NCBI RefSeq assembly: GCF_000482245.1
Contig: NZ_AWNH01000046.1
Span: 1 to 64,000 of the forward strand
DNA length: 64,000 bases
Source: Leptolyngbya sp. Heron Island J
GTDB taxonomy: Bacteria; Cyanobacteriota; Cyanobacteriia; Phormidesmidales; Phormidesmidaceae
Direction of reading: 5' to 3'
Shown: positions 1 to 64,000 of the stretch, piece by piece
How positions within the stretch are numbered: position 1 is the first letter of the stretch
Layout: the number at the start of each line of letters is the position of its first letter
Position numbers and translations under genes: made by a program
The notes under the pieces: model-generated
Database searches by the model: none
Told to the model about the DNA's origin: nothing
What the model saw: the letters and a program-made list of their open reading frames with translations, nothing else

Positions 1-11
1 ATTTTTACACT

Positions 12-1004
12 TTATCGAAACATGCTGCTGACGGAGCTTTCTTCATGAATGCGCCAGATAGTTTCGCCGAGTAAATTGGCAATGGTTAGGGTGGTGAGCT
101 GGGCAAACTGATGCTCTGATGGCACAGGAATCGTATTGGTGACAATCACCTCTTCAAAGACACCGCTGGATAGCCGTTCAACGGCGGGTGGAGAGAATAC
201 GGCATGGGTGGCACAGGCATATACTTGTCGGGCTCCTTGTGCCCGGAGCAATCGAGCTCCTTCAGAAATGGTACCGCCTGTATCAATCATGTCATCGACT
301 AATACAGCGGTTTTGCCGTTGACATCCCCAATCAGATTCATCACCTCAGCAACGTTGTGAGCCTGCCGACGTTTATCAATAATGGCCAAAGGTGCATCAT
401 TGAGGCGTTTAGCAATGGCGCGTGCTCGTGCGACTCCACCAACATCGGGAGAGACGACAACCAGGTCGCTTAGCCGCTTACTGGCGAGATAATCAACGAG
501 TACGGGAGCCCCGTAGATGTGGTCACAGGGAATATCAAAATACCCTTGAATCTGCGATGAATGTAAATCCATCGCTAGTACTCTGCTAGCCCCGGCTTTG
601 GTGATTAGATTAGCGACCAATTTAGCCGTAATCGATTCACGCCCAGCGGTTTTACGGTCCGCTCGAGCGTAGCCATAGTAAGGAATCACGGCTGTAATCT
701 GCCGCGCGGAAGCCCGTCGGCAGGCATCGATCATGATCAGTAACTCCATGAGATGATCATTGACCGGTCGGCAGGTGGGTTGAATCAGATAAACATCACA
801 CCCACGGATAGATTCCTGGATTTGCACATAGAGTTCACCATCGGCAAACTGTTTACGGACCATAGGTCCTAAGTCAATTCCCAAGTACCGGGCAACCTCC
901 CTAGAAAGAGTGGGATTTGACGACCCTGAAAACAGTTTCAGGCGGCTGTTGTCTTCTAAACTGGGCAGAGTTGGTTTAGCAGGCAGTGTTGCAGAGCTGA
1001 TCAC
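12..1004 (-). CDS. prs: Ribose-phosphate pyrophosphokinase (PRPP synthetase)
   Basis: Makes 5-phosphoribosyl-1-diphosphate from ribose 5-phosphate and ATP, the precursor for purines, pyrimidines, NAD, histidine and tryptophan; cytosolic. The 330-residue protein has the full family length, with an N-terminal phosphoribosyltransferase half, the flexible loop region (YYGYARADRK) and the PRPP-binding loop VLVDDMIDTGG. The start is a GTG at 1004, chosen because the resulting N terminus (MISSATLP) is of the type seen in cyanobacterial Prs and a GAGGG element lies about 10 bases upstream. It reads leftward, and its stop lies 12 bases inside the window edge, so downstream partners are not visible. 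Identity is secure; only the start is somewhat open. Confidence 0.96.
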   Translation of the reverse strand: MISSATLPAKPTLPSLEDNSRLKLFSGSSNPTLSREVARYLGIDLGPMVRKQFADGELYVQIQESIRGCDVYLIQPTCRPVNDHLMELLIMIDACRRASARQITAVIPYYGYARADRKTAGRESITAKLVANLITKAGASRVLAMDLHSSQIQGYFDIPCDHIYGAPVLVDYLASKRLSDLVVVSPDVGGVARARAIAKRLNDAPLAIIDKRRQAHNVAEVMNLIGDVNGKTAVLVDDMIDTGGTISEGARLLRAQGARQVYACATHAVFSPPAVERLSSGVFEEVIVTNTIPVPSEHQFAQLTTLTIANLLGETIWRIHEESSVSSMFR

Positions 1005-1664
1005 GGCAGGCCCTCAAAGCATACTTAGCGAGTTCATGCAAATCGTAACATCGGTCTCAGGAAAATTCTGTCTGACTTTTTCCAATTGAGACATCCTAGA
1101 TACACATTGATATCTGGACTTGATGTAAGTACTGAGTCTTTAGCTGAACGACTCAACGGTATTAAAGAAGTTAAGTATTCTATCGCTGGCTATCAGAAAA
1201 AGGGATGTTGGTAGATCTAGAAGCACATGATGCTCTTAGGGACTCATAACTGAGAGCTGGGTTGGTCAGAAGTTTGGCCAAACCGCCTAAGTCATCCTCT
1301 GTATCACTGATATATACCCTCGATGAGGGATATTATCTTTAGCCTCTCTATGTCCTTATTTGAGCAGTGCCAGTCCTAAAGTCATGGCTTTAACTAACTT
1401 TCGTGCCGATTAAGTGACTTGAAAGGAGGCCAGAATATTTTTTAAAAATTGAATTACCGCTTAACCCGTAAGCCTAGCGGCATATGTGTATTTTATAATA
1501 CATTCCTAGGACAAAATTTTATCAGACTTGTAAGCGCGGAGTACATCCCTTCTGCATATCAGTTTATTAAGCAACCTGTTAAGGCGGGTCACGCTATAGA
1601 CGGCTAAATACTGCTATCTCAGTCTAAGTTAGTGATAGTTTTGCTTAAAAATCTGGCATCTGAA
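1005..1664. other. 660-bp region without a recognisable gene
   Basis: Long gap between prs and the DUF3067 gene, both leftward. It is AT-rich and holds only short open frames without start codons on either strand, about 50-60 codons each. One lies at roughly 1028-1212 on the plus strand and another on the minus strand around 1200-1340. No tRNA, RNase P RNA, tmRNA or SRP RNA core motif was recognised. It must hold the prs promoter and could hold a small RNA, for which I see no direct evidence. Confidence 0.4.
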
Positions 1665-1689
1665 TCATTCAAGGAGCCATTCAGATGCC
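1646..1689 (-). terminator. Intrinsic terminator overlapping the end of the DUF3067 gene
   Basis: A perfect 11-bp inverted repeat (1655-1665 with 1679-1689, 13-base loop) is followed on the minus strand by a run of five T at about 1646-1652. The upstream arm lies inside the last codons of the gene and the loop/downstream arm includes the stop codon, so the terminator is built partly from coding sequence. Confidence 0.75.
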
Positions 1690-1976
1690 CGTCTTCCCAA
1701 ATCGATAGGGATACTCACAGCTTTACCTAATCTAGGACGTTCATTAGTCTGTTCGATTGCCGCCTTGACTTGAGTTAAGCACCCCATCGCTTCAAGATAC
1801 AGAACTATATCTTGCAAATGCGCCAAGTATTCGTCCTCATCCATGGGGAAAGAAACCTGTTCTAAATAGCGCCACATCACCTGAAAAAAGACTTTAGTGG
1901 AAGTCTTACGGATCTGTACATCGAATGAGTATCCCCATTTGTCAATAAGTAGTTCCTGAAAGTTCTCGGGGGTCAT
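1665..1976 (-). CDS. DUF3067 family protein
   Basis: A 103-residue protein that I recognise as the cyanobacterial and plastid DUF3067 family; its biochemical function is unknown. The protein starts MTPENFQELLIDKWGYSF, is largely helical with no membrane segment or signal peptide, and ends in RRASEWLLE. The length fits the family. It is transcribed away from petC, with about 400 bp between the two starts, so the two promoters lie in that shared region. An intrinsic terminator overlaps its stop codon. The family assignment is by recognition of the overall sequence, not by a catalytic motif. Confidence 0.75.
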   Translation of the reverse strand: MTPENFQELLIDKWGYSFDVQIRKTSTKVFFQVMWRYLEQVSFPMDEDEYLAHLQDIVLYLEAMGCLTQVKAAIEQTNERPRLGKAVSIPIDLGRRASEWLLE

Positions 1977-2378
1977 AGGCTTCTAAGTCGATTGGTTTTT
2001 ACATTTGTTTACAAGATTTCAGATAACGCGCCAATCTGAGAAGTAAATCAGATACAGATTTTAAAGGCTTAGTTCGATGTCGTTCAATTTTTAGAAGCTT
2101 CAATGCTAGTAGTTACCTGATGAGGGTTTGAGTCCCTATTTGCAAAATCATGCAGTAGTAAAAACCAGGTAGCTAACTCATATGAAAGTGATGATTATCA
2201 GCAGTTAGCCTCAAGAAGAGGAGTTTATCTGAGGCGGCAAAATGTAATAATACTCATAGTAATTTGCAAATTTCTGTGACGATATGAGCCGTAAATGTAC
2301 TTTCGGCTACCAGTCACAGGGACTTGCAATGGGCGATGCAGCCTTTGGATTCATACTCGCATATATAGTCTGACAGTT
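1977..2378. promoter_or_regulatory. Divergent promoter region, DUF3067 / petC-petA
   Basis: About 400 bp between divergent starts, AT-rich, presumably with the promoters of the DUF3067 gene and the petCA operon. A TAATAATACT stretch near 2245 could be a -10 region for petC, but no paired -35 is convincing. An imperfect inverted repeat (GTTACCTG near 2112 and CAGGTAGC near 2167) encloses about 50 bases. No gene is visible. Confidence 0.4.
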
Positions 2379-2921
2379 ATGGCTCAAGCTTCTGGAAACC
2401 CTGATGTCCCTGATTTAGGACGTCGCCAATTTATGAATCTGCTCACCTTTGGAGCAGCGACTGGTACGGCTTTGGGTGCTCTTTATCCCATTGTTAAGTA
2501 CTTTTTACCTCCGAGCAGTGGCTCAGCGGGTGGTGGTGTTACTGCTAAGGATGAACTGGGTAATGATGTTGTAGCTGCTAGCTACCTGGAGACCCACGGT
2601 GCTGGTGACCGCTCTTTGGTTCAAGGCTTAAAGGGTGATCCAACGTATTTGGTCGTAACTGACGATGGCACTATTGATAACTATGCTGTCAATGCAGTCT
2701 GCACTCACTTAGGTTGTGTTGTTCCCTGGAATGCTAGCGAGAACAAGTTTAAGTGCCCCTGCCATGGTTCTCAGTACGATGCAGCTGGTAAGGTAGTTCG
2801 TGGTCCGGCCCCTCTGTCTTTGGCGCTGGCTAAAACAAGCGTATCTGATGATGACAAGGTAACTCTGAGTCCTTGGACTGACACTGACTTTAGGACAGGC
2901 GATGCTCCTTGGTGGGCTTAA
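2379..2921 (+). CDS. petC: Cytochrome b6f complex Rieske iron-sulfur subunit
   Basis: Carries the [2Fe-2S] cluster that takes electrons from plastoquinol and passes them to cytochrome f in the thylakoid b6f complex. From the ATG at 2379 the protein has 180 residues, the standard length. It has a short stromal N terminus with RRQFMN, a membrane anchor at about residues 19-42, and the soluble domain with the cluster ligands CTHLGC (C108, H110) and CPCHGS (C126, H129). C113 and C128 form the usual disulfide. A longer open frame begins at 2295, but the extra residues are not family-like. petA follows after 55 bp, so the two are almost certainly one operon, as in other cyanobacteria. Confidence 0.97.
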
Positions 2922-2976
2922 GTTGTCTGTTTCATTTGATTTCTCTCTACGTAATTGGATTGCTAGCGTGCGACGG

Positions 2977-3945
2977 ATGAAATTTAATTTTTTAAGCGTG
3001 TTCAATCGGCTGCTGAAGACTATTGCTTCGGGTGCTTTAGTTGCGATCGCAACCCTCAGCCTGGTGCTAACCAACGCTCAATCAGCATCGGCTTATCCCT
3101 TCTGGGCACAAGAAAACTACGACACTCCCCGTGAGGCAACTGGCCGCATTGTCTGTGCCAACTGTCACCTGGGTCAGAAAAAAACCGAGATTGAAGTACC
3201 TCAGGCTGTTCTACCTGACACTGTATTTAAGGCCGTTGTTAAGGTGCCCTATGACCTTGATGCTCAGCAAGTGTTGGGTGACGGTAGCAAGGGGGCTCTC
3301 AACGTAGGTGCAGTGCTAATGCTACCCGACGGTTTTCAGCTAGCGCCTGAAGATCGTATACCTGAAGAGATTAAGGAAGAAGTCGGTAGTACTTACTTCA
3401 TGCCTTACAGCGAAGAGCATCCAAACTGGCTATTAGTAGGTCCTGTGCCTGGTGATCAGTATCAGGAAATTGTCTTCCCCGTGCTTTCTCCTGATCCAGC
3501 TACGAACAAGGATATTAGCTTCGGTAAGTATCAGGTTCATGTTGGTGGTAACCGTGGTCGTGGTCAGGTTTACCCTACGGGTCAATCCACTAACAACGTA
3601 GTTTACACAGCTTCACAAGGAGGCGTTATTACCGATATCGCTAAGGGCGATTACAGCACTGAGGTGACTATTAAGACGGCTGACGGTGAGACTGTGACCG
3701 AAAGCTTACAGCCTGGTCCTGAGCTGATTGTGGCTGCGGGTGATGCTGTTGAAGCGGGTGCACCGCTTACCAGTGATCCCAATGTGGGTGGTTTTGGTCA
3801 GCATGACACTGAGATTGTGTTACAAAGTTCCGGACGTATTAAGGGTTTGCTAGCCTTCTTAGGAGCGGCAGCGGTAACTCAGATTATGTTGGTGCTTAAG
3901 AAGAAGCAGGTTGAAACTGTCCAGGCTGCTAACGTCACCTTCTAG
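2977..3945 (+). CDS. petA: Apocytochrome f
   Basis: c-type cytochrome of the b6f complex; moves electrons from the Rieske protein to plastocyanin or cytochrome c6 on the lumen side. The ATG at 2977 gives 322 residues. A 39-residue signal peptide ending SASA is followed by the mature start YPFWAQ, whose tyrosine amine is the axial haem ligand. The haem attachment motif CANCH follows, then the large lumenal domain, and a C-terminal membrane helix beginning near [10 protein letters not shown] with a short KKKQ stromal tail. The mature length (283) matches the family. An upstream in-frame ATG at 2902 overlaps petC and would spoil the signal peptide. Second gene of petCA, followed by a good terminator. 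Confidence 0.97.
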
Positions 3946-3976
3946 GTGCAGTCTATTAACTTGAGCTACAAAGCTT

Positions 3977-4008
3977 GGGGAAGGTGCTATCAGTGCCTTC
4001 CCCTTTTT
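3977..4008 (+). terminator. Terminator of the petC-petA operon
   Basis: GC-rich stem 3977-3984 with 3996-4003 (GGGGAAGG/CCTTCCCC), extendable by three more pairs to leave a five-base loop, followed by five T at 4004-4008, 32 bp after the petA stop. Confidence 0.85.
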
Positions 4009-4127
4009 GATGGGTAATGTGGGTTCGGGGCAACACTTAGTCAGTGTGATTAGCAGTTTCCCCAGCCGTATCGTCCTGTCCCAAAGCGACTTACCATAGA
4101 AAACTATCTGACTAAAAAGCCACTTTT

Positions 4128-5579
4128 ATGAGCGTCGTCCTTTACAACACCTTATCTCGCCGTAAAGAACCCTTTCAGCCGTTGACTGCTGGTACAGCCA
4201 AGATTTACTGCTGCGGTGTCACAGTATACGACTACTGCCATTTAGGGCACGCTCGCTGCTATGTAGTGTGGGATACCGTACGCCGCTACCTGCAATGGCG
4301 CGGCTATGATGTGCACTATGTACAGAACTTTACCGATATTGACGACAAGATTTTGAACCGTGCCCGTAAAGAAGGCATCACTATGGAGGCTGTTTCTCAG
4401 CGTTTTATTGAGGCCTACCACGAAGATATGGCGCGGCTCAATATCCTGGAGGCCGATGAGTATACTTATGCCACCCACACCATCGATGGCATTAAGCGGC
4501 TAATTGGTGAATTGGAACAAAAGGGATATGCCTATGCGGCTGGTGGTGATGTGTACTACAAAGTACGCAAATTTGAGAGTTATGGTAAGCTCTCGGGCCG
4601 TAAGTTAGATGACATGCAGGCTGGTGCCAGTGGTCGAGTTGGTAGCGGTGAGCTCAAAAAGCACGATCCGTTTGATTTTGCTTTGTGGAAAGCGGCTAAA
4701 CCAGAGGAACCTGCCTGGGAATCGCCTTGGGGACCAGGACGACCGGGTTGGCACATTGAGTGTTCGGCCATGGTTCGCGATCGCATGGGGGACACTATCG
4801 ATATCCATATGGGCGGTGGTGACCTGACCTTTCCCCACCACGAGAATGAAATCGCTCAGTCCGAGGCGGCTACGGGGCATCCACTTTCCCAATACTGGAT
4901 GCACAATGGCATGGTGAATGTAAATGGTGAAAAGATGTCTAAATCCTTGGGCAACTTCACCACGATTCGTCAGCTGCTGGATGCAGAGGATGGTTTGCAT
5001 CCAATGGCGCTACGACTCTTTCTCTGTCAGGCTCAGTATCGTAAGCCGGTGGACTTTACGGCTGATGCGATCTCATCGGCTGCCAAAAGCTGGCAAACTC
5101 TTAAGGATGGCCTATTGTTTGGTGCCAATCATGGCTCAGAATTGAAGTGGACCGACCTTGATACCCTAGCACTCGACTATGAGAGTGATGCGGTCCAGCG
5201 ATTCCAGGCAGCTATGGATGACGATTTCAATACGCCAGAAGCCGTAGCCGTTCTCTTTGAGCTGGCTAAGGAGCTGCGTCGTCAAGGAAATCTCTTGATC
5301 CATGAGGGTAAAGCAGATGCCGATAGTGATTGTCTCAAGCAGCAATGGTATACCCTGGTGTGTCTGGCTCAGGTGTTGGGTATCGAAACAACCCCCGATG
5401 TACCTCCCGTAGATAATGAAGGCCCCAGCGATGAGAAAATTGCCGCTTTAATTGATCAGCGATTAGTCGCTAAAAAGGCCAAAGACTTTGCTCTAGCCGA
5501 CCAAATTCGGGATGATCTGGCCGCCTTGGGCATTACTCTCATTGATAAGCCAGGTGGTGTAACTGAGTGGCATCGGTAA
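4128..5579 (+). CDS. cysS: Cysteine--tRNA ligase
   Basis: Class I aminoacyl-tRNA synthetase that charges tRNA-Cys. The 483-residue protein is of normal length. It has the HIGH-type motif as HLGH at residues 38-41, a preceding zinc cysteine in IYCCG, the zinc/adenylate region WHIECSAM, the HHENEIAQ segment and KMSKS in [10 protein letters not shown]. The C-terminal helical anticodon-binding region ends [10 protein letters not shown]. It is monocistronic by position, with 180 bp upstream after the petA terminator and a convergent rsgA 90 bp downstream. Nothing is missing from the catalytic core. Confidence 0.97.
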
Positions 5580-5669
5580 AAGTAGACCAATGGTCCAGTG
5601 CTATCGAAATTCTTGTAAAAATATTCAGCAGCTAGAAGCAAGTTTTTGGAACGAAGAAGAAGATTCACC

Positions 5670-6776
5670 TTAAAACCCATATTCCTCTAGCACGGCGTCA
5701 TCTAAGTCATCAATGGAATTGGCTCCCATGACGTCGTAGCACATATCTTGTAAATCTTGATGCCGCCGTCGCCTGGACGTACGGCGATATTTCTTAGCTT
5801 CTAGTTTTGGTTCGTGATGCGCTTGACCATCGCTACCCATCTTTACTTTTTCAATTGCTTCGGCATCGGGGCGATGTTCCAACTGTTGCTGATGGCGCAG
5901 AACCTCGTCAAGTAAAGTTAGATAGTGATCATACCGCTCCCACTCACCGCGAATATCGCAGCCCGGTTCGTCACGATGGAGGCAGTTATTAAACTGACAT
6001 TGTCCTCCCCACTGTCGAATCTCGGGAAAACAGGTCATCAGTGTTTCGACGGTACAGGTGATATCGGGCTGGTTAAATCCCGGAGTATCAGCCAGTAAAC
6101 CGCCGGTTGGCAAATCAAATAATTCCACATGGCGTGTAGTGTGACGGCCTCGACCTAGCTTACCCGAGACAGCATTAGTGCGGGCTTTAACATCAGGCAC
6201 CAACCGATTTAGCAGACTTGATTTGCCCACGCCCGAAGGTCCGGCAACTACGCTGACGCGATGGTTTAAGGTGTCCAGTAGGGCAGTCGGTAAGGCTTTA
6301 TCATCACGGACGCTGAGCAACAAAGGCTCATAACCCCAGTTTTCTAGTCGGGTTTGCCATTGGTCAATGGCGGTTTGAGAAAGCAGATCGCGCTTGTTCA
6401 GGCAAAGGGTAACGGGAATACCTGTGGATTCTGCTTTCACTAAAAATCGGCTGAGCTGTATGGGGTCTAAGACGGGCTCGGCTAGCGCAAATACCAGCAG
6501 AATTTGATCCACATTGGAAATAGGAGGACGGTCGAGCAGATTGTTGCGAGGGTGTATAGTTGCGATCGCACCTCGCTGATCTTGCCAGTCCATCTCCTCA
6601 ATGACTACCTGATCTCCTACGACTACCTGCTGTCCAAGTTTTTTCAAACGAGCCCGGCGGGTACACAAAAAGTACAGTGGTTTATAGGTTTCCAGAGATA
6701 GCCTTACCTGATAGTAGTTGGCCTGACAGGCAACCACGGTGCCTGGCGCAGACGATAGGCGCGTGGTTGCTTTCAT
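5670..6776 (-). CDS. rsgA: Ribosome small subunit-dependent GTPase A
   Basis: Circularly permuted GTPase acting late in 30S ribosomal subunit maturation. In the 368-residue protein an N-terminal OB-fold is followed by the GTPase motifs in permuted order: the G4 motif NKRD (about residue 127), then the P-loop GPSGVGKSS (about 179), then DTPGF. A zinc knuckle of cysteines and histidine (CQFNNC, H, C) comes next, and a basic C-terminal tail with RRTSRRRRHQ. The start ATG overlaps the stop of the TusA-like gene by four bases, so it is probably translationally coupled. It is the last gene of the leftward chaperone run. Confidence 0.95.
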   Translation of the reverse strand: MKATTRLSSAPGTVVACQANYYQVRLSLETYKPLYFLCTRRARLKKLGQQVVVGDQVVIEEMDWQDQRGAIATIHPRNNLLDRPPISNVDQILLVFALAEPVLDPIQLSRFLVKAESTGIPVTLCLNKRDLLSQTAIDQWQTRLENWGYEPLLLSVRDDKALPTALLDTLNHRVSVVAGPSGVGKSSLLNRLVPDVKARTNAVSGKLGRGRHTTRHVELFDLPTGGLLADTPGFNQPDITCTVETLMTCFPEIRQWGGQCQFNNCLHRDEPGCDIRGEWERYDHYLTLLDEVLRHQQQLEHRPDAEAIEKVKMGSDGQAHHEPKLEAKKYRRTSRRRRHQDLQDMCYDVMGANSIDDLDDAVLEEYGF

Positions 6777-7024
6777 ACCGTAGGTCGTCGTACCTGTAAG
6801 GTGAAATAACCTTCTGGACTTGCTTCTAGTCCTTCAATCAAAAATCCCTCTGAGCGTAAACTATCGGGAACTTGCTCCACTGGTTCCCCGGCATCTAGCC
6901 AAACCTCTAAAAGTTCACTGACAGGCATTCGTTGCAACTTAAGCTTGGTACGCACAAAATTTAGAGGGCAGGGTGTCCCACGTAAATCTAACCGCTCATC
7001 AGGTTTATTCAAGACATCCGCCAT
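6773..7024 (-). CDS. TusA-family sulfur carrier/sulfurtransferase-like protein
   Basis: Small protein (83 residues from the ATG at 7024) of the TusA/SirA/YedF fold, which carries persulfide sulfur or acts in redox regulation. The family signature is LDLRGTPCPLNFVRTKL: the active cysteine is present in a CPLN motif where most family members have CPxP. A longer reading from 7066 is possible but would overlap dnaJ by 20 bases, and its N terminus is unlike the family. The gene sits between dnaJ and rsgA and is coupled to rsgA by a four-base overlap. This order recurs in cyanobacteria. The substrate in this setting is not known. Confidence 0.8.
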   Translation of the reverse strand: MADVLNKPDERLDLRGTPCPLNFVRTKLKLQRMPVSELLEVWLDAGEPVEQVPDSLRSEGFLIEGLEASPEGYFTLQVRRPTV

Positions 7025-7046
7025 ATTACAGAACCCCCACCAATGA

Positions 7047-8174
7047 CTAGCCCTTAAACAGGCCACCTAAAAATCCTTCAAGCCCCTTTTTTGAAACTGA
7101 ATCACCTCGAACTTCGGCCAATTTGGCCAATAGCTCCCGCTCCTCAGCCTTAATTCTGGTAGGAATATCAACCAGAACAGTCAATAGATGATTACCACGA
7201 CTTACTGGATTCCCCAACTTAGGTACTCCACGGTTTTCCAAAGTTAATACTGTATTGGGTTGAGTCCCGGATGGCACTTGAACCTCCAACGGTCCATCAA
7301 CTGTATCTACCTGCAGCTCACAACCTAAGATTGCCTGCAAATAACTAATCTTCAAGTCTGACAGCACATTGATGCCATCGCGCTTAAATTTGCTGTGATC
7401 TTTGACAAATAAATACACATACAAGTCACCCGGTGGGCCACCCCGCATCCCCGCATCCCCTTCATTGGAAACTCTCAGGCGTGTACCATTGTCAACACCA
7501 GCAGGGACGGTAATCTTGAGCTTTTTAGTTTCCTGCTTACGTCCTGCACCGTTACAAACCTCACACCGATCTTCAACGACTTCCCCTGTCCCGTTACAGG
7601 TAGGGCAGGCTGAAACCTGAGTAAAGCTACCAAATGGTGTTCGAGTTGCACGACGCACTTGACCCGAACCGCTGCAGGTTGAACAGGTACGAGGACGTGT
7701 GCCTGGTTTTGCACCGGATCCCTTACAGGTCATGCAATTTTCCAGGTGGCTGATTTTAATCTCCTTTTCACCACCAAAAATTGCCTCAGTGAAATCCAGT
7801 TTCAGATCAAGCCGTAGATCATCCCCACGCATGGGACCACGACGTTTAGCCTGAGTTGGACCACCCGAAAACCCACTAAAAAAGCTTTCAAAGATGTCGG
7901 CGAAGCCACCCATATCGGAAAAGTCCTGAAAGCCTGCGCCACCAGCCGCAGCTCCGCCAACACCCGCTTCACCAAAACGATCATACCGGGCTCTAATCTC
8001 TGGCTCAGACAGAACCTCGTAGGCGCGATTAATCTCTTTAAACTTATCTTCTGCACCCGGATCTTTATTAACGTCGGGGTGATACTTACGTGCCAGCCGC
8101 CGATAAGCACGTTTTACCTCATCCTGATCGGCCCCCCGGGAAACACCGAGTACCTCATAGTAATCACGAGCCAT
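7047..8174 (-). CDS. dnaJ: Chaperone protein DnaJ
   Basis: Type I Hsp40 co-chaperone that delivers clients to DnaK and stimulates its ATPase. The 375-residue protein has all domains. They are the J domain with HPD in KYHPDVN, a Gly/Phe-rich linker, four zinc-binding repeats ([32 protein letters not shown]) and two beta-barrel substrate domains. It lies 102 bp downstream of dnaK on the same strand and runs into the TusA-like gene, so grpE-dnaK-dnaJ forms a classical chaperone cluster here. Confidence 0.97.
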
Positions 8175-8276
8175 AGAATGCTAGCTTAACAACGACAACT
8201 GGAAACCTACCCAACTATTCTACGTAAGCACGGCACATTACTAATTCGCAATTCCCGTACTTCCATAATTCGGTTA

Positions 8277-10286
8277 CTATTCAATCGCCTCATAGTCCGC
8301 CGTTATCGTGGCGTCCAAATCAAACTCAGGATCATCGGCGAGCAGATCAATTGCTTCAGAGGTTGCAGCAGCAGGCTCTTCTACTGGGGGTGCCTCAGAG
8401 GAAACTTCTTCGAAAGGTGCAGAAGAGGACATATCTGGAGTTGTCTCATCCATCGCAATGTCATAGTTGTCTTCATTAACCTGACGGTACATCTCAGCAC
8501 CAATGGCAAAGATAGTCTGTTGCAGGGCATCTAGTGCTTCTTGAAGTTCTTCAGGCGTAATGTCCTTGTTGTTCAAAGCTGCCCGGAGTGCAATCTCTGA
8601 TTCCTGAGCCTGAGCCTTGCGCTCCTCACTAATCCAATCCGCATTTTCCCGCATCGTTGACTCATAGCTGTAGAAGAGGGTGTCTGCTTTATTCTTCATC
8701 TCAGCCACTACTTTCCGGCGAGCATCATCGTCAGCATAGGCCTCTGCTTCTTCACGCATTTTATCAATTTCACTGGATGTGAGGCCGCCTGTATTGGTAA
8801 TGCGAATACTTTGAGCTCGACCTGTACCCTTATCCTTAGCGGATATTTGCAGAATGCCATCGGCATCAATTTCAAAGGACACCTCAATTTGAGGGATTCC
8901 CCTGGGGGCTGGTGGAATGCCAGTTAGCTCAAATCGACCAAGGCTTTTGTTGTCTCGAGCCATCGCCCGCTCACCTTGTAATGCATGCACCTCTACTGAT
9001 GTCTGGCCATCGGTAGCCGTTGAAAAGGTCTGTGATTTGCTAGTAGGGATCGTAGTATTACGCTCAATTACCTTAGTAAATACTTCGCCTAATGTTTCAA
9101 TTCCAAGAGAGAGCGGCGTCACATCTAGAAGTAATAAGTCTTTGACTTCACCTCCTAATACACCTGCTTGAATTGATGCCCCTAGCGCGACGGCTTCGTC
9201 CGGATTCACAGACCGATCAGGCGTCTTACCATTGAAATAGTCAGAAATTGCTTTTTGTACTGCCGGAATTCTAGTAGAACCTCCGACTAATAGAATTCGA
9301 TCAATATCGTCGGGAGTAAGCTCAGCATCTTTCAATGCCTGTTCAACTGGTTCTAATGTTGCTGCAATCAGTGACTTTGCCAATTCTTCAAATTTGGTCC
9401 GAGACAGCTCAGACTCCAAATGTTTTGGCCCGGTTTCATCTGCCGCAATAAACGGCAAATTAATAGAGGTTGTTGCCCGACTAGAAAGCTCAATCTTAGC
9501 CTTTTCAGCTGCTTCACGGATTCGTTGTAAAGCCATGCGATCTGTGGAAAGATCCATGCCCTCTTGGTCTCTAAATTGATCCAAGAGCGCTGTGACAATA
9601 CTATTGTCAAAATCATCACCACCCAGATGATTATTGCCGGACGTAGCCTTTACTTCAAAGACCCCATCTCCAAGTTGCAGTATGGAGACATCAAATGTGC
9701 CCCCACCTAGGTCAAATACCAAGACGGTCTGGTCTTGCTCAAGCTTATCCAGGCCATAGGATAGTGCGGCAGCCGTTGGCTCATTGATAATGCGCAGTAC
9801 TTCAAGTCCAGCAATTTTGCCAGCATCTTTCGTTGCCTGGCGCTGGGCATCAGTAAAGTAAGCTGGAACCGTAATCACAGCCTGGGTAACTGCTTCACCC
9901 AGATAAGCCTCCGCGTCCTGCTTCAGTTTCTGCAGGGTCATTGCAGAAATTTCTTGGGGTGTGTAAGCTTTGCCGCGAATTAAAACATCGACTGTGTCAT
10001 CTTTCCCACGTACACAGGTATAAGGAACTCGTGTTCTTTCACTGGAGGTATCTTCCCAGCGGCGACCGATAAAGCGCTTGATGCTGTAAATGGTATTCTC
10101 TGCATTTGTAACGGCTTGACGCTTTGCTAGCTGCCCCACTAACCGTTCGCCATTCTTCGCAAAACCAACAATGCTTGGCATTGTCCGTCCGCCCTCCGTG
10201 TTGGTAATTACCTCAGGCTTACCACCTTCGAGCACTGCAACACAGCTATTCGTAGTTCCTAAATCAATGCCAATAACTTTGCCCAT
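8277..10286 (-). CDS. dnaK: Chaperone protein DnaK (Hsp70)
   Basis: ATP-driven Hsp70 chaperone. The N terminus reads [20 protein letters not shown]; the phosphate-binding motif [14 protein letters not shown], the connect/linker [15 protein letters not shown] and the full substrate-binding domain are present. At 669 residues it is longer than E. coli DnaK, mainly through an acidic, Ala/Glu/Pro-rich tail that ends EAIE. It looks like the DnaK2 type that cyanobacteria place with grpE and dnaJ, although the paralogue assignment is an inference. A 422-bp gap separates it from grpE, so it may have its own promoter. No CIRCE inverted repeat was seen upstream. Confidence 0.97.
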
Positions 10287-10708
10287 CTGAGAGCCTGCTT
10301 ACTCCAGAAAATCACACAATTTTAGAAATAGAGATCCACTAGATTTGAAATACTAACTTGACTCCAAATCCTACCCTTAACTAACTAATAGAAATGGCAA
10401 TTACCATCGAGAAGGACGTAGGCAGCTAAGCGAGTATTAACCTTATGGATTAACCGACATATAAGCTTAAGTAAATATTGCTATATGGCTACACCCTGTA
10501 AGTAACACATACCCACAGAAAGTATCTGTAGACAGCATATTCTGAAAAAATGCTGAGGTTACTCTCCAATATAAATACAATACCCAAAACCATAAACTCT
10601 AACAAAGCGCCTTGATATTCAAGAAAGCTTTATAACCAAGTTAGTTTTAGCTGACAACACAGCTATGTTCTGGGTAAACACTTTACTTAACCTACAATCC
10701 GATTTAGG
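10287..10708. promoter_or_regulatory. grpE-dnaK spacer, likely dnaK promoter region
   Basis: An AT-rich 422-bp gap between two leftward genes. No open frame of note and no RNA gene recognised. Its length suggests a promoter and leader for dnaK. The CIRCE operator (TTAGCACTC-N9-GAGTGCTAA) is absent, so HrcA control is not supported. Confidence 0.4.
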
Positions 10709-11410
10709 TTACCCCTCTAGAGGGGTAGCAACTTTCACCATGGCGTGGCGCAAAACTCGCTCTCCTAGAACATAACCCCTTACCAACTCCTCAATGACTG
10801 TATCTTCAGGATGTTCATCTGTTGGTTCGCGCATTACCGCTTCATGCAAATTAGGATCAAATTCCTTGCCTTCTGCACGCATTGGTGCCACACCGATACG
10901 CTTCAAAGCTTCTACCAGCTGCTTATAAACACTTTGATAGCTCTTATGAACAGCCATTTCACCATCGTTCTGAGGTTTGATCTGAGCCCGAGCCCGCTCA
11001 AAATTGTCTACGACCTCTAACATGTTGCTGATCGTATTGCACTTCACCTGAAGTTCCAAGTCTTCTTTTTCGCGACTAGTACGCTTGCGAAAATTTTCGA
11101 AATCAGCTGTAAGTCTCAGATACTGGCTGTTTCTATCTTCTAGCTGTGCTTTGAGTTGCGCTATTTGCTCTTCTAATCCAGCAATAACCGCTACGTCAGC
11201 CTCAGATACGTCCGCTTCTTCATTAACGGAAGAATCAACAGACGCTGCATTATCAGCTACCTCGGAAAATTCATTCTCAAAATCAATATCAATATCGGCG
11301 TCTTCAGCTTTAAGCTCCTCGATATCTGCATCTACCCCACTAGTAGCCTCAGATGCTTCATCTTCTTCAATAGAATTGCTTTCTGCTGGATTAACGTCCT
11401 CTATCATCAT
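10709..11410 (-). CDS. grpE: Nucleotide exchange factor GrpE
   Basis: Exchanges ADP for ATP on DnaK. The 233 residues comprise a very acidic, low-complexity N-terminal region (about residues 1-75, rich in Glu, Asp, Ser), a long coiled coil (about 78-150) with the family stretch [15 protein letters not shown], and the C-terminal beta-wing domain with [13 protein letters not shown]. First gene of the chaperone run; it diverges from pilB across a 465-bp region. The extended acidic N terminus is usual in cyanobacterial GrpE. Confidence 0.95.
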
Positions 11411-11875
11411 TTAACCTCATCAATAACAGAACACAGGGAGTAATAATTTCCTTAGACGCTGATGCCTGAAGCGAGTTGCTCACTCCAAAACCTCTTCGCA
11501 GAAGAGGCTCAGACAGAAAAGCTACCTCTCTATTCTATAGGTCTTATCAGCCCCTGGTTTGTAGAGTTTATTCAACCACTTTCACTTTAGACGTATCACA
11601 ATAGTGCATTATGCAACGTAATGACTACATAAATTAAGTGGCACCTTACAGTGATTTAGCCTCCTCATGCTCCTCGTAAATGCACAATAGTCTTTGATGC
11701 GGCTAGCTGGATGCTATTGTTCAAGCTATTATCGGGAAATGAAACGGCATTTTACAATAATATGCTGTGACATTGTAAAAGTATCCCCAACTCATAGGGG
11801 TTTACTCTCTTTCTATAGCTGTCTACAGAGAAGCGTTTTGTGGGCAACCTTCTGTAAGGATTTTCTGCGGCGACT
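11411..11875. promoter_or_regulatory. Divergent regulatory region grpE / pilB
   Basis: A 465-bp region between divergent starts with no convincing gene. It contains a 7-bp hairpin (11491-11497 with 11501-11507, CCTCTTC/GAAGAGG) that would lie in the grpE leader. It also holds a perfect 9-bp inverted repeat, TTTTACAAT at 11750-11758 and ATTGTAAAA at 11772-11780, about 95 bp upstream of the pilB start. The latter looks like a possible protein-binding site. Confidence 0.45.
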
Positions 11876-13885
11876 ATGACAAATTCCTCATCATCTCGGA
11901 AAGCGCTTGTTTTACAAAGAAGCTTTTCGCCATTTAGCAACCAGCTGATTCAAGCAGGGTATGTTGATACAGACCAAATGCAGCAGGCGTTGGTTGAAAG
12001 TCGAAAGTCAGGACGCTCATTAACAGATGTTCTAGAGTCACTGACAGGTCAGCAGTTAAGTCCAGAGCTTTTAAGGCAGTATAAAAAACAACAGCTATTC
12101 GAACTTAAGATTCTTTATGGGGTCGAGTCATTAGATCCTGAGATTGAAAGCGTATCCGATACAAAAGTTGGCAATCTCATTGATGAGTTGATTCCCGTAG
12201 ATATTTGTCGCCGTCATCGTTTGTTGCCCCTTTCTCAAACTACTCAAAATGAGGTTTCTACCGTGCTGGTAGCAATGGTGGACCCAGAAAATCTGGAAGC
12301 TCAGGATGATCTAAATCGTATTTTGCGACCCAAGAATTTAAAGTTGCGTCGCATGGTTATTACCGTTGAAGACTATCAACGGATGATTTCAGCCTATTTA
12401 GATGATCAAGTCGCTAAGGAAAAGCAGCGAGATTTTGAACAGGCTGTTGATGTTAACACTAATTTAGAGGACCTGGATCTAGACGATGCCGGACTGGAGG
12501 AAGCTTTAGATGAAGAAGCAGATCTAAGTACGGCTGTACAGGATGCAGGCGCTGCACCCGTAATTGCACTAGTCAATAAAATACTGGTTAAAGCTTTACA
12601 GGAAGATGCTTCTGACATTCACGTCGAACCCCAAGAGGAGTTTTTACGTATTCGCTTTCGCCGTGATGGGGTTTTGCGTCAAGCTTTTCAAAAGCTACCG
12701 AAAAAAATTATTCCAGCGGTTACAGCTCGTTTAAAGATCATTGCTGAGCTGGATATTGCTGAACGACGAATTCCCCAGGACGGTAGAATTCGAAGGGTTT
12801 TCCAGGGACGTAAGGTTGATTTTCGGGTGAGTACGATACCCAGCCGCTATGGTGAAAAAGTCGTTTTACGAATCTTAGATAATACGAATACTCAGCTTGG
12901 TCTAGATAAGCTGATTACAGATGACGAAACCCTCAAGATCGTTCGGGATATGACAAGTTCCCCCTACGGTTTGATCCTGGTAACTGGACCTACAGGATCA
13001 GGTAAGACAACGACTTTATATTCAGTCCTTGCAGAACGGAACGATCCAAGCATTAACATTAGTACGGCAGAGGATCCGATTGAATATGCTCTACCAGGCA
13101 TTACGCAGGTACAAGTTATTCGTGAGAAGGGTATTGACTTTCCATTGCTTCTACGTGCTTTTTTGCGGCAAGATCCCGATGTGATTCTAGTGGGTGAGAC
13201 CCGTGATACTGAAACGGCAAAAACAGCTATTGAGGCGGCACTCACTGGGCACTTGGTCTTAACTACGTTGCATACTAACGATGCGGCAGGTGCTATTTCC
13301 CGTTTAAATGAAATGGAGGTAGAAGCCTTCCAGGTATCTAGCTCCTTGATTGGGGTTCTTGCTCAGCGGTTGGTAAGGCGTGTATGCACTGATTGCCGGA
13401 TAGCTTATGTACCTAATAATGAGGAATTAGCACGGTTTGGGCTCAGTTCGTCTGGAGGTGATATTAAGTTTTACCGTGCCAATACGGTTCCTCCAGATCA
13501 AGTTGAGACAGTGAAAGCTGCTGGTGAGCTTTGCCAAACTTGCCAGGGTTCAGGTTACAAAGGTCGAGTTGGTGTGTATGAAGTAATGCGCATCACCGAA
13601 AATTTACAGAAAATGATTTCAGATGGAGCCCCTGCAGAACATATTAAGGAGGCTGCCGTTGAAGAAGGTATGCAAACTCTACTGTCCTATAGCCTTAATT
13701 TAGTAGAGCAAGGCTACACCACTTTGGATGAGGTAGAACGTGTGACATTTACTGACACAGGTTTAGAGGCTGAGCTCAAAGCTAGACGTAAGAGTGTTTT
13801 AATCTGCTCGACCTGTAATGCAGAATTACATCATGATTGGTTAGATTGTCCATATTGTCTAACCCCCCGTTTCCAGTCTAATTAG
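11876..13885 (+). CDS. pilB: Type IV pilus extension ATPase PilB (GspE/PulE family)
   Basis: Hexameric ATPase that powers pilus assembly at the inner membrane, needed for twitching motility and natural competence. The 669 residues hold an N-terminal MshEN/GspE-N region (about 1-170), a variable acidic linker and the ATPase core. The core has Walker A GPTGSGKTTTLYS, the Asp and His boxes, and Walker B ILVGETRDTETA. The tetracysteine zinc site CTDC...CQTC is present near residue 505. An additional C-terminal zinc ribbon is present (CSTC...CPYC), which is not part of the core family. First of pilB-pilT-pilC, all rightward. Confidence 0.95.
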   Translation: MTNSSSSRKALVLQRSFSPFSNQLIQAGYVDTDQMQQALVESRKSGRSLTDVLESLTGQQLSPELLRQYKKQQLFELKILYGVESLDPEIESVSDTKVGNLIDELIPVDICRRHRLLPLSQTTQNEVSTVLVAMVDPENLEAQDDLNRILRPKNLKLRRMVITVEDYQRMISAYLDDQVAKEKQRDFEQAVDVNTNLEDLDLDDAGLEEALDEEADLSTAVQDAGAAPVIALVNKILVKALQEDASDIHVEPQEEFLRIRFRRDGVLRQAFQKLPKKIIPAVTARLKIIAELDIAERRIPQDGRIRRVFQGRKVDFRVSTIPSRYGEKVVLRILDNTNTQLGLDKLITDDETLKIVRDMTSSPYGLILVTGPTGSGKTTTLYSVLAERNDPSINISTAEDPIEYALPGITQVQVIREKGIDFPLLLRAFLRQDPDVILVGETRDTETAKTAIEAALTGHLVLTTLHTNDAAGAISRLNEMEVEAFQVSSSLIGVLAQRLVRRVCTDCRIAYVPNNEELARFGLSSSGGDIKFYRANTVPPDQVETVKAAGELCQTCQGSGYKGRVGVYEVMRITENLQKMISDGAPAEHIKEAAVEEGMQTLLSYSLNLVEQGYTTLDEVERVTFTDTGLEAELKARRKSVLICSTCNAELHHDWLDCPYCLTPRFQSN

Positions 13886-14027
13886 CTGGATTGAATGATG
13901 TAATTCGTCAAGGTGGAGTGGGTACAATCATCTCCATTACTGACATTAAGCTCTGCCAAGTATCCCTGCTATTTGCCCAGCATTTTTGCTGACAACAATT
14001 TTGTAGATATCTACCTGAGGTGGCCCC

Positions 14028-15167
14028 ATGGAAATGATGATCGAAGACTTGATGGAAGAAGTAGTTGAACGGGGTGGTTCTGACCTTCACCTTTCAGCGG
14101 GTTTGCCACCCTATATTCGGGTTAGTGGTCATCTCACTCCGACTGAGCATCCACCTATGACACCTGAGCAGTGTCAGCGGTTAATCTTCAGTATGCTCAA
14201 CAATACTCAGCGGAAGCACTTAGAGCAAAACTGGGAATTAGATTGCTCTTATGGGGTCAAGGGACTGGCTCGTTTTCGAGTCAATGTTTATAAAGATAGA
14301 GGCACTTATGCAGCTTGTTTAAGGGCTCTAAGTTCCAAAATTCCCAGTGCTGAGCTGCTTGGCTTACCAGATATTGTGATTGAACTTGCCCGTAAGCCCA
14401 GGGGCCTGATCTTGGTAACTGGTCCAACAGGGTCTGGTAAGTCAACGACCTTGGCTTCCATGATTAATGACATCAACCACACGAGAGCTGAACATATTCT
14501 GACGGTTGAAGATCCGATTGAATTTGTCTATGAGCCTATCAAGAGCTTGATCCATCAACGCCAGATTGGGGAAGACACTAAGAGTTTTGCTAATGCTCTC
14601 AGAGCTGCACTAAGGGAAGATCCTGATGTGATTTTGGTGGGTGAGCTGCGGGATTTAGAAACGATCTCCCTGGCTATCACAGCAGCTGAAACCGGTCACT
14701 TGGTCTTTGGTACTTTGCACACCAGTTCTGCGGCCCAGACTATCGACCGAATGGTAGATGTTTTTCCTCCAGAGCAGCAGCAGCAGGTACGGGTGCAGCT
14801 GTCTAACTCTTTGGCTGCTGTTTTGAGCCAGACATTGATCCCAAAAGCTAATCCCAAGCCTGGAGAATTTGGTCGAGTGATGGCTCAAGAGATCATGGTC
14901 GTTACCCCAGCTATTGCCAACTTGATTCGAGAAGGTAAAACAGCTCAGATTTATGGAGCTATTCAAACTGGCGCTAAGCTGGGTATGCAAACCTTAGAGA
15001 TGGTCTTGGCTGATTTATATAAAGCTGGAACTATCAGTTTTGAGCAGGCCATAGGTAAGTCGTCCCGAGCCGATGAACTGCAGCGATTAATTAATGCAGG
15101 TGGTGCAGGCACTACAAATAGAGGTCAGGCACAACGAGGACGTCCGGCTACAGGTGTACGTCGCTAG
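14028..15167 (+). CDS. pilT: Type IV pilus retraction ATPase PilT
   Basis: Hexameric ATPase that drives pilus retraction. The 379-residue protein has the PAS-like N-terminal domain (SDLHLSAGLPPYIRVSG), Walker A GPTGSGKSTTLAS, Walker B ILVGELRDLETI and the AIRNLIRE-type motif as AIANLIREGKTAQ. The C-terminal tail ends in a Gly/Arg-rich stretch. It follows pilB by 142 bp and precedes pilC by 121 bp, in the order usual for cyanobacteria. Confidence 0.96.
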   Translation: MEMMIEDLMEEVVERGGSDLHLSAGLPPYIRVSGHLTPTEHPPMTPEQCQRLIFSMLNNTQRKHLEQNWELDCSYGVKGLARFRVNVYKDRGTYAACLRALSSKIPSAELLGLPDIVIELARKPRGLILVTGPTGSGKSTTLASMINDINHTRAEHILTVEDPIEFVYEPIKSLIHQRQIGEDTKSFANALRAALREDPDVILVGELRDLETISLAITAAETGHLVFGTLHTSSAAQTIDRMVDVFPPEQQQQVRVQLSNSLAAVLSQTLIPKANPKPGEFGRVMAQEIMVVTPAIANLIREGKTAQIYGAIQTGAKLGMQTLEMVLADLYKAGTISFEQAIGKSSRADELQRLINAGGAGTTNRGQAQRGRPATGVRR

Positions 15168-15288
15168 TGAAGAGTTGTTATTGCTCAACAGTTCTTTGCT
15201 GGTCGCTATCGAGGGTTGCCTAAAACTTGGACAACCTGTATAAAGCCTTCAATGACTTCTAAGCATAAAAGATTGTAGAGGTAAAACC

Positions 15289-16509
15289 ATGCCGACCTAC
15301 GTTGCTACAGGGCGAGATACTACGGGCCGTACCCGGCGCGAGAAAGTTGTTGCGGCCACGCCGGGTGAAGCTCGGACGATGCTCAAGGAGCGTGGAGTTT
15401 ACATTCAGAGCATCAAACAGGATCGAACACTGAACCTTAATTGGGAAGAAATCAGGACCTCTATGGTTTCGGTCTCAGTAAAAGATAAGGCAGTTTTTTC
15501 ACGTCAGTTTGCGGCTTTGGTGAACGCAGGCGTTGGTCTGGTTCGAGGCATTGGCATTTTGGGTGAGCAGTGTCCTAACCCAAAATTAAAAAAGGCACTT
15601 TTAGAGATCAACGCGGATGTGCAACAGGGTAATAATCTGTCTGATTCCATGCGTAAACATCCATCAAGTTTTGACTTGTTGTATGTGAGTATGGTTCAAG
15701 CGGGTGAGGTTGGTGGTGTGTTGGACGAAGTCCTAAACCGTCTGGCTAAGCTTTTAGAAGATCTCAATCGCTTGCAGAACCAGATTAAATCTGCAATGGC
15801 CTATCCAGTAACAGTTGGTGTGCTTGCGGTCACCATCTTTATTGGTATGACGGTGTTTCTCTTGCCTATTTTCGAGAATATTTTTACCGAATTAGGGGCA
15901 GAGTTACCGGCTTTTACGCAATTCATGATTAGCATTAGCCGATTTCTGCGTAATCCGGTACTAGTTTTATTAACGATTGCTGTATTAATCGTGGCTGGTT
16001 TTGTATACCGCCAGTATTACAAAACCCGTGCTGGTCGAGAAACTATGGACCGGCTGTTTTTGAAGCTGCCACTCTTTGGTGATCTAGTTCAGAAGTCTGC
16101 CACTGCAAGATTTTGCCGCACGTTTGGTTCGCTCTCTCGCTCGGGTGTGCCGATTTTGACAGCTTTGGAAATTGTCCGAGATACGTCAGGTAACCAGGTA
16201 ATTGCCAATGCAATTGAGGAGGCTCGCTCCGAAATTCAGACCGGGGGCATGATTAGTTTGGCTTTGCAAAGGCACCAGGTATTTCCAGTGATGGCGATCC
16301 AGATGATTAGCATTGGTGAGGAAACCGGTGAACTCGATCAAATGCTCATGAAGGTTGCAGACTTCTATGAAGATGAGGTTGAGCAGGCTGTGAAGGCTTT
16401 AACCAGCATCATGGAGCCGATTATGATCATTTTCCTGGGTGGTATGGTTGGTTCGATTCTGGTGGCAATGTACTTACCGATCTTTGCACTTCCTGGTGCT
16501 ATTCAATAG
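15289..16509 (+). CDS. pilC: Type IV pilus platform protein PilC (GspF family)
   Basis: Polytopic inner-membrane protein on which PilB and PilT act. The 406 residues carry two GspF domains (about 75-198 and 278-400) and three membrane helices (about 175-200, 225-245 and 378-400). Family motifs include FSRQFAALVNAGVGL and the second-domain equivalent FCRTFGSLSRSGVPI. It closes the pilus motor operon and is followed by a strong terminator. Confidence 0.96.
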   Translation: MPTYVATGRDTTGRTRREKVVAATPGEARTMLKERGVYIQSIKQDRTLNLNWEEIRTSMVSVSVKDKAVFSRQFAALVNAGVGLVRGIGILGEQCPNPKLKKALLEINADVQQGNNLSDSMRKHPSSFDLLYVSMVQAGEVGGVLDEVLNRLAKLLEDLNRLQNQIKSAMAYPVTVGVLAVTIFIGMTVFLLPIFENIFTELGAELPAFTQFMISISRFLRNPVLVLLTIAVLIVAGFVYRQYYKTRAGRETMDRLFLKLPLFGDLVQKSATARFCRTFGSLSRSGVPILTALEIVRDTSGNQVIANAIEEARSEIQTGGMISLALQRHQVFPVMAIQMISIGEETGELDQMLMKVADFYEDEVEQAVKALTSIMEPIMIIFLGGMVGSILVAMYLPIFALPGAIQ

Positions 16510-16591
16510 GTGAGTAAAGGCTATCGATGATTTTGTGAGGATTGCTAAGCAAAATCAGCAGTTATCCGCATTCAGTTAACCTTCTGGTTGG

Positions 16592-16625
16592 ATGCCTGGC
16601 GACGAAATATCGCCAGGCATTTTTT
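16592..16625 (+). terminator. Terminator of the pilB-pilT-pilC operon
   Basis: Perfect 11-bp stem 16592-16602 with 16610-16620 (ATGCCTGGCGA/TCGCCAGGCAT), seven-base loop, followed by T at 16620-16625, 83 bp after the pilC stop. Confidence 0.9.
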
Positions 16626-16747
16626 GCTCTGGTCACCACCCATAGCAGTTGAAGGGTTGGTTAGGACCATTTAGAACCTTAAAACGTTAATCCTTCAGTC
16701 ATTTTTTCATTCCTCTGTGTGCATTCTTCCGTTTTTTGCCGTAGTGC

Positions 16748-18496
16748 CTACTGGAGAACTTCTTTGAGTTTGTGTTGGTTCCAAAGTTGCTGATATAGAC
16801 CAGAGCGTGTTACCAAGCTGTCGTGGGAACCTGTTTGAACAATGCGGCCTTGTTCCATAACGATGATGCGATCGCAATTTGCTGCCGCTGACATCTGATG
16901 AGTAATAAAAAGAACCGTTTTACGCTGAGTACCGTGGGATAGGTTATCTAGAATCTGAGTTGCCGTTTGATTATCAACGCTGGATAAGGCATCGTCCAGT
17001 ACCAAAATGGGCGCGTCAACCAGCAATGCGCGTCCCAAAGCCGTGCGTTGTCGTTGTCCTCCCGATAAGGTGATACCACGTTCACCCACGATAGTGTCAT
17101 ATTGATTCGGAAAGTTGAGAATTTCACCTTGAATCTGGGCCAGTTTCGCCGCTTGCTCAATTTCCGGCATCTCTGCCAGGGGCACTCCATACCGCAAATT
17201 ATTTTTGACTTTAGTACTGAACAAAAAACTATCTTGAGGCACAAAAGCAATGGCTCTACGCAGATCCGGCAATGCCACCTGAGTCACATCGTGATCATCA
17301 ATAAACAGCTGTTCCTCTGGGATTTCTAAAATTCGCGGTAACGCTTTAGCTAGGGTAGATTTTCCTGAGCCGATGGGGCCCACTAGAGCTACAGTCTCAC
17401 CCGGTTCGATGGTAAATGAAATATCTTGAATAGCAGGTGTTGTTGTACCAGGATATTGATAAGTTAGCCCTTTTGCCTGCAATCGACCGGTTACCTCCAC
17501 TACCGGCAGTGCCTCTGCTTCAGCAGCATTGGCTACCTTCGGCTGTGCGGCAAAAATTGCTTCAATCCGATCAACACTTACTTCACCCCGCTGATACGAG
17601 GTAATAGTGAATCCTAAAAGAGCCGTTGGGAAGACCAGATTATTGACATAGAGCAAGAGGGTAACAAAATTACCGACCGCTAGTGTCCCCGCTGCGATGT
17701 TGCGAGCACCGACGGCCAAAATAATGACTAGGCTCAGACTAGCCAAGCCTCCCAGTAGCGGAAACAGCGTATTTCGAGTGCGTGCCAGTAGGAGGTTTGC
17801 TTCCAGTACCGCATCATTACGCTGAGCAAAGGCTTGCTGCTCATTGGTTTCTTGAGCATAAATTTTGATCAAGCCGATGCCGCTCATATCCTCCTGAATC
17901 AACGTACTCAAGTCAGATAGAGATTGCTGGACATCTAGCTGCTCTTGCCGTAGACGATTACTAAAGGAGCCCACCAGCAGCAGCATGACTGGATAAATTG
18001 CCAGAGCTACCAGGGTCAACTGTACGCTGATGCGAAGCATGGCAGGCACAGTAAAGCTGTAGGCAAATAAAATATTGGCCAAACTGAGCACTGCAAACCC
18101 GAGGAGACGGCGAATATTATCCACATCACTGGTGGCTCGGTTAATCAGATCTCCAATCGTATTTTCTGCAAAATACGCTGGCTCTAAGGACAGCAAATGT
18201 TCAAAAATTCGCTGTTTGAGGTCAAATTCAACCTTGCGACCCACCCCAAATATCAACACCCGTGAGGCCATGCGGATAACCCACATAATCGTTGCCAGGG
18301 CCAAAATCAAAATCACGTAGCGTAGAATTGTCCCTTGGCTTAACGCGATTTTAAGTTGCTCAACCGCATCACCAATAAGTAAGGGAATCCAAACACTCAG
18401 AATATTGACCACCAGCAGAGTCACAATACCCAAGGTCAGATATTGACGGTGGGGTTGAAGATAGCTGGTTAGATACTTCAGCCTAGACTGTGCCAT
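16748..18496 (-). CDS. ABC-type exporter, membrane and ATPase domains fused (MsbA/MDR-like)
   Basis: Half-transporter expected to work as a homodimer. Residues about 15-300 form six membrane helices of an ABC exporter domain. The nucleotide-binding domain follows with Walker A GPIGSGKSTL, Q-loop FVPQDSFLFS, signature LSGGQRQR, Walker B ILVLDDALSS and the H-loop ITHQ. The 582-residue length is typical. Substrate cannot be told from sequence; lipid, peptide or drug exporters all fit. It follows the YdcF-like gene by 85 bp on the same strand, so co-transcription is possible. Confidence 0.9.
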   Translation of the reverse strand: MAQSRLKYLTSYLQPHRQYLTLGIVTLLVVNILSVWIPLLIGDAVEQLKIALSQGTILRYVILILALATIMWVIRMASRVLIFGVGRKVEFDLKQRIFEHLLSLEPAYFAENTIGDLINRATSDVDNIRRLLGFAVLSLANILFAYSFTVPAMLRISVQLTLVALAIYPVMLLLVGSFSNRLRQEQLDVQQSLSDLSTLIQEDMSGIGLIKIYAQETNEQQAFAQRNDAVLEANLLLARTRNTLFPLLGGLASLSLVIILAVGARNIAAGTLAVGNFVTLLLYVNNLVFPTALLGFTITSYQRGEVSVDRIEAIFAAQPKVANAAEAEALPVVEVTGRLQAKGLTYQYPGTTTPAIQDISFTIEPGETVALVGPIGSGKSTLAKALPRILEIPEEQLFIDDHDVTQVALPDLRRAIAFVPQDSFLFSTKVKNNLRYGVPLAEMPEIEQAAKLAQIQGEILNFPNQYDTIVGERGITLSGGQRQRTALGRALLVDAPILVLDDALSSVDNQTATQILDNLSHGTQRKTVLFITHQMSAAANCDRIIVMEQGRIVQTGSHDSLVTRSGLYQQLWNQHKLKEVLQ

Positions 18497-18581
18497 AAAA
18501 GTACTCGAAACGCGCCTGCAGCCTGAGCTGCTTCACTATCGTAGTACTCAATCACTCAGCCTGCCTGCCAAACTATCAGGC

Positions 18582-19676
18582 TTAGACCTCAATATTGGGG
18601 TCCCAGCCGAAGTCAAAGTCAGGTAGCCAGCCTCGCAAGAAGTAATAGGTAGATGTGAGCACTTCATCCCAGTAACGTGATGTGAGTTGGAGGGCATCGA
18701 CGTTGGGAATAATGTCAGGTAGTCGAGAGAAGGTGTCATCGCCTGACCATCGATCCACTGAGTAAAAATCAGTTGGTTTGGCAATGACCTGCATATCCAT
18801 ATTTTCAAAGGTCAAGGCAGAGCGAGTCATGGTCATAGCTGGGGCGACCAACATAATCCTAGGATCGGTCGGTTCATCACGGTTATTCCTAGGGGGTAGC
18901 ACTTGTTGATTGCGTAGAAATCGATCGACTCTCTCCGCTGTAGAATGCACGTTTAAGCCAGTGGATTCAAAGCTAATATTTTCGGCAGGCACGCCATTAT
19001 TAATCAATACTGTTCTAATGTTTTGGCGTTTGGCCTGACTGGCCTCATTGGTGCCCCCTGGATCGGCGGTTACAATCACAAACGGATTGGCACCGGCCTG
19101 ACGGGCTTCGGCATAAAGCTGAGACGCATAGATTAAGCGAGGCACCAGCGTAGAGTTGTAGGCCTGGTCGCTAGCGCTCTGAAATGCAACAGAAGCGGTG
19201 GTATCGCCAGCGTCATCGCCCAGGACAACAATCGCTCCCGTGAGATCTGTACGAGGACCTTCTAATCCTGCGGGACACACCTCGGCGCATAGCGCTGCCC
19301 GTTCGGCAAATGCCTGCTGCACTTCTAATTCTGAGCGGGCAACAATGTAGCGACTAAAAATCGGCAAACTTGTAATTACTAAGATGGCTAGAGCCGCTGC
19401 TACCTGCTGGCCTTTGACTTTTCCCACGCCGTCACTAATGGCTGACCCGAGCAGTAAAATTGTTGCGCCTAGCGGTGTCAGTGGCAGTGAGAGTAAGCGC
19501 CAAATGGTGCCAATGGTTTCATCATTGGGATCGGCAAATGAAGCTACGATCAGGGTTAAAACCACTACCCCACCAAACCAGGTCAGATACTTTTGCGGGA
19601 TAATTTTGGTCAGGATATACCAAACCAAAAGTCCAATCGTGGCCCAAAGTAAAACACGGGTAAGCAGGACAAGCAT
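18582..19676 (-). CDS. YdcF-like DUF218 membrane protein
   Basis: The 364-residue protein has four predicted membrane helices in about the first 115 residues. A DUF218 (YdcF/SanA/ElyC-like) domain follows with AIVVLGDDAGD, the TADPGG motif and the NVHSTAERV segment that ends the conserved core. In other bacteria DUF218 proteins take part in envelope or polysaccharide processes, but the reaction here is not established. The domain probably faces the periplasm. It is upstream of an ABC exporter on the same strand, which would fit an envelope role, but that link is only positional. Confidence 0.8.
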   Translation of the reverse strand: MLVLLTRVLLWATIGLLVWYILTKIIPQKYLTWFGGVVVLTLIVASFADPNDETIGTIWRLLSLPLTPLGATILLLGSAISDGVGKVKGQQVAAALAILVITSLPIFSRYIVARSELEVQQAFAERAALCAEVCPAGLEGPRTDLTGAIVVLGDDAGDTTASVAFQSASDQAYNSTLVPRLIYASQLYAEARQAGANPFVIVTADPGGTNEASQAKRQNIRTVLINNGVPAENISFESTGLNVHSTAERVDRFLRNQQVLPPRNNRDEPTDPRIMLVAPAMTMTRSALTFENMDMQVIAKPTDFYSVDRWSGDDTFSRLPDIIPNVDALQLTSRYWDEVLTSTYYFLRGWLPDFDFGWDPNIEV

Positions 19677-19883
19677 GGGAACCTTTTAGAGAACAGGCGC
19701 GAGAGATTGTTCAAAAGTTAAGCACATTAGCTCATTTTCGGCTACCGGGTTAGGCCCTCAAGCCGGAACCAATATACCTGGATCTGTACGTAGATGTGCT
19801 CGAAACTGTAAAACATTTGGCAAACTATTTGATTTGCAGCTCATAGGAAACCTAAAAAACTTTGCGATCGCTCCGGCCAAATC

Positions 19884-19912
19884 AAAAGCGGGAGCCCTAG
19901 CTGGGCTCCCGC
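19884..19912 (-). terminator. Terminator downstream of the DUF1517 gene
   Basis: Perfect 10-bp GC-rich stem 19888-19897 with 19903-19912 and a five-base loop. Read on the minus strand it is followed by TTTT and lies 48 bp beyond the DUF1517 stop. Confidence 0.85.
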
Positions 19913-19959
19913 AGCGACGCTGAATATTCGTTATCTCACTGCTTGCATTGACTTTATCG

Positions 19960-20913
19960 CTATACCACTTTGAGGTTGGGGTATTGTGCAATAACCTCAT
20001 CATTGGTCAGGGTTTCACCACTCGCCTGTGGTGTCCACAAAACTTCAACTGCCATCAGTGAATCACTAGGAATTGCACCAATTTGGTTGAGAGCTTGATT
20101 TAAATCTTGATCAGAATTGACCTTGGGGATAGTTAGTTTACCCTGGGTAGCTACAATCACCGTTGCAATGATGTACTGGCCAGATTGTAGGGAGCTATCT
20201 GCGTCGGGTAATGTCGCGCTGTTGTTCCCAGATAGCTGGTTATTCACATTGGAGACAGCTTCGTGGCTAAATTTGCTGCGCTCGGTTAGGGCTAAGCGAT
20301 TAAATTCCACCTCGGCGGACGCTAGCTTGGTTTGAACGGTATCGGTATCTGCATAGGTCCAATATTCGGGGTGACGCAGCAGAGAAAGGGTGCTTTCTTG
20401 CAGCACTTTGGCCAATCCACTGGATGAGCTGGTGTCTGCGGAGGTGGCCAAACGGTTGAGATCATCCTGCAGGTGGCGTGCTTTAGCCAGTAGGCCGACC
20501 TGTAAACGAGCGACGGAAACCGTTGGATTTGGCGTGTAGGTTTCTCCCTCACCAATGCCTGTGGAGCGGAAACTGCGGACTAGGAAGGATGCGATCGCAA
20601 AAAACACCAGCAAGCTAAACAAGCCACCGCCACCAAACCCAAACAGCGGCATTATAAATGGAAACCCGAACCCAAAGCCGCCGCCAGGGTAGTAACCACC
20701 ACCGGACGGTCCCCTGTAGCTGCGTGGTGACGAATATGTGCGGCTCGGTCTAGGGGCTCTAAAACTGCCACCACCGATACGTCCACCTGCGCGAGCAGCC
20801 AAAGCGCCATCAGCCTGAGAAAAGACCAGAACAAATGCTAGGACACAGACCAAAAATGGCTTTAACAAGGGCCGTAGCCGAGACGTAAGTTGGGTCAGTT
20901 TAAATCGACTCAT
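19960..20913 (-). CDS. DUF1517 family membrane protein
   Basis: A 317-residue protein of the DUF1517 family found in cyanobacteria and plastids. It begins with a basic N terminus and a hydrophobic signal segment ending DGALAARAGG. A Gly/Ser/Arg/Tyr-rich stretch follows, then FGFGFPFIMPLFGFGGGG and a membrane helix (about 105-125), with a soluble C-terminal domain after that. The family has been linked to thylakoid or chloroplast envelope membranes, but I would not assign a biochemical role. It ends with its own strong terminator. Confidence 0.85.
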   Translation of the reverse strand: MSRFKLTQLTSRLRPLLKPFLVCVLAFVLVFSQADGALAARAGGRIGGGSFRAPRPSRTYSSPRSYRGPSGGGYYPGGGFGFGFPFIMPLFGFGGGGLFSLLVFFAIASFLVRSFRSTGIGEGETYTPNPTVSVARLQVGLLAKARHLQDDLNRLATSADTSSSSGLAKVLQESTLSLLRHPEYWTYADTDTVQTKLASAEVEFNRLALTERSKFSHEAVSNVNNQLSGNNSATLPDADSSLQSGQYIIATVIVATQGKLTIPKVNSDQDLNQALNQIGAIPSDSLMAVEVLWTPQASGETLTNDEVIAQYPNLKVV

Positions 20914-21080
20914 GATGCAGAGTGTAGAAAGACGCTTAGATAGCTCACCAAAAATGTAGCTACCTTTACTCTAACGTCTTTAGTTAGGTCAGACAGTGGC
21001 TTCAGGTAGGGGGGATTACCGCCCCAACCCAACGGAGCAGGCTTTTTCCAACTTTGGCAAGTTTTAACACTGGTTAACGA

Positions 21081-21308
21081 TTAACCGCCGCCCACAATCG
21101 TGACCACCTCTAATTGATCGTCTGTTTGCATCACCGTGGTTTCCCAAAATTGCCGATGCAAAATTTCACCGTTGTATTCCACCGCAACTAGGCGTGGGTC
21201 CATGTCTAACTGTTTTAGAAGTTGTGGCAACGTGGTACCCAGCGGGCAAGATTGCCGATTGCCATTAACCTGAAGGGAGATCAAGACGGAATCAGAGCTA
21301 CTGTGCAT
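21081..21308 (-). CDS. thiS: Sulfur carrier protein ThiS
   Basis: Ubiquitin-fold protein that carries sulfur as a C-terminal thiocarboxylate for thiazole synthesis in thiamine biosynthesis. The 75 residues end in the diagnostic GG (IVGGG), and the beta-grasp pattern (LISLQVNGN, LPQLLKQL, VAVEYNGEIL) is clear. It lies 17 bp downstream of thiE on the same strand, so it is probably the second gene of a thiE-thiS operon. The terminal residue pattern GGG rather than GG at the very end is common in the family. Confidence 0.93.
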   Translation of the reverse strand: MHSSSDSVLISLQVNGNRQSCPLGTTLPQLLKQLDMDPRLVAVEYNGEILHRQFWETTVMQTDDQLEVVTIVGGG

Positions 21309-21325
21309 GGGAAATTATAAAAACC

Positions 21326-22381
21326 TTATTCACCAAAATGCTGTTTGAACGCCTGGGTCGCCTGGGTCGGATCATCAGCCTGCATAATAGCCCGGACAAT
21401 GGCGATGCCTGGAGCGCCTGCCTCTCGAACGGTGGCCACATTGCTAAGATCAATGCCTCCAATGGCAAACCAGGGCATTGGAGCATGGTCCACAGCATAG
21501 CGAATGTAGTCGTACCCTGCGGCTGCTTTGCCGGGTTTGGTAGGGGTGGCATACACTGGGCCAACGCCAATGTAGTCAGCACCTTCATCAATAGCGCGGG
21601 CCATTTCTGCTGGATTTGTCGTCGATCTGCCCACAATGGGCAACGGCCCTAAAATAGTGCGAGCCGCCGCCATTGGTAAATCTTGTTGTCCCAAATGCAC
21701 TCCGTCTGCGCCGACTGCCGCTGCAATATCAACCCGGTCGTTAACAATAAACAAGGCGTTGTAGGCGTGGCAAAGCGCCTTTAACTTACTAGCCAGCTCT
21801 AAGCGCACCTCATCATCCGCGCTTTTTTCCCGATATTGAACAATATCAATGCCTCCCTTGAGCGCGGCTTCCACAGTTTCTAATAACCGCTCACTGGGGG
21901 AGGTGACCAAATAAGTCCGTGCCCTGGCCAATCGCTGTCGTAAGTCATGTCCCAGAAGTCTGCTTTCCAGGGTGTACAGCTTATAGCGCATCTGTTTTGC
22001 GCCGCTCGCCATTTCAGTCCCATAGAGCTTGCCATACTCTTCGAGTACGCGCAGGGCTTCCTGGACTCGACAGCAGTTGACCTGCACCACAGTGTCTAGG
22101 GTATCGCGCTGTTCTTCGTTGGGATGACTGAGAGCGGTGCCTGTGTCTCCAGGGGTGTCACGGCTTTGCCGCAGCTCATCGCTGTGCCAGCTCCCTAAGG
22201 TTTGCCGGAGATGTTTAATTTGTTCTGTGAGCACGGCATCATTAAGACCAAATCGGCACCATTCTTCAATAATCCGGAGACCTTCACGAGCCCGGTCTAG
22301 ATTGGCGTCTAAAATGCGACAGAGTACTTTCTGAGACTGGGGTGTAGCAATCGACTCAGGGGGCATAGATAGCATAGACAT
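21326..22381 (-). CDS. thiE: Thiamine-phosphate synthase with N-terminal cyanobacterial extension
   Basis: Couples hydroxymethylpyrimidine diphosphate and thiazole phosphate to thiamine phosphate. The 351-residue protein is the long cyanobacterial form. A helical N-terminal domain (about residues 20-145, starting ILDANLDRAREGLRIIEEW) is followed by the TIM-barrel synthase with VQYREKS, NDRVDIA, DGVHLGQQDLP and YIGVGPVYATPTK. Function of the N-terminal domain is not settled. The gene is followed by thiS. No TPP riboswitch core (CTGAGA or the THI box) was found upstream, so riboswitch control is not supported. Confidence 0.94.
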   Translation of the reverse strand: MSMLSMPPESIATPQSQKVLCRILDANLDRAREGLRIIEEWCRFGLNDAVLTEQIKHLRQTLGSWHSDELRQSRDTPGDTGTALSHPNEEQRDTLDTVVQVNCCRVQEALRVLEEYGKLYGTEMASGAKQMRYKLYTLESRLLGHDLRQRLARARTYLVTSPSERLLETVEAALKGGIDIVQYREKSADDEVRLELASKLKALCHAYNALFIVNDRVDIAAAVGADGVHLGQQDLPMAAARTILGPLPIVGRSTTNPAEMARAIDEGADYIGVGPVYATPTKPGKAAAGYDYIRYAVDHAPMPWFAIGGIDLSNVATVREAGAPGIAIVRAIMQADDPTQATQAFKQHFGE

Positions 22382-22725
22382 GAGGGCAAAGCCTTCCTAT
22401 CGTATCAGCTGTAAATTCAGGATCAGACCTTATGCTCACTATTTTGAGAGCGTGACATGAAAACCGACCCTGGAATTTAATAGAAATCTGTTGCCAGGGG
22501 TTGACAATTGTCCAAGCCCCTATCAAAATCTCAAAGCATAAAAACTTAGCCAGGTTTAAACAACCTAGCTAAGGCTAAATAACTTCAGCATTAACGACAT
22601 CCTGCTTCACGCACCTACCGCAGATTTTGCAGCACTAACCACAGATTTAGGAAGGTGAGCAGAGCGTCATCGCAAGCAGCTCGGAGAAGAGTATTCTCCC
22701 GAGCAACTGTCTGGTGGATTTGACG
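22382..22725. promoter_or_regulatory. Divergent region thiE / DUF1565 with three inverted repeats
   Basis: A 344-bp region between divergent genes. (1) 22497-22520: GGGG and CCCC flank a perfect 10-bp palindrome, GACAATTGTC at 22503-22512. (2) 22545-22556 with 22562-22573: a 12-bp stem with one mismatch and a five-base loop; on the minus strand it is followed by TTTTT, so it could act as an attenuator in the thiE leader. (3) 22679-22688 with 22694-22704: a stem of ten pairs with one bulge, ending 21 bases before the ATG of the DUF1565 gene. No gene is seen. Confidence 0.5.
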
Positions 22726-24504
22726 ATGAGCGCAACAAAAAAATATATGAAATCTGTGCAGGATACGCTGTTGCTGCTAGCCATGGCAGCCGTCATAACA
22801 ACACTCCCGGCTAATGCCCAGGAACCTTCTAATAGCTCTCGTGACCAATATGCGCTGAGTCAGGGGGCTCAAAACTATCGTGTGCTGCATGTTGATGCAG
22901 CGGCAGGGCACGATCAGCAGGGAGTTGGCAGTGTGGAACAACCCTACAGGACGATTACGCAAGCATTACGGATGGCCCCCGCCACTAGTACAGTAATTTT
23001 GTTAGCACCGGGCCACTATAGCCAAGAATCGGGTGAACATTTTCCTTTGCGTTTGCGACCTGGACTCACAATTCAAGGGAATGCAGGTGAAACTCGTAAC
23101 ACGATCATTGCTGGCGGTGGAGAGTTTCAGGATAGTGGCACTGCCAACTATGCCACCATTGTGACGACCGATCGCTCTGGGTTGGCGAATGTCACGGTGT
23201 CTAACCCCAAGGGAAGTGGCGTGTGGATTACGGCGGGTTCACCTGTGTTGCGCAGGGTGGCACTCGTGTCTAACGCTGTTTCTGGAGTCCAGGTCTCCAA
23301 TGGGGCTCCGGTGATTGAGAATAGCTACTTTCACCGTAACCACTATGGTTTGACCATTCAAGGAGATGGTCGTGCCATGGTGCGAGGTAACTATTTTGAA
23401 GCAACAGGCCGGGCTATTACTGTGGTGAGTCCAGCCACTCCAATCATTAATAACAATCGGATTGCTCGCAATGATGTGGGGATTGCCTTAAAGAATAATG
23501 CCCGTCCTCTCATAGAAGCGAATGTACTGGATGACAACCGACGTAATGGGGTGGTGGAAGTAGACACAGCTGTGGCAGTAGCGCCAGCAGCACCTGCTAA
23601 CCCTACGGATGTCATTGCCGTTAAGGTTGCAGCCGGTACCTATGAGTCGAATCCTCCGGCAGCAGTGGCGGTTCAAGAGCGAGCGGCGGTACTGATCAGA
23701 CCTGATGCTGAAACTGTTGAGCCTGAAGTCGCTGAGATGGAAACTGCTGTGGCTGTTATCCAGTCCGATACTGACTTGAATGCTGCTGCTGAGGCTGTGA
23801 CTGTAACGACTACGCCGACGGCGATACTAGAAGAGATAACGGATGTGGATGAAGCGGTTTTGGATGAGGCGATCTCAGATGAGGCGATCTCGGATGAATC
23901 GATTAGTGCGATCGCACCTGACAGACAACAGTTAGCAGCGGCATCGGTGGCACCAGCTCCGGTAACAACTGACAGGACAGCTGAGACCATGGCTACCGAT
24001 GATGCCATTCCTATAGCCATTGTTCCGGTAACGACACCCGATGAGAGTACCCCCCATAATTCACCCAGTCAGGAACGACGAGAAGGCGTTGCGAAACTTT
24101 TGGCTCGATTAAATAGTAGTCCTGTTCCTGACTCATCGCCGCCAACTGCAACCGTTGAATCCGCTCCTGATGTTGCTACTCCTGCTGCCCCCGCCGTTAG
24201 GGTGATCGACACTGGTGAGCGATTACCTGTACCATCGGTGGCGATTCCGAGTGGGCAGGGTTCCATGAGTCTGACTCCGCCAGGCACCACAGTAGCTCTA
24301 GCTGCCACATTTCGCTATCGTGTGCTGGTTGATATGGCAGATGCAGAGGCATTGCAGAGTTTGGTGCCTGATGCCTTTCGTACCCAGGTGGATGATCGCA
24401 TATTTATGCAGGCGGGTGCCTATGTAGACGAAGCAGATGCTCAAGAGCGATTAGATTGGCTCCGAGAGCATGGCATTGATGGGCAGGTCAATTTGAGAAA
24501 TTGA
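22726..24504 (+). CDS. Secreted DUF1565 beta-helix protein with SPOR-like C-terminus
   Basis: A 592-residue exported protein from the ATG at 22726 (a GTG at 22714 is also possible). The signal peptide ends ANAQ. Residues about 40-270 form a DUF1565/pectate-lyase-type right-handed beta helix with repeated short coils (typical NNRIARNDVGIAL, NARPLIEANVLDDNRRNG). A long Ala/Val/Thr/Glu-rich low-complexity linker (about 285-510) follows and includes a 5-residue tandem repeat. The last 65 residues (FRYRVLVD...IFMQAGAYVDEADAQERLDWL) resemble a SPOR peptidoglycan-binding domain. No lyase catalytic residues are evident. Probably a cell-surface or envelope protein; precise function unknown. Confidence 0.8.
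   Translation: MSATKKYMKSVQDTLLLLAMAAVITTLPANAQEPSNSSRDQYALSQGAQNYRVLHVDAAAGHDQQGVGSVEQPYRTITQALRMAPATSTVILLAPGHYSQESGEHFPLRLRPGLTIQGNAGETRNTIIAGGGEFQDSGTANYATIVTTDRSGLANVTVSNPKGSGVWITAGSPVLRRVALVSNAVSGVQVSNGAPVIENSYFHRNHYGLTIQGDGRAMVRGNYFEATGRAITVVSPATPIINNNRIARNDVGIALKNNARPLIEANVLDDNRRNGVVEVDTAVAVAPAAPANPTDVIAVKVAAGTYESNPPAAVAVQERAAVLIRPDAETVEPEVAEMETAVAVIQSDTDLNAAAEAVTVTTTPTAILEEITDVDEAVLDEAISDEAISDESISAIAPDRQQLAAASVAPAPVTTDRTAETMATDDAIPIAIVPVTTPDESTPHNSPSQERREGVAKLLARLNSSPVPDSSPPTATVESAPDVATPAAPAVRVIDTGERLPVPSVAIPSGQGSMSLTPPGTTVALAATFRYRVLVDMADAEALQSLVPDAFRTQVDDRIFMQAGAYVDEADAQERLDWLREHGIDGQVNLRN
23848..23907 (+). repeat. 15-bp tandem repeat, four copies, inside the DUF1565 gene
   Basis: Four in-frame 15-base units encode DEAVL, DEAIS, DEAIS, DESIS in the low-complexity linker. 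The two middle units differ at only one base, so slippage or recent duplication is likely. A HIP1 octamer follows directly at 23908. Confidence 0.8.
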
Positions 24505-24517
24505 ACGCTGACAGCCA

Positions 24518-26272
24518 TTAAAAAATCACATCTAGCTCAAAATCCTGTAAATCTAAGGTATGAAGCGCACTCACGCCAGTTGGTTTGTCTTGCCATGTAG
24601 CAACCAATAGCTCATGGGAACTCCAGGCGGTCACCGCAGTCACTGCGGCTGGTCCCTGAATCCCACCAATTGTGGAGAAATCACGATCCAGCAACTGTAT
24701 CCGTCCCTCCCTATTGCTAAAGAGATAGCCCAGGGGTAAGTCCAGCATAAAAGTAGGGCAAATATCTAAAATCAAGCGGGTCATACGCAGAGGCTTCAGG
24801 GTCAGAATAATCACTGTATGAGGCTCATTTACGTCGATCGCCAGCCACTGATGAGGCTGTTGCATGGGAGTTAACTGTCGTAGAGTAATACCCAAATCTA
24901 GGCATGTGAGGTACATGCCTTGTCGGTTCCATAGCAATAGCTGACTACCGGCTTGTTTAGAGCTAACTAAGATGGCGATATGACCGTCATCAAGTGCCAG
25001 CACTTGATTAATATCCAGGTCTGGTGGCAGTGGTCGACGGGCAGGCACCTGGTTTGACTGGCGCAGTTGCGTAATGGTCAGTTGTTTGGTGCTGGGGCTA
25101 ACCGTAGCTACCCAACGATGGTGAGGTGCAACGGCGACCAGCGACGGTGTGGGCCAATGGCTTAGGGGCGTCAGAGCAGTGGGGGTAGAGCCACGCCAAA
25201 GCGTGTAGGGTGTACTCACTAGTAACCCGGTTTTGTGTGAATATATGCCCTGAATTGGACCATCTAAACTTTGCTCAGAAATAGTGAGGGATGGCGGCTG
25301 TAAGATGCTTAATTGAGGGCCACAGGCAATCAGGGTCTGGGAGTCTGCAGCGGTTCCGTTTGTCAGTGTGGCTGAATACTGCTTGAGGTGATGTACGGGG
25401 TGAGTCAAGCTGTAGGTGGGGAGACCCCGATAGGGATGGTAGATGATCGGCTCGGCTCTGTCCGGTAAGGTTAGCTCTGCACTCAGGGGATCGACCTGTT
25501 GCAAATCTGCTAACATTTCAGCCGCAGTTGGATATCGACGGGCTGGTAATTTCTCTAAAGCTTTATTGATGATTTGTCTTAGCGGTTTGCTGAGGTGATC
25601 GACTGTGGGTACGGGCTGGTTAAGGTGGGCTGATTGTAAGGCTGTAGGAGTGCCTGTAAACGGTCGTTGTCCTACCAAGAGTTCGAATAGCATGATGCCC
25701 ACGGCATACACGTCTGCCGTGGGAGCATACTGACGATAAAAGCGTTCTGGAGCCATGTAGGCAGGAGAGCCTGTTTGACCTGACCCTTTATGGTTAGGCA
25801 GTTCTTGGACCAATCTGGCAATGCCAAAGTCAGAAATCTTGGCTCGCCAGCGGCTGCCACAGTAGCTGAGTAAAATATTTTCGGGTTTGATGTCGCAATG
25901 GATGACTCCTTGCTGGTGAGCGTGGGCTAACCCACGCAGGACATCTGATACCAGGGTGAGGATGTCAGCCAGGCTTAAAGGATTGAGCATGTGCGATCGC
26001 AAAGTTCCCCCCGCACAGTACTCCAATATTAACTGTCGACCATCCTCAGCATGTTCTAGTGCATGGCAAGCCACAATATTGGGATGGGAAAGACTTAATA
26101 AACAGTGCAGCTCTCGCAAAAACGCATGGGTAGATAAGCTATGGCGATGAACATATTTAATCGCCACCAGCTGTCCTGTTTTGCGATGAACTCCACAATA
26201 CACACGCCCAAACTGACCGTTGCCAACCAGTCCTAACAGGCGATAGCTAGACCGCTGATGGATAATTTTCAC
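24518..26272 (-). CDS. Ser/Thr protein kinase with C-terminal beta-propeller-like domain (SpkG-like)
   Basis: Hanks-type kinase in residues about 10-270. Seen are the glycine loop GNGQFGRVYCG, the ATP-binding lysine K39 in VAIKYV, the catalytic loop HCDIKPENILL, DFG in KISDFGIA, and the activation segment GSPAYMAPERF. The catalytic-loop Arg of HRD is replaced by Cys, making it a non-RD kinase. Residues about 300-584 show repeated strands of WD/YVTN type with no membrane helix, probably a regulatory propeller. The GTG start at 26272 is assumed. It ends a cluster that resembles slr0144-slr0152 of Synechocystis, where the last gene encodes the kinase SpkG; that equivalence is from synteny and memory. 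Confidence 0.85.
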   Translation of the reverse strand: MKIIHQRSSYRLLGLVGNGQFGRVYCGVHRKTGQLVAIKYVHRHSLSTHAFLRELHCLLSLSHPNIVACHALEHAEDGRQLILEYCAGGTLRSHMLNPLSLADILTLVSDVLRGLAHAHQQGVIHCDIKPENILLSYCGSRWRAKISDFGIARLVQELPNHKGSGQTGSPAYMAPERFYRQYAPTADVYAVGIMLFELLVGQRPFTGTPTALQSAHLNQPVPTVDHLSKPLRQIINKALEKLPARRYPTAAEMLADLQQVDPLSAELTLPDRAEPIIYHPYRGLPTYSLTHPVHHLKQYSATLTNGTAADSQTLIACGPQLSILQPPSLTISEQSLDGPIQGIYSHKTGLLVSTPYTLWRGSTPTALTPLSHWPTPSLVAVAPHHRWVATVSPSTKQLTITQLRQSNQVPARRPLPPDLDINQVLALDDGHIAILVSSKQAGSQLLLWNRQGMYLTCLDLGITLRQLTPMQQPHQWLAIDVNEPHTVIILTLKPLRMTRLILDICPTFMLDLPLGYLFSNREGRIQLLDRDFSTIGGIQGPAAVTAVTAWSSHELLVATWQDKPTGVSALHTLDLQDFELDVIF

Positions 26273-26313
26273 ATCACTGCATCCGTTGCGTTCGTTGACC
26301 CGCCAGCACGCCG

Positions 26314-26979
26314 CTATGCTCCCTGCGCTACCAGTAGATTCATGATCTCATTATGGGAAAGGCCCTGCTTTACACCGGTTTCTGCCAGAGTTAACCGCTC
26401 TTTAAGACCCAGGACAAAACAATTTTCTTCAGCTCCTAGGGATTCACATTCCGTTTGCACACAGTGCAGTGTTTGATCACTCAACGCACTAAAAAAGGCT
26501 TGTAATGCTCCCATCTCCAGAAAACCAACAGGTTGCTCTAACTTAGGTGCGTAGTAAATAAACGCCGATGACCGAATTTTAACAACTAAAAAACCTTGAG
26601 ACTGATAGGTCTTATCCAGGCTAATCTGGCCCCAGCCGTGGGTGACCCAACATTGCTGCAGGGCTTGCATAAATTCAGCCATCGATAAGCTTAATATCGA
26701 CCGATTGTGATAATCAGTCAGCTCTTCACAAAAGCGAGTATAAAAGTTTTTACCCCACCAGCGTCCGCAGTTGTATAGCACTAGCATGGCCGCCTGACCA
26801 GTTTCATTGTCCAACCCTGAATAAATCGCCCGAATGAGCGTACTCGGCAGTGCCAACAAGCGGTCACCCCGGCGATTTTCCAACAACCCCAGCTCTAGAG
26901 TGCCGTGCACGTATACATCACTAGCAAAATAGTTAGCCGTCAGGTTATTGTCTGCAAGTAAGTCGGCTACTAACACCAT
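26314..26979 (-). CDS. V4R-domain protein (second of two in cluster)
   Basis: 221 residues from the ATG at 26979, which has an AGGA element upstream; a TTG at 27057 would add 26 residues. The protein resembles the V4R (4-vinyl reductase, XylR/BchJ) small-molecule-binding domain. Features are the GLDNETGQAAMLVLYNCGRWWGK helix region, a WGQI segment and the C-terminal pattern HCVQTECESLGAEENC, with three spaced cysteines. No membrane segment. In Synechocystis the comparable gene (slr0147) belongs to an operon that helps photosystem II assembly; this is inferred from gene order. It lies 41 bp upstream of the kinase gene. Confidence 0.75.
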   Translation of the reverse strand: MVLVADLLADNNLTANYFASDVYVHGTLELGLLENRRGDRLLALPSTLIRAIYSGLDNETGQAAMLVLYNCGRWWGKNFYTRFCEELTDYHNRSILSLSMAEFMQALQQCWVTHGWGQISLDKTYQSQGFLVVKIRSSAFIYYAPKLEQPVGFLEMGALQAFFSALSDQTLHCVQTECESLGAEENCFVLGLKERLTLAETGVKQGLSHNEIMNLLVAQGA

Positions 26980-27071
26980 CTTGACGTATTTCCTAAAGGG
27001 CCTTCTACAAACATGACACCCGTTTGAGCAAATTCTATCATCGGAGAGTTTCCTCAAACAGAGCAGCGCGT

Positions 27072-27545
27072 CTACTCCTCAGCCTGTAACAGCTGCTGGG
27101 CAGCTTCTAGCGCGGGTTTAAGTAGGGCAAACTGTGAATCAGTCAGGAGCCTGGGTAGCTGTTGATTGAGGTAACGCTGCAGGATGGTATCAATGGCTTG
27201 GGTCTGGTAAACCGATACCATGGTTGGCAGCCATCCTTCTAACCGCCGCCGTCCTAGATTGACATCATCTGCCAGCATACCTAGGGCTGCGTAGCGTAAA
27301 ATCAGAATCGTTTGTTTAATGCTTTGTTCTAGAGAACTTTGATTCTCCTTTAGCTCAGCTGGGAGTCGATCCACCAATTCTTGAAGCAGATTCACCTCCC
27401 ACTCACGCAGCTGACGATAGGCTCGAACCCGATCCGCTAGGCTGCCAACATACCGACCAAGGTTACTCAATTCCTGAGCTGTAAGATAGCTTCTATCGGG
27501 TTGCAGCTCAATCTGCCGCAAAATGTGTTGGCTGGGAGTTGTCAT
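27072..27545 (-). CDS. Phycobilisome-fold protein without bilin cysteine (157 aa)
   Basis: All-helical protein with the globin-like phycobiliprotein pattern: YLTAQELSNLGRYVGSLADRVRAY near the N terminus, then ILRYAALGMLADD, which aligns with the phycobiliprotein helix ...LRYATYAMLAGD. The residue that corresponds to the chromophore-binding cysteine (Cys84 in phycocyanin) is Ser75, so it should not bind a bilin through a thioether. Start ATG 27545 is chosen over a TTG nine bases upstream. It lies between the small acidic protein and the second V4R gene; slr0146 is the likely Synechocystis counterpart by order. Role in pigment-protein assembly is inferred. Confidence 0.72.
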   Translation of the reverse strand: MTTPSQHILRQIELQPDRSYLTAQELSNLGRYVGSLADRVRAYRQLREWEVNLLQELVDRLPAELKENQSSLEQSIKQTILILRYAALGMLADDVNLGRRRLEGWLPTMVSVYQTQAIDTILQRYLNQQLPRLLTDSQFALLKPALEAAQQLLQAEE

Positions 27546-27597
27546 GGTGATCAATGGGCAGTTTTTATCCAGAACCTGGGACAGACGACCGCCTGAC

Positions 27598-27888
27598 CTA
27601 GAACAATGCCGACAGGTCCTCCAGGGTCAGGGTATCGTCTTCTATTGAGACGATATCGTCATCTCTAATGGGAGCCCAGTCATCAGCGGGTATAGATGCT
27701 GTTGTACCCTGCCAAGGAAATGTACCAAAAAATTGCCCAACTGTTTCATAGGGAGGGAGTATGGCGGCATCATCCAGATCTAGCAAGACGCTCCCATACC
27801 AATTGATTTGTTGAAAAAATTCGCCGACTGAGATCGTTTCTGCTGGTTGACTATCCAGCCTATACGGGGTTGGAAGGCTACCCATCAT
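27598..27888 (-). CDS. Small acidic protein of the V4R/phycobilisome-like cluster
   Basis: A 96-residue acidic protein with no recognised domain; the C-terminal third is rich in Asp and Glu (DDWAPIRDDDIVSIEDDTL). Its start overlaps the stop of the upstream V4R gene by four bases (ATGA), so it is translated in a coupled way and is very likely real. By position it corresponds to slr0145 in Synechocystis. There is no signal peptide or membrane helix. An adaptor role is possible but unproven. Confidence 0.7.
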   Translation of the reverse strand: MMGSLPTPYRLDSQPAETISVGEFFQQINWYGSVLLDLDDAAILPPYETVGQFFGTFPWQGTTASIPADDWAPIRDDDIVSIEDDTLTLEDLSALF

Positions 27889-28565
27889 AATGAGTCTCCA
27901 GAACGCAGCCGGTTTTCGATATCACTGGCTGTTGCTCCTTCGTTCAGCCAAAATGCTGCTGCATCAATGCGATCCTTGGCTCCCAATAGAAACTTACAGT
28001 AGGTTTCGCCCATGGAATAACACTGAATCTCGATACAGCTCAGTTGCTTACGAACCATTTCGGTGAAAAAGCCTGCATAGAGGCCTGCATAGAGATAGCA
28101 GACGGGTTTACCAACATCTCCCAGGGTTCGCGCTACGGCTGAGTCAAATAGGTTGATAAACATAAACCCTTGGGTGCGGTCGGCCATGTCGATTTCCCAA
28201 CGTCCCCAGCCTTGGGCTGTAAAAGGCCACCACCAGGTTTCTAACAAAAACATCAGGTTAGCTTGCTGTGGACTCACGTTATACTCACGTTCAAACCATT
28301 GGTCAAAAAATTGTGAGTCTTGCTTACCCCATTCCAATCCGATGGAATACATGACAGCGGCTGAGGCTGCTCCAACTTCTTCCTCTAATCCTTCTAACAG
28401 GCCGATGATAAAGTCTTCGCTGGTGAGGATGTTACGGCTGCCATTCCAGTCAGAAATAGTGCCTTCTGAACCATTGAACTGAAAGAAATCGGAAAACTTA
28501 TAGTGGTTATGCTTTTGGGGGTATTGCTGATGCAGCTTGTGGGAATGAACCGACGGGGTGTCCAT
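27885..28565 (-). CDS. V4R-domain protein (first of two in cluster)
   Basis: A 226-residue protein related to the other V4R protein of the cluster. The shared features are the region EEEVGAASAAVMYSIGLEWGK, the WGRWEID segment and a C-terminal cysteine pattern (SCIEIQCYSMGETYC), followed by a phenylalanine/leucine strand and a C-terminal helix. V4R domains are thought to bind small hydrophobic or tetrapyrrole-like molecules. slr0144 of Synechocystis is the expected counterpart. It overlaps the next gene by four bases and follows the phycobilisome-like gene by 37 bp. Confidence 0.78.
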   Translation of the reverse strand: MDTPSVHSHKLHQQYPQKHNHYKFSDFFQFNGSEGTISDWNGSRNILTSEDFIIGLLEGLEEEVGAASAAVMYSIGLEWGKQDSQFFDQWFEREYNVSPQQANLMFLLETWWWPFTAQGWGRWEIDMADRTQGFMFINLFDSAVARTLGDVGKPVCYLYAGLYAGFFTEMVRKQLSCIEIQCYSMGETYCKFLLGAKDRIDAAAFWLNEGATASDIENRLRSGDSL

Positions 28566-28602
28566 AAGACCTGATATACCTGGAGATACCTTCAGGGTAA
28601 CG

Positions 28603-29073
28603 CTATTGACCTAGCAAAAGTCTGGCCTGGGCCAAAATTGGGCAAAATAACTCAGCCTCTTGTGGTGTCAGGTATTGACGGATGATTTCCTGCATCGCTT
28701 TGTAGGTGATGTCGCAACTTTGTTGGGCTTTGAAGGAGCGCATGATGGATTGAAACCAGAGTAGAAAGCTCTCTTCTAGGCCCACTTCATCTGCCACCAG
28801 CAGAGCATGGGCGCAGTAGCGTAATACTCTAACGGTGTCTCGCTGCCATTTTGCACTGAGGTCTACTTTGCCGCGTCGCAGTAATTGGGGGTCAGTTGCT
28901 TTTAGCTTTTTTTTGACTTGCTGGATAATGTCTGGTTCAGCTTTTTGAATTTTTTGATAGGCACTAAACCTCAGCCGGGCTGTTTGCAAATAGTTTTGCA
29001 AAAACATGAGTTCTGTATCAGTGGCATAGCGACCATCGACTTCACGGACGAGGGTTTGAAGCTGACTAAACAT
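28603..29073 (-). CDS. Phycobilisome-fold protein without bilin cysteine (156 aa)
   Basis: Starts at the ATG at 29073; a TTG at 29124 would add 17 residues. The helical pattern matches the phycobiliprotein fold: YATDTELMFLQNYLQTARLRFSAY, then QRDTVRVLRYCAHALLVADE, which aligns closely with [20 protein letters not shown]. The Arg-Asp pair that contacts bilin is kept, but the chromophore cysteine is replaced by Trp76. The C-terminal helices end FCPILAQARLLLGQ. It opens the run of four accessory genes that ends with the kinase. Bilin-free scaffold or sensor functions are both possible. Confidence 0.72.
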   Translation of the reverse strand: MFSQLQTLVREVDGRYATDTELMFLQNYLQTARLRFSAYQKIQKAEPDIIQQVKKKLKATDPQLLRRGKVDLSAKWQRDTVRVLRYCAHALLVADEVGLEESFLLWFQSIMRSFKAQQSCDITYKAMQEIIRQYLTPQEAELFCPILAQARLLLGQ

Positions 29074-29148
29074 AGGGGCAAGGCAGTGGGCGGTAGTTTG
29101 AATGGGAAGAGATGGTGCTGGCAATGTCTGTACATTGGAATAAGGCTA

Positions 29149-29493
29149 TTAATAGCGGGGAATGGAGTTATCTACAAGTCGGGCGTAGGCGTCGATGCCG
29201 CCGGATAGGTTTTTGGTACGCTCAAAGCCCTGGCGTTGGAGCCATTGGCACATCTGGGCAGACCGCATGCCGTGGTGGCACATAACGATGGTTTCGAGAC
29301 TGGGGTCAAGGTGATTAAAGATTTGCTCGGACCAGTCAGGATATTGGCTTAGGGGTAGATGAATAAAGTTAGGTAGATGCGAGATCGCAACCTCCTCTGG
29401 CTCCCGCACGTCCACGAGCTGTAGCTCACCATCTGTTAGTCGTTGGGCAAACTCGGGCGCTGATATTTCTTCGATACCTGCCATTTCGTACAT
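29149..29493 (-). CDS. Rhodanese-like domain protein
   Basis: Single-domain rhodanese of 114 residues. Motifs include the N-terminal ELQLVDVREPEEV, the active-site loop VMCHHGMRS with the catalytic cysteine, and the C-terminal FERTKNLSGGIDAY. Such proteins transfer sulfane sulfur or act in redox signalling; the acceptor is not known. It is 75 bp upstream of the first phycobilisome-like gene on the same strand, so it may be the promoter-proximal gene of that cluster, though rhodaneses of this type also stand alone in many cyanobacteria. Confidence 0.88.
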   Translation of the reverse strand: MYEMAGIEEISAPEFAQRLTDGELQLVDVREPEEVAISHLPNFIHLPLSQYPDWSEQIFNHLDPSLETIVMCHHGMRSAQMCQWLQRQGFERTKNLSGGIDAYARLVDNSIPRY

Positions 29494-29703
29494 TGATCTG
29501 CTCCGATAGGATCACCACTTATTTGATTAGGGTAGCGTTTGCGATCGCTAATTAGACGAAATATAAAGCAACTCTGCTTAAAAGTAGAAGCAACCCATCG
29601 ATTGCCGTTTGTCAAACAGAGCAGAGGCGTTGTAGCTTCCCTCGTGCTATTACTTGAGCATGAGCAATCGATCCTTGCAGGTATATGAATCAGACCAACG
29701 ACT
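29494..29703. other. Upstream region of the rhodanese gene
   Basis: 210 bp between the rhodanese start and the GT61 remnant; contains a HIP1 octamer at 29541. No other element recognised. With the remnant, about 455 bp carry no intact gene. Confidence 0.3.
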
Positions 29704-29978
29704 AGCAGTCCCGTGATTCCTTTGCCCGATTCTGCAAGGCCATCAAATCAGCTTTTATACAACACCCTATCCAAAAAACATATCGAAGAGTTTATCTCGC
29801 AAGAGAATATGTCAAGACTGGTAGAAAACTGCTTAATGAGCGTGAGTTAAGAGAACTATTGGCAGCCTATAATCTTCAAATTGTTAAAGTCAATCCCTTG
29901 AGTGTTGCTGAACAAGCAAAGCTATTTAGAGTACTTCTCAAATGGGGGTTAACCTTGCTGTTCAGGTCTTTGCGCTAG
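29704..29978 (+). pseudogene. Remnant of a GT61 (DUF563) glycosyltransferase
   Basis: An open frame of 91 codons with no start codon, bounded by stops at 29701 and 29976-29978. The translation includes RRVYLAREYVKTGRKLLNER and then LRELLAAYNLQIVKVNPLSVAEQAKLF. This closely matches the family pattern 'R-R-hydrophobic-Y-hydrophobic-SR...R-LNE-E-hydrophobic...LSxAEQ-x-LF' of glycosyltransferase family 61. It stops just before the position where the GT61 GPHGAG motif is expected, and the N-terminal part is missing. It overlaps the end of the convergent VanZ-like gene by about 30 bases. Therefore a decayed, truncated copy. Confidence 0.55.
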
Positions 29979-30347
29979 AAAATAGCCCAACACCACACCG
30001 CTGAGGCTGCAGACTAAATCTAGTGCATCTAAGGTGCGATAGGGTGAGAGCCCTTGCACAATCTCTTCTGCTGTCATTGCCAGTCCAAACAATACTGGAA
30101 AAATAGGCAAATATCGAACACCTCTGAAGTGTTGTCGATGCAAAACTCGATGGCCTAGATAGCTGGCTAGGGCGTAGAGCACTACGTGCCCAATTTTGTC
30201 ATAGTAGGGGATTTTTCCGAGCAAACTGAGCGGTAAGTTATTGGTGTAGGCCGCCCATAGAATTAATAAGAATAGTCCACCATAGCCTAGTGCTAGTAAA
30301 ACAACATGGCGCTGATTAGACTGGTCAAGTTTAGAAGATGTTTTCAT
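29949..30347 (-). CDS. VanZ-like membrane protein
   Basis: From the ATG at 30347, 132 residues with four hydrophobic helices (a GTG at 30431 would give 160). The sequence YYDKIGHVVLYALASYLGHR followed by MTAEEIVQGLSPYRTLDALDLVCSLSGVVLGYF matches the VanZ-like family pattern (D-K-hydrophobic-H...E...Q...R..d..D...N/S..G). Members are integral membrane proteins of unknown activity; VanZ itself gives low-level teicoplanin resistance, but resistance should not be inferred here. Confidence 0.8.
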   Translation of the reverse strand: MKTSSKLDQSNQRHVVLLALGYGGLFLLILWAAYTNNLPLSLLGKIPYYDKIGHVVLYALASYLGHRVLHRQHFRGVRYLPIFPVLFGLAMTAEEIVQGLSPYRTLDALDLVCSLSGVVLGYFLAQRPEQQG

Positions 30348-30445
30348 AAAATAGAAATAAGCGGCTGATAGACGATTCTCAATACCGCGATCTACAGTGG
30401 GCTGCATCTTGATATCGGATACATCAATCACATTTGATATGGGTC

Positions 30446-31438
30446 ATGGGCAAGCAATTTAGGCATCGAGTTGGACTATGGCTAGGCTTACTGACGTTGG
30501 CAGCCGGTCTGTTTGTGTTTTATGAGCTATCTTCCAAAGCCCAATCGTCGCAGCTTAGGGTGGATGGTGAGCAACTGCGATCGCACCTCCAAACCCTGGC
30601 CAACGAACGGCACACTAACACCGCCTTAGCCTGCACCCGCACCTACTTAACCCAACAACTCCAAAGCTACGGTTACGAGCCCATCAGTCAAGCATTTGGG
30701 GTTGGCGACAGTGCAGGTATTAACCTGAGCGTTGTCCGTCCGGGCATGCAAACCCCTGAGCAAAAAATTCTAGTCGGCGCACACTATGACTCAGTGGCCG
30801 GTTCCCCTGGTGCAGACGACAATGCTAGTGCTGTGGCCACGGTCTTAGAGATAGCCCGGCTGTTTGCCGACTACCCGACCGATAAAACCCTGCAGGTCGT
30901 CTTGTTTGACCAGGAAGAGCTACAACCAGCGGGTGCCGGACTGTTGGGTAGTAATGCGTTTGTCAACGATGCCGCCAACCTGAATGGCTTAACCGGTGCA
31001 GTCATTTTAGAAATGCTAGGCTATGCCTGTTATGAAGCCGGTTGTCAAACCTATCCACCTGGACTAGGAGATGAAGGTTTGCCCAATCAAGGAGACTTTA
31101 TTGGGGTGATTGGCGATGCCGAGCATCCAGACTTGTTGGCTGTCTTTTCTACCGAGGCTGAGAATACTGCTGACACCCAGATACCAACAGCGATCAAAGC
31201 AGTGACGCTACCAGTGCCCATTGGGGTTTTGCCGCTGATGCCCGATCTCTTTCGCAGTGACCATGTCCCTTTCTGGCTCAATGCTATTGGAGCCGTGATG
31301 GTGACTGATACTGCCAATTTTCGCAATCCAAATTATCACAGGGACAGTGATACGGTTGAGACTTTGGATTTAACGTTTTTAGAACAGACTGCTAACTACG
31401 TGGTTGAGCGTCTATCAGGGCTGTTGGCAAATAGCTAA
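30446..31438 (+). CDS. M28 family zinc aminopeptidase-like protein
   Basis: 330 residues from the ATG at 30446 (a TTG at 30434 is upstream). An N-terminal signal-anchor helix (about 8-26) puts the catalytic domain outside the cytoplasm. Zinc ligands of the M28 pattern are present: H and D in GAHYDSVAG, the bridging D in GADDNASA, E-E in FDQEEL, an acidic ligand in ILEMLGY (Glu where many members have Asp) and a histidine in RSDHVPFW. A full-length enzyme; substrate specificity is open. It is divergent from the VanZ-like gene. Confidence 0.85.
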   Translation: MGKQFRHRVGLWLGLLTLAAGLFVFYELSSKAQSSQLRVDGEQLRSHLQTLANERHTNTALACTRTYLTQQLQSYGYEPISQAFGVGDSAGINLSVVRPGMQTPEQKILVGAHYDSVAGSPGADDNASAVATVLEIARLFADYPTDKTLQVVLFDQEELQPAGAGLLGSNAFVNDAANLNGLTGAVILEMLGYACYEAGCQTYPPGLGDEGLPNQGDFIGVIGDAEHPDLLAVFSTEAENTADTQIPTAIKAVTLPVPIGVLPLMPDLFRSDHVPFWLNAIGAVMVTDTANFRNPNYHRDSDTVETLDLTFLEQTANYVVERLSGLLANS

Positions 31439-31454
31439 ATGCGAGTTTGGAAAT

Positions 31455-32753
31455 CTAACTACTCTTTCTAGGTGAAAAAGATTGTGAAGTTGGTTCTCCT
31501 TCGGCTTTGACAGACTGAGGTAAAAACGATGGCAATGCGGGTTCTGATTTGTCGAGTTTGACGCCAGGAGTCATGTCTTCAACGGCTGCATCATTTAACT
31601 CTCCGCTGAGCAAATCATTGTCTAAGTCATCAGTGACGGAGTCTTCTCCATACATCGTGATGGCTTGTGAGGATGCTGCTTGAGGTGAATTCTGTTCCTT
31701 GGGTGTGACCACATAGGAAACCTCAGGTGTTGCTTGGGGGGCGGTTTCTAGGAGGGCAGCTGTTTCTTCTTCTGCAGAAATATCGTTTCTGGCTGGGGGC
31801 AACAATAGGAGCCGTTTTCTGAACTTTGCTACGGGAGCCATCATTTCGGCAATGCGTTCTTCTAGCCAGATGAGCCCGGCCCCAAGGGCTTCGGCCAGGG
31901 TGCTAATCAAGCGGTAAAGGGCAACGCCGCTGATGACTAACCCACTGGGCAGTTGATTCCCCAAGATTGCGATCGCAACCGCCTCAAATACACCCACACC
32001 ACCGGGAGCCCCAGGCACCACCAGCCCTAGCAACCAGGCAATACTAAACGCCCCCATAATTGGCAAAATCTGATTTGGCTGTAGCGTTTGGAGGGCCGCA
32101 ATCGTAATCACAAACCCAATGCCGCGTAGGATCACAAACCCAAGCTCTCCCAACAGTGACGACCAAGGATACCGCTTGAGCCGTAACGTGCTGATAATCA
32201 CCGTCAGTCCTTGGGACTTAGCTTTGGCTTTGCCGAGCTTTTGCAGGATGGGATTCAGAAAACGTGGGTGAATCGCCACTAGCATCGCCACTAGCGCTGC
32301 TGTGGACACAATTAACAGCCGCCAGTCATTAACCGCAGTTACGCTAAAGCTAATGGCAGCTAACCCCAGAGCGGCAGCAGCCATCAGCACGGGTTCTAAC
32401 ACAACACCGAGGATAGCAGCGCCCGTCGATGAGCCCGATGTCTGTAGCTCCCGTACCCGTCCATAGAAATGCCAGACATTGCCTGGTAGATACTTAGCAA
32501 TGTTGGTTTTGAGATAGATCATGGTGGTCCATCGACCATCGCGGGGCTGGCCAATGGATTTTAAAATCAGATGCCATACCCACCCCGACCAAATGTGGGC
32601 GATCAGCGTAATTCCTAAAGCAACTGTCAGCAGCGCTAAAGTAGCGCCGGTAATTTCCAGAGTTCTGACCTCTTGCCAATGATCCTTTAAGGTCTTAGCA
32701 AGAAAGAATAGAATGCCACCAAATAAAAACCAGCGAAGGATGCGATTAACCAT
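31455..32753 (-). CDS. Lysylphosphatidylglycerol synthase-like membrane protein (UPF0104)
   Basis: Polytopic membrane protein of the UPF0104/LPG-synthase TM family, about 432 residues from the ATG at 32753 (another ATG at 32774). About eight helices span the first 310 residues, with the family region PGGVGVFEAVAIAILG. The final ~120 residues form a soluble acidic Pro/Glu/Ala-rich tail that is not part of the family and is probably cytoplasmic and disordered. No lysyl-transferase domain is attached, so it is unlikely to make lysyl-PG on its own; a flippase or transporter role is more plausible. Confidence 0.82.
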   Translation of the reverse strand: MVNRILRWFLFGGILFFLAKTLKDHWQEVRTLEITGATLALLTVALGITLIAHIWSGWVWHLILKSIGQPRDGRWTTMIYLKTNIAKYLPGNVWHFYGRVRELQTSGSSTGAAILGVVLEPVLMAAAALGLAAISFSVTAVNDWRLLIVSTAALVAMLVAIHPRFLNPILQKLGKAKAKSQGLTVIISTLRLKRYPWSSLLGELGFVILRGIGFVITIAALQTLQPNQILPIMGAFSIAWLLGLVVPGAPGGVGVFEAVAIAILGNQLPSGLVISGVALYRLISTLAEALGAGLIWLEERIAEMMAPVAKFRKRLLLLPPARNDISAEEETAALLETAPQATPEVSYVVTPKEQNSPQAASSQAITMYGEDSVTDDLDNDLLSGELNDAAVEDMTPGVKLDKSEPALPSFLPQSVKAEGEPTSQSFSPRKSS

Positions 32754-32918
32754 GGGTGGTAGGAGCCCGCACATAAAATGGCGGTGTAAAACACTTGGGC
32801 AATGGTAACGAGTATTAAACCGCGTTCACATTTAAAACTCTAGGGTCATAACCTAGACTTTTAATTTGGACGGGCATTTTGGATACAGGTTTAGCACACA
32901 GTGTTGACACATTACCGA

Positions 32919-33635
32919 TTAGATTGTCTTTTGGGGCAGATAGCCTGTCATAATTCGGCCACAGCACCGATATTGGTTATGGTAGGTCCGGCTGACTGGA
33001 TCGGCGAGAGTGACGATTGAGTCAATGCCGATACCATTGCGTCCTTGATCTTTGCCAGAGCTATGGATATAGCTTCCTGCTCCCAGGGATAGGGCAACGT
33101 GGTTGGTACGCTCTGGGGTACCAAAGAAGAGCAGATCCCCAGCTAGCAGGTCATGTTTGTCAATTGTGGTTGTAAAGGCTTCTTGTTGGTAAGAGTCGCG
33201 GGGTAGGGGGACTCCTACTGATGCAAAGGCGGCTTGTACTAGCCCGGAGCAGTCATAGTTAGGAGCCACAGTGCCACCCCAAAGATATTTATTGGGAACT
33301 GCCATAGCGGCCTGGGTAAAGGCGATCGCATCTGGAATCACTTGCTCAATATCATGCCGAGTCATAGTAGGCGGCTGGTACGACGTAGTGGCAGGTGTCA
33401 GGGCGTCAATATCGTCTAACCTGAGCCAGCCGGGATAGTCGTCAGCGCACAGAATGACATGAATGCCTGTGGATTCAATGGCTGTGATTCTCAGCTGGCG
33501 TCCGGTGGCGGCCTGGGTAACCAGACTGGGTTCAGTTGGGGTTTTGTAGAGGTTGAGGTTGCGATCGCATCGATACTCAGCCTCAGGAGCCAGCTGCCAG
33601 CGATTCTTCAAATCCATTAACTGAACCAAATTCAT
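32919..33635 (-). CDS. NlpC/P60 peptidoglycan endopeptidase with N-terminal SH3-like domain
   Basis: 238 residues. An N-terminal bacterial SH3-type domain (about 10-80) is followed by an NlpC/P60 domain with the catalytic cysteine in NYDCSGLVQAAF, the catalytic histidine in RTNHVALSLG and a third polar residue near YIHSSGKDQG. The organisation matches the cyanobacterial gamma-D-glutamyl-diamino acid endopeptidases known from Anabaena and Nostoc structures. No signal peptide is apparent, so it may act on recycled muropeptides in the cytoplasm. Divergent from the aminotransferase gene across 194 bp. Confidence 0.9.
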   Translation of the reverse strand: MNLVQLMDLKNRWQLAPEAEYRCDRNLNLYKTPTEPSLVTQAATGRQLRITAIESTGIHVILCADDYPGWLRLDDIDALTPATTSYQPPTMTRHDIEQVIPDAIAFTQAAMAVPNKYLWGGTVAPNYDCSGLVQAAFASVGVPLPRDSYQQEAFTTTIDKHDLLAGDLLFFGTPERTNHVALSLGAGSYIHSSGKDQGRNGIGIDSIVTLADPVSRTYHNQYRCCGRIMTGYLPQKTI

Positions 33636-33829
33636 CCTCCTTTTCCGTGTTCCGAACCCTTAGCATTCAAAGTGCAGACAGCGCCATACTGCAATTAAAT
33701 ATCTGCAACCCGAATGTAACGCTCTTGACGTTCCTATGTAACGAATGACCCATTACGTCAGACAATAAAAAAACATTTTGTCGCATTAGCTACTGTTTTG
33801 TTAGTCGTCTTCATCCGTTAAGCAACGCC

Positions 33830-34990
33830 ATGACTCTGACTGCCGCTCGACCCAAAATCAACGAGACCTTTCGTATTACCCCCCCAGCCCTAGACATCCC
33901 GGAGCGTCTGCTGCTCGGCCCTGGCCCTTCCAACTCCAATCCCGACGTGGTTGCCGCTATGAACCGGCAGCCCATCGGTCATCTAGACCCAGCCTATCTG
34001 GATTTAATGGATGAAGTACAGGCGATGATGCGCTACGTCTGGCAAACCGAGAACCAGATGACATTGCCCATCAGCGGCACTGGTTCTGCCGCTATGGAGG
34101 CCACTCTGGCCAATACAGTCGAGCCTGGGGATGTTGTGCTTGTCGGCATTAACGGCTACTTTGGCAACCGCCTGGTGGATATGGCCGGTCGCTATCGAGC
34201 CGATGTCCGCAGCATCAACAAACCCTGGGGACAGGTCTTTAGCCTAGGCGAACTACGTGCTGCCCTCGAAGAGCATCGTCCTGCCATTCTGGCTCTGGTC
34301 CATGCCGAAACCTCTACCGGTGCGCGTCAGCCCCTGGAAGGTGTAGGTGATCTGTGCCGTGAGTTTGACTGTCTGCTTCTGGTTGATACGGTCACTAGCC
34401 TCGGTGGTATTCCTATCTTTCTAGATGAGTGGAAAGTAGACATGGCCTATAGCTGCAGCCAAAAAGGCTTAAGCTGCCCTCCAGGCAGCTCCCCCTTCAC
34501 CATGAGCGAGCGGGCCCTGCAAAAGTTGGACCAACGTCAGACCAAGGTCGCTAACTGGTATTTAGACATTTCCTTGCTGCGTAACTACTGGGGTAAGGAT
34601 CGCACCTACCATCACACTGCCCCGGTTAACATGACCTACGCAATCCGTGAGGCGCTACGTCTAGTCACTGAAGAAGGATTAGAGAACTCCTGGGAGCGTC
34701 ACCAAACGACCGCCGAGAAACTGTGGGAGGGCCTGGCAGATTTGGGTCTTAATTGTCATGTGGATAAAGAATATCGTCTGCCAACATTGACAACAGTTCA
34801 GGTGCCAGAAGGTGTTGATGCGAAAGCGGTAACCAGTAAGCTACTCAATGACCATAATATTGAGATTGGCAATGGTTTGGGTGAACTAGGCGGTAAGGTC
34901 TGGCGTATTGGCCTGATGGGCTATAACAGTCGGCCAGAAAATGTAGACAATGTGCTAGTGGCTTTAGGCAAAGTTATGGCAGAGCTGTAA
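33830..34990 (+). CDS. Alanine/serine--glyoxylate aminotransferase family protein
   Basis: PLP-dependent class V aminotransferase that converts glyoxylate to glycine using alanine or serine, a photorespiratory reaction in cyanobacteria. The 386-residue protein has the N-terminal LLLGPGPSNSNPDV motif, DTVTSLGGIP with the PLP-contacting Asp, and the Schiff-base lysine in SCSQKGLSCPPG. The C-terminal domain is complete. It is followed by a strong terminator, so it is probably monocistronic. The amino donor cannot be settled from sequence. Confidence 0.92.
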   Translation: MTLTAARPKINETFRITPPALDIPERLLLGPGPSNSNPDVVAAMNRQPIGHLDPAYLDLMDEVQAMMRYVWQTENQMTLPISGTGSAAMEATLANTVEPGDVVLVGINGYFGNRLVDMAGRYRADVRSINKPWGQVFSLGELRAALEEHRPAILALVHAETSTGARQPLEGVGDLCREFDCLLLVDTVTSLGGIPIFLDEWKVDMAYSCSQKGLSCPPGSSPFTMSERALQKLDQRQTKVANWYLDISLLRNYWGKDRTYHHTAPVNMTYAIREALRLVTEEGLENSWERHQTTAEKLWEGLADLGLNCHVDKEYRLPTLTTVQVPEGVDAKAVTSKLLNDHNIEIGNGLGELGGKVWRIGLMGYNSRPENVDNVLVALGKVMAEL

Positions 34991-35023
34991 CTGGCTAATT
35001 AACAAAAGGTCTGTAAAAATCAC

Positions 35024-35069
35024 CTCTGCTGAGAACCGAAATATTTTCAAAGTATCAGCAGAGATTTTT
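35024..35069 (+). terminator. Terminator after the aminotransferase gene
   Basis: Perfect 9-bp stem CTCTGCTGA 35024-35032 with TCAGCAGAG 35055-35063, a 22-base loop, and five T at 35065-35069. AAAAAT upstream of the first arm makes it potentially bidirectional. Confidence 0.75.
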
Positions 35070-35278
35070 CATATGAGAAAAAATCGTGTATGTCTCATCA
35101 GTTAATATTGCAGTAAAAAATATCAAATTTCTTTGAATTATTTATAAGTTCCTAAGAACCACTCATCCCTGTTCTGATCTGAGCGAGCTAGAGTAGTACT
35201 AATCGAAGCGACGTGCTTTGAAGTCATATAAGTCGCGCTTTGTCTAGTTTCCATACTTAAATTCGGAATCAGTGACTC

Positions 35279-35854
35279 ATGGCTGATGGATTCAAAGAAT
35301 ATAGGAGTGTCGGCGAATTCCCACTCCACATTCAAACGTTAAATAGAGAAGAGCTTGAGGCTACTTATCAAGATATTCGTCAAGAATATAAGCGCTTATC
35401 CATTAGTCGTGGGCAGTTAGTAAGGCGTCAGACAGAAGCTAAAACCAAAGTTAAGACACTGAAGCATAGCTTGGCTAATGTTAGTTCCGCTTTGGATACT
35501 CTTAGTCGGGATAAAGAAACTCTGCAAAAGTCTTTAGCTCATAGTGTTCAGTTACAAGGGTCAATTCGAACAGAACGTGATCAGCTGTCCAGCAGTGTGC
35601 GTGATTTGAAGCAACAGCTTGATGCCACTGCTGGTCTATTAGATGAATTTGAAAACGTCTATGAGGAAGTTAAGGATAATAAGAGCCTAGGCGGCTTCTG
35701 GCGATTACTACAGGCTGCAAAAAGACTTTTGACCACAGATATTAGCCAACTAATGATGAAACGGGCAGATGTGGTGGTTGAAGACGACGAAAACGATTTT
35801 CTAAAAGAAGATCAAGCTAGTATTAATCGTAGCTTACTTGATAACCGAGGTTAA
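35279..35854 (+). CDS. Coiled-coil protein of unknown function (first of pair)
   Basis: 191 residues, not recognised. Residues about 20-125 form a strongly predicted coiled coil with regular heptads (for example ELEATYQDIRQEYKRL and DQLSSSVRDLKQQLDATAGL). A hydrophobic-basic segment, SLGGFWRLLQAAKRLLT, comes next, and then an acidic C-terminal tail. No signal peptide. The next gene starts three bases after its stop, so the two form an operon. Codons are AT-richer than in the flanking genes, and the pair lies in a 6.5-kb stretch without HIP1 sites. Both hint at a more recent origin or weak selection. Confidence 0.75.
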   Translation: MADGFKEYRSVGEFPLHIQTLNREELEATYQDIRQEYKRLSISRGQLVRRQTEAKTKVKTLKHSLANVSSALDTLSRDKETLQKSLAHSVQLQGSIRTERDQLSSSVRDLKQQLDATAGLLDEFENVYEEVKDNKSLGGFWRLLQAAKRLLTTDISQLMMKRADVVVEDDENDFLKEDQASINRSLLDNRG

Positions 35855-35857
35855 CTC

Positions 35858-36361
35858 ATGGGGCGCTTAACGGATTCACTCAGAAAAGCCTCAGCAAAGT
35901 TAGATAACATCGAATCGGGTATCGATAAAATGTCATCTCTGAGTGAAGACTTGGCCAAAAATACGGCCAATGTAGCCGATGCTTCGCTCAAGTTAGGATA
36001 TACCTATGCTAGGGCTGAAAAAGAATTAACTACTGATGCTCCTACGCAAGCTGAAAAAGCTGATGACGTAGCTTCAAAAATAGCGACGCTCAGTCAACAG
36101 CTAGAAAAAGCCCGAAGTTCGCAAAACGCTTTTCAAACCTGGAATGATCTATACCGCCTTCAACAGGTGCTAGTAGTTCAATATTTGCAGGAGCAAGATA
36201 TCGAGCCAGCTGTCCTAGAGCAAGTTCACCAGATATTAAAGTTGAAAAGCATTAAACAGGCTCCTACTCTAGCTAACAAAATTTTGAACCTGGCTCCGTC
36301 TAAAATTCTGCGCTTGCTAAAGAATCCGCTGAAGTATAAATCACACCTGCTGGATAGATAA
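35858..36361 (+). CDS. Coiled-coil protein of unknown function (second of pair)
   Basis: 167 residues, not recognised. The N-terminal half is a helical, heptad-rich region (SLRKASAKLDNIESGIDKMS, then LAKNTANVADASLKLG and SKIATLSQQLEKARSSQNAF). The C-terminal half is basic and helical, ending SKILRLLKNPLKYKSHLLDR. It is coupled to the gene upstream by a three-base gap and is convergent with the ABM gene. The two proteins may interact, as neighbouring coiled coils often do, but this is speculation. Confidence 0.72.
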   Translation: MGRLTDSLRKASAKLDNIESGIDKMSSLSEDLAKNTANVADASLKLGYTYARAEKELTTDAPTQAEKADDVASKIATLSQQLEKARSSQNAFQTWNDLYRLQQVLVVQYLQEQDIEPAVLEQVHQILKLKSIKQAPTLANKILNLAPSKILRLLKNPLKYKSHLLDR

Positions 36362-36384
36362 TGACTGACGGGATCTAGATGGGC

Positions 36385-36696
36385 TCAGCTTTCTAATACC
36401 TTGCTGCCAGTTACCCGCTGATAATGCTCCACCACGGGAAACGGATCATAAAAGTGGTGCAACAGCGCCTTCCATTGTTGATATTCTTCTGAACCGCGAA
36501 AACCTTGAGTGTGATCCTCTAAGGTTTGCCAAGTCACTAGCAATATATATCGGTTCTCTTTTTCGATGCACTTTTGCAATTGGTGGCTGCCATAGCCAGC
36601 CATGGAGCTAATAATCGACTGGGCTTGCTGAAATGCAGTTTCAAAGGCGTCGATTTCTCCGGGTTTGATGTCAAGAATAGCGACTTCTAGAATCAT
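36385..36696 (-). CDS. Antibiotic biosynthesis monooxygenase (ABM) domain protein
   Basis: A 103-residue protein of the dimeric alpha+beta barrel superfamily. The pattern MILEVAILDIKPGEIDAFETAF, then a mid-region strand YILLVTWQTLEDHTQGFRGS, then a helix ending PFPVVEHYQRV is typical of YgiN/ABM proteins. Some members oxidise quinones or haem-like substrates and many have no known substrate. No cofactor motif is visible. It is convergent with the coiled-coil pair and divergent from the Uma2 gene. Confidence 0.85.
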   Translation of the reverse strand: MILEVAILDIKPGEIDAFETAFQQAQSIISSMAGYGSHQLQKCIEKENRYILLVTWQTLEDHTQGFRGSEEYQQWKALLHHFYDPFPVVEHYQRVTGSKVLES

Positions 36697-36758
36697 GGGT
36701 TGAGTGAGTCAATACTGGCAGATCTTCTAGAATAGAGCTATGTTCGAATTCAATCCTG

Positions 36759-37409
36759 ATGAGTGCTATGTCCTTAACACGCTTACCACTCCCTACAGAT
36801 ACCTGGACATCAGTTGCCTGGGATGAGTTCGTGCAGTTGGTTGAACGGCCTGAACATCAACACCATAAAGCCTACTATTCCAATGGCAAAATGAGGCTGG
36901 AAACCATGCCAACAGGTTCCGATCATGCAAGAGACCATGCCATCCTCATGCTGCTTATTGGTCTTTTCGGCATGGTTACGGGTATTCCCCTTGATCCTCG
37001 TGATGCTTGCTCTTATCGCAGACCCGGTAGCGATGAATTTCAACCGGATATCTCTTACTACGTTGGTGATCATGCGAACTGTATCCCTAAAGGCACTCGC
37101 ATCATTAACTTAGAGCAACATCCCAAACCAGATCTGGTGATCGAAATTTCCGACACGACCCTGGCTGATGATAAAGGTGAAAAACGTCTTCAATATGAAG
37201 CGTTACGTATTTCTGAGTATTGGATTTGGGATGTTAGAAATGTCCAGCTGATTGCGTTTTCGATTTCGCCAGATGGCAGCAGCAAACGTATTGACACATC
37301 AAAAGTACTCTCAAATTTGACCCTGAGTCTGATTGTAGAGGCACTACGCCGCAGTGACGTTGCCGATCAGTCAGCAATTGGTGCATGGTTTATGGAACAG
37401 ATTCGTTAG
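36759..37409 (+). CDS. Uma2 family (DUF820) endonuclease-like protein
   Basis: 216 residues of the cyanobacteria-rich Uma2 family, which has a PD-(D/E)xK nuclease-like fold. Conserved acids are seen in FQPDISYYVGD and in KPDLVIEISDTTLADDKGEKRLQYE, followed by the family stretch SEYWIWD. Cyanobacterial genomes hold dozens of copies, and their biological role is unclear. Its stop is only 11 bp from the convergent photolyase gene. Confidence 0.88.
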   Translation: MSAMSLTRLPLPTDTWTSVAWDEFVQLVERPEHQHHKAYYSNGKMRLETMPTGSDHARDHAILMLLIGLFGMVTGIPLDPRDACSYRRPGSDEFQPDISYYVGDHANCIPKGTRIINLEQHPKPDLVIEISDTTLADDKGEKRLQYEALRISEYWIWDVRNVQLIAFSISPDGSSKRIDTSKVLSNLTLSLIVEALRRSDVADQSAIGAWFMEQIR

Positions 37410-37420
37410 TCAGTCTAAAC

Positions 37421-38881
37421 TTAACGACGGATCTCCATAGCGGCATTATAAATGGCTTCATTTCTGCGCACTGACTTATCCAAGTCCACCACTGGATTGG
37501 GATAATCCACACCAATAGTCACATTGCAACGCTTCTGCTCGTCTGCATCTAGTTTCCAGGGGCTGTGAATTTTTTTGCGGGGTACCTTGGCTAGCTCTGG
37601 TAGCCAGTGTTTTACATACTTTCCATCTGGATCATAGTCTTTTGACTGTTTAGGAATATTGAAATAGCGAAAACCGCGAGCGTCGTTGCCGACACCAGCT
37701 GTGTAATTCCAGTTTCCCCAGTTGCTGCAAACGTCGTAATCTATCAGCAGCGACTCAAACCACTCTGCTCCCATGCGCCAGTCGATGCCCAGATTTTTAG
37801 TTAAAAAGCTGGCGACGTTTTGTCGTCCCCGGTTTGACATAAATCCAGTGGTGACTAACTCTCGCATGTTGGCATCCACCAGCGGATATCCTGTCTCACC
37901 TCTGGTCCATTGTTCAAATCGTTGCCAATCTTGTTTCCAGTCGACTTGTAACCCTCGTAATCCTGAAGGATAAAACACGGTATCGCCATGTTTGGCACAG
38001 ATAAACCGAAAAAAGTCTCGCCAGAGTAGCTCAAATATTAGCCAATAGGTGGAGTCATTTTTTACACGTTTAGCTTCATAGGCTCCCACTTCTTCGTAGA
38101 TACGACGGGGTGAGAGACAACCCAGGGCCAGCCAGGGGGAGAATTTAGAGGAATAGTCTGCGCCTAACATGCCATTGCGAGTTTGTTCGTAGACGCGCAG
38201 TTTGTCTACATTCCAAAAATAATGTTGCAAACGCTGGAGGGCTGAGGTCTCTCCTCCTTTAAACGACAAGACGCCGCGTGGCTCGGGAGTTTTGTTGTCT
38301 AATCCTAGACTGGCTAATGTAGGCAGCCTACCTGGCTCAATAGTGGGCAGTGGCGACAGTTTTGTGGGGGCTACAAAGGCTGGATAAACTGAGCTGCTTT
38401 TTTCGACCTTTTTGCGAAAGGCGGTGAAGACTTTAGGGAGCTGAGAGATTTCAAAGGGTAAATCGTCGGGATGGTAGAGGGTGGCTCCCCAATACACTTC
38501 ATAACTGATTTTGAGCTGGGTGAGTTGTTTTTCTAGGGCTGCATCCACAGCTAGCTCTTCGCTGGTGACTTCTTCGTGCCAGTAGACAGCGTCTACCTGC
38601 AGTGCTTTGGCAATGATAGGAATTTCGTCTTCGGGTTTGCCATGACGTACGACGAGATCTGAGCCTTTTGTCTGTAAGGATGCTTGCAGGTCAGACACGC
38701 TTTCTAGCAAAAACTGGGCACGATATACACCGGTTTTGGGAAAGCCAAAGCTGGTTTGGCTAAATTGACGTGGATCAAAACAGTAGACGGGAATAATCTC
38801 TGCGTTTTGCGCTAGGGCTCGGTGGAGCGGTTCGTGATCGTGGAGGCGGAGGTCATTGCGAAACCAGAGCAAAATGCGCAT
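37421..38881 (-). CDS. Cryptochrome DASH / photolyase family protein
   Basis: FAD-binding blue-light protein of the photolyase/cryptochrome family; the DASH group repairs pyrimidine dimers in single-stranded DNA. From the ATG at 38881 the protein has 486 residues. The N-terminal antenna-type Rossmann domain (ILLWFRNDLRLHDHEPL) is followed by the FAD domain with KFSPWLALGCLSPRRIY and the DASH-type region MRELVTTGFMSNRGRQNVAS. The motif WNYTAGVGNDARGFRYFNIP is also diagnostic of DASH. An in-frame ATG at 38935 would add 18 residues not seen in the family. Confidence 0.92.
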   Translation of the reverse strand: MRILLWFRNDLRLHDHEPLHRALAQNAEIIPVYCFDPRQFSQTSFGFPKTGVYRAQFLLESVSDLQASLQTKGSDLVVRHGKPEDEIPIIAKALQVDAVYWHEEVTSEELAVDAALEKQLTQLKISYEVYWGATLYHPDDLPFEISQLPKVFTAFRKKVEKSSSVYPAFVAPTKLSPLPTIEPGRLPTLASLGLDNKTPEPRGVLSFKGGETSALQRLQHYFWNVDKLRVYEQTRNGMLGADYSSKFSPWLALGCLSPRRIYEEVGAYEAKRVKNDSTYWLIFELLWRDFFRFICAKHGDTVFYPSGLRGLQVDWKQDWQRFEQWTRGETGYPLVDANMRELVTTGFMSNRGRQNVASFLTKNLGIDWRMGAEWFESLLIDYDVCSNWGNWNYTAGVGNDARGFRYFNIPKQSKDYDPDGKYVKHWLPELAKVPRKKIHSPWKLDADEQKRCNVTIGVDYPNPVVDLDKSVRRNEAIYNAAMEIRR

Positions 38882-38993
38882 GAAAAAAGGTTTGAGTTGG
38901 GTGGGGAGAGGTAGAGCGTTTAATTTTTCTACCAAAGCAGTATGCTAAATAAAAGTTAACAATTTCTTCCCATAAAAGAAAGGAACGCAAACG

Positions 38994-39449
38994 ATGGCGA
39001 TTAAGGTGGGTGATACGGCTCCGGATTTTACATTGCAGTCCCAGTCTGGGGAGTCGGTGACGCTATCTAGCTTTAAGGGTCAGAAGACTGTGGTGCTGTA
39101 TTTCTATCCCAAGGATGATACGCCTGGCTGCACTACGGAGTCCTGCACATTTCGTGATAGCTTCCAGGATTTTCAGGATCTGGGGGCTGAGGTGATTGGC
39201 ATTAGTAGTGATTCTCCAGAGTCACATCAAAAGTTTGCTGGCAAGTATAGTCTGCCGTTTACTTTGGTGAGTGATGCTGATTCAAGTGTGCGTAAGGCTT
39301 ATGGTGTACCGGCTACCCTAGGTTTGCTGCCAGGGCGTGTGACCTATGTGATTGATCAAAGCGGCACCGTTCGTCATGTGTTCAACTCCCAATTCAATCC
39401 TAAAAAGCACGTGGATGAAGCGCTTACAGTGTTGAAAGGGTTGGGCTGA
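38994..39449 (+). CDS. Peroxiredoxin, PrxQ/BCP type
   Basis: Thiol peroxidase that reduces hydrogen peroxide and organic peroxides with electrons from thioredoxin. The 151 residues have the peroxidatic cysteine C46 in PKDDTPGCTTES and a resolving cysteine C51 five residues later, the arrangement of the PrxQ/BCP subfamily with resolving Cys on the same helix. The downstream GLLPGRVTYVID core is complete. Its last 26 bases overlap the 3' end of the convergent cyclase gene, so antisense pairing between the two transcripts is possible. Confidence 0.95.
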   Translation: MAIKVGDTAPDFTLQSQSGESVTLSSFKGQKTVVLYFYPKDDTPGCTTESCTFRDSFQDFQDLGAEVIGISSDSPESHQKFAGKYSLPFTLVSDADSSVRKAYGVPATLGLLPGRVTYVIDQSGTVRHVFNSQFNPKKHVDEALTVLKGLG

Positions 39450-41679
39450 TTTGTTGATTTAGCCACGCGATGACTGCAGGCGACCGGGCTGTGAAGGTAA
39501 TCACATATTCTTGCTCGGTCTTGCCTTGCTGTTGCACTTTGGCATAAATGTCGGTTTCACGTACCTCTAGCGGCGCTGTCTGGGTCTGGATTGTCAGCTT
39601 AATGTTGGTGAGTATGCTGAGGGGCTCAACATCTTTGATGTGTAGCAAGGCTGTTTTGGCGGAGAGTTTGTGGAGACTTCCCTGATGATGTTGGGCTCCA
39701 ACTTGTTTGTTTTCTAGGGCTACGTATTCAATGGGGATGGTTTCAATTAGGGGCTCTAGGGGAAGTTCTTCTGTGGTAAGAGAAAGATTGTAAAAGTCGC
39801 CGCCGATGCCGGTGACGTCATAGATGGTGATGGGGCGTTTGATGCCTTTGGGGTAGACTTCGAGCTTGCTTTGGATAGCCAGGCGATGATTGTTGATGGT
39901 ATCCATCTCTTGGTGGGTGTCTTCGGAAATAAAGATTTGACCGCCTGTGGTGTAGGACTCGATGCGAAAGGTGAGGTTGACGGCACCGCCGATGACGCTG
40001 TATTTCGTTCGCTTCTCGGAGCCGATGTTGCCGACGACTACCTGGCCAGTGTTGATGCCGATGCCCATTTCTTGTTCAGGAAAGCCATTGGCCCGCATGG
40101 CGGCATTGACTTCGACCATGGCTTGTTGCATTGCGATCGCACATGCCACGGCCCGGTCGGGATGATTATCATTGGCCACCGTATTAGGAGCTCCAAAAAT
40201 CACCAAAATGCCATCCCCCATAAACTCATCAATGACGCCCTCATAGTCATTGATCACATCGGACATATAGCCCAGATATAGATTCAAAATTTTGACTACC
40301 TTTTCAGGGGGCAGCTGTTCTGATAGGGCTGTAAATCCCCGGAGGTCAGAGGTGAGAATCGTGATTTTACGAATCTCGCCGCCTAATCTAAGATTGTCAG
40401 GATTTTCCAGCAGATTTGCCACAATCTGATCGCTTAAATAGCGGCTAAAGGTGCGACGAATCTGGCTGGCACTGCGAGCCAAATAGGTATTGACGCCAGA
40501 AGCAGCGCCGACTAAAGCCATTAATGGCGGAATCACCGGCACCCACCAGCCTGCTAGCAATAATGCATAGGCACCCAGGACCAAAATCGAAGCAACGGCC
40601 ACCAGTAGAGCCATTTGACGCAGGAGCGTACGTTTGCCTGGATCGCGCTGTATCCAGGTGATTGTTGCTCCCAATGCAGCCCATAGAAAAATCCAGAGAA
40701 TTTCCATTGGTTCTGACCAGGTGCGGATCAAGGCTCGACCCTCTAAGGCCGCGCTGATGATTTGACTAGTAATATTGGCATGAATTTCTACCCCAGCCAT
40801 GGACTTGGGCAGGGCCAACATCTTACTGCTGTGGGGTACGAAGAATCTATCCTTCAGGCTTTCGGCTATAGAGCCAATCAGAATAATCCGATCTGTAGCC
40901 CAGTCATCGGCGATTTCATCATTAAGTACAGCTCTTAAGGGGACGGTTTCTATCAGCTCGCTACCGCCGCGATAATTAATTAATGTTTGATAGCCGCCAG
41001 CATCGGCCCGGACATACCCACCATCGTTAGCTTCCAACGGTCGAAAGACTGCGCCATTAAGCTGCCAGGAGTCTGTATTATCGACGGGTTCGGGGCCAAT
41101 CCCTTCAGCATCTAAATAAAGCAGGGCCAGATACAGGGCAAAACTGGGGGCCTGGTCACCTTCAGGGGTGGTCACCATCAGCAGTCCCCGTCGAATTGTA
41201 TTGTCGTTGTCTACAATGCCGTTGTTGATGCCAATTTGTCCTAGTTCTGCCAGGGTGGGGGCGGCATCAATCAGATCCCGCTCGGCATTGTCTCCTAAAG
41301 TGCTGCGAATACCTACCAGATTAGGGGTACTACGAAAAACTTGTTCTAGCTCGGTATGGCCGGGTTCTACGGGAACATCGCGAATAATATCGAGACCAAT
41401 CGCTCTAGGGTTTTGTTGAGCCAGTTTTGAAATTACTTCAGCATAAATTCCATCGGGGATAATAGCCTGGCCTAGTTCCCGAATGTCTTGCTCGTCGATG
41501 CCAACAATGGCAATCCGTGGGTCGGTCTCTTCAGGCCGCCACTGTAAATATTGGTCGTAGGTGCGCCACTCTAAGGGCTGTAACAGCCCTGCCGCCCTCA
41601 GAAGAACAACAAGAATGGTGGCAGTTGGCGTGGCAATGGCTACCCCGCGCCACTGCCACCACAGCTTTTTCAGGTTCAT
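39424..41679 (-). CDS. CHASE2-domain class III nucleotide cyclase
   Basis: 751 residues. A membrane-anchored extracytoplasmic CHASE2 sensor (about 40-310) is followed by three hydrophobic helices (about 320-400) and a class III cyclase domain (about 430-620). Both metal-binding Asp residues are present (TSDLRGFT and EFMGDGILV), with a lysine in KRTKYSVIG and the transition-state Asn/Arg in NLTFRIES. The usual base-contacting Asp of VIGDxVN is replaced by Gly (VIGGAVN), a variant common in CHASE2 cyclases. The last ~120 residues look like a degenerate PilZ-type beta barrel. The start codon overlaps the DUF928 stop (TAATG), so translation is coupled. cAMP is the likely product but cGMP is not excluded. 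Confidence 0.9.
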   Translation of the reverse strand: MNLKKLWWQWRGVAIATPTATILVVLLRAAGLLQPLEWRTYDQYLQWRPEETDPRIAIVGIDEQDIRELGQAIIPDGIYAEVISKLAQQNPRAIGLDIIRDVPVEPGHTELEQVFRSTPNLVGIRSTLGDNAERDLIDAAPTLAELGQIGINNGIVDNDNTIRRGLLMVTTPEGDQAPSFALYLALLYLDAEGIGPEPVDNTDSWQLNGAVFRPLEANDGGYVRADAGGYQTLINYRGGSELIETVPLRAVLNDEIADDWATDRIILIGSIAESLKDRFFVPHSSKMLALPKSMAGVEIHANITSQIISAALEGRALIRTWSEPMEILWIFLWAALGATITWIQRDPGKRTLLRQMALLVAVASILVLGAYALLLAGWWVPVIPPLMALVGAASGVNTYLARSASQIRRTFSRYLSDQIVANLLENPDNLRLGGEIRKITILTSDLRGFTALSEQLPPEKVVKILNLYLGYMSDVINDYEGVIDEFMGDGILVIFGAPNTVANDNHPDRAVACAIAMQQAMVEVNAAMRANGFPEQEMGIGINTGQVVVGNIGSEKRTKYSVIGGAVNLTFRIESYTTGGQIFISEDTHQEMDTINNHRLAIQSKLEVYPKGIKRPITIYDVTGIGGDFYNLSLTTEELPLEPLIETIPIEYVALENKQVGAQHHQGSLHKLSAKTALLHIKDVEPLSILTNIKLTIQTQTAPLEVRETDIYAKVQQQGKTEQEYVITFTARSPAVIAWLNQQISPTLSTL

Positions 41680-42494
41680 TATTCAGCGCCGCTGTGGTTG
41701 ATGCCATCCAGTAGCTGCTGCAGGTCACTGGAATGGTTGGGGGTTGCTGTCGGTGTCCTTGCTGGGACTTCTCCTGCCAAATCATCCTGACCTAAGATGG
41801 GTTGTGCAGCGACAGAATCGAGGTCAACCGATGTGAGTAGTTCGGCCCAGGCAGTTGGGTTTTGAGACCGAATAGAGGCGGCTAAGGCGATGGTTTCTTG
41901 CCATGCACCAGCGGCTGCATAGAGTTCGGCCTGGGCCAGTGGATCATTGGCCACGGCGTTGAGTTCGGCTAAGAAATCGGGACTGGCATCAAGCCGCTGA
42001 ATGCCACCACCCAGCAGGACATCGTCTCCACGATCGTCTGGGTCACAAATCAGGGCAAAATCCCAGTAGTATAGACTGCCGGAGGCAAAGGTGGGGGTGA
42101 CGCCGTCTGCCTGGTATCTGGGCAGGTCGATTGGGAGGGTGCCAGGGGTCTCAGGCAGTGCAATAGCCTGTTGAAAAATTTCATCCCCCAGTTCATTGAC
42201 AATGGTCAACTCTGCGCCAGCGGCTACGGTTTCTGGAATGTAGAACCAGAGGGCCATAGGAATATTGGTGTCGGCTCCAAATGCGGTTGCGATCGCATTA
42301 TGAGGCAACAACGATGTCAAGGAAGGCCGATTTTGAGGGTCCAGACAGATCTCACCGCGAGTCGCCATGGATGGTCCCCGAGCAGGGGCACCGCGATCGC
42401 GGGTTTGAGGAAACTCTAAAGCATAACTAGGACCAGCACCAACCACTATCAGGGTAGCAAGCGCAGCTGGAATACAACGCAAAGGAATAGACAT
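41679..42494 (-). CDS. DUF928 family exported protein
   Basis: 271 residues with a signal peptide ending GPSYALEF. The DUF928 family pattern includes ALWFYIPETVAAGAELTIV, then YYWDFALICDPDDRGDDV and a mid-region helix-rich part. A Pro/Thr-rich C-terminal stretch follows. DUF928 proteins are often encoded next to CHASE2 proteins in cyanobacteria; this gene ends at the start of such a cyclase gene with a one-base overlap. It probably binds or presents a ligand to the CHASE2 domain in the periplasm, which is inference from gene pairing only. Confidence 0.85.
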   Translation of the reverse strand: MSIPLRCIPAALATLIVVGAGPSYALEFPQTRDRGAPARGPSMATRGEICLDPQNRPSLTSLLPHNAIATAFGADTNIPMALWFYIPETVAAGAELTIVNELGDEIFQQAIALPETPGTLPIDLPRYQADGVTPTFASGSLYYWDFALICDPDDRGDDVLLGGGIQRLDASPDFLAELNAVANDPLAQAELYAAAGAWQETIALAASIRSQNPTAWAELLTSVDLDSVAAQPILGQDDLAGEVPARTPTATPNHSSDLQQLLDGINHSGAE

Positions 42495-42822
42495 GACGAT
42501 TTCTTCTCTAACAACCTCTGATTACGCGGGACTAAGTGATATGTGTGTTTGAATAGTTAACTGTTCTTACGCAGAACTACATGATTTTCAGAACCTGTTT
42601 CGGTAACTTTTGAGTAGACCAGTGGGGAAACTGTCTGCCAACAAGGCTGACAGAATCATGCTCTAAAATCTCTTAAATAACTGTTGTAATGTCTTGTAGA
42701 CGCAGGTTGGTCAACTTGATCGTAGCTTGATCATAGGTGACTACCCATGAAAAATTGACTCGTCGGTTCTACAGACACATGAGTAATCGTTATTACACTC
42801 AAACACTTACCCGCTAGGCACA
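42495..42822. other. Upstream region of the DUF928-cyclase operon
   Basis: 328 bp, AT-rich, between the stop of the hydratase-like gene and the DUF928 start, both leftward. It presumably carries the DUF928-cyclase promoter. A short direct repeat CTTGATC occurs twice near 42716-42733. No gene or clear hairpin found. Confidence 0.35.
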
Positions 42823-43779
42823 TCAGTCATCCTCTTCAGGACGCTCAAATGAGACTTCGAGATCAATGGAGCGTTCATCATCCCTGAGGCCAAAATACCG
42901 AGCTTCGATCCCTGTAATATCCGTATCAGCATCCAACGGCACTAAAGAGGTGACCGAACCCAATGACAATAAATCCCCCGGTCTCAGGTCTACACCCTGG
43001 CTCTGCAAAGTATCCCGCAACCAGCGCACAGCATTAATTGGATGTCCCAATAAGGCGGTACTATTTCCTTCAACCAAAAATTGACCCCTGGCATTTTTGA
43101 GGACAACTCGAATATTGGCCAGCTGATCCAGACCACTATCTTCAGACTTCAGATCAATTGGGTCGCCCATGACACCATATCGCGCCCCGGCATTGACGGC
43201 TACCATGGCCCCAGCATTAATCGAAGCGTCTTCTTCATAAATCAGGTCGGGTAGCTCTAAAAAAGGAATGACGGCATCCAAAGCAGCCAATAATTCTAAA
43301 TCTGTTTCTGCTTGATTAATATCGGCGCTACCGACCCGGACCATCAAATCCCCTTCAGCTTGAGGGCGGCTGCCAAACTCAAAGGGCAACTCTGCTCCAC
43401 TTTCAAGCAGCATATTCTCTAGCAGGAAGCCGTAAAGCGGGTGGGTAATGCCTAACTGTGACTGGGATTTGGGATTAGTTAGCGCCACTTTGTAGCCGAC
43501 GATTACACCTTCATCGCCGGCTTCGCTCATTAAACGACGGACAAAGTCGATGTGAATTGAGTCAATTTGGCGTGATGATAGACCTTCCGTCAGGATAGGG
43601 GCTGGATAACCAGCGGTGTAGTGCTGGAACAATGAAACTGCTACCAGGTCTGTATAGCTTTGGGCTAACCGTAAGGGTTGTAATGGCTTAGGCCCCAACT
43701 CCTGGGCTTGAATAGTTGTGGCTCCACCAGCCATGAGAATGCCGAGGCCCATGCCCTGTAGCCAGCGCCAGTATTTCAT
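42823..43779 (-). CDS. Exported homologue of 2-keto-4-pentenoate hydratase (FAH superfamily)
   Basis: 318 residues. The first ~25 form a signal peptide ending TTIQAQE, which is unusual because the MhpD/FAH superfamily is cytosolic. The core keeps MhpD-type motifs: VGYKVALTNPKSQSQLG followed by HPLYGFL, an acidic pair in RPQAEGDLMV at the position of the metal-binding ExE motif (second acid is Asp) and a third acid in VIPFLELPDL. The C-terminal region ends with an acidic EEDD tail. A metal-dependent hydratase, decarboxylase or fumarylacetoacetase-like reaction is possible; no pathway partner is nearby. Confidence 0.75.
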   Translation of the reverse strand: MKYWRWLQGMGLGILMAGGATTIQAQELGPKPLQPLRLAQSYTDLVAVSLFQHYTAGYPAPILTEGLSSRQIDSIHIDFVRRLMSEAGDEGVIVGYKVALTNPKSQSQLGITHPLYGFLLENMLLESGAELPFEFGSRPQAEGDLMVRVGSADINQAETDLELLAALDAVIPFLELPDLIYEEDASINAGAMVAVNAGARYGVMGDPIDLKSEDSGLDQLANIRVVLKNARGQFLVEGNSTALLGHPINAVRWLRDTLQSQGVDLRPGDLLSLGSVTSLVPLDADTDITGIEARYFGLRDDERSIDLEVSFERPEEDD

Positions 43780-44151
43780 ACTCCGTTCCCTTACTTTTAG
43801 TAAATCGTCTAAAGATTAAATTTATCTGGCTGGCGTCGTCTGTTGATCTAAAACACCCCTAAAAATTTTGCCAGCACCAGTGTTCAGAAGATTATCTAGC
43901 TTACAAAGATTTTTCTATAAATGCATCAATAAAGGTGACGCCTGGCCAACTGGCTTGTGTAGAATTTGTTTTGTACGTGAAGCTGAACATGTGCTCACAT
44001 GGTCTTTCTAACTTCTGTGTGCCCTGACTTCTTTTTAATCTCCCTCGCCAATCTTCCAGAGCATTTTGTTACTGTATATAAAGACATCTACGATCATTCC
44101 CATAGGCGATGGTGCGACCGTATGTCCGTTGTCTTAGCGAAGTCATAACCT
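43780..44151. promoter_or_regulatory. Divergent region hydratase-like / clpS
   Basis: A 372-bp AT-rich region between divergent genes with no open frame of interest, presumably with two promoters. No operator or hairpin could be identified with confidence. Confidence 0.35.
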
Positions 44152-44481
44152 ATGAAGGCGGTAGTTTTTAATTCGACCGTTCAGGCCATTTCTGCGTCAC
44201 CTACAGTGACTCGGGAGAGGGCGGGACAAACCACCCGAAAGCCATATCCTAACTACAAGGTGATTGTGCTCAATGATGATTTCAACACGTTTCAACATGT
44301 GGCTGAGACGCTGGTGAAATATATTCCCCACATGACCCCCGATCAAGCCTGGAAGTTGACTAATCAGGTGCATTATGAAGGGCAAGCTACCGTATGGATT
44401 GGACCGCTTGAGCAGGCAGAACTTTACCACAGTCAGTTAATTCGAGCTGGGTTGACTATGGCTCCCTTAGAGCAGGCTTAG
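44152..44481 (+). CDS. clpS: ATP-dependent Clp protease adaptor ClpS
   Basis: Adaptor that hands N-end-rule substrates to the Clp protease. The 109 residues have an unstructured N-terminal tail and the ClpS core YKVIVLNDDFNTFQHV (the Asn/Asp-containing N-degron pocket region), then the helix MTPDQAWKLTNQVHYEGQA, with WIGPLEQAELYHSQL at the C terminus. Four bases separate it from the DUF2103 gene, with which it is probably co-transcribed. Cyanobacteria often have two ClpS proteins; which paralogue this is cannot be told here. Confidence 0.92.
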   Translation: MKAVVFNSTVQAISASPTVTRERAGQTTRKPYPNYKVIVLNDDFNTFQHVAETLVKYIPHMTPDQAWKLTNQVHYEGQATVWIGPLEQAELYHSQLIRAGLTMAPLEQA

Positions 44482-44484
44482 CCC

Positions 44485-44781
44485 ATGGCATCTACTCCCA
44501 AAGATCTGCGTGGTCGCGTCGTGCTTAACCATTCGACTCATATTCCTGGTTTGATTGCAATTTTGCAAAAGCTGGCGACCCATCCTCAAATTACAACCGT
44601 GACACCGGCGGTGATTAGCCGGGGGCGTTCCAATGCGCCAAAGCTGCGCTTGAAAGTGTCTGTCCCAATTCGTGGCGGCTTTAAGTTGATTGCCCGCAAA
44701 GGTAAGTCGGTGCAAGAAGTGTTTGTGATTACTGACTTGAGTGCAGAGCAATTGGCAACTGTGATTGAGACGGTACTGTAG
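44485..44781 (+). CDS. DUF2103 family protein
   Basis: 98 residues of the DUF2103 family, found in cyanobacteria and archaea and sometimes annotated as metal-binding. The sequence is basic (ITTVTPAVISRGRSNAPKLR, then GFKLIARKGKSVQEVFV) with mixed alpha/beta character and no cysteine pairs. The start ATG follows the clpS stop by three bases, and the Trm1-like gene follows by about 50 bp, so the three are likely one transcript. Basic charge would fit nucleic-acid binding, but that is inference. Confidence 0.82.
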   Translation: MASTPKDLRGRVVLNHSTHIPGLIAILQKLATHPQITTVTPAVISRGRSNAPKLRLKVSVPIRGGFKLIARKGKSVQEVFVITDLSAEQLATVIETVL

Positions 44782-44829
44782 AGAAACGGTGCTTAGGGTC
44801 TTTTGACGGTAGTCAATGGTCAGCAGTTA

Positions 44830-45996
44830 ATGGGGAATAGAGAGGACAGGAGAATTTTACCCACTAGCGCTCAGCGGCAAGAAGGGAAGGCACGATTTGC
44901 GATCGCCAAAGGCATGGCTACGGGTACCGCAACCGCTTTTTATCGCTCTACCAGCCAGATAGGTCGTGATCTAGCCGTGTTGGCGGCGGCCATCTATCGT
45001 CAGCAGCACGGCCGGTTGCGTGTCATTGATGCCATGACCGGCTGTGGTGTTCGTCCTCTACGCTATCATTTGGAGGCTGGTGCTGAATGGGTCTGGGCCA
45101 ATGAGGGCAATCCTGACCTACAGGCGGTGCTCAGTGCAAATTTACACCAGGGGATGGCTCCTGACACTTATCGCATTACCCATCAGGATGCCAACCAGTT
45201 ATTTTTTAGCTGTGCCCAGCAGCAAGACTATTACGACCTGATCGATATCGATAGCTTTGGCAGTCCTACGCCCTTTGTCAATACAGCACTGTGGGCTATT
45301 AAGTTCGGAGGACTGCTCTATCTCACCAGCACCGATGGCCGAACGACCAGCGGTCATGCTTTAGAGAGAAGCGTGCAGATGTATGGGGCTTGTGCCCGCA
45401 GTCATCCTGCCGTTCACGAGCAGGGATTAAGGCTGTTGATTGGCTGTGCAGCTAAGCAGGCCGCTACCAGAGGGTTTCACATTGAGCCGGTATTCTCGAT
45501 TTTTAATGGCTCTATCCATCGGGTGATGGTACGGGTTGTGACTGGCTCTTGGCAGGACAAGCACTATGGATTTTTGGCCTATTGCCACAGCTGTGGTCAG
45601 TTTCGTACGGCTGATTGGCGACAGCTGGGTCAGCTGGGCTGCGAAGTTTGTGGAACAGCACCGGTAGTTAGCGGACCCATGTGGCTAGGGCCACTCCATG
45701 ACGCAGCCTATATCGCTCAGATGGCTGCTTTGGCCCATCAGTGGCGTTGGCCCCAACGACTACAGCGGCTATTGGCGATCATGGGTGAGGAGACGGCGAT
45801 GCCCCCTTACTACTATCCTCTGGCGGAGATTGGGCGTCGGGGCCAGATGGATGTGCCGGCAAGGGATCGGTTGATTAGGAGGATTTGCGATCGCTCTTAT
45901 CGCGCCACCCGCACCCATCTCGATTCCCAAGCCATTAAAACAAATGCCCCTTTAGCCGTTTGTCTAGAAATCGCTAGGAGCTTACGTGCTGGCTAA
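44830..45996 (+). CDS. Trm1-like tRNA (guanine-N2)-methyltransferase
   Basis: 388 residues from the ATG at 44830 (a TTG at 44803 is also open). The protein has the S-adenosylmethionine domain of Trm1, which makes N2,N2-dimethylguanosine at position 26 of tRNA. Seen are an N-terminal EGKARF and an AFYRS segment, the SAM motif DAMTGCGVRPLRY, and the catalytic motif DIDSFGSP, where other members have DIDPFGSP. A zinc-type C-terminal part (CHSC...CEVCG) ends the catalytic core. Trm1 is common in archaea and eukaryotes and restricted in bacteria, Aquifex and cyanobacteria being examples. Confidence 0.85.
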   Translation: MGNREDRRILPTSAQRQEGKARFAIAKGMATGTATAFYRSTSQIGRDLAVLAAAIYRQQHGRLRVIDAMTGCGVRPLRYHLEAGAEWVWANEGNPDLQAVLSANLHQGMAPDTYRITHQDANQLFFSCAQQQDYYDLIDIDSFGSPTPFVNTALWAIKFGGLLYLTSTDGRTTSGHALERSVQMYGACARSHPAVHEQGLRLLIGCAAKQAATRGFHIEPVFSIFNGSIHRVMVRVVTGSWQDKHYGFLAYCHSCGQFRTADWRQLGQLGCEVCGTAPVVSGPMWLGPLHDAAYIAQMAALAHQWRWPQRLQRLLAIMGEETAMPPYYYPLAEIGRRGQMDVPARDRLIRRICDRSYRATRTHLDSQAIKTNAPLAVCLEIARSLRAG

Positions 45997-46015
45997 GCTT
46001 TGAATCAGCTGGTTT

Positions 46016-46396
46016 CTAGACAGGTGGCGAGATATTTGGGGATGGTGTGGGCTGTAGCATTTTCTGCAAAGCAGAAAGCAGTTTGGGGTTGCCCACATCA
46101 TTTTGCAACTGTTGAAACACAGAGTTCATATTGATACGACTCAATTCCTCTTCACCAGTATCTGTAATCTCATATATAGTTAGGCTTTCAGACTCTGAGA
46201 TGTTTCTCAGCCATCCTACGTCACGTAAGCGTTGGAGAATATTTAGCAGATCGAGAAACAATCCCAATTGATAGTTCAAAAATTGTGTTAACGGATAATA
46301 TCGCTGAAAACGACTGTTGGACAAAATTAAAGCCAAAAGCAGAAAATCAATAGCTTCTGACTGATCTTCAACGGTCCTTTTAGTATTGGATGTCAT
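46016..46396 (-). CDS. Small protein with winged-helix-like pattern, unknown function
   Basis: 126 residues, not recognised. The middle of the protein has a helix-turn pattern (FLDLLNILQRLRDVGWLRNI) followed by a beta-hairpin-like SLTIYEITDTGEEELSRIN. This is typical of winged-helix domains of the PadR/MarR kind, where a 'wing' and a TGEEEL helix follow the recognition helix. The N terminus is acidic/polar and the C terminus is Pro/Ser-rich. It could be a regulator, but no DNA-binding evidence is visible. Standalone and convergent with the Trm1-like gene. Confidence 0.6.
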   Translation of the reverse strand: MTSNTKRTVEDQSEAIDFLLLALILSNSRFQRYYPLTQFLNYQLGLFLDLLNILQRLRDVGWLRNISESESLTIYEITDTGEEELSRINMNSVFQQLQNDVGNPKLLSALQKMLQPTPSPNISPPV

Positions 46397-46615
46397 ACGT
46401 TAAATTTGGTGTATAAAATGAGACTTAGTCATGTTTTAAAGCGTGACACATACATCCTGATTCCTTGGATGAAAAGCGATTTGCGTTTTTTAGAAGACAT
46501 TCAAAAACGACTCTGAGTTCCTTAAGAACAGACAGATATAATCTTTTATGGTGCGTGACCTGGCTGATATGTTGGTCTCGCGTTTTTCAAACGTGCTTAT
46601 AGTGTAGATCTTAGC

Positions 46616-47662
46616 TTAGGTAGGCAAGCGAAAGATATCTGCAAAAACAGCATATTCATCCGGTATGCGTGAGACACTGGGCCGGTCATAAACAACTAGT
46701 AAATTGTCTTCGCCTAAATACGAAAACAGAGTGATACCTTCAGCAAAATCACAACCCATCGTCAGAGGCAAATTAAACAAAACATTCAGAGCATCAGAAT
46801 CCTGACTCCAGATGGTATCGTTGCCATGCTCCACAGCATCTTTCAGCCGAAAGATTTGCATAGCTCCTGAAAGCACCATAGTTGGTCCAGCTAAGATTAA
46901 TAAATCCTCGTTATGAAAACATAAATCTCTGACCCCAAGACCATTTAAGTCAACGAAGTGCTTACGATAGTAAATATCTTTGTCTAAAGCTTTAAGAGAG
47001 AGAGTTCCTAATTTGTTTTCTTCCAGCTCAAGTTCTAAAATAATAGCCCACCCTCTCAAGACTGGGCCACGTAGCCCTAAAAAGACTTTATCTTCAGCTA
47101 CAGCCAGACCTTCGATATCTAATCCATTATCTTTTGAAGGAATGGTCAAAAATGGAGCAATATGCTCATCTTTAGCCAGAGCAGTCATTAATGGGTTTTT
47201 ATCTTGGCTAGGCGGCAGGGCACCAGCAGTGATTGATTTAGCTGTTTTTACTAGCTTGCCTTCAACAACGGGTATACGCGCTAACAAATAACGATTAGCG
47301 TCACTGGTAATAGTTGCTAGCCGCTGCACATCCTTTTTAACCTTTTTCCCCTTAGGTTGTTTGCGCTTAACACTGTGGGAACCCACCAGCCACAAATAGC
47401 CATCAGCATAGTCCATGCCTTCAATATCAATTTCAGATTCGTCGTCTACCAAAGAGACAAAATCACCGACGGGCACAGCCTGATGTTGATCGTAGATACA
47501 GTGGTCAGTTGGCTGTAATCGCTCAATCGAGATAAATTCATCGGACCCCAGCCAGAGACTGCCATCTGGCGTTGTTGTTACTGCTGATAAGTTGCCTGCT
47601 AGTTTGGGATCAGGATCACCAAATTTTAGTAAAACACGGTTGAGTAAAAAGCTATTAGTCAC
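46616..47662 (-). CDS. DUF3616 family protein
   Basis: 348 residues, GTG start at 47662. Repeated beta strands of a propeller type match the DUF3616 family, for instance LSAVTTTPDGSLWLGSDE near the N terminus, then IEGMDYADGYLWLVGSHS and later DNGLDIEGLAVAEDKVFLGL. No signal peptide. The family is widespread in bacteria with unknown activity; a binding or hydrolase-like propeller role is plausible. It stands alone on the minus strand. Confidence 0.78.
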   Translation of the reverse strand: MTNSFLLNRVLLKFGDPDPKLAGNLSAVTTTPDGSLWLGSDEFISIERLQPTDHCIYDQHQAVPVGDFVSLVDDESEIDIEGMDYADGYLWLVGSHSVKRKQPKGKKVKKDVQRLATITSDANRYLLARIPVVEGKLVKTAKSITAGALPPSQDKNPLMTALAKDEHIAPFLTIPSKDNGLDIEGLAVAEDKVFLGLRGPVLRGWAIILELELEENKLGTLSLKALDKDIYYRKHFVDLNGLGVRDLCFHNEDLLILAGPTMVLSGAMQIFRLKDAVEHGNDTIWSQDSDALNVLFNLPLTMGCDFAEGITLFSYLGEDNLLVVYDRPSVSRIPDEYAVFADIFRLPT

Positions 47663-47827
47663 GGATGTTTACCACATGTCATTGAGGTTTGACCGAGTAT
47701 ACCGTTAGCCAAGACGCTGATTCGAAAACTCACAGCAATGTTAATAACTATTGGAGGTCCTGATTTTCGTTGCCATAGGAATCGATGTTGATCCAGCTAA
47801 TAGAACCTTTCCCAAGGCTTTATTGGC

Positions 47828-48688
47828 TCAATCAAGGGCATTTTGCCCCGTGCGAGCATAGTGGATTCTAAGCTTTAGCCCCAGGGTTACTTGCTTCATG
47901 ATCCAATAGAGCACTGTGAGTAGAACAAATGAAAAGAAAATAACAGCTAACGGTCGCTTTGAAGTCAAAGTGTTAAGGGTGACAGCCAGAACACTGGACG
48001 GGTCAACAACAATATCCCAACTGTTAAGTCGAATAAAACGGCCCAGATAAATGCCAAAAGCGCACAGTGCGTGGAGTCCAATCTCGACTGGCCCAGTGAG
48101 TGCTTGTAATCCCTTTTGTTGCAGGTAGAAATTTACATTTAAAAGAGCAATCACATAGGCTTCAAATCCTAAAATAATGGCCACCATATGCATTGGAATA
48201 AATATAAAAGCAATCACCCAAATCCTGATTGTGCCAACACTGGTGCCACGAATCAGGTGAAGAATATCGGTCAAAACATAAGGCGCATTGGGAAGAAAGG
48301 CGATAAAAGTCACCAATCCTATCCACCACAGCCAGAGCTTCCGTGTATGCGATTGTTTAAATAGCCAAACGCTGATGCCAAGAGCAATCACCATAACCCC
48401 GGCCAGCCAAAGCAACTGGAGTAAGGTGCTAGGATCACCTGTCTGGATACCACGAACGACACCCAACGCAAACACTCTAAGTCTGGGCAGCCTCGACTCC
48501 AGCCCGACGATACCAATTAGGGCAGTTCCAAAACAGGCTAGCGCAAACCAGAAAGGAGAAAGTGCTTTCCGGCGAAATAGCTTAAAGCTAAGCAGCATTG
48601 GAATAAAGGCTAGAAATAAGTTCCACCAGATCCAACCGCTGTAGAAGTTATTGATGCCCTGGTAAATGTCAACGATGATCCATCGCAT
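47828..48688 (-). CDS. DUF1361 family membrane protein
   Basis: 286 residues with seven or more hydrophobic helices, matching the DUF1361 family. The family segment FLPNAPYVLTDILHLI is the best signature, with WDIVVDPSSV later. Function unknown. No partner gene is seen; the neighbouring genes (moaE, DUF3616) do not suggest a pathway. Confidence 0.82.
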   Translation of the reverse strand: MRWIIVDIYQGINNFYSGWIWWNLFLAFIPMLLSFKLFRRKALSPFWFALACFGTALIGIVGLESRLPRLRVFALGVVRGIQTGDPSTLLQLLWLAGVMVIALGISVWLFKQSHTRKLWLWWIGLVTFIAFLPNAPYVLTDILHLIRGTSVGTIRIWVIAFIFIPMHMVAIILGFEAYVIALLNVNFYLQQKGLQALTGPVEIGLHALCAFGIYLGRFIRLNSWDIVVDPSSVLAVTLNTLTSKRPLAVIFFSFVLLTVLYWIMKQVTLGLKLRIHYARTGQNALD

Positions 48689-48800
48689 AAATTTATCAAC
48701 CCTATATCGGACATTACAGTTCTACTCATTTCCAAGGGCTAATTCCAGTATGGATTCTTTATAGCTTTGGGATTAAGGCAAATGAATTGTTCTTAACAGA

Positions 48801-49292
48801 CTATTCGTTGTCATCCTCACAAGCTCCAATACTTACCCAGCTAGTCGAACCATCGTGCCAAATCTCTTTTTTCCAAATGGGAGCATTATGTTTGAGAGTA
48901 TCAATGGCGTATTTACAAGCTGCAAAAGCTTCGGAGCGATGGGGACAGCCAATAGCCACAAGCACGCTGATTTCTCCGACTGTTAGTTTGCCGGTGCGGT
49001 GATGAATCACAATGTGGGTTACATCGGTCCATTTGTTGCGGATCTCAGCGGCAATTTGTTTAAACACGGCGACTGCCATCGGTTCATAGGCCTGATATTC
49101 CAATGCAACAACTGCTTTGCCATCAGTGTTGTTGCGTACCATGCCACTCATGACAACAATGGCTCCATTTGCCTCATCATCTGCGAGTCGATATACCTCA
49201 TCTAGGGATAGGGGGGCAAAGGTGATAGTAAAACTATCAGTCTCATTTGTCTGGGTTTGAACGTCGAGGTTAAAGGGTAGGCCAAGGGTCAT
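48801..49292 (-). CDS. moaE: Molybdopterin synthase catalytic subunit
   Basis: Makes molybdopterin from precursor Z (cPMP) by sulfur transfer from the MoaD thiocarboxylate. The 163-residue protein carries the MoaE core: GAIVVMSGMVRNNTDG, then ALEYQAYEPMA, IVIHHRTGKLTVGE and the catalytic-lysine region PIWKKEIW. The N terminus has ~20 extra residues before the conserved part, so a later start is possible, but no internal ATG precedes the core. moaD and other moa genes are not in this window. Confidence 0.93.
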   Translation of the reverse strand: MTLGLPFNLDVQTQTNETDSFTITFAPLSLDEVYRLADDEANGAIVVMSGMVRNNTDGKAVVALEYQAYEPMAVAVFKQIAAEIRNKWTDVTHIVIHHRTGKLTVGEISVLVAIGCPHRSEAFAACKYAIDTLKHNAPIWKKEIWHDGSTSWVSIGACEDDNE

Positions 49293-49482
49293 AGCTGTGC
49301 GTATTGCAAGACGGGTGCGGGGGATGGACGCTATTTATTGTAGATAGTCCCTTGGGAGTTGCGAAACATCTTTAATATTGATGATTTAACCAACTCTGGG
49401 GGAAAATTGACTGGAAAGCGAGTTAGCTTTAAGTGACGTCTGGTTTTAGGGCTGCTGGGTTATCAGGAATAGCGATCGCAAT

Positions 49483-49746
49483 ATGAGTTCTGGAATTTTT
49501 GCTGTAGCTAACATTGGAAAATATCGGCTTTATGTCGGAGAAACCCATCAGCTCAAAACCCGCTGGGCCAAAATGATGGCGATGTTTGTCCAAGGCACAT
49601 TTCCATCAAAGAAAATACAGCAAGCCTGGCAAGAATCAGGTAAAGAGCGACGGTTTACCTTTCATACTGCTCAGCAGATTTCTGAAGAGAAAACCATATT
49701 TAACTATCGTCAGTTTTTGAAAGACATGGGGGCTGACGATACATAG
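49483..49746 (+). CDS. Minimal GIY-YIG-like protein
   Basis: An 87-residue protein whose N-terminal half, GIFAVANIGKYRLYVGETHQ, followed by a basic LKTRWAKMM helix, matches the GIY-YIG nuclease core (GIF...YVG). It is short for the fold, with a C-terminal TIFNYRQFLKDMG helix. It has no additional DNA-binding domain. Whether it is an active nuclease is unclear; the usual Arg and Glu residues are difficult to place. The gene ends four bases from the convergent pyrB, and a HIP1 octamer lies just upstream of the start. Confidence 0.65.
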   Translation: MSSGIFAVANIGKYRLYVGETHQLKTRWAKMMAMFVQGTFPSKKIQQAWQESGKERRFTFHTAQQISEEKTIFNYRQFLKDMGADDT

Positions 49747-49750
49747 ACAC

Positions 49751-50764
49751 CTATTGCACGCCGCCAATTAGGTAAAGCAGAGCCATGCGAGTTGCGATAC
49801 CGCTGGTCACCTGCTTTGGGACCAGGCTCAGTTCTGGGTCATCCATCAAGTCCGATGTCAGCTCAACGCCGCGATTAGTCGGGCCAGGATGCATAATTTT
49901 GACCGTTGGTTTACAACCTCGTAAGCGCTCGCGGGTGATGCCAAACTGCTGGTGATATTCTCGCAGACTGGGCAGCAGATGCTCACTCATGCGTTCATGC
50001 TGTAACCGTAGCGCCATGACAAAATCGGCATTTTCTAAAGCGGGCTCTAACTGCCAATGGATGTAAAGGTTGCGTTCTAATGTAGCAGTATGGGCCTGCT
50101 TGCTTGGCTGCTTAAATGCATCTAGAAAATGCTTGGGTAGTAAAGTTGGCGGCGCAACCAGATGCACTTCTACGCCACAGGTCGTTAAACTCCAGATATT
50201 GGAACGAGCCACCCGTGAATGTAAAATATCGCCAACAATAGTTACTTTTTTTCCCTGTAACTGCTCAATATTAGGATTTTCTGGGTCGAGAGTACTACAG
50301 ATGGTAAACAAATCGAGTAAAGCTTGGGATGGATGAGCGTGTTGGCCATCGCCAGCATTGAGAATGCCCACACCTGAGTTAATCCGGTTCATCTCCTGGG
50401 CAATAATCGTTGGCACACCTGCCTGCTGATGGCGAATCACCATTAGATTAGTGCCCATGGCCAAGTAGGTTTTGGCCGTATCTAAAATGGTTTCTCCTTT
50501 CTTAAGGGATGAGCTGCCAGGCGAAAAGTTAAGAATGTCTGCAGACAATCGCTTAGCCGCTAGCTCAAAACTGCTGCGGGTACGTGTGGAGGGTTCAAAA
50601 AACAGATTAGTAATTACCTGACCCTGTAGAGCGGGTACCTTTTTAGTGCGGCGGGAAAGGACTTCACGAAAACTAGTCGCTGTTTGGAGGATGGTTTGAT
50701 AGTCGTTAGGGGTGAAGTCTTCTAGGGAAATAATGTGACGACGACTCCAGATGTTGTCGGCCAT
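49751..50764 (-). CDS. pyrB: Aspartate carbamoyltransferase catalytic subunit
   Basis: Condenses carbamoyl phosphate with aspartate in pyrimidine synthesis. From the ATG at 50764 the protein has 337 residues. Carbamoyl-phosphate motif [12 protein letters not shown], the [11 protein letters not shown] motif and the C-terminal [10 protein letters not shown] are all present. An in-frame start further upstream (50824) would extend the protein by 20 residues not typical of the family. It is the sole gene of its strand here, with pyrI absent nearby, as expected for cyanobacteria. Confidence 0.95.
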
Positions 50765-50892
50765 AGACAGACCAAAATTGAATAGGGGACTGGGTATAGC
50801 GTTTGCGGTGTAGCAAACTGTCACACTTTAGCGACAGATCATATCTTCAGTTTGTAGGATATGAGCAAACGCTTTACTTAGTATTTCATTCG

Positions 50893-51468
50893 ATGGTGCG
50901 GTTCCCAAAGGTATTATTAGGTTTATTTGTGGCTGTAGGGCTAACCATTGCCAGTTGTAATGGTACTGACCCTACGGATGTAGCTGACCCGTCGCCAGTA
51001 GAAGACCCTGCTGCAGAAGTTGAAGTGAATGAGAATGCGACTTCTGACGAGCTTGGTGAATCGACGGATGCAGATGAGCCTAAAGTAGAAGCCCAGACGG
51101 ATACAGCGGATGGGGCTAGTGACATGGTGGCTGTTTCAATCTATGTCATGGATGACAGCTGTAGCAACTTTACAGCGGAATCAGTCAAGGTGCCTGCAGA
51201 TCAAGCCATGACTGAGGCCGTGGGCGAGGTGCTAGAACGACATCAGTTTGAAGCATTTAAGCTATCGGGCTATCGGGTGAATGTTGAAGATAGTAAAGCA
51301 GTTGTTGATCTACGTTTGGCTGAGGATTCTCAGCGGCAGTTTCTGTCGTTATCGAGTTGCGAACAGCAAGGGTTATTTGGTGGACTAGAAGAGACCCTGA
51401 CCCAAAATTCAACCTGGAAAGTCAATCAGGTGGAATTTACCAATCGCGGCAAAGAAATTGTCCTGTAG
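50893..51468 (+). CDS. GerMN-like lipoprotein
   Basis: 191 residues from the ATG at 50893 (the longer open frame from 50803 lacks a lipoprotein signal). A basic N terminus and hydrophobic stretch end in the lipobox IASC, so Cys21 is the likely lipid-attachment site. A disordered acidic linker (about 22-80) precedes a C-terminal domain resembling the GerMN beta domain of spore germination GerM: AVSIYVMDDSCSNF, then an Ala/Val-rich helix and VDLRL. In cyanobacteria such proteins are envelope lipoproteins of unknown role. Confidence 0.7.
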   Translation: MVRFPKVLLGLFVAVGLTIASCNGTDPTDVADPSPVEDPAAEVEVNENATSDELGESTDADEPKVEAQTDTADGASDMVAVSIYVMDDSCSNFTAESVKVPADQAMTEAVGEVLERHQFEAFKLSGYRVNVEDSKAVVDLRLAEDSQRQFLSLSSCEQQGLFGGLEETLTQNSTWKVNQVEFTNRGKEIVL

Positions 51469-51501
51469 GAACGGCCCACCACGCCGTTCCAAGCTAACTT
51501 C

Positions 51502-52248
51502 CTAAGGCTTAGACACGCTGGGATGGTCTTTGAGATACCAGCGCCACGGTTGCTCAGCGGCTTTGGAAATGCCAATCCGGGTGGTTTGAACGAGTTCGTA
51601 GTAGCCCTGGTCTAGCTTTTCTTGAAATGTTGGAGCGCGATGCTCAAGCCACAGTTGGTTTTGGGGCATCAGACCAAGGCCATTGTGCTGACGATCGATA
51701 GCTAATGTCCGGCATAGCTTACCCGGACCAGCAGCGATGCGTTTTCCCTGCTTTTTATATTTGGCATCAATGGTTTGGGGCAACTGGTCTAGTTCAATGG
51801 CGCGAATTAAGACGGCACTGCCAATATTCAGTAATTCGGTGACGACATTAAAGCAGTGGTACATGCCATAGATAAAGTAGACGTAGCTATGGCCTGGTGG
51901 TCCAAACATGGCAGCATTGCTCGGGGTTCTGCCGCGATAGGCATGACAGGCCGGGTCGTCTGGGCAGTATGCTTCCGTTTCCACAATTAGACCGCGTAGG
52001 GTTTCGCCCTGAAGCTGGCGGACAAGGGTACATCCAATTAAGTCAGGAGCGACATGCAGCGTGTTGCGATCGCACCATTCAGCAGAAATCATCAGGGGCA
52101 CAGACTCAGAATGTTGCAGTTGATAACAGTCATAGGGACTATGATTGCATTCCTGAATGAACTTGCTACGATCATCAAAACACCTAGAAAGCTCGACTAA
52201 GGAATAACCGTCTGTGGATATCAAAGCGATTTTGCCCGTCTTAGCCAT
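51502..52248 (-). CDS. DNA-3-methyladenine glycosylase (AAG/MPG family)
   Basis: Excises alkylated or deaminated purines from DNA. The catalytic core is recognisable from about residue 60: GCTLVRQL, IVETEAYCPDDPACHAYRG (catalytic Glu in ETEAY), and GHSYVYFIYGMYHCFNVV. The 248-residue reading (ATG 52248) has about 50 extra N-terminal residues. A start at 52092 would give 196 residues, close to the family norm, so the true start is uncertain. Convergent with the GerMN-like gene. Confidence 0.85.
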   Translation of the reverse strand: MAKTGKIALISTDGYSLVELSRCFDDRSKFIQECNHSPYDCYQLQHSESVPLMISAEWCDRNTLHVAPDLIGCTLVRQLQGETLRGLIVETEAYCPDDPACHAYRGRTPSNAAMFGPPGHSYVYFIYGMYHCFNVVTELLNIGSAVLIRAIELDQLPQTIDAKYKKQGKRIAAGPGKLCRTLAIDRQHNGLGLMPQNQLWLEHRAPTFQEKLDQGYYELVQTTRIGISKAAEQPWRWYLKDHPSVSKP

Positions 52249-52383
52249 TGTTTTCTCGGTCGCGTGCCTGTTTTTTGGTACCCAAAATGGCTTTTACGAC
52301 TCTGATGACTACCATGGCAATGGCTCTGCCCACTAATGGGTGTAACAGGCGTTGACTTTATGGGATGAGGTACGCCTGACCTA

Positions 52384-54054
52384 ATGGGGGCCAATACTGT
52401 TGTACCATCGCTGGGATCATCCGCTGTTGCCGATGAGAATACTGTTGTTTGTTATCCCTACGGTGTTGGTCATGCGAATGAAGGCATTAGTCTAGGTCTG
52501 ACCATTGGCTCTCACCGAGTATTACTTGATTGCGGTCTAGAGGATTTAACGTCTCTAGAGAGTGCTCCTGCCCCAGATGCCGTCTTTTTTAGCCATGCTC
52601 ACTTTGAGCATGGCCACAGTCTAAGCCAGGTAAAACAACGCTGGCCCCACGTGCCGATTTATGCCACAGCGGCCACGGCTGCTCTGTTGGAGGATAGGGT
52701 TTTGGCCCAGTCCCTTCGGGTTTTGCCCTGGCGGATGCCAGTTAAATTAGCAGACAACTTAACCCTAGAGCTGTGGCCCGCTGGCCATTTGCCAGGGGCT
52801 GCCTGTGCTCTATTTACTTATATCCATAACAATCGAAACTATCGGATTTTCTATACTGGGGATTGTTTTCTTTCCAGTACTCGTCTGGTAGATGGTTTGC
52901 CGCTGGCGGCTCTACGGGGTTTACATCCCGATGTGCTGATTATTGAGGGGAGTCTGGGGGCAACCCGCTATCCCAATCGTCGTCAGCAGGAAAATCAGCT
53001 CATTAAGCAGTTGCGATCGCACTTAGACCAGTCGCGCTGTGTTGTTTTTCCAGTGCCCATGTTGGGTCTAGGGCAAGAGCTGTTGATGCTCTGGCGCAGC
53101 CACTACCATTTTACTGGGCAACCTTTAACCATTTGGGTTGATCCCGCCATTGCCCGTAGCTGTGATGCTTATCTAGAACTGCTGGCTCAGCAGCCGGATG
53201 CCTTTCCTCGCAATGTGCAAAATTTTGCTCGACATCAGTCTATCTTCTGGGACGATCGGATCAATCCCAACATCAAACGTCTATCAGCTGAGGCCTCCAC
53301 TCTACCTCTTCATGCACCTGCAGTATTTTTAGTCCATCCAGCCACCCCGGTGGATCTCTATTGTCAACGTCATCAGGGGTCTTGGAGTGTCTTTTTGCCA
53401 GAGCAAGCTGACCTCAGGGCCTGGCAAACTCAGATCAATACCCATGGCCCGATCTACGACTGGTTTGATAGTTTCAAAAATGCGACCACGTCGGGCACTG
53501 TGCAGTTAGAAACCTATCAGTTGTATTGCCACTGTGATGGTGATGGCACCACACAGCTGATTCACAATTTGCGGCCACGTCATGTGGTGTTGGTCCACGG
53601 CAAATTGGATGATCTTAGCGCCCTTGCAAATTTAGAATCGCTCCAAAGCCGCTATCAGCTTCATATCCCGCTGCCAGGGAATCCCCTATCTCTGTTTTTG
53701 GATACGCGGTTTACATCCCCACCCCCACCCCGCGAACTGACCTTTGAAGGTACCGTTAGTGACTCTCGGGAGCAAGTCTCTATGCAGCTGCCGCCTACAA
53801 TTACGTCGGATGCTCGCTGGCAGAGCTTTGCTGAAACTGGAATCATTGAAGCCCGCTGGCAGGGCGATAATTTGGTCTTACGAGGCGTAGATCCATCGGA
53901 ATTGACGGAGATTACTAATCGGTTGGCTCCCGATCGCATCGCCTGTGACAATTGTCAGTTTTATCAGCAGCGTAGCTGTCAGCAGCCGCAGTCACCCTTG
54001 TTTGGTAGGCTAGTGGCCCCAGACGGTCACTGCCCAGAATTTATGGCCCGGTAG
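52384..54054 (+). CDS. Metallo-beta-lactamase/beta-CASP-like hydrolase with cysteine-rich C terminus
   Basis: 556 residues. The N-terminal MBL fold has a metal motif SHAHFEHGHS, in which the usual HxHxDH appears as HAHFEH, plus GHLPGAA and YTGDCFLSST. Further along, HVVLVHGKLDD resembles a conserved His-containing motif of the RNA-processing (beta-CASP, Integrator/CPSF-like) subgroup. The end is cysteine-rich (CDNCQFY, then C, then C), which may bind zinc or an Fe-S cluster. A nuclease or phosphoesterase function is likely but unproven. The start at 52384 gives a family-like N terminus. Confidence 0.8.
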   Translation: MGANTVVPSLGSSAVADENTVVCYPYGVGHANEGISLGLTIGSHRVLLDCGLEDLTSLESAPAPDAVFFSHAHFEHGHSLSQVKQRWPHVPIYATAATAALLEDRVLAQSLRVLPWRMPVKLADNLTLELWPAGHLPGAACALFTYIHNNRNYRIFYTGDCFLSSTRLVDGLPLAALRGLHPDVLIIEGSLGATRYPNRRQQENQLIKQLRSHLDQSRCVVFPVPMLGLGQELLMLWRSHYHFTGQPLTIWVDPAIARSCDAYLELLAQQPDAFPRNVQNFARHQSIFWDDRINPNIKRLSAEASTLPLHAPAVFLVHPATPVDLYCQRHQGSWSVFLPEQADLRAWQTQINTHGPIYDWFDSFKNATTSGTVQLETYQLYCHCDGDGTTQLIHNLRPRHVVLVHGKLDDLSALANLESLQSRYQLHIPLPGNPLSLFLDTRFTSPPPPRELTFEGTVSDSREQVSMQLPPTITSDARWQSFAETGIIEARWQGDNLVLRGVDPSELTEITNRLAPDRIACDNCQFYQQRSCQQPQSPLFGRLVAPDGHCPEFMAR

Positions 54055-54063
54055 GGCGCGTTT

Positions 54064-54351
54064 CTATTCGTGGAGTTGCTCAGAGGTGGGACAGTCATCT
54101 GAGATGGCTATTTCTGTATCTCCTTTGGGGACTGTGGCTAACTTTTGTTGGATGGAGCCAATGCTCTCTAGCCTCACCATTTCTTCCCAGGCGCAGAGTT
54201 CATCTTCTTCTTCGGTTTCGTAGCGCAAAGTCACGAGATCACCCTCAATGTTAAGGATCTTAGCCCGCTCGATCCAGCGGTGCTGATCCCTTAAAAATAC
54301 CCACACCTCACGACCGTCGCAGGAGAGTTGGTATATCTTGCGATGTAGCAT
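54064..54351 (-). CDS. DUF6679 family protein
   Basis: 95 residues, recognised as the small cyanobacterial DUF6679 family from its characteristic N terminus MLHRKIYQLSCDGREVW and the acidic RYETEEEDELCAWEEMVRLE stretch, which forms a short beta-barrel-like domain. Function unknown. Stands between the MBL gene (convergent) and the creatininase-like gene (divergent). Confidence 0.75.
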   Translation of the reverse strand: MLHRKIYQLSCDGREVWVFLRDQHRWIERAKILNIEGDLVTLRYETEEEDELCAWEEMVRLESIGSIQQKLATVPKGDTEIAISDDCPTSEQLHE

Positions 54352-54475
54352 AGAAATCTACCCGTCATCTAAGCGACTACTGTGGTCCTAAGACCATAAC
54401 TTAAGTACAGCTTAAGGGAGGTGAATGGACTTTGACCACCCGGATAATGGGTTTATGGCTGGCGGAGGTTAAATT

Positions 54476-55222
54476 ATGAGACTACATCTTTGTACATGGC
54501 CTGAAGTAGAGGAGTATTTGGTGCGATCGCAAGGCATCATTTTTCCCATTGGGTCCACTGAACAGCATGGCCCAACGGGGTTAATTGGCACTGATGCCAT
54601 TTGTGCGGAAACCGTTGCCACAGGTGTGGGCGAACAAACAGGAGCCTTGATCGGCCCCACCATTAACGTTGGCATGGCCCTGCATCACACTGCTTTTCCC
54701 GGCAGCATGAGTCTACGTCCCAGTACGCTCATTGCCTTAATTCAAGACTATATTAAGCCTCTAGCCCGAGCCGGGTTTACCCGGTTTTACTTTATCAATG
54801 GCCACGGGGGAAACATGGCTACGCTTAAAGCTGCCTTTTCTGAAACCTATGCCATGCTGGCGGATCTGAATATTGCCGGTGCCGAGCAGGTGCGCTGTAA
54901 ACTAGCAAACTGGTTTATGTGTCGCTCCGTATATACCCTGGCTAAAGAACTCTACGGTAACCAAGAAGGCTCCCACGCCACCCCCAGTGAAGTGGCGCTG
55001 ACTCAGTATGCCTATCCTGATTTCATCAAGTCAGCACCATTAGAGCCCCAGGTTGCTCCCTCAGGACATCGCATCTATGGCGCTACCGATTTTCGGCAGT
55101 TTTATGCTGACGGTCGCATGGGCTCTAACCCGGATCTAGCTACCCCAGAACATGGCAAACAATTTTACGAAGCCGCTGTCAAAGAAATGAGTAATGACTA
55201 TCTCAAATTCTTAGGGGATTAA
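54476..55222 (+). CDS. Creatininase family protein
   Basis: 248-residue metal-dependent amidohydrolase-like protein of the creatininase superfamily. Conserved motifs: PIGSTEQHGPTG with metal ligands Glu and His, GTDAICAE with an Asp, and FINGHGGN with a His. Superfamily members include creatinine amidohydrolase, FAPy deformylase and MftE; cyanobacterial members are not characterised, so the substrate should not be taken as creatinine. Upstream region 54352-54475 has no recognisable operator. Confidence 0.87.
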   Translation: MRLHLCTWPEVEEYLVRSQGIIFPIGSTEQHGPTGLIGTDAICAETVATGVGEQTGALIGPTINVGMALHHTAFPGSMSLRPSTLIALIQDYIKPLARAGFTRFYFINGHGGNMATLKAAFSETYAMLADLNIAGAEQVRCKLANWFMCRSVYTLAKELYGNQEGSHATPSEVALTQYAYPDFIKSAPLEPQVAPSGHRIYGATDFRQFYADGRMGSNPDLATPEHGKQFYEAAVKEMSNDYLKFLGD

Positions 55223-55270
55223 TGGTAGAGGCGTTCCATGAAACGCCTTCACAAAGGGAAAGAAAGTGTT

Positions 55271-55558
55271 TTAGCTACCCAAAATTTTAGGTACCTTAAA
55301 AAAGTCATCCTCGCGATCAGGGGCAATTCCCAAGATCGATTCACGATCCTCAAAGGGAGCCAATTCATCCTGACGAGTAATGTTACTCAGCTCAATTGCT
55401 CGCGTAGTGGGTTCAATATTTTCCGTATTCAGCTCGTTTAGCTGCTGGACATAGTCCAAAATACCGCTGAGCTGCTCTGTAAACTGCTGCTCTTCAGCTT
55501 CAGTTAGCTCCAATCGAGCCAACAGCGCTACCTTACGAACTTGTTCTAAATCAATCAT
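55271..55558 (-). CDS. gatC: Aspartyl/glutamyl-tRNA amidotransferase subunit C
   Basis: Small subunit of the GatCAB complex that converts Glu-tRNA(Gln) (and Asp-tRNA(Asn)) to the amide form. The ATG at 55558 gives 95 residues, the family size, beginning MIDLEQVRKVALLARLELTE; the open frame from 55627 has a non-family extension. The core helix ILDYVQQLNELNTENIEPTT is characteristic. gatA and gatB are not in this window. It lies downstream of ycf3 in the reverse sense: the two are both on the minus strand, with ycf3 upstream by about 77 bp. Confidence 0.93.
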   Translation of the reverse strand: MIDLEQVRKVALLARLELTEAEEQQFTEQLSGILDYVQQLNELNTENIEPTTRAIELSNITRQDELAPFEDRESILGIAPDREDDFFKVPKILGS

Positions 55559-55635
55559 TTGAGCGAGGTAACTATGAATCGTACATACTCGGATGGTAGG
55601 AGTTACCCACCATCCATCACTATTCAACCTATTGA

Positions 55636-56157
55636 TTAAAAGAAGACATCTGCAGGCATCCGGCCCGTATTCTTAAGCCAGTTTTGAGCCTCAATGTAGT
55701 TATTGGGAGCCATCCTTAACGCTTCCAACCAATAGCTGGCTGCTTCGTCATAAAAGACTTCAGCTGCTTTTTTATCGCCTGCAGCTTCAGCCTGCTCACC
55801 TCGGTAGTGATGGATAACCGCAGTGTTGTTTAACGCCTGAGGCATGCGAGGATTGAGCTCGATAGCTGCGGCATATTTTTCCAAAGCAGTATCATGATCG
55901 CCGTTACTAGCGTGGATCAGCCCCATATTGTAAAGAACGAAGCTTTTATCGTAGGGATCTTCTTCGAGTTCTAACGCTACGTTGTAGTTATCCAGGGCTT
56001 CTGCATATTCGCCATCGGCCTGGGCAGACATGCCGTCACGGTAGTAGGCAAAGGCTTCTTTCGCCTGCTTTTTCGTCGGCAGCATCTTTAAGATCATATC
56101 GGCCATGACCGTAAAAGATTTATCGATGAAATTATCGTTACGCTGAGTTCTAGGCAT
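55636..56157 (-). CDS. ycf3: Photosystem I assembly protein Ycf3
   Basis: TPR chaperone needed for photosystem I assembly on thylakoids. The ATG at 56157 gives 173 residues, exactly the typical length, beginning [20 protein letters not shown]. Three TPR repeats are evident ([60 protein letters not shown]). The longer frame from 56184 adds nine residues not in the family. It is followed by gatC on the same strand. Confidence 0.96.
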
Positions 56158-56314
56158 GGCAAGACTAGTCGATAAGAGTGCCAAAGCTACATTTTAATGT
56201 AATGCAGCCATAACCTTCACGAGTTAGTTGGGGTCTGTAATAAACCCTAGCTAAGTTGCAACCTAAAGTTTCTACCAAAGCAAAACCCCAGCGCCAGATA
56301 CAGCCACAGAGGTA

Positions 56315-56758
56315 TCAATCGGTTGGAGAAGCTTGACTGACTAAACATGCATCTAAAAACATGATCAAGTCACCCACGGTGTCAAAACGTGTTTCGTCAA
56401 AGCAGTCGCTAATGTCTATATCAAAGTGGGTGACGACGTCATCACAAAAGCTGACTGACCAGTCAAACCAGCACACCATGGGAAACTGTAAATCATCTAC
56501 CAGACGGTCGTGGGGTCTGATGCGATTAAATTCCAGACCGGAATAGGCTTCTAACGAATGATAGATAAACAGCAGTGTACTGGGCTGAGACTGGGTAACT
56601 TGATGGCATTCTTCACACCAAGCCTCAGTTGAGAGGGGATGACGACGCTGTCTGAGAGATTGGTTAACCTGATGACGTATGGATAAATCAGGGCTCATAT
56701 CCCCATAGGTTTCTATGCTACGGATATAGTTATTAGCCTTTCGCCACTGTTGCCACAT
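56315..56758 (-). CDS. Acyl-carrier-protein-like small protein without a carrier serine
   Basis: 147 residues, no assigned family. The C-terminal half has the layout of acyl carrier protein helices: RPHDRLVDDLQF, then SFCDDVVTHFDIDISDCFDE, then RFDTVGDLIMFLDACL (compare ACP: ...LVDDLGADSLD..., ...EEEFEIEIPDED..., ...TVGDAVNYI). The DSL serine that carries phosphopantetheine is absent; the aligned stretch reads FPMVCWFDW. The N-terminal half has a C-x2-C pair (EECHQV). DUF1493-like families show such a pattern. A protein-interaction role is possible. Confidence 0.55.
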   Translation of the reverse strand: MWQQWRKANNYIRSIETYGDMSPDLSIRHQVNQSLRQRRHPLSTEAWCEECHQVTQSQPSTLLFIYHSLEAYSGLEFNRIRPHDRLVDDLQFPMVCWFDWSVSFCDDVVTHFDIDISDCFDETRFDTVGDLIMFLDACLVSQASPTD

Positions 56759-57095
56759 AAGTTTTGCCTAACCCGCGACCTAGAAACGTTATTGACTCGT
56801 CGGTGCCCCAAGCATCCTGACGTATGACAACGGTTAACGCTATGGTAGCTTGCTAACCGTTAGCTAATGCGGGCTGCACACTTCAGTCTCGTAAAAAGCA
56901 CTGTTTAGTTGTGTGTCTATTGTTCCCCGCCCTCCTAGCATAACCACGGTGTACAGCGGGGTGGGCTGAGAAAAACCGTCTGTGGGGCAGGGTGCCAAGA
57001 AAGGCATGGCGATAGATGGCTCTAGCAATTCTGGCTGAGCGTCGGATCAGGTATTGAAGACAGGAGCATTCGGCCCCTTACTCGGCCCCTTATAT
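56759..57095. other. 337-bp intergenic region
   Basis: Lies between the ACP-like gene start and the stop of the REC-GGDEF-EAL gene (both minus strand). It contains a hairpin candidate AACGGTTA 56829-56836 with TAACCGTT 56854-56861 in what would be the leader of the ACP-like gene. No RNA gene was recognised. Confidence 0.35.
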
Positions 57096-58820
57096 CTATG
57101 AGGCTAAACTGACCAGGGCCATGCGTTGTTCTAAATACGCTTGCAGTCGACGGGCATTCATCGGTTTGCCAATTAAATAACCCTGGGCGAAATCACACTG
57201 ATAGGTTTCTAGTAGAGATTGTTCTTCAAGGGTTTCTACCCCTTCTGCAACAATACTGAGACCTAAATCGTGCCCCATGTCGATAGCTGATTTGAGAATA
57301 ATCTGATTTTTGGGATCAGTAGTTACCCCGCGCACAAAGCAGTTGTCAATTTTGAGCGTATCGATGGGAAGTCTTTGTAGATAGCTGAGCGAGGAGTAGC
57401 CGGTACCAAAATCGTCTACAGCTAACCGAATGCCCAGGTGCTTGAGTTCATTTAAGGTCCGTATAGCGGCATTGGCATCTTGAATCAGGGCGGTTTCCGT
57501 AATTTCTAACTCCAGCAAGCTGGGGGATAGGTTGCTCTGTTGTAGGGTTTTAGCCACCTGTTGTGTCAGATTACCTTGATTAAACTGAACGCTGGATAGG
57601 TTAACTGACATATGACGCAGACCCAGGTTCATATCTTGCCATTGGCGTGCTTGACGGCAGGCAGTTTCGAGCACCCACTGACCAATGGCAAGGATTAACC
57701 CTGTTTCTTCTGCAAGTGGAATAAACAACCCCGGTGAGATATTGCCTGCTTCGGGGTGGTGCCAGCGGATGAGGGCTTCGGCCCCTTCGATATGGCCTGT
57801 CCGTAGATTAAGCTGAGGTTGATAGTGTAATTCAAATTCATCGCGTTCTAGTGCATAGCGCAGCCAGGTTTCTAGCCGAATTTGGTACTCGGTGGCGATG
57901 GGCATATTGGGCTGATAAAACTGGCAGTAGTTACTTTTTTGGCGCTTGGCATATTCCAGAGCTGCATCGGCTTGACGCATGAGTACAGGTAGTTTTTCAC
58001 TGTTGTCTGGATACATGGCCACACCCACGCTGGCGGTGAGAAAGACTTCATGCCCTGGCAGTGAAAATGGTCGACTCAGGGCATCCATTAGCTCTGTGGC
58101 CAGCTGTCTAACTGTGGCGAGGTGCTCTACATTGCCGAGAGTAACGGCAAACTGGTTGCCAGTGAGACGGGCCAGAGGGGTGTTTGCTGGTAGACAGGCC
58201 TGGAGACGATGGCTAGCGGACTGGAGCACTGCATCACCGGCTGGATAGCCCAGGATATTGTTGATTTGTCTGAGGCGGTCCAGGCTAATGGAAAGTAGGG
58301 CGACTGGTTGGGTGGATGTTTGGATTAGCTGGGTAAAGCGTTGTTCAAATAAAAGATGATTGGGTAACTTGGTGAGGCTGTCGTAGTAGCACAGGCGATT
58401 GAGGTGTTCTGCGGCCAGGCGTAAGTGGCTGAGGTAGTGGTTGCTGATGGCGGCTTGATGGTTGAGGCGAGTTGAGATCGCAGCAATCAACACATCATCT
58501 GAAAAAGGCCGCAGCAGGCAATCATCCGCCCCCATTTGCATCGTTTCTCGCAAATGCCGGTGGTCATACAGCGAGCTGAGCAAGATAAATGGTGTAATCA
58601 CCAACTGCACGTCGTTACGCATTTGTTGCAACACATAATGACCGTTGCAGTCGCTTAGCTCCCAATCACAGACCACTAAGTTTGGATTTTGGAGGCGAGC
58701 CCGCTCTAGCCCGGCGGCTCCGGTATCCACCTGATCGACGCTGTAGCCTGCGGCTGCAATCATTTGTGCGGTTGTCGACGGTTTTAACCTCGATGATCCA
58801 ATCAGTAAAATCTTTTGCAT
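57096..58820 (-). CDS. Response regulator with degenerate GGDEF and intact EAL domains
   Basis: 574 residues. An N-terminal receiver (about 1-120) has the phosphoacceptor D52 in VCDWELSD. The GGDEF domain (about 145-300) has its active-site motif changed to LTGNQF (220-224), so diguanylate cyclase activity is unlikely; it may serve as a GTP-sensing or structural module. The EAL domain (about 315-565) keeps EAL (348-350), DDFGTGYSSL, KID and AEGVET, so c-di-GMP hydrolysis is likely. The sensor kinase is not nearby. Single gene on the minus strand. Confidence 0.93.
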   Translation of the reverse strand: MQKILLIGSSRLKPSTTAQMIAAAGYSVDQVDTGAAGLERARLQNPNLVVCDWELSDCNGHYVLQQMRNDVQLVITPFILLSSLYDHRHLRETMQMGADDCLLRPFSDDVLIAAISTRLNHQAAISNHYLSHLRLAAEHLNRLCYYDSLTKLPNHLLFEQRFTQLIQTSTQPVALLSISLDRLRQINNILGYPAGDAVLQSASHRLQACLPANTPLARLTGNQFAVTLGNVEHLATVRQLATELMDALSRPFSLPGHEVFLTASVGVAMYPDNSEKLPVLMRQADAALEYAKRQKSNYCQFYQPNMPIATEYQIRLETWLRYALERDEFELHYQPQLNLRTGHIEGAEALIRWHHPEAGNISPGLFIPLAEETGLILAIGQWVLETACRQARQWQDMNLGLRHMSVNLSSVQFNQGNLTQQVAKTLQQSNLSPSLLELEITETALIQDANAAIRTLNELKHLGIRLAVDDFGTGYSSLSYLQRLPIDTLKIDNCFVRGVTTDPKNQIILKSAIDMGHDLGLSIVAEGVETLEEQSLLETYQCDFAQGYLIGKPMNARRLQAYLEQRMALVSLAS

Positions 58821-59015
58821 AGATGCTATGTTGCAACCCTCATCAAACGTCGGGCAACAGATGCATGTTGGGACAGCCTATGGTGAACTATCGCCCAAGT
58901 GTTTGACGGTTCCCACAGTTGTCCTAGAATGCCCGAGACAAGATGGAATCAATCGATAGTGAGGGTAATAGGCAGCGAGCCGATAGGCGTTGCCTACAGT
59001 CTTTGCTAATCGGCC

Positions 59016-60359
59016 TTAAAGGGCAAACTGTTCCAGGGTTTGGGCAAAGGGAGGATAGGATACCGCCGCCGCTTCAGCCTGGTGAATGGTTGTGGCTCCG
59101 CTGGCCCGCAACGCTGCAATTGCTAAACTCATGGCGATGCGATGGTCAGTAAAGCTATCGACATCGGTGCCAGTCAGGGTGGCTCCCCCTTGAATTTCTA
59201 GACCGTCGGGCAGCTCACTGACCGAGGCTCCCAGATGATTTAGCTGGCTGGCAGTTACGGCAATGCGATCGCTTTCTTTAACCCGTAGCTCGGCGGCATC
59301 TTCAATGCGAGTGGTTCCTTCAGCAAAGAGGGCCGCTACTGCCAGGATAGGGACTTCATCAATTAACCGAGGAATCAGATTGCCGCCAATGGTGCAGGCC
59401 TGGAGCTGGCTGGTCCTTACGCGAATGTCTGCCACAGGTTCTCCGGTCACCTCGCGACTGTTTTCTAAGGTAATATCGGCGTTCATCTGTTGCAGTGCGT
59501 CTAAAATGCCAGTACGAGTAGGATTGACGCCGACATTTTCAATCACCAAATCGGAGTCTGGCACAATCGCGGCGGCTACCATCCAATAGGCGGCAGAGCT
59601 AATATCGCCCGGTACAATCACGGTCTGCCCCTGGAGCTGGCTAGGGCCATGCAGTGTGACTCGGCGAGCACCATGGTCAACAGTGAGGTGAGCGCCAAAG
59701 GCTCTCAGCATGCGCTCGCTATGATCCCGCGAGATGCTAGGTTCGGTGACGATGGTATCGCCATCAATTGATAGTCCGGCTAGTAAGATACAGGACTTGA
59801 CCTGGGCTGAGGCAATGGGGGAGTGATAGTGGATAGGGGATAGGATTTGTCCTTGAATGGCTAGGGGGGCCAGCCGATTGTTGTTGCGACCCCAGATTTG
59901 AGCGCCCATGGCGGTGAGGGGTTTAATCACGCGGGCCATGGGTCGCGATCGCAATGAGGCATCGCCAGTTACCGTAAAGAATCGCTCAGGATGAGAGGCC
60001 AGTAGCCCTAGCATTAGCCTGAGGGTAGTGCCTGAGTTACCGGCATCTAAAACATCCACTGGTTCCTGGAGCTGACCTACACCTAACCCTTTGACAGTGA
60101 CCCATTCCGCTTCCAGGTCAGAAATCTCAGCTCCCATAGCCCGAAAACAAGCCGCTGTGCGACGAGGGTCTTCACCCAATAGCAGACCCTTGATCCGGGT
60201 TTCACCGCTAGCCAGGGCTCCTAACATCAAAGACCGATGGGAAATAGATTTATCTCCGGGTATCTGTAATCGCCCCTGAAGCCCTCTGCCACTGGCTGTG
60301 ATTGTCCAGGCCTGACGGGCAGACGCATCGGTTTTAATTAACAAAGCAGGGGCAACCAT
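59016..60359 (-). CDS. aroA: 3-phosphoshikimate 1-carboxyvinyltransferase (EPSP synthase)
   Basis: Transfers the enolpyruvyl group from PEP to shikimate 3-phosphate in the aromatic amino acid pathway. The 447 residues show the two-domain inside-out barrel: [15 protein letters not shown] near the N terminus, the [16 protein letters not shown] motif, [24 protein letters not shown] and RVKESDRI, then [13 protein letters not shown]. Length is normal. It precedes the lipoprotein gene on the same strand, with 55 bp between. The glyphosate-binding Gly in NSGT is kept, so a sensitive-type enzyme is likely, though this is not certain. Confidence 0.96.
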
Positions 60360-60414
60360 GGCAATAGACTCAGCAAGCGGCGTTTCTGATTCTATCGTGA
60401 CCTGTAGCCCTGAC

Positions 60415-61002
60415 TTATTCAGCGGTGGGAGTTTCTGGAGTTTCTGGGGTTTCTGCGTCTGTACCTACAGGGACTTCAGCGCCACAGTAAGTGTTGATGT
60501 TGTTGACTAGAGTGGCTTCGTCTTGAGATAAGGTCTGTAGATTAGTGAACGCTGTGTTGGCTTTACCCTGAAACTCTTCTAAGACGTTACTCAAGTCAGT
60601 TTCCGATTGAGCATTGGCGACTAACTGCATCGCTTCACCGGCCACATTTAATTCCTGGGCTGAGCCAGTAATGATTTCAGCATAGCCATTACGATATTCG
60701 GCGAGTTGTTCATCTGATAATTCCAACTCATTTAAGCTGGTCACCATGCTATCGATGCTGCCCACTACTTTGTCGACGGCACTAATGTATTGGGTGGCGG
60801 CAGTTTGAATATCTCCCAGACTTTCAGCGCCCTGGGCCTGTTGGGTAAAGGTGTCGATTTCGGTTTCAAACTCATCCTTGAATACTTGGGCCTGGTTAAT
60901 CACATCGGCAAACTCATTACACTGAGCCACCGTTGAAGGGCCACAGCTAGTTAGCGTGAAGACGGCTAACCCCGCTGACAAAATTGAGCGTGAAAGGCGC
61001 AT
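60415..61002 (-). CDS. Putative lipoprotein, helical, unknown function
   Basis: 195 residues from the ATG at 61002 (a GTG at 61026 is also open). Lipobox LTSC puts the acylated cysteine at about residue 19, and residues about 30-160 are all helical ([20 protein letters not shown] and similar), followed by a TPE repeat tail. The pattern resembles other cyanobacterial lipoproteins with a four-helix soluble domain. No catalytic motif. It is co-directional with and upstream of aroA, so it could be co-transcribed. Confidence 0.65.
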
Positions 61003-61232
61003 TAGATTGGTTCTCGTTATGGTCACTATGGCATTAACAGTTTGAACATTAGTTAATGCGGGACAGTAATCTCTTTTACAATTTACCCAGTCTGATAGTA
61101 AATACGTTCAAACTAGAGTACACCTGTCAGGAATTCTTCGGCATCTCTTAAAAAGCTTGTTTTTACGGACAAAGCACCCCATACACAATAGATTAAACTT
61201 GATAAATCTTTAACTGGCTCGGTTGTGCCTTC

Positions 61233-62429
61233 ATGAGTGTCAGCATTTCGCAATATCGTCAGACCATTCCAGCGTTAAAGAACAAAGCCTATTTTAACTA
61301 TGGTGGTCAAGGGCCAATGGGGATTAGTACCCTGAATGCTATCCAGGCGGCCCATCAAACCATTCAGACCCGTGGACCTTTTAGTAGTGCCGTTAACCAC
61401 TGGATGCAAGCTGAAGGGGAGAAAACTCGGCAGGGGCTGGCGGCAGACTTAGCGGTTGATCCCAAGACGATTGCCCTGACTGAAAATGTAACGGTTGGTT
61501 GCAACGTTGCTCTATGGGGGATGTCCTGGCAAAGTGGCGATCATATTCTTCTGTCTGACTGTGAGCATCCTGGTATTTTTGCTGCCGTGTACGAACTGCA
61601 ACGGCGCTATGGCCTTGAGGTTAGTGTTTTTTCTCATCTGGATCAGCTGAATACCACCGATCCCCTGGCTACCATTGAGGCCCATCTGCGATCGACCACT
61701 CGTCTGGTGGTGGTGAGTCATATTCTTTGGAATACCGGCCAGGTAATGCCGCTGGCAGAAATCAGTCAGCTTTGTCACGGACGTTCCCAGCCAGTGCGGG
61801 TGCTGTCAGATGCAGCTCAGTCAGTGGGGATGTTGCCCCTCAAGCTGGCGGAAACTGGAGTCGACTTCTATGGGTTTACGGGACATAAATGGTACTGTGG
61901 CCCTGCTGGACTGGGTGGTCTCTATGTTAGCCCTGAGGCCATGGCGGAGCTATCACCGACATTTATTGGCTGGCGTGGGATCACGACGAATGATCAGGGA
62001 CAGCCGACGGGCTGGGAGCCTGATGCACGTCGATATGAGGTGGCGACTTCTAATGTGGCATTGTGTAGTGGGTTACGGGTTGCGATCGCAAAGCACAACG
62101 AATGGGGCACTACAGAAGAACGCTATTTTCGCATTTGTCAACTCAGCAGCTATCTTTGGGGCAAGCTTAACAGCCTGCGTTCTGTTCGATGTCTTTTAAA
62201 ATCTCCTCCAGAGTCTGGATTGGTCTCGTTCCAAATCTTTCAAGCAGGAGAGCACTCACCAAAACTGCATCAAAAGTTAGTGGTTTATTTAGAATCACAA
62301 CAGTTCTACCTGCGCACCCTGTTATCGCCTAGCTGTGTTAGAGCCTGTACCCATTACTTCACAACAGAGTCTGAAATTGATCGTCTAGTAGATGCCATAG
62401 AAACGTTCTTAGGCAAGCAGGCTTTGTAA
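61233..62429 (+). CDS. L-cysteine/cystine lyase (C-DES), PLP class V aminotransferase fold
   Basis: 398 residues. The protein closely resembles the Synechocystis cysteine/cystine C-S lyase, which breaks cystine to give cysteine persulfide, pyruvate and ammonia and can supply sulfur for iron-sulfur clusters. Diagnostic segments include AYFNYGGQGPMG, ILLSDCEHPGIFA, HILWNTGQVMPL, the PLP-binding SDAAQSVGMLPL and the Schiff-base lysine in FTGHKWYCGPAG (near residue 225). This is recognised from memory of the C-DES sequence, not from a search. It diverges from the lipoprotein gene. Confidence 0.85.
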   Translation: MSVSISQYRQTIPALKNKAYFNYGGQGPMGISTLNAIQAAHQTIQTRGPFSSAVNHWMQAEGEKTRQGLAADLAVDPKTIALTENVTVGCNVALWGMSWQSGDHILLSDCEHPGIFAAVYELQRRYGLEVSVFSHLDQLNTTDPLATIEAHLRSTTRLVVVSHILWNTGQVMPLAEISQLCHGRSQPVRVLSDAAQSVGMLPLKLAETGVDFYGFTGHKWYCGPAGLGGLYVSPEAMAELSPTFIGWRGITTNDQGQPTGWEPDARRYEVATSNVALCSGLRVAIAKHNEWGTTEERYFRICQLSSYLWGKLNSLRSVRCLLKSPPESGLVSFQIFQAGEHSPKLHQKLVVYLESQQFYLRTLLSPSCVRACTHYFTTESEIDRLVDAIETFLGKQAL

Positions 62430-62558
62430 GGATATGGAGGCTTAGTAACGGATAGTTTCTCTAAGCCCTGTGGATGAAAAAAGTATGGGAGCATAGCGGA
62501 GCCACTTTATCGATCTTGAGACTTGATGGTCTGAACTAGCTAAGGGTGACGCATCAGC

Positions 62559-64000
62559 ATGAGACGCTTGTTTAGCATATTCCCCAGAGACTTTCGTGTT
62601 CCCATCCGTCGGGTGCTGGTGGTGCCGTTTGTGCTCCAGATTTGTGCCACTGTGGGATTGGTTGGCTATCTTTCGTTTCTCAATAGCCAACAGACTGTGC
62701 AAAGTTTGACTTCTCAGCTACGAATGGAAGTCTCGGCCCGTATTCAAAAAGAGTTACAAGGATATTTTGAAACTCCCCATGAAATTAATCGCTTAAATGC
62801 GACTGCTTTAATCCATGACGTGATTGATGTTGCCAATGCCACTCGTGGTGAAGCGCAGCTCTATCAACAGATGCGAATTGCCCCAAATATTGCGTTTGTT
62901 TACTGTGGCAATAATAGGGGAGATTTTTTTGGTGTTTTACGAGCACCGGAGGATGGTTCTCTACAGTTGTCTTATAGCAATGCTGCGACGAAAGGAAAGC
63001 GTCAATATTACATGTTGAATGTACGGGGGCAGCGCACCTATTTTTCCCATCAGTTAACGGAGACCTTTGACGCCAGGCAGCGACCCTGGTATCGGGCGGC
63101 TACCCAAGCTCAGCAACCAGTATGGACGGATGTTTATATTGCCTTTACCACTAGATTGCCCAATATCACAGCGGGACTGCCGGTTTATGATCGCTCAGGA
63201 CAACGATTGCTGGGGGTGTGTGCAGCTGATGTTGTTTTGCCAGAAGAGTTTCGTGATTTTCTGAGAGAGCTAGAGATTGGGAAGTCGGGTCAGGCGTTTG
63301 TGATGGATCGTGAAGGGCGTTTAATCTCTAGCTCTGCGGATGAACCTTTGATGCTAGGAGATCAGGATGATCCTAAATTTTTGCAGGCTGTGAATAGTCA
63401 AGATCCCATTGTTCAGGGTACTACACAATATATTTTGGATCACTTTGGTAGTTTGCAGGAAATTGTGCGATCGCGACAGCTCAACTTTCAGTTAGAAGGT
63501 AAGCGACATTTTGTCCAAGTGCTGCCGTTTAACGACGGTCGCGGTCTCGACTGGTTAATCGTAGTGGCGATTCCAGAAACTGACTTTATGGGACAGATTT
63601 ATGCCAATAACCGCAATACCATCGGGCTCATGCTGTTAGCCCTTGGTATAGCTATTGGTATTGGCTTGCTGATTACCCGCTGGCTGACCCAACCGGTTTT
63701 ACGCATCACCCAGGCATCCGAAGCCATTTCTAAAGGAGCCCTCAACCGTAGAGACCTGAGACTGCGAGAGAGTCAGACCGGCCCCATCAGTGAATTACGG
63801 ACATTGGCCTCTGCATTTGACAGCATGGCCAGTCAGCTCAAAACATCTTTTGAAACCTTAGAAGATAAAGTCAGAGAACGCACTGCCGAACTGGCCAATG
63901 CTAATGCTCAAATTAGCACTCTGAATGACAAGCTCAAAGCCGAAAATCTGCGGATGGGAGCAGAGCTTGACGTAGTCAGAAGAATTCAACAAATGATACT
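62559..64000 (+). CDS. Membrane sensor protein, dCache-HAMP-coiled coil, truncated by window end
   Basis: Open reading frame of at least 480 codons from the ATG at 62559, still open at 64000. A membrane helix (about 18-40) is followed by an extracytoplasmic dCache-type sensor (about 45-345), a second helix (about 354-372), a HAMP domain (about 373-425) and a coiled coil reaching the end. The last readable residues, AENLRMGAELDVVRRIQQMI, are the typical linker that leads into PP2C/SpoIIE phosphatase or adenylate cyclase domains in cyanobacteria; a SpoIIE-type output is my best guess. Output domain not visible. Confidence 0.8.
   Translation, partial: MRRLFSIFPRDFRVPIRRVLVVPFVLQICATVGLVGYLSFLNSQQTVQSLTSQLRMEVSARIQKELQGYFETPHEINRLNATALIHDVIDVANATRGEAQLYQQMRIAPNIAFVYCGNNRGDFFGVLRAPEDGSLQLSYSNAATKGKRQYYMLNVRGQRTYFSHQLTETFDARQRPWYRAATQAQQPVWTDVYIAFTTRLPNITAGLPVYDRSGQRLLGVCAADVVLPEEFRDFLRELEIGKSGQAFVMDREGRLISSSADEPLMLGDQDDPKFLQAVNSQDPIVQGTTQYILDHFGSLQEIVRSRQLNFQLEGKRHFVQVLPFNDGRGLDWLIVVAIPETDFMGQIYANNRNTIGLMLLALGIAIGIGLLITRWLTQPVLRITQASEAISKGALNRRDLRLRESQTGPISELRTLASAFDSMASQLKTSFETLEDKVRERTAELANANAQISTLNDKLKAENLRMGAELDVVRRIQQMI

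Follow-up and report, generated by a model that had tools for sequence, protein, structure and literature searches.

An MhpD-related protein with a Sec-type leader in Leptolyngbya sp. Heron Island J, and its exported relatives

Closest described systems and the window protein

Proteins of the FAH/MhpD superfamily are normally cytosolic. The closest described systems to the protein considered here are 2-keto-4-pentenoate hydratase (MhpD, DmpE, and BphH; structures 1sv6, 2wqt, and 8ih6_A), 4-oxalocrotonate/2-oxo-3-hexenedioate decarboxylase (NahK and DmpH; 5d2f-5d2k and 8ih6_F), and 2-oxo-hept-4-ene-1,7-dioate hydratase (HpcG and HpaH; 2eb4-2eb6). In MhpD and HpcG, three Glu residues and one Lys are reported to form the metal site and the catalytic lysine (structural papers by Izumi in 2007 and by Guimaraes in 2016). 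FAH-type proteins with a second role have also been described, e.g., YisK of B. subtilis. A precedent in kind for the export of a normally cytosolic enzyme comes from the shikimate pathway, where exported chorismate mutase-cyclohexadienyl dehydratase fusions are rare and are suggested by the authors describing them to have a role in signalling; their fold and reaction are unrelated to those of the MhpD-like protein (PMC10520331). Among the titles and abstracts listed by a literature search, with most subscription journals outside its coverage, none described an exported MhpD/FAH clade, and the main text of a paper on the exoproteome of Anabaena PCC 7120 does not contain the term “hydratase” (PMC4390845).

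The gene analysed here lies in a 64,000-nucleotide stretch of Leptolyngbya sp. Heron Island J (hereafter the window), and its product is a Sec-type leader followed by the fold of 2-keto-4-pentenoate hydratase (MhpD). An MhpD-related reading frame with a secretion leader had been proposed at this place in an earlier note, and it proved to be real, as judged from its exact coordinates (Table 1), homology to PDB entries, a codon test, and leaders throughout the clade. The single window sequence matched 1sv6 and 2wqt at a phmmer E of 5e-18, and a profile of the exported clade matched 8ih6_A at E 3.1e-27, the match spanning MhpD residues 5-254; on these matches, the relation to MhpD is far beyond chance. 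An AlphaFold model of the window protein (mean pLDDT 60.2, pTM 0.64; leader and several loops below 50, the first 40 residues with a mean below 50) has MhpD 2wqt as its best fold match (Z 23.6, rmsd 3.0, 232 residues). Next come 8ih6_F, NahK, and HpcG, and the remaining FAH-superfamily structures reach Z 12-18. Since the alignment behind the model held MhpD-type rows, it supports the fold, but not independently of homology; a model made without the leader was worse (pLDDT 39) and was not used. At the level of fold, phmmer, the profile, and the Z of 23.6 (from a model with pLDDT 60) place the protein in the MhpD branch of the FAH superfamily.

The exported protein resembles MhpD, DmpE, and BphH in fold, in a near full-length alignment, and in keeping the GxK Lys, the first and third acids, the LGHP...W motif, and the GD motif. 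It differs from them in its leader, in E-x-D for E-x-E, in the lack of the PDFG Asp and of VADNAS, and in SLG for SGA in the GD(L/V) motif, with about 25% identity and bit scores far below the equivalog cut-offs. NahK/DmpH (Z 21.9 and 22.9) and HpcG/HpaH (Z 21.4) belong to the same fold group, and the site differences from them are the same as those from MhpD. Against the NCBIfam models, the window protein scored 77.2 bits for NF008461 (MhpD; cut-off 350), 79.6 for TIGR03220 (DmpE; 408.8), 62.2 for TIGR03218 (DmpH; 350.55), and 59 for TIGR02312 (HpaH; 351.5). None of the 11 exported members scanned (the window protein and 10 others) reached an NCBIfam cut-off, their scores with the hydratase and decarboxylase models being 32-87 bits against cut-offs of at least 350; the four cytosolic rows scanned were also below the cut-offs, yet scored up to 310. 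The window protein had no Pfam match at E 1, PF01557 FAA_hydrolase (gathering threshold 23.9 bits) included, and this threshold was passed by two of the 10 other exported members scanned (L074 and L076; two of 11 with the window protein) and by all four cytosolic rows scanned. A standard MhpD, DmpE, DmpH, or HpaH identity was rejected on these scores and on the site residues described below; the exported protein is not a standard meta-cleavage hydratase.

Table 1. Features of the window around the exported MhpD-like gene
Feature	Coordinates	Strand	Basis
Exported MhpD/FAH-like protein, 318 aa, ATG at 43779	42823..43779	(-)	ORF, PDB homology, fold comparison, codon test
Sec-type signal peptide, residues 1-25, cleavage predicted after A25 (by eye)	43705..43779	(-)	Hydropathy, codon test
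Lys97 codon, aligned with the GxK Lys of MhpD	43489..43491	(-)	Column counts
E142-G143-D144, E-x-D pair replacing E-x-E	43348..43356	(-)	Column counts
Glu175 codon, third acidic position	43255..43257	(-)	Column counts
Purine-rich ribosome-binding region just before the ATG, AAGGGAACGGAG	43780..43796	(-)	Consensus by eye
DUF928 protein, next gene downstream, same strand, 328-base gap	41679..42494	(-)	PF06051, E 2.4e-33
CHASE2 + adenylate/guanylate cyclase protein, overlapping the DUF928 ORF by one base	39424..41679	(-)	Domain scan
Trm1-type N2,N2-dimethylguanosine tRNA methyltransferase	44803..45996	(+)	PF02005, E 2e-68

An exported clade and its leaders

The window protein is the only match in its own genome (8.06 Mb assembly). 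A draw of the phylum gave matches in 11 of 386 genomes, among them G001 with cytosolic-type matches only and G016 with both types, so that 10 of the 386 carry the exported type. Matches were also found in 11 of 63 genomes of the family, including all eight in the window’s genus, and in 16 of 388 genomes of the class at E 1e-10; the three draws overlap and together hold 22 distinct Cyanobacteriota-phylum genomes with the exported type. A proteobacterial draw (398 genomes from the phylum of G634, a record titled as Rhodospirillales) contributed seven matching genomes at E 1e-36, a limit chosen to be stricter than the E of about 1e-30 that cytosolic relatives reach with the clade profile. The earlier note had suggested looking for the architecture across cyanobacteria; these 22 genomes place it in a wider set of them, and the seven proteobacterial genomes show that it is not only cyanobacterial. 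The clade was sampled in the window’s phylum and in this one proteobacterial draw, giving 29 members in all (22 and seven), and the 27 full-length ones were analysed; those left out are from G443 (L051/L066, 136 aa with a leader-like N-terminus) and G485 (L065, 229 aa with the N-terminus off the contig). A separate contig scan returned relatives with 78-84% identity in Adonisia turfae, Leptolyngbya sp. PCC 7375, Leptothoe kymatousa, and others, which are apparently the same genomes as the genus set, judged by coordinates. Pattern stretches from viral contigs (34 and 19) included no relative, and no match was found in phages. Plasmid records matching three queries numbered 92, 293, and 443, all with less than 60% identity; among the matches listed for each query (10 to 20), identity did not exceed about 32%, and those with a name carried annotations as ordinary hydratases, decarboxylases, or FAH-family proteins.

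In a tree of 44 rows, 27 exported and 17 cytosolic (the latter mostly Rhodospirillales), all exported rows lie on one side of a single branch of length 2.75 with support 100/100; the root is a midpoint only, and the term “clade” therefore holds only for a root placed among the cytosolic rows. Long branches are carried by L069, L077, and L031. Judged from the aligned sequences, the exported members form a separate, sparsely distributed branch with its own ancestry.

The leader of the window protein, MKYWRWLQGMGLGILMAGGATTIQA with Q as the residue after the cleavage site, combines K and R in its n-region with an h-region free of charges and Ala at -1. The cleavage site was read by eye, and no twin arginine was seen, also by eye, in residues 1-25. 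In eight genus sequences (the window and L002-L008), residues 2-25 have a pS of 0.576 and a pN of 0.094, and the resulting pN/pS of 0.16 is like the 0.15 of the body (residues 42-318), indicating protein-level purifying selection in both. In the first 22 codons, variability was 0.108 at the first, 0.006 at the second, and 0.261 at the third codon position, and over the 60 bases upstream of the ATG it was 0.412, 0.487, and 0.412 by phase, with no codon phase. The low pN/pS of the leader and the unphased upstream bases place the start of translation at the annotated ATG or very close to it, and the codon evolution of the leader indicates that it is selected as protein. An internal start, which the earlier note had weighed as the route to a normal cytosolic protein, is excluded on these two grounds. 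The purine-rich region before the ATG resembles, on reading by eye, the upstream sequences of genus relatives; a promoter and terminator scan around the gene returned sites no more numerous than in shuffles.

Hydropathy was measured as the best uncharged 10-residue stretch in the reading frame between the stop that precedes it and a point 45 residues ahead of GxK, so that the choice of start codon does not matter. All 27 exported rows have such a stretch with a mean hydropathy of at least 1.61, whereas none of the 17 cytosolic relatives reaches this threshold (maximum 1.14). The window leader, at 1.61, is the lowest of the 27, though none of the 17 cytosolic relatives comes up to it. For L007 and L074 the highest-scoring stretch lies upstream of the chosen start, and the chosen starts give 1.8 and 2.42. 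Because this threshold is also passed by 10 of 38 window ORFs of at least 200 aa, some of which probably encode membrane proteins, one leader alone is weak evidence; the family-wide pattern together with the codon test makes the evidence strong. A signal peptide is present at the true N-terminus and under selection, with cleavage predicted.

Other features near the mature N-terminus, cysteine pairs and lipobox-like motifs, are typical of exported proteins. Two cysteines 32-33 residues apart are found in eight rows, namely all seven proteobacterial ones and the cyanobacterial L028, with the first cysteine at or just after the presumed cleavage site, which suggests an oxidising compartment; the window and genus proteins contain no cysteine. 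Lipobox-like LPSC and LSAC occur in the cyanobacterial L020 and L025. Two exported members have unusual N-terminal regions. That at L021:1168-2172 either begins with some 29 residues of basic extension ahead of the hydrophobic leader or starts later, and a possible lipobox-like LVQC comes after the leader; that at L064:1492-2631 has an acidic low-complexity insert of about 60 residues between leader and domain.

Active-site residues

The window protein carries VGYKVALTNPKSQSQLG, an E-G-D pair (E142 and D144), and a further Glu (E175). By column counts, the Lys aligned with K97, E142, and E175 are each invariant in the 27 exported and 17 cytosolic rows, whereas position 144 is Asp in 27/27 exported and Glu in 17/17 cytosolic rows. 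In every exported row, L, V, A, or I stands where the QPDFG motif has its Asp, a residue kept in 11 of the 17 cytosolic rows. At position 195, where VADNAS has its Asp, 16/17 cytosolic rows have Asp and 22/27 exported rows V or I, and the VADNAS motif as a whole has become A[VI]NVGAR in the exported clade. Markers of the exported side are R200 (25/27), S272 (27/27), and Y295 (26/27). The GxK Lys and the acidic positions that characterise the MhpD branch of the FAH superfamily are present, with Asp as the second acid; the E-x-E pair and the PDFG Asp of a functional MhpD type are absent from all 27 exported rows.

The earlier claim that the MhpD motifs are kept can be retained for K97, E142, and E175 and has to be given up for the second acid (Asp in 27/27), the PDFG Asp (lost in 27/27), and VADNAS. 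Its related concern, that the metal-binding acids might be missing, is answered by the alignment, in which the acidic site positions are kept in 27/27 members. From such columns, the invariant K97, E142, D144, and E175 make up the pattern expected of a working site. With Glu changed to Asp, the PDFG Asp gone, and another motif in place of VADNAS, catalysis could be altered or lost, and the lost Asp positions argue against exactly the reaction of MhpD.

Neighbourhood and possible function

The direct neighbours scanned (DUF928, CHASE2-cyclase, ClpS, DUF2103, and TRM) are not catabolic, and with the leader they support the earlier suggestion of an extracytoplasmic MhpD/FAH-type protein that lacks catabolic neighbours. 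The DmpG/MhpE aldolase model TIGR03217 had no match above its cut-off in the same genome, nor in any of 14 control genomes, a scan with no positive control. In the genus, ClpS, DUF2103, and TRM lie on one side of the gene, and DUF928 and the CHASE2-cyclase on the other, DUF928 in seven of the eight loci and the cyclase in six, the remainder being short contigs or stretches. The association of these two genes with the hydratase is confined to the genus, and outside it the order is gone; no operon logic across the clade emerged, as the ORFs around 17 non-window loci include conserved neighbours within the genus only. DUF928 proteins are encoded in 50 of the 63 family genomes, with many copies per genome, against 11 of 63 for the hydratase, and as DUF928 is this common and multicopy, its link to the hydratase is suggestive at most; as a candidate functional partner it was set aside as weak.

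Elsewhere in the clade, L036 and L039 share a local pair of an 823-845 aa protein and a lipase-like gene, and L049 and L050 have a methyltransferase-like gene near the exported member. In the proteobacterial L078, L079, and L080, an iron-containing alcohol dehydrogenase is divergent from the exported hydratase, and two of these loci have an esterase and a thioesterase-acetyltransferase protein downstream. At L040:1989-3278, on a small contig of G016 (another class of the window’s phylum), an Amidohydro_2 protein is directly upstream of the exported hydratase, and this genome also has two adjacent cytosolic-type relatives. In the window, the Trm1-type gene, from a family found mainly in archaea and eukaryotes, lies behind the ClpS and DUF2103 genes, an arrangement kept in the genus loci.

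We consider it reasonably likely that the protein is exported by Sec and works as a metal-dependent enzyme, one of the MhpD branch of the FAH superfamily, with a small 2-oxo acid or its enol as substrate, and the window protein probably does its chemistry outside the cytoplasm. What we infer for it, namely metal binding, catalysis, compartment, and type of substrate, would fit together as follows. After Sec export the leader would be removed, probably after A25 or nearby, and the mature protein would fold in the periplasm or thylakoid lumen. A divalent cation would be held by E142, D144, and E175, and a small 2-oxo acid or enol bound to the metal would be polarised by K97 near the site for acid-base chemistry, the reaction being possibly a hydration, a tautomerisation, or a C-C cleavage.

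The main alternative, which we regard as rather unlikely, is an exported binding or sensor protein without catalysis, in which the old active site holds a small keto acid or a metal. The loss of two Asp positions of MhpD-type motifs (115 and 195), a pathway context that is not conserved outside the genus, and, within it, the adjoining DUF928 and CHASE2-domain cyclase genes would all suit such a protein; however, Lys97 and the three acids do not vary among the 27 members, although a pure binder would be expected to drift at some of these positions, and the change at the second acid, Glu to Asp, is conservative. A structural or scaffold role for a membrane-anchored or lumenal protein, with the fold kept and the chemistry incidental, appears improbable: the lipobox-like motifs of L020 and L025 suggest that some members may be tethered, and YisK is a precedent for a second role, but conservation is centred on the site residues. 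That the protein is an ordinary cytosolic meta-cleavage hydratase, its leader an annotation artefact and its true start further in, is hardly credible, since, for all that the superfamily is normally cytosolic and the window leader only moderately hydrophobic, codon evolution in the leader is that of protein-coding sequence (pN/pS 0.16, almost no variation at second positions, no phase in the bases upstream), leaders are found in 27/27 clade members against 0/17 cytosolic relatives, and NCBIfam scores of 32-87 bits compare with cut-offs of at least 350 and with up to 310 for cytosolic relatives.

The reading as an exported metal-dependent enzyme can be carried further in a form that is a long shot: the exported clade would act in the periplasm as an enzyme family with a chemistry of its own, directed at released 2-oxo acids or enols, and, in the genus, its substrate or product would cue the periplasmic CHASE2 domain of the adjacent cyclase. 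DUF928 would serve as intermediary, and a repurposed catabolic fold would in this way tune cyclic-nucleotide signalling.

The exported clade forms a monophyletic branch, marked for export, of a catabolic fold that textbooks place in the cytosol, and one metal-site acid is changed in every member examined. Such a branch implies extracytoplasmic 2-oxo-acid chemistry that current family models do not name, as seen in the NCBIfam and Pfam scans. The protein is small, soluble in design, and easy to express, which makes its activity and location directly testable; an active protein would join the small number of central or catabolic enzymes for which an exported version is known.
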